DNA from: Deltaproteobacteria bacterium
Lineage (GTDB): Bacteria; Desulfobacterota_B; Binatia; UBA9968
DNA: 9,842 nucleotides
Assembly: GCA_027297485.1 (NCBI GenBank)
Contig: JAPUHZ010000441.1
Location: 1-9,842 of the forward strand
Direction of reading: 5' to 3'
How positions within the stretch are numbered: position 1 is the first letter of the stretch; each line of letters opens with the position of its first letter. Below the pieces are notes generated by a model, which saw only the letters and a program-made list of their open reading frames with translations, had not been told where the DNA came from and did no database searches. A program made the translations under genes and the position numbers. Shown here piece after piece: positions 1-9,842 of this stretch.

Positions 1-729
1 CATCTGCTCCTCGGGAGGCTCTTGGCGGTGCACCAAGGCGAGAAAGATTCCGAGGACGGCATTACCGAAACGAACAAAGAAGTGCGTGTTGGGCCGGGGG
101 AGGCGTCTCTTCTGCTCCATGGTCGTATAGCGCTGGTCCCAACGCCTGGTTCCCGGCGCCACTTCCTCTTTCCCCTCGCCCCAGAGCTTTGCCCGCTTGT
201 AGTCTGCAGTGTTCCAGCCAACCCGGTGATCGACAGGCAAACCCAGTGCCTTCACGTAAAAGTCCTCTGCCCACTCCAGATCACAGCTCTCCACAGTAGC
301 GTGGTCTATGCCCTGGACTCTACCGGTTGCCTCGAAATTAGCTTTGGAGGCGACTAACTGAACGCGGTTTCCGTCCGGGTCATAAAAATAAAAGTTGTCT
401 TCTGCCTCGGACGGACGGTCCTCCCTGTAGGTGTGAATATCGATGCTGCGTGCGGCCAACTTTTTGGAGACAGCTGCCCGTTCAGCAGGCGCGATTCTGT
501 AAGCCTGATGGACACCGGTTTCGGGGAGAGATCTGGGCGCGGGACTCTCCGAGAGGATAAGATAATCATTTCCTGCGGTTTTCATGAGGAGGCTTCGCTC
601 ACAGTCAGGCCAAAGGTCATGCCCGGCCGGTTCGAAGCCAAGCACCGTACGATAAAATTCCTCCCCCCGTTTTAGGTCAGAGACTTCAACGACGAGGTGG
701 CTCATCCCCTCAATTTGGAGTTTACCCAT
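1..729 (-). CDS. Two-domain VOC (glyoxalase/extradiol dioxygenase fold) protein, C-terminus cut off by window edge
   Basis: The frame is open for 243 codons from the ATG at 727-729 to the left edge, with no stop, so the gene continues outside the window. Two VOC domains are visible. The first (about residues 8-130) begins SHLVVEVSDL, with the first metal-ligand His at H11, a second candidate at H74 (VHQAYR) and the DPDGN turn at 117-121. The usual glutamate ligand after that turn is Gln124 (NRVQLV). The second domain starts around residue 139 (GIDHATVESCD, H143) with a second His at H216 (THFFVRF); its last ligand region is not in the window. Two VOC domains in one chain is the layout of type I extradiol ring-cleavage dioxygenases, which fits the oxygenase genes upstream. 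The substrate is unknown, and the Gln in domain 1 argues that only domain 2 may be catalytic, as in those enzymes. No good Shine-Dalgarno precedes this ATG; the ATG at residue 9 is an alternative start. Confidence 0.85.
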   Translation of the reverse strand, partial: MGKLQIEGMSHLVVEVSDLKRGEEFYRTVLGFEPAGHDLWPDCERSLLMKTAGNDYLILSESPAPRSLPETGVHQAYRIAPAERAAVSKKLAARSIDIHTYREDRPSEAEDNFYFYDPDGNRVQLVASKANFEATGRVQGIDHATVESCDLEWAEDFYVKALGLPVDHRVGWNTADYKRAKLWGEGKEEVAPGTRRWDQRYTTMEQKRRLPRPNTHFFVRFGNAVLGIFLALVHRQEPPEEQM

Positions 730-784
730 GGATAGCCGATAGAGCTGAAAGCAGATCGCTAACCCGAATTGTTCACGCCGGAGT

Positions 785-922
785 CCCTTCGTGTGCAAAT
801 CCTTTCGGCCCCACGCAATGATTCTCTACCTCGAGGGCCGCCCACGCCAACCCCTTGAGGTGCTGACTCCCACTGTCCAGGCCTGCCGACGCCCTTCTTG
901 TCCCTGTGCGTGCGGCCTTCAG
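785..922 (-). repeat. Diverged intergenic repeat, copy 1
   Basis: This 138-bp stretch aligns without gaps to 1532-1669. I counted 34 mismatches by hand, so about 75% identity. The best-conserved core is CTCGAGGGCCGCCC plus the following CGCCAACCCCTT, allowing one A/G change (830-855). Weaker similarity may extend to about 943. Differences between the copies fall on all three positions of the only shared reading frame (about 14, 9 and 11), so the element does not look like a gene under selection. In this copy that frame has stops just upstream (TAA TGA). The copy occupies most of the 277-bp gap between the VOC genes at 1-729 and 1007-1474; I see no gene, terminator or clear promoter in the rest of that gap. 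It could be an old mobile-element remnant or a family of intergenic repeats. Confidence 0.7.
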
Positions 923-1006
923 GACTTGCACCCTCGAGCCTCTTCATTAAGCAACGCTCTGTTGTGGTTGCACATTGTGAGATAAATATTCCAGGTTTAG
1001 GATGAA

Positions 1007-1474
1007 TTACCCTACATTTCGGACGTAGGGTTTAGGATAATTTACATCTTCGTCGCGGCGCCAGAGGATCTCGAGGAAATTGCCGCTTGGATCCTTGAAG
1101 TAGATCGACTGGCCGAAAGGGCTCTTCTCTGGGTGTTCTACCGGGCCTTCAAAAGCGATCTCTCTCTTTTTTAACTCTTCCATAGTCTTGTCAAACCGGT
1201 TGTGTGAGACGCGAAAGGCGTGGCGAAAACCGTGCGCGCCACGATGCTGATCGGAAGCAGGCATAGGCATGAAGTCCCGTGGCACCATGAGTGCCAGGAG
1301 GTAGTCCTCCAAAATGATAGAACCGTGGACGGACCTTCCCCGCAGGGCGTCATCGGTCTTAAAATTGACGCGGGTCCCTTGGTGCGCACCCAGGACATTG
1401 CAATAAAAGTCCTCGGCCTCTTTCAGGTCGTGAACGCAGATAGCACTGTGACTTAGACTCTCGACATCAGCCAT
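1007..1474 (-). CDS. VOC family protein (single domain, glyoxalase/bleomycin-resistance/dioxygenase fold)
   Basis: The protein is 155 residues, the usual size for a single VOC domain that would act as a dimer. It begins MADVESLSHSAICVHDL and carries the expected ligand set: H9, H85 (FRHAFRV) and E135 after the DPSGN turn (NFLEILW). A complete His/His/Glu site suggests a working divalent-metal enzyme, for example an extradiol-type dioxygenase, isomerase or glyoxalase-like protein; the substrate cannot be read. The start was placed at 1474, not at the ATG 18 bp upstream, because AAGGAGG sits at 1482-1488, seven bases before this ATG, and itself lies within the longer reading. Its C-terminal region (NYPKPY) overlaps a small direct repeat. 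The gene stands alone between two copies of a diverged repeat, so it may have its own transcript. Confidence 0.88.
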   Translation of the reverse strand: MADVESLSHSAICVHDLKEAEDFYCNVLGAHQGTRVNFKTDDALRGRSVHGSIILEDYLLALMVPRDFMPMPASDQHRGAHGFRHAFRVSHNRFDKTMEELKKREIAFEGPVEHPEKSPFGQSIYFKDPSGNFLEILWRRDEDVNYPKPYVRNVG

Positions 1475-1481
1475 ATCTCTA

Positions 1482-1488
1482 CCTCCTT
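1482..1488 (-). promoter_or_regulatory. Ribosome binding site that fixes the start of the VOC gene at 1474
   Basis: A perfect AAGGAGG Shine-Dalgarno core on the minus strand lies seven bases from the ATG at 1472-1474. It decides this start over the upstream in-frame ATG at 1490-1492, which would place the ribosome site inside the coding region. Confidence 0.75.
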
Positions 1489-1531
1489 CCATCTTTTTTG
1501 ACTAATACCAGCTACTGAAGTCGTGATAGAT

Positions 1532-1669
1532 TTCCTCAGGGGGCAAGCCTTCCGGCCGCGCCCGATATGCCTCGACCTCGAGGGCCGCCCGCGCCAACCC
1601 CTTAGGGTGCTCACTCCCACTGTTAGGGCCTGCCTGCAACTTCCACGTCCCTGCGTCTGCGGCCTTCAG
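1532..1669 (-). repeat. Diverged intergenic repeat, copy 2
   Basis: This is the partner of 785-922, in the same orientation and 747 bp away, so the two copies form direct repeats around the VOC gene at 1007-1474. Here one minus-strand frame is open from an ATG at 1729 to a stop at 1502 (75 codons), ending in the residues DFSSWY. That frame has no Shine-Dalgarno site, and comparison with the other copy shows no excess of third-position changes, so I do not call it a gene. The copy lies in the 278-bp gap between the VOC-Rieske fusion and the VOC gene at 1007-1474. Apart from the ribosome site near 1485, nothing else is recognisable in that gap. Confidence 0.7.
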
Positions 1670-1752
1670 TCTCGCCCCCTTCGGAACCTCTTGTCGTGGC
1701 AGAGGAGCAGTTGTAATCGTTTTTGTCATTTGTACTAGTCAATTCGAACTAC

Positions 1753-2562
1753 CTATACCTTTTGAACGTCAGCTGCGCAGAACTCCGCCCCGCAAGTTCC
1801 GGGAACGACCTGATCGGGGCTATAGCCCTTGCGGATGATAGCCACTCCGGTATCTACCACGATAGACCCGTCCTCGGCGATCGTTACGGGATTCAGTCTC
1901 AAAGGACCGACGTCCGGCATGTGGCCGGTAAATTCCCCTTTGCGGTTGTAAGTGGCCCCGTGGAACGGGCAATAAAAACGCCAATGCTCCTTTTCCCACT
2001 TGATCTGTCCGTTTTTGTGGGCGCACCAGCGGGAGAGCGCCAAAAAACCTTCTTCAAGCCGCACTAAAAAAAACATTCCTTGGTTGAACGGAGTGACCGA
2101 GCCTACCTCGAAGTCCTCAACTTTGCCGCAGGTCACCTGGCCGGCGCTTGGCTTGATAATCCGCTTGGCCTCTGGGCCATAGGCCTGGACCTGATAGCGG
2201 TGTCCGTCCGGATCAAAGACATCCATACTCCTCTCCCCCAAGGCCCGAAACTGTGCGCGGCTGTCGTCGATATCGACCCCAATGGTCTTTAGCCTTTGCT
2301 GGGCACGCTTGTACTGCTCGACGGTAAGTAGCCAGGCATGGTGGATGCTGCTGCTGTTGGGTCGGAAGGGTTCCACATTAGGGACCTGGACCAACAGGAC
2401 CATCTGACCGCTGTTCATTTTGAGAAGCGAATTGGGCCCCTCTTCCGTGACGAGATCTCTCCCGATAGGGTCGAGTCCCAAGATCTCTTGATAGAATTTC
2501 TCTGAGCGGTCTAGGTCCGTAACCTGAACCACAAGATGGCTGAATCCATCGACCAGGGACAT
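1753..2562 (-). CDS. VOC-Rieske fusion protein: N-terminal VOC domain joined to a C-terminal Rieske [2Fe-2S] domain
   Basis: The protein has 269 residues in two parts. Residues about 7-128 are a VOC domain: FSHLVVQVTDL with H9, the His pair H74/H75 (IHHAWLL) and the DPDG turn at 117-120. The usual glutamate ligand is Gln124 (YQVQAYG). After a short linker, residues about 141-250 form a ferredoxin-like Rieske domain with all four cluster ligands: C180-A-H182 (WCAHKNG) and C198-P-F-H201 (YCPFHGATYN), 15 residues apart. The C-terminal tail (about 250-269) adds two cysteines, C257 and C262, of unknown role. Rieske domains of this kind pass single electrons, for example to ring-hydroxylating oxygenases, and one such oxygenase is encoded upstream at 3866-5002. 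A built-in electron donor for that enzyme is an inference. The start at 2562 has GTGAGG five bases upstream and lies 18 bp after the previous VOC gene, so the two are likely co-transcribed. The reading frame runs uninterrupted through the junction, so this is not two neighbouring genes. Confidence 0.88.
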   Translation of the reverse strand: MSLVDGFSHLVVQVTDLDRSEKFYQEILGLDPIGRDLVTEEGPNSLLKMNSGQMVLLVQVPNVEPFRPNSSSIHHAWLLTVEQYKRAQQRLKTIGVDIDDSRAQFRALGERSMDVFDPDGHRYQVQAYGPEAKRIIKPSAGQVTCGKVEDFEVGSVTPFNQGMFFLVRLEEGFLALSRWCAHKNGQIKWEKEHWRFYCPFHGATYNRKGEFTGHMPDVGPLRLNPVTIAEDGSIVVDTGVAIIRKGYSPDQVVPGTCGAEFCAADVQKV

Positions 2563-2580
2563 TTTTTCCTCACTGCCCTT

Positions 2581-3066
2581 TTAATTTTCCTTCCAGCCGT
2601 AGGTGCGGCCCATTCCGCCATACTGGGCGCCCCGCTTGGCAATCTCCGCCTCGTAGGCAGCCTTGTCGGGGAACTTGGCCGTGACTTCGAGTCCATATCC
2701 ATCCGGGTCCTTAAAGTAGATGGAAAGTCCCGTGCCCCCACCATGGGCCTTGGGGCCGTCGTAGGGTATGTCCATCCGCTTCAGTTGTTCCTGGACGCTG
2801 TCCAAATCGGAGGGCTCAATCTCAAAGGCGAAATGGAGGTGGCGGATGTCGGTCTTGGGAGGGCTGTCCGGCTCCATCTGAAAAAGGTCAAAGCCAAAGT
2901 TTCCTACTTTAACCAGCGTGTGCTTCGATCTTTTGGCGGCCTTATCCTTCTCGTTCTGACCACGGCTGCGGCCGATCTCCCCGTCAAAAACCTCCTGATA
3001 AAATTTCACCGACCGTTCGAGATCGGTAACGACAAAGGCAAGATGGTCCACTCTCTTAAGTTTCAT
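2581..3066 (-). CDS. VOC family protein (single domain)
   Basis: The 161-residue protein begins MKLKRVDHLAFVVTDLERS, a textbook VOC opening. Candidate metal ligands are H8, H78 (RHLHFAF; H76 is an alternative) and E127 after the DPDG turn (GYGLEVTAK), so the metal site looks complete. An insertion rich in Lys and Arg (about residues 33-48) and a C-terminal extension of about 30 residues distinguish it from its neighbours. The function could be dioxygenase, glyoxalase-like or isomerase; sequence alone does not decide. The start is well supported: GAAGGGGG at 3075-3082 lies eight bases before the ATG. It is the first gene after a 97-bp gap with a promoter candidate, and the VOC-Rieske fusion follows 18 bp later. 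Confidence 0.9.
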   Translation of the reverse strand: MKLKRVDHLAFVVTDLERSVKFYQEVFDGEIGRSRGQNEKDKAAKRSKHTLVKVGNFGFDLFQMEPDSPPKTDIRHLHFAFEIEPSDLDSVQEQLKRMDIPYDGPKAHGGGTGLSIYFKDPDGYGLEVTAKFPDKAAYEAEIAKRGAQYGGMGRTYGWKEN

Positions 3067-3103
3067 GAGTAGTTCCCCCTTCTAAAGATTTACTGATCTT
3101 CTT

Positions 3104-3133
3104 ATCATACCTATAAGCCGGTTTGGGTTGCAA
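3104..3133 (-). promoter_or_regulatory. Sigma70-like promoter candidate upstream of the VOC/VOC-Rieske pair
   Basis: On the minus strand a -35-like TTGCAA (3128-3133) and a -10-like TATGAT (3104-3109) are separated by 18 bp. They match the consensus at 4 of 6 and 5 of 6 positions. The -10 box is about 37 bp before the ATG at 3066, which leaves room for a short leader and the ribosome site. It is the only such pair I noticed in the 97-bp gap after the hydrolase-fold gene, and no terminator hairpin is visible there, so readthrough from the upstream operon is also possible. Confidence 0.45.
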
Positions 3134-3163
3134 TGGAACTGAAATGCCAACGCTCAAAGTCGC

Positions 3164-3859
3164 TTAAGTCGTCCCTTGTTTAAGATTATTCCGCAGAAAA
3201 TCCATCATCCTTATCCAGGCGTTTATGGTCTCCAAGTGCCGATACTCCGACCGAGTCTCGTTGGCAAATCCATGAGGAGCGCGAGGATAAATTTTAATGT
3301 CGAACTGTTTGCCATGCCTACGAAGCAACTCCTCCAGATCATGAACCGCGCTGGGTGGCACGGCTTTATCGTCTCCACCGTAACTCCCCAGGATGGGGCA
3401 TCGAAGCTTCGTCAGCTCATCCAAAGGATCAGGATTCCGTCCGTAGTAAACCACCGCGGCGTTGAGCCTGGGATTTTGGATCGCCCATTGAAGGGATAGG
3501 GTCCCTCCCAATCCGTATCCCACGGTCCCAACTTTACCCGTAGCGTTCGGTTTATTCGCCAGGCATTGATAAGCGGCGTTGAGGGTTGCCAGCATCCTGG
3601 ACTGAGGAACTTCTCGATAACGGGATTGGCCTTCCTCAGGTGTGGCAGCGGTTTTTCCCAAAAATAAATCCGGGGCAAGGGCGATGTAATATTTCGTTGC
3701 CAATCTCCTGCAGAGTCCTTTTACCTGATCAACAAGACCCCATATGCCGTGGATCAAAATCACCCCAGGGTATTGTCCCGGAGTACCGGGCTCTGCTAGG
3801 AAGCCACGGGCCGGAGGCTCGTCGTTAGCCGGGAGCTCGACATACGAAATTTTAATCAT
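3164..3859 (-). CDS. Dienelactone-hydrolase-fold alpha/beta-hydrolase lacking the catalytic nucleophile
   Basis: The 231-residue protein has the length and order of the dienelactone hydrolase family, whose members open dienelactones to maleylacetate in the modified ortho pathway of chloroaromatic breakdown. Seen here: strand plus oxyanion region PGVILIHGIWGL (31-42), the LAPDLF segment (61-66), the nucleophile elbow GYGLGG (114-119), the acid loop GGDDKAVP with likely Asp164, and the catalytic His196 in PHGF. The elbow normally reads G-x-C-x-G-G or G-x-S-x-G-G, but here the nucleophile position is Gly116 (codon GGA). The glutamate expected in the family's I-H/Q-E-I-F/W-G motif is Gly39 (GGC). 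Two of the key residues are therefore glycine, which argues against normal hydrolase activity. It starts 6 bp after the Rieske oxygenase stop, so it is very probably translated with it. It could be a ligand-binding or accessory protein, or an enzyme with altered chemistry. Confidence 0.87.
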   Translation of the reverse strand: MIKISYVELPANDEPPARGFLAEPGTPGQYPGVILIHGIWGLVDQVKGLCRRLATKYYIALAPDLFLGKTAATPEEGQSRYREVPQSRMLATLNAAYQCLANKPNATGKVGTVGYGLGGTLSLQWAIQNPRLNAAVVYYGRNPDPLDELTKLRCPILGSYGGDDKAVPPSAVHDLEELLRRHGKQFDIKIYPRAPHGFANETRSEYRHLETINAWIRMMDFLRNNLKQGTT

Positions 3860-3865
3860 CGGACT

Positions 3866-5002
3866 TCAGTTTACCTGGATCAGCTCATCCTTGGCGTCGA
3901 CGCAAATCAAGTTGTTTTTTCCTGGGTCCCTGATGATCCCCGGAGGATCCTCGCCTCGCTCGACCGCGTCGATGGCTTTCTTAAGAATGTTGCGCCACAT
4001 GATGACGCCGCGGTCCGAGCTTCCCAAATGTTCCTTGGTCCTGTCTTGAATCGGTCCCTGGCTCATTTGGGCCTCCTCATCTCCCGGATCTCTCTGGCTC
4101 TCTTCATAAGATCGGACGCCTCTACGGTCCACGGAAGCTCGGTTGACCACTCCTGAGCCAAAGACCTCTTCGGTGGGCTTGCCGTCTTTGCCGAAGGGGA
4201 TGAAGAAAAGTTCAAAGGTGCGCGTGTGGGTATCATCGATCGGCACCTTCCAGGCGGCCCGCTGCGCGCACTCAACACCGTGTTCGCGTCTCATCGAGCC
4301 GGTGGTTTGGAGCATGGGTACCATGAAATGGTTCGTCCGGCGGATGATGGTCCCCGGTTCATGACCGGCACGATCCGCTACGGTGATCATGCCGTACTCT
4401 GCCGGAGTAAATGTGCAGTCGGGGATCTCGTAGAAGTCCATTCCAAATTGGTGCTCGTGGAGAATAGCGGTATGCATGGTATCAGCGTGGTTTTCGGATC
4501 GCTGGAGGTAATTGCCCTCTCCGGTCCTAACCGTGATCTTTCTTATTCCGTCCTGCCTGACCAAAAAGCTGTAATTAGGTAAAAGAGAGATCTTTTCAAC
4601 CGGCCCCATGTAGGCAAAGGCTAGGCCCCCTAATTCTCGACAGGGATAGGCCTTGTGTCTGATGGTCTTCTTAAAATTGCTGTCAGGAGGTTCCAGAGGC
4701 TGATCCAGACAATGGCCGTCAATATCGTAGAGCCAGCCATGATAACAACAACGGATGCCTCGTTCCTCAACGCGACCATACTCCAAAGAGGTGCCCCGGT
4801 GGCTGCAATGTTTTTCCAGCAACCCCACCCTCCCTTTGGTGTCGCGAAAGAGAACAAGCTCCTCACCTAAGACCCTGACCAACTTAGGCAGGTCCGTCAG
4901 CTCTTCACTGATCCCGACAGGGATCCAGTATCGTCGCATCATCTCACCGCCCGGTGTTCCCGGTCCGACTCGGGTTAGTCTTTCGTTTTCCGCTTCAGTC
5001 AT
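3866..5002 (-). CDS. Rieske non-haem-iron aromatic-ring-hydroxylating oxygenase, alpha subunit (phthalate-dioxygenase-like)
   Basis: The 378-residue protein is a Rieske oxygenase catalytic subunit, which uses O2 and two electrons to hydroxylate or demethylate an aromatic substrate. The Rieske domain (about 25-130) holds C66-S-H68 (HCSHRG) and C85-C-Y-H88 (CCYHGW), 16 residues apart. The mononuclear iron site is seen in E170-N-H-A-D-T-M-H177 with H182 four residues on; Asp174 matches the residue that relays electrons between subunits. The third iron ligand is probably Asp308 in the block before SQGPIQDR, followed by EHLGSSD (324-330), a stretch characteristic of the phthalate 4,5-dioxygenase/vanillate demethylase type. 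That type is usually a homo-oligomer needing no beta subunit, and none is present. It sits 21 bp after the cupin gene and 6 bp before the hydrolase-fold gene. No reductase or separate ferredoxin is in the window. The ribosome site is weak, and the substrate is not predictable from sequence. Confidence 0.93.
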   Translation of the reverse strand: MTEAENERLTRVGPGTPGGEMMRRYWIPVGISEELTDLPKLVRVLGEELVLFRDTKGRVGLLEKHCSHRGTSLEYGRVEERGIRCCYHGWLYDIDGHCLDQPLEPPDSNFKKTIRHKAYPCRELGGLAFAYMGPVEKISLLPNYSFLVRQDGIRKITVRTGEGNYLQRSENHADTMHTAILHEHQFGMDFYEIPDCTFTPAEYGMITVADRAGHEPGTIIRRTNHFMVPMLQTTGSMRREHGVECAQRAAWKVPIDDTHTRTFELFFIPFGKDGKPTEEVFGSGVVNRASVDRRGVRSYEESQRDPGDEEAQMSQGPIQDRTKEHLGSSDRGVIMWRNILKKAIDAVERGEDPPGIIRDPGKNNLICVDAKDELIQVN

Positions 5003-5023
5003 ACGCCATTACCATTTATTCAA

Positions 5024-6118
5024 TTATTCGGCTCCCGTGCATCGTGAAACCATGGCCTTCATCTTACAGCGGACACCCGACCGGTCCAGCTCATGTTCAT
5101 AAAGGCCGTGGATCTCCGGATCTTCATTCTCGTATTCAATCTGGTTTCCTCCTTCTTTCACATTCTTGGCCTGCCCCTCGGTGTGGAGCGCCTTGATGAA
5201 CTCGTATTTGTGAGGACTCCAGTGGAATGCGAGATAGCGTGCCGGAGACTCTCCGATGTTGAAGTGCTGGTGAAACCACATTTGCGGTGGCACGAAAAGA
5301 CTGCCTGCTTGCCAGTCCACCCGGGTTCTCTTTTCCCCCTCCTGCCAGAGAAGGGTGTAGCCCCGGCCGCTGAGAATAACGATCTGAAAGCCGGCGCCAT
5401 GACGATGGGCTTTTTTGTAGGTCCCTACCGGGAACTCCGAGACATGGCTCGCCATGGCCCCGTCGGAAAGTTCAAAGTGCATGTTTCTCGATCTCCCGCC
5501 CCGGTTCACTTGATCAAGCACACGGAAGGTCTGCACATCCGATATGAAGTTACTTTCCCAAATGCGGCCTGGATACTCCCTTCCATTGCCGCTGAAATAG
5601 TTCTCCTCTCCGTGAAAGCGGCTAGAGAAAACGTAGGGGTTATTAAACACGAAGTCGAGGTCGTGAAAGAGGTTTAAGACGACCGGTGCGTTGGTCACGG
5701 CCAAGAAGCGCACCGGCTCTTCGCCCTGTCCGTTGAAATGTTCGTGCCAGGCATTGAGTGGGATGGCAAAGTGGCTCCCCACAGACCACTCGAAGGTTCG
5801 TTTCGGTTTTCCATCCTGCCAAACGGCAGTTGCACCCTTACCTCTGAGAATATAAATCATCTCTTCGATCATGAAGCGCTGAGGGTTTAGTGTTCCCCCG
5901 GGGGGAATCTCACAGAGATAGGCGCCTGTGGCTCCCCCTGCTCCTTCAAGCTCGATAAAAGCGCCAAGTCCGCCCTTGCGCTTCCAAGGGGCCAACCCCA
6001 CCTCCATAAGGTCGTCAACGAAAAAGCCCCGCAGGATAGGGATCCCCTCTGAGCGCATAAAATCTTCATAGAAATTGACGCGTCTTAATTCCCCTTTGTT
6101 GATGATAGAATTTGCCAT
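5024..6118 (-). CDS. Bicupin protein (two cupin domains), possible metal-dependent dioxygenase
   Basis: The 364-residue protein contains two beta-barrel cupin domains, like gentisate dioxygenase and related ring-cleaving bicupins. The N-terminal cupin (about 64-150) has the PGGTLNPQ motif start, but the His-x-His metal pair is replaced by Gln80 and Phe82. The glutamates E85/E86 and the second-motif histidines H125 and H127 (WHEHFN) remain. The C-terminal cupin (about 225-300) looks functional: H238-R-H240 after the GTYKKA turn, Gln245, and H283/H285 in WFHQHFN. The matching W-H-x-H-F-N ends of both halves indicate an internal duplication. I infer one working metal centre, probably Fe(II), in the C-terminal half. 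The gene lies 38 bp after the ABC ATPase and 21 bp before the Rieske oxygenase, consistent with a catabolic role. An isomerase or a regulatory or binding role is also possible. No strong ribosome site precedes the chosen ATG, and an ATG at residue 21 is an alternative. Confidence 0.87.
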   Translation of the reverse strand: MANSIINKGELRRVNFYEDFMRSEGIPILRGFFVDDLMEVGLAPWKRKGGLGAFIELEGAGGATGAYLCEIPPGGTLNPQRFMIEEMIYILRGKGATAVWQDGKPKRTFEWSVGSHFAIPLNAWHEHFNGQGEEPVRFLAVTNAPVVLNLFHDLDFVFNNPYVFSSRFHGEENYFSGNGREYPGRIWESNFISDVQTFRVLDQVNRGGRSRNMHFELSDGAMASHVSEFPVGTYKKAHRHGAGFQIVILSGRGYTLLWQEGEKRTRVDWQAGSLFVPPQMWFHQHFNIGESPARYLAFHWSPHKYEFIKALHTEGQAKNVKEGGNQIEYENEDPEIHGLYEHELDRSGVRCKMKAMVSRCTGAE

Positions 6119-6156
6119 GGCGGAAATCTATCTTAAATGATTTAGAACAATCCAGT

Positions 6157-7257
6157 TTAGCCGCGTATGGCCCGGCAGTACTGCGGGGGAAGTTTCAGGT
6201 GAACGGTGGCGTTGCGCTGAACCGGAGAAGAGGGATGAAGTTTCATGCGCACTTTCTGGGAGCCGACGGTCACCTGGCATTCCAGGGTCTCGCCCATGAA
6301 GATCACCGCCTCGACTTCCCCCTTTAAGATGTTCTCTCCTTGGATGGAGTTCCCATCGACGAGATTGATGTCTTCAGGGCGGACTATGACCACCACGGAT
6401 TCTCCTGCCTCCACGCCTTTCGGAAGAAGGCACTTCAGCATACCACCGGGAGTCTTCACCTCTCCTAATCCGCTGTTGTCCGAGGGCGTTCTTATGACCT
6501 GTCCCTCTAAAAAGTTGGTAAGGCCGATAAAGTTGGCCACAAACCGCGCTTGGGGAGACTGGTAGATCTCTCTGGGAGTGCCTTCTTGAACGATTTTTCC
6601 TTGATCCATAACGGAGACGATATCGGACATGGTCAGCGCCTCCAACTGGTCGTGGGTGACGTAGAGGGTCGTGATCCCAAGGCGCTTAACCAATTCGCGC
6701 AGCTCAAAGCGGGTCTCTTCTCTCAGTTTTGCATCCAAATTGCTCAGGGGCTCATCCAGGAGAAGTACCCGCGGTTCTTTGACCAGAGCGCGGGCCAGGG
6801 CCAGCCGCTGCTGCTGGCCGCCGCTCAGGAAAGGTGCCGGGCGATCCTCCAGGCCATCGAGCTGGACTAAAGAGAGGGCCTGTCGCACCTTGGTCCGGAT
6901 CTCGTCCCGGGAAAATCTCCTTCGCATCTCTTGCAAAGGAAAGGCGACGTTCTCAAAGACATTCATATGCGGCCAGATCGCATAGGACTGAAAGACCATG
7001 CCGATGTCTCTTTTGTATGAAGGAATGGAGATCTCTCGAGAGGACGAAAAGACGAGATCATCGCCGACAAAGATTTCCCCATCCCGGGGTATCTCCAGAC
7101 CGGCCACGGAGCGGAGCGTTGTTGTCTTGCCGCACCCGCTGGGACCGAGCAGGGTGTAAAACTGTCCCTGTTGGACCTCAAGGCTGATGCCGCTCACCGC
7201 ATCCACTTCGCCCCGTTCCGTTTCATAGCGCACGTGGAGATTTTGGATCCGGATCAT
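6157..7257 (-). CDS. ABC importer ATP-binding subunit (FbpC/PotA type, with TOBE domain)
   Basis: This 366-residue ATPase powers the importer encoded with it and acts on the cytoplasmic face of the membrane. All nucleotide-binding motifs are intact: Walker A GPSGCGKTT (38-46), Q-loop Gln90, signature LSGGQQQ (144-150), Walker B LLLDEP (165-170), D-loop SNLD (172-175) and H-loop His202 (THDQ). After about residue 245 comes a C-terminal regulatory region with the VIVRPEDINLV stretch typical of TOBE domains in iron, polyamine and thiamine-type importers. The start at 7257 was chosen because its ATG overlaps the permease stop (ATGA); the frame stays open 126 bp further upstream, but that stretch is permease coding sequence. 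A missing aromatic stacking residue or other defect is not evident. The family name does not settle the substrate. Confidence 0.95.
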   Translation of the reverse strand: MIRIQNLHVRYETERGEVDAVSGISLEVQQGQFYTLLGPSGCGKTTTLRSVAGLEIPRDGEIFVGDDLVFSSSREISIPSYKRDIGMVFQSYAIWPHMNVFENVAFPLQEMRRRFSRDEIRTKVRQALSLVQLDGLEDRPAPFLSGGQQQRLALARALVKEPRVLLLDEPLSNLDAKLREETRFELRELVKRLGITTLYVTHDQLEALTMSDIVSVMDQGKIVQEGTPREIYQSPQARFVANFIGLTNFLEGQVIRTPSDNSGLGEVKTPGGMLKCLLPKGVEAGESVVVIVRPEDINLVDGNSIQGENILKGEVEAVIFMGETLECQVTVGSQKVRMKLHPSSPVQRNATVHLKLPPQYCRAIRG

Positions 7258-9008
7258 GCCCCACCTATTTGCGCGGCGTGCCTGCGGAAGCCGACAAAGC
7301 GGACCAATAAAGTGAGCAGCAATAGGGAGATCATTAGCAGGGTTCCAATAGCCCCCACGGCCCCTATATACCCATCGTCCCACATGTTCCAGATCAGGAT
7401 GGCCAGGACCTGATTTTTAGGCCCTTCGTAAAGCATCAGCGGCATGCCGGCGATGCGCACCGCATGGAGCACCACCCAGATCCAGACCCCCACAAATGTA
7501 GGCAGCATCAGTGGGAAAAAGACGCGCCATAGGGTGCGCCACGGTGGGGCGCCGCTGAGATAGGCCGCTTCTTCCAGCTCCTTGTGGATTTGCAGGATGG
7601 ACGCATTCATGGAGCGGGTGCCGTAGGAGATAAAGTTGACCGTAAAGCCGATCGATATGGCCCAGATAGTGCCGTAAATAGGAATGAAATCCAACTTGAG
7701 GAAGACCCAGAAAAAGGCGAGCCCCATCACGATCCCCGGGATAGCATGGGGGACGAAGGCCAACTGATCCAGTAATCTTCTCCCCCAGAATTTGCTACGG
7801 ACCACAACCAGGGAAATAAAGAAGGAGAGCGCCGTCGTCGCGGTCGCCGTCACCACCACCATGATGACGGTATTCTTTAATGCCGACCCCACATCCCCAT
7901 AATCGCTCAGGAAATAATAGTTTTGTAAAGTTAACTGGTTGAGGACCTTCCAAGACGGGACTTGAAGATAGGAAAGAAAAGAGGTGTAGAGAAAAACCAA
8001 AAAGGGCAGAACAACGGAAAGCAGAAGGTAGACCACGACTAAAACAAGCGCAGGATAACGCCAGGATCCCAAATCCATTTGGCGTGGGCGATAGCCCTTT
8101 CCCGTAATGATCGTATACTTCTCTGACCGGTCGATCATCCGGGCATAGAAATAGGTGGTGACTACTGCGATGGCCAGATAGACCATGGCCAAGGCGTTTG
8201 CCTGTCCGTAGATAGGGATAAAGGTGGCCGAGTGAATGATGGTGTATATCTTTGTGCTGAAGACATAGATGCCTGCCGGGAGACCGAGGATGCCCGGCAC
8301 CTCAAAGACCTCAAGGGCAGTCATCGCCTGATAGATCATCACGGCAACAAGCCCAGGGGCCAGGAGTCTCATGCTTACTTTGCGAAGGGTGGACAAGGGT
8401 CGGGCGCCTGAGACGGCCGCTGCTTCCTCTAACGCGGGGTCCATGCTGCGTAAGAGGGGGACCAGCATGAGAAAAGCGGTGGGAACCAAACGTAACCCTT
8501 CAATAAAGATCATCCCGCCCAGCGAATATATGTTGATCGGCGCCTGATCGAGACCAAAAATGCCCATGAGCATTCTGTTGATAAACCCAATGCGGGGACT
8601 TAGCAGGAGGACCCAGGCCATGGCCTGGAGCATCCCGGGGACAGCCAGGGTCATCGGGATCCCGGCATACACGAGCACCTTCCACGGGAGATTGGTACGC
8701 TCGACCAGCCAGGCTAGGGAGGCTGCGAAGGCGATGCCCACAACAACGCTACCGAGAACATAGATGACCGTGTTCGTAAAAAGCTGGTAAGTCCCCGGAT
8801 CAGAATAAACCGTGGTATAGTTTATTATTCCTGTAGTGGAAAGCGAGAATTCAGTAGGCAGTTGTGCCGTACTGAAACTCCCGAGAATGAGGAAGAACAA
8901 TGGGGCAAAAACGAAGCAGGCAACCAGAAGAAAAACCAGCCAACACCACGGGTTGGAGGAGTTGTACCTGATGAACCTATGGGAAGCCGGTTTTTCCCCT
9001 TCCATCAT
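7254..9008 (-). CDS. Fused ABC importer permease with two transmembrane domains (FbpB type)
   Basis: The 584-residue protein has two permease halves in one chain, which is the architecture of iron(III) (FbpB/AfuB) and thiamine (ThiP) importers. Each half carries an EAA loop that docks the ATPase: EEAAAVSG at 194-201 and EEAAYLSG at 479-486, both followed by the usual Leu-Pro or Ala-Pro segment. Hydrophobic segments are clear at about 22-44, 80-102, 112-136, 165-186, 217-238 and 270-290 in the first half, and at about 320-342, 378-402, 415-437, 445-463, 500-520 and 550-572 in the second, so roughly twelve membrane helices are expected. The hydrophilic start (about 20 residues) fits a cytoplasmic N-terminus. 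The gene begins 28 bp after the binding-protein stop, and its stop overlaps the ATPase start. The ribosome site is weak, so translational coupling is likely. The substrate is not fixed by the permease. Confidence 0.94.
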   Translation of the reverse strand: MMEGEKPASHRFIRYNSSNPWCWLVFLLVACFVFAPLFFLILGSFSTAQLPTEFSLSTTGIINYTTVYSDPGTYQLFTNTVIYVLGSVVVGIAFAASLAWLVERTNLPWKVLVYAGIPMTLAVPGMLQAMAWVLLLSPRIGFINRMLMGIFGLDQAPINIYSLGGMIFIEGLRLVPTAFLMLVPLLRSMDPALEEAAAVSGARPLSTLRKVSMRLLAPGLVAVMIYQAMTALEVFEVPGILGLPAGIYVFSTKIYTIIHSATFIPIYGQANALAMVYLAIAVVTTYFYARMIDRSEKYTIITGKGYRPRQMDLGSWRYPALVLVVVYLLLSVVLPFLVFLYTSFLSYLQVPSWKVLNQLTLQNYYFLSDYGDVGSALKNTVIMVVVTATATTALSFFISLVVVRSKFWGRRLLDQLAFVPHAIPGIVMGLAFFWVFLKLDFIPIYGTIWAISIGFTVNFISYGTRSMNASILQIHKELEEAAYLSGAPPWRTLWRVFFPLMLPTFVGVWIWVVLHAVRIAGMPLMLYEGPKNQVLAILIWNMWDDGYIGAVGAIGTLLMISLLLLTLLVRFVGFRRHAAQIGGA

Positions 9009-9036
9009 TTAATTTCTCTTGGATATACCGTTGTTA

Positions 9037-9842
9037 TCATCTCCTTTCGCGCGGTTCTCCTCCTCCCGCTAGCCAAAGCTTGTTCCAAAACTTGAGCAGC
9101 TTGGGCTGAATGTCTACCTCCATACCGGGGTCCCTGAAACTGATTTTTTTACCTAATATCGCGTCCGGAAAAGGCAGATACTGTTTGCCTCTAAGATCCT
9201 TATGAACAGGAGGGGCGAAATTGACTACATATTGGGCTATCTGTCCCTCCTTACTCAGAAACCAGTTAATAAAAAGTTTGGCTGCGTTCATGTTGGGCGC
9301 GCCCCTTAGAATAGTCATTTCGGACACAGCCACAGGCACGGGTTCAGGGCAAGTCCATCCAATTGGCGCTCCAAGTTTCACCTTTTGTAGCGCACGGTAG
9401 CCTCCTGCAGGGACATTGCCGTGGAACTCTCCCACTATGGTGAGCCCTAACATGGCGTTCATACCCTCTTTGCGGAGCTGGGGCTTGACCTCGGTAAAGA
9501 GCTTGGTGAGGAAGTTTTTGGTCCATTCTTCTCCCTTGGCCTTCCACAGCATCAGCGCCCACAGTTGGGCTCGATTGCCAAGGGCGAGGTTGCCGTTTCG
9601 CCACCTGGGATTGCTAAGGAGATCTTCCCATTTTTTGGGCAGATCCTCTTTTTTAACCAACTCCGTGTTATAACCCATGCACCAATAGCGTAAGTGCATC
9701 CCAACCCAAAAACCATCCGGGTCCTTGGTGCCTTCCGGATTATTTTTCCAGTTAGGAATATCCCGGAGGTCCTCCAGGCCGTTGGCTTCTCGAAACAAGA
9801 AGTAGGATCCACCCACACCGGTCAAGATATCGGTGACGAGCC
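9037..9842 (-). CDS. ABC importer substrate-binding protein (SBP_bac_6/FbpA-like), N-terminus beyond window
   Basis: Only the C-terminal part is present: about 267 residues, open to the right edge with no start needed inside the window. The signal peptide or lipoprotein signal and first lobe are missing. Recognisable family features are the YNTELVKKEDLPKKWEDLL block (typical of iron- and putrescine-type binding proteins), the RWRNGNLAL strand, GWTCPEPVPVAV in the hinge region, and the AAKLFINWFLSKEGQ helix (roughly residues 185-199 of the fragment) near the end. The paired tyrosines that bind iron in FbpA-type proteins are not apparent in the matching region, which reads AGGYRALQ with a single Tyr. 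I therefore lean towards an organic ligand rather than ferric iron. The protein is presumably exported and delivers its ligand to the permease 28 bp downstream. Confidence 0.9.
   Translation of the reverse strand, partial: LVTDILTGVGGSYFLFREANGLEDLRDIPNWKNNPEGTKDPDGFWVGMHLRYWCMGYNTELVKKEDLPKKWEDLLSNPRWRNGNLALGNRAQLWALMLWKAKGEEWTKNFLTKLFTEVKPQLRKEGMNAMLGLTIVGEFHGNVPAGGYRALQKVKLGAPIGWTCPEPVPVAVSEMTILRGAPNMNAAKLFINWFLSKEGQIAQYVVNFAPPVHKDLRGKQYLPFPDAILGKKISFRDPGMEVDIQPKLLKFWNKLWLAGGGEPRERR

Follow-up and report, generated by a model that had tools for sequence, protein, structure and literature searches.

The window analysed here, a stretch of 9,842 nucleotides taken as a whole, encodes on its minus strand a protein in which a VOC domain is followed by a Rieske domain. 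Both domains belong to known families; the fusion itself is real and represents an uncharacterised family. Our leading explanation, held tentatively and at somewhat less than even confidence, is that this protein is a redox component within a catabolic module of VOC proteins and exchanges electrons with a VOC-bound metal. The cluster, the metal site and the VOC neighbours were found to be constant and the neighbouring oxygenase variable, which argues for placing the Rieske cluster with a VOC-held metal. No iron-sulphur cluster is known to us from VOC enzymes, and no description of a VOC-Rieske fusion was found among the open PubMed Central papers listed by the searches. Database names of the fusion proteins include 'VOC family protein' and 'Rieske Fe-S protein'.

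The fusion gene and its occurrence

Ten frames were identified in the window, clustered on one strand; they include the fusion and are listed below together with its two halves.

1..798, minus: double-VOC protein truncated at the window edge (starting at 798 or 729; Pfam), the usual second downstream partner
1007..1492, minus: single-VOC protein (Pfam and neighbourhood), the usual direct downstream partner
1753..2562, minus: VOC-Rieske fusion gene, a single frame of 269 aa with an ATG start, Pfam Glyoxalase and Rieske matches and 366 homologues
1756..2148, minus: Rieske half, residues 139-269, with ligands C180, H182, C198 and H201; G185 and F200, hence no bc-type disulphide cysteines
2149..2562, minus: VOC half, residues 1-138, with candidate metal ligands H9, H74 and Q124 (E in four paralogues)
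2581..3066, minus: single-VOC protein (Pfam), 18 bp upstream of the fusion
3164..3859, minus: dienelactone-hydrolase family protein (Pfam DLH, 3.3e-46)
3866..5002, minus: Rieske oxygenase, phthalate-dioxygenase-like (Pfam Rieske, 2e-17; best solved relative 7fhr, 7.8e-55)
5024..6118, minus: double-cupin protein with weak likeness to 5-aminosalicylate/gentisate dioxygenases
6157..7383, minus: ABC importer ATPase, whose real start probably lies further inside the frame
7254..9008, minus: ABC importer permease
9037..9840, minus: solute-binding protein cut by the window edge

The ATPase frame, with its start at 7383, overlaps the permease frame at 7254-7383, and codon scoring moves the start inward to leave 366 aa. 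The 260-bp gap between the fusion and the single-VOC gene behind it holds a 75-aa frame (1502-1729, minus) for which there was no Pfam match.

The preliminary description held that one continuous frame joins a VOC domain to a Rieske domain in which the four cluster ligands are all present. This was borne out, the frame lying on the minus strand (the plus strand is interrupted by stops over the same interval), and the residues it had named (H9, H74, H75, Q124, C180, H182, C198 and H201) were all found at their positions. Residues 7-124 match Pfam Glyoxalase (1.5e-12) and residues 161-219 match Pfam Rieske (1.2e-06), both above the gathering score. In the AlphaFold2 model (mean pLDDT 89.5) the VOC and Rieske domains each match solved structures, separately, and among the best 50 of 1068 Foldseek rows there was none spanning both. 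Near the domain junction, Cys145 (window 2128-2130) is kept in 121/121 close relatives, but 12 of the 46 genomic copies have Ala or Met in its place.

A protein search with the fusion, in which candidates were restricted to 0.55-1.75 times the query length, returned the 366 homologues. Because so many proteins match, the fusion is no artefact, and the refuting case named in the preliminary description (two separate genes joined by an assembly or frameshift error) is ruled out. Identity among the 120 homologues listed of the 366 ran from 92% down to 57% over 81-100% of the query, and by our own count both precomputed Pfam domains are present in 113 of these 120. Searches with the halves, under the same length rule, gave 29 matches for the VOC half alone and 13 for the Rieske half alone, together 41 different proteins, 13 of which were inspected. 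Eight of the 13 are truncated or shifted pieces of the fusion: P0052, P0121, P0124 and P0128 continue beyond the VOC half before the sequence diverges, P0131 diverges within the VOC half, and P0147-P0149 begin within the VOC half and contain the Rieske half. Three others (P0156, P0159 and P0160) are bc/b6f-type Rieske proteins with an export leader recognized by eye, and in two (P0125 and P0129) the sequence stops once the VOC half is complete, so that they may be either true single-domain copies or contig ends. Since the inspected half-matches are mostly fusion pieces or bc/b6f-type Rieske proteins, the fusion is well established, and on these 13 of the 41 proteins, drawn from candidates limited by the length rule, a recent fusion with free-standing halves was rejected.

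A pattern-limited scan found 11 fusion loci. Nine lie on contigs of MAGs that bear the names Alphaproteobacteria, Rhodospirillales or Rhodospirillaceae, and a single Chloroflexi MAG has the other two. Of the 120 listed homologues, two come from Gemmatimonas-named MAGs. Among whole genomes (E 1e-40) the fusion was carried by 3/385 in the class of genome G001, 8/11 in the order of G121, 4/400 in the phylum of G008 and 3/16 in the order of G575. In all, 46 occurrences were collected in 12 genomes of Alphaproteobacteria and Chloroflexota, at 1-14 copies per genome. Genes were called by a codon-scored ORF caller and from tblastn seeds, and the neighbourhood, ligand and cysteine counts made on these 46 exclude the window itself. 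The Chloroflexota genome G575, of about 3.9 Mb, holds 14 VOC-Rieske genes (L034, L036, L040, L042, L045, L047, L049 and L051-L057), several of which have family-5-type solute-binding proteins close by. At L086 two VOC-Rieske genes (7164-7958 and 7954-8778) stand in tandem, overlapping by a few bases, and a VOC gene lies upstream of both. A search for plasmid carriage gave no match.

Probable metal site and Rieske cluster site

The VOC half belongs to the VOC superfamily (PF00903) by both its Pfam score, above the cut-off, and its VOC fold. When aligned to FosA (1npb), H9, H74 and Q124 fall on His, His and Glu positions that we take to be the FosA metal ligands. Among the 120 listed homologues and the query, H9 is conserved in 119/121, H74 in 121/121, H75 in 120/121 and Q124 in 121/121. 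Of the 46 genomic copies, 45 retain H74 and the remaining one is truncated; at position 124, 41 have Q, four have E and one has R; and H9 is present in 41, is replaced by Lys in one and has no counterpart in four. Judging by this alignment and conservation, the VOC half likely holds a metal site with Gln as its usual third ligand. The preliminary description had named H74/H75 for the VOC domain; the likely metal His is H74, which aligns with a FosA His, and not H75, which is kept in only 35/46 genomic copies. The four copies with Glu at position 124 can be explained by one change on the fusion tree, with weak support, and repeated Q-to-E change is unnecessary; the tree, like the comparison of halves below, omits L070, L076:7975, the duplicate gene L086:19015/L087:1015 and L086:9291-10046. 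The 2-His-1-Glu site of an extradiol or hydroquinone dioxygenase was not found in the fusion, where Gln occupies the third position in all 121 close relatives and in most genomic copies.

Compared with the single-VOC proteins of the FosA/FosX and ChaP types (PF00903), the fusion thus differs in its third position, Gln or, in four paralogues, Glu, and in carrying a Rieske domain. It scores 20-32 bits against the NCBIfam Fos families, whose cut-offs are 170 or more; being far below every listed cut-off, it gives no sign of being a resistance enzyme, and membership of the fosfomycin-resistance Fos families was excluded. ChaP is described as a VOC enzyme acting with flavin-activated oxygen in the available part of PMC12281474. 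It is highly unlikely, in our judgement, that the VOC half merely binds a substrate or product, in the manner of DnrV for the P450 DoxA, while the Rieske half donates to an unlinked oxygenase. A precedent for such a division of labour is found in the available part of PMC12979805, where the VOC protein DnrV, which binds product, and the Rieske-type ferredoxin SpFdx4 serve one reaction as separate proteins; conservation of the metal-site residues in 119-121 of 121 sequences argues against it for the fusion.

The Rieske half likewise belongs to its superfamily (PF00355), with CxH...CxxH ligands and the Rieske fold. C180 and H182 are present in 121/121 of the listed homologues and query, and C198 and H201 in 120/121. 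Its best solved relatives are bc/b6f Rieske proteins. The extra cysteine pair of the bc/b6f type is absent from the window protein, and in the same 121 sequences G185 is invariant and Cys at 200 never occurs; among the genomic copies both extra cysteines are present in 7/9 divergent paralogues and in 0/37 others. Matches to oxygenase ferredoxins were weak (0.00081 for the HcaC type; 5.8e-05 for 3gce, with a profile), and an HcaC-type model ranks first for three divergent paralogues. The Rieske half appears to be at least as close to the bc/b6f type as to the ferredoxins of oxygenases, and the label 'ferredoxin-like' given to it in the preliminary description is not favoured. It does differ from the bc1/b6f-type proteins (9rk4, kuste4569 of Kuenenia; PetC) in having no N-terminal export leader visible by eye, in sitting behind a VOC domain and, in the main group, in lacking the extra cysteines. 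The main group is like the oxygenase Rieske-type ferredoxins HcaC and CarAc in lacking the extra disulphide. HcaC and CarAc, however, are small proteins in their own right and have a dedicated reductase, whereas the Rieske domain here is fused and the two reductase families sought were not matched nearby.

These affinities bear on a reading in which electrons flow the other way: the VOC site would hold the vicinal oxygens of a hydroquinone, catechol or enediol, and electrons would pass from this compound to the cluster, as they do to a bc-type Rieske protein at a quinol site. The bc/b6f relatives speak for it, including the independent single-domain proteins P0156, P0159 and P0160 (with models for P0156 and P0159), as do the cysteine pairs of the divergent paralogues and the closeness of the double-VOC fold to hydroquinone dioxygenase. 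The main group, the window protein included, nevertheless has neither extra cysteine, and loss of these residues lowers the potential of a Rieske cluster and makes it a poorer acceptor; nor was an acceptor gene apparent. We regard such reverse flow as rather unlikely.

Partners in other genomes

A same-strand VOC gene lies directly downstream of the fusion in 43/46 occurrences, usually followed by a double-VOC gene. The three exceptions have behind them another VOC-Rieske gene, no VOC gene, and an opposite-strand frame, respectively, the fusion gene in the last case being cut at its start by a contig end. Within 10 kb, as far as the contigs reach (many are short), a single-VOC-like gene was found in 44 of the 46, an importer part in 40, a double VOC in 38, an M24/creatinase-type gene in 23, a cupin in 11, a Rieske oxygenase in 10, UbiD in 10 and an amidohydrolase in nine. 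For the 17 occurrences flanked by 7 kb or more on each side, the corresponding counts were importer 17, single VOC 16, double VOC 15, M24 11 and oxygenase four. The M24/creatinase-type protein (cluster c3, L080:4569-5786 and 21 relatives) recurs near the module and is absent from the window's frames. The single-VOC gene upstream of the fusion in the window is separated from it by only 18 bp (2563-2580), yet such a gene was labelled near just 1/46 relatives. The gap between the fusion and the downstream VOC gene is below 60 bp in most relatives, against 260 bp in the window.

The downstream single-VOC partner conserves H9 (36/36), H85 (31/36) and E135 (35/36); for this count and for the gap lengths the window is included, L086:19015/L087:1015 is counted twice and L086:9291-10046 is missing. 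The closest known counterparts of the double-VOC protein are 2,6-dichlorohydroquinone 1,2-dioxygenase, 1zsw, 3oaj, GLOD4 and maize glyoxalase I, and the fold of one relative is close to hydroquinone dioxygenase. The dioxygenase ligand set is His/His/Glu, from which the conserved double-VOC candidates (H82, Q132, H149 and Q222) differ. Distances among the fusions track those among the single-VOC partners (r 0.82, 35 pairs) and the double-VOC partners (r 0.87, 28 pairs), and the VOC-half and Rieske-half distances are likewise correlated (r 0.75, 44 rows); in each case 0/2000 permutations reached as high a value. Shared descent contributes to these correlations, which have no unrelated gene family as a control.

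Such constancy of the adjacent VOC partners could also be expected of a reactivase. XylT reactivates catechol 2,3-dioxygenase, and the fusion might similarly re-reduce oxidised Fe(III) of the single or double VOC encoded beside it, its own VOC half being a docking module and no enzyme. The VOC half shares about 28-36% identity with the first half of the double VOC, so that one could dock in the other's place. Against this, H74 and Q/E124 are conserved beyond the need of a docking module, and the role of the double VOC as an iron dioxygenase is itself putative. We consider a reactivase unlikely. A cluster without a xylT ferredoxin gene is noted in the available part of PMC6362003.

The proposed electron transfer and module

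The preliminary description suggested that the Rieske half could donate electrons to the oxygenase at 3866..5002. That it is the ferredoxin of this phthalate-type enzyme, with the VOC half a passenger or substrate handler, is unlikely. The two genes do share strand and cluster in the window, where no other electron carrier was identified, and at L058 an oxygenase lies directly upstream on the same strand at a distance of 22 bp. The co-occurrence with Rieske oxygenases proposed as a check extends, however, to just the 10/46 occurrences given above; within 10 kb none was found in 36/46 (many on short contigs), nor in 13/17 of the well-flanked occurrences, so that the link stands for the window and for a minority of relatives. 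The best solved relative of the window oxygenase, 7fhr, is a putative phthalate 4,5-dioxygenase, and the enzyme also matches carbazole dioxygenase (1.6e-13). The available part of PMC2358900 tabulates the carbazole dioxygenase type with a [2Fe-2S] ferredoxin and some phthalate dioxygenases with a [3Fe-4S] ferredoxin, both of which would favour such a role; for B. cepacia and P. putida the phthalate dioxygenases are given there with no ferredoxin and just an FMN/[2Fe-2S] reductase. The bc/b6f affinity of the Rieske half also counts against it.

That the window encodes no reductase, as previously claimed, agrees with the ten identified frames. In the 12 genomes Reductase_C gave seven matches and NAD_binding_1 gave 24, and only one of these 31 shares a contig with a fusion, about 81 kb off; no match to either family lies beside the fusion, many contigs being short. 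G008 and G428 are without both families, perhaps through genome incompleteness.

The other possibility raised in the preliminary description, that electron transfer is coupled to chemistry in the VOC half, fits both the conservation and the gene neighbourhood. The favoured catabolic module would comprise the VOC-Rieske protein, a single VOC and a double VOC, usually beside ABC importer genes. The [2Fe-2S] cluster would reduce a mononuclear metal bound in a VOC site, be it the fusion's own H9/H74/Q124 site, completed by dimerisation, or that of a neighbouring VOC protein. The electrons, which general cellular reductases would supply, may activate oxygen or hold iron ferrous during oxidation of an imported, probably aromatic, compound. 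The identity of the metal, the direction of the electrons, the substrate, and the partner or complex formed are what we infer here.

If it works in this way, the fusion is like the Rieske non-haem iron oxygenases in uniting a Rieske cluster with a mononuclear metal site in one chain. It differs from them in that its metal domain is a VOC domain placed N-terminal to the Rieske domain; there was no Pfam match to a ring-hydroxylating catalytic domain C-terminal to it. A bolder proposal, which we put forward as possible but doubtful, is that the family is a second, independently evolved Rieske-coupled mononuclear metal enzyme, in which a VOC-fold site is fed by a fused cluster recruited from a bc-type Rieske protein. 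It would have expanded to as many as 14 paralogues per genome, mostly with their own VOC, double-VOC and importer partners, attacking different imported compounds.

We know of Rieske-coupled oxygen activation from one catalytic fold. The VOC-Rieske family, with its fixed VOC neighbours, offers a concrete example in which a second solution can be tested, and may explain how some VOC enzymes stay reduced. A further implication is an uncharacterised catabolic module, known here from MAGs of Alphaproteobacteria and Chloroflexota.
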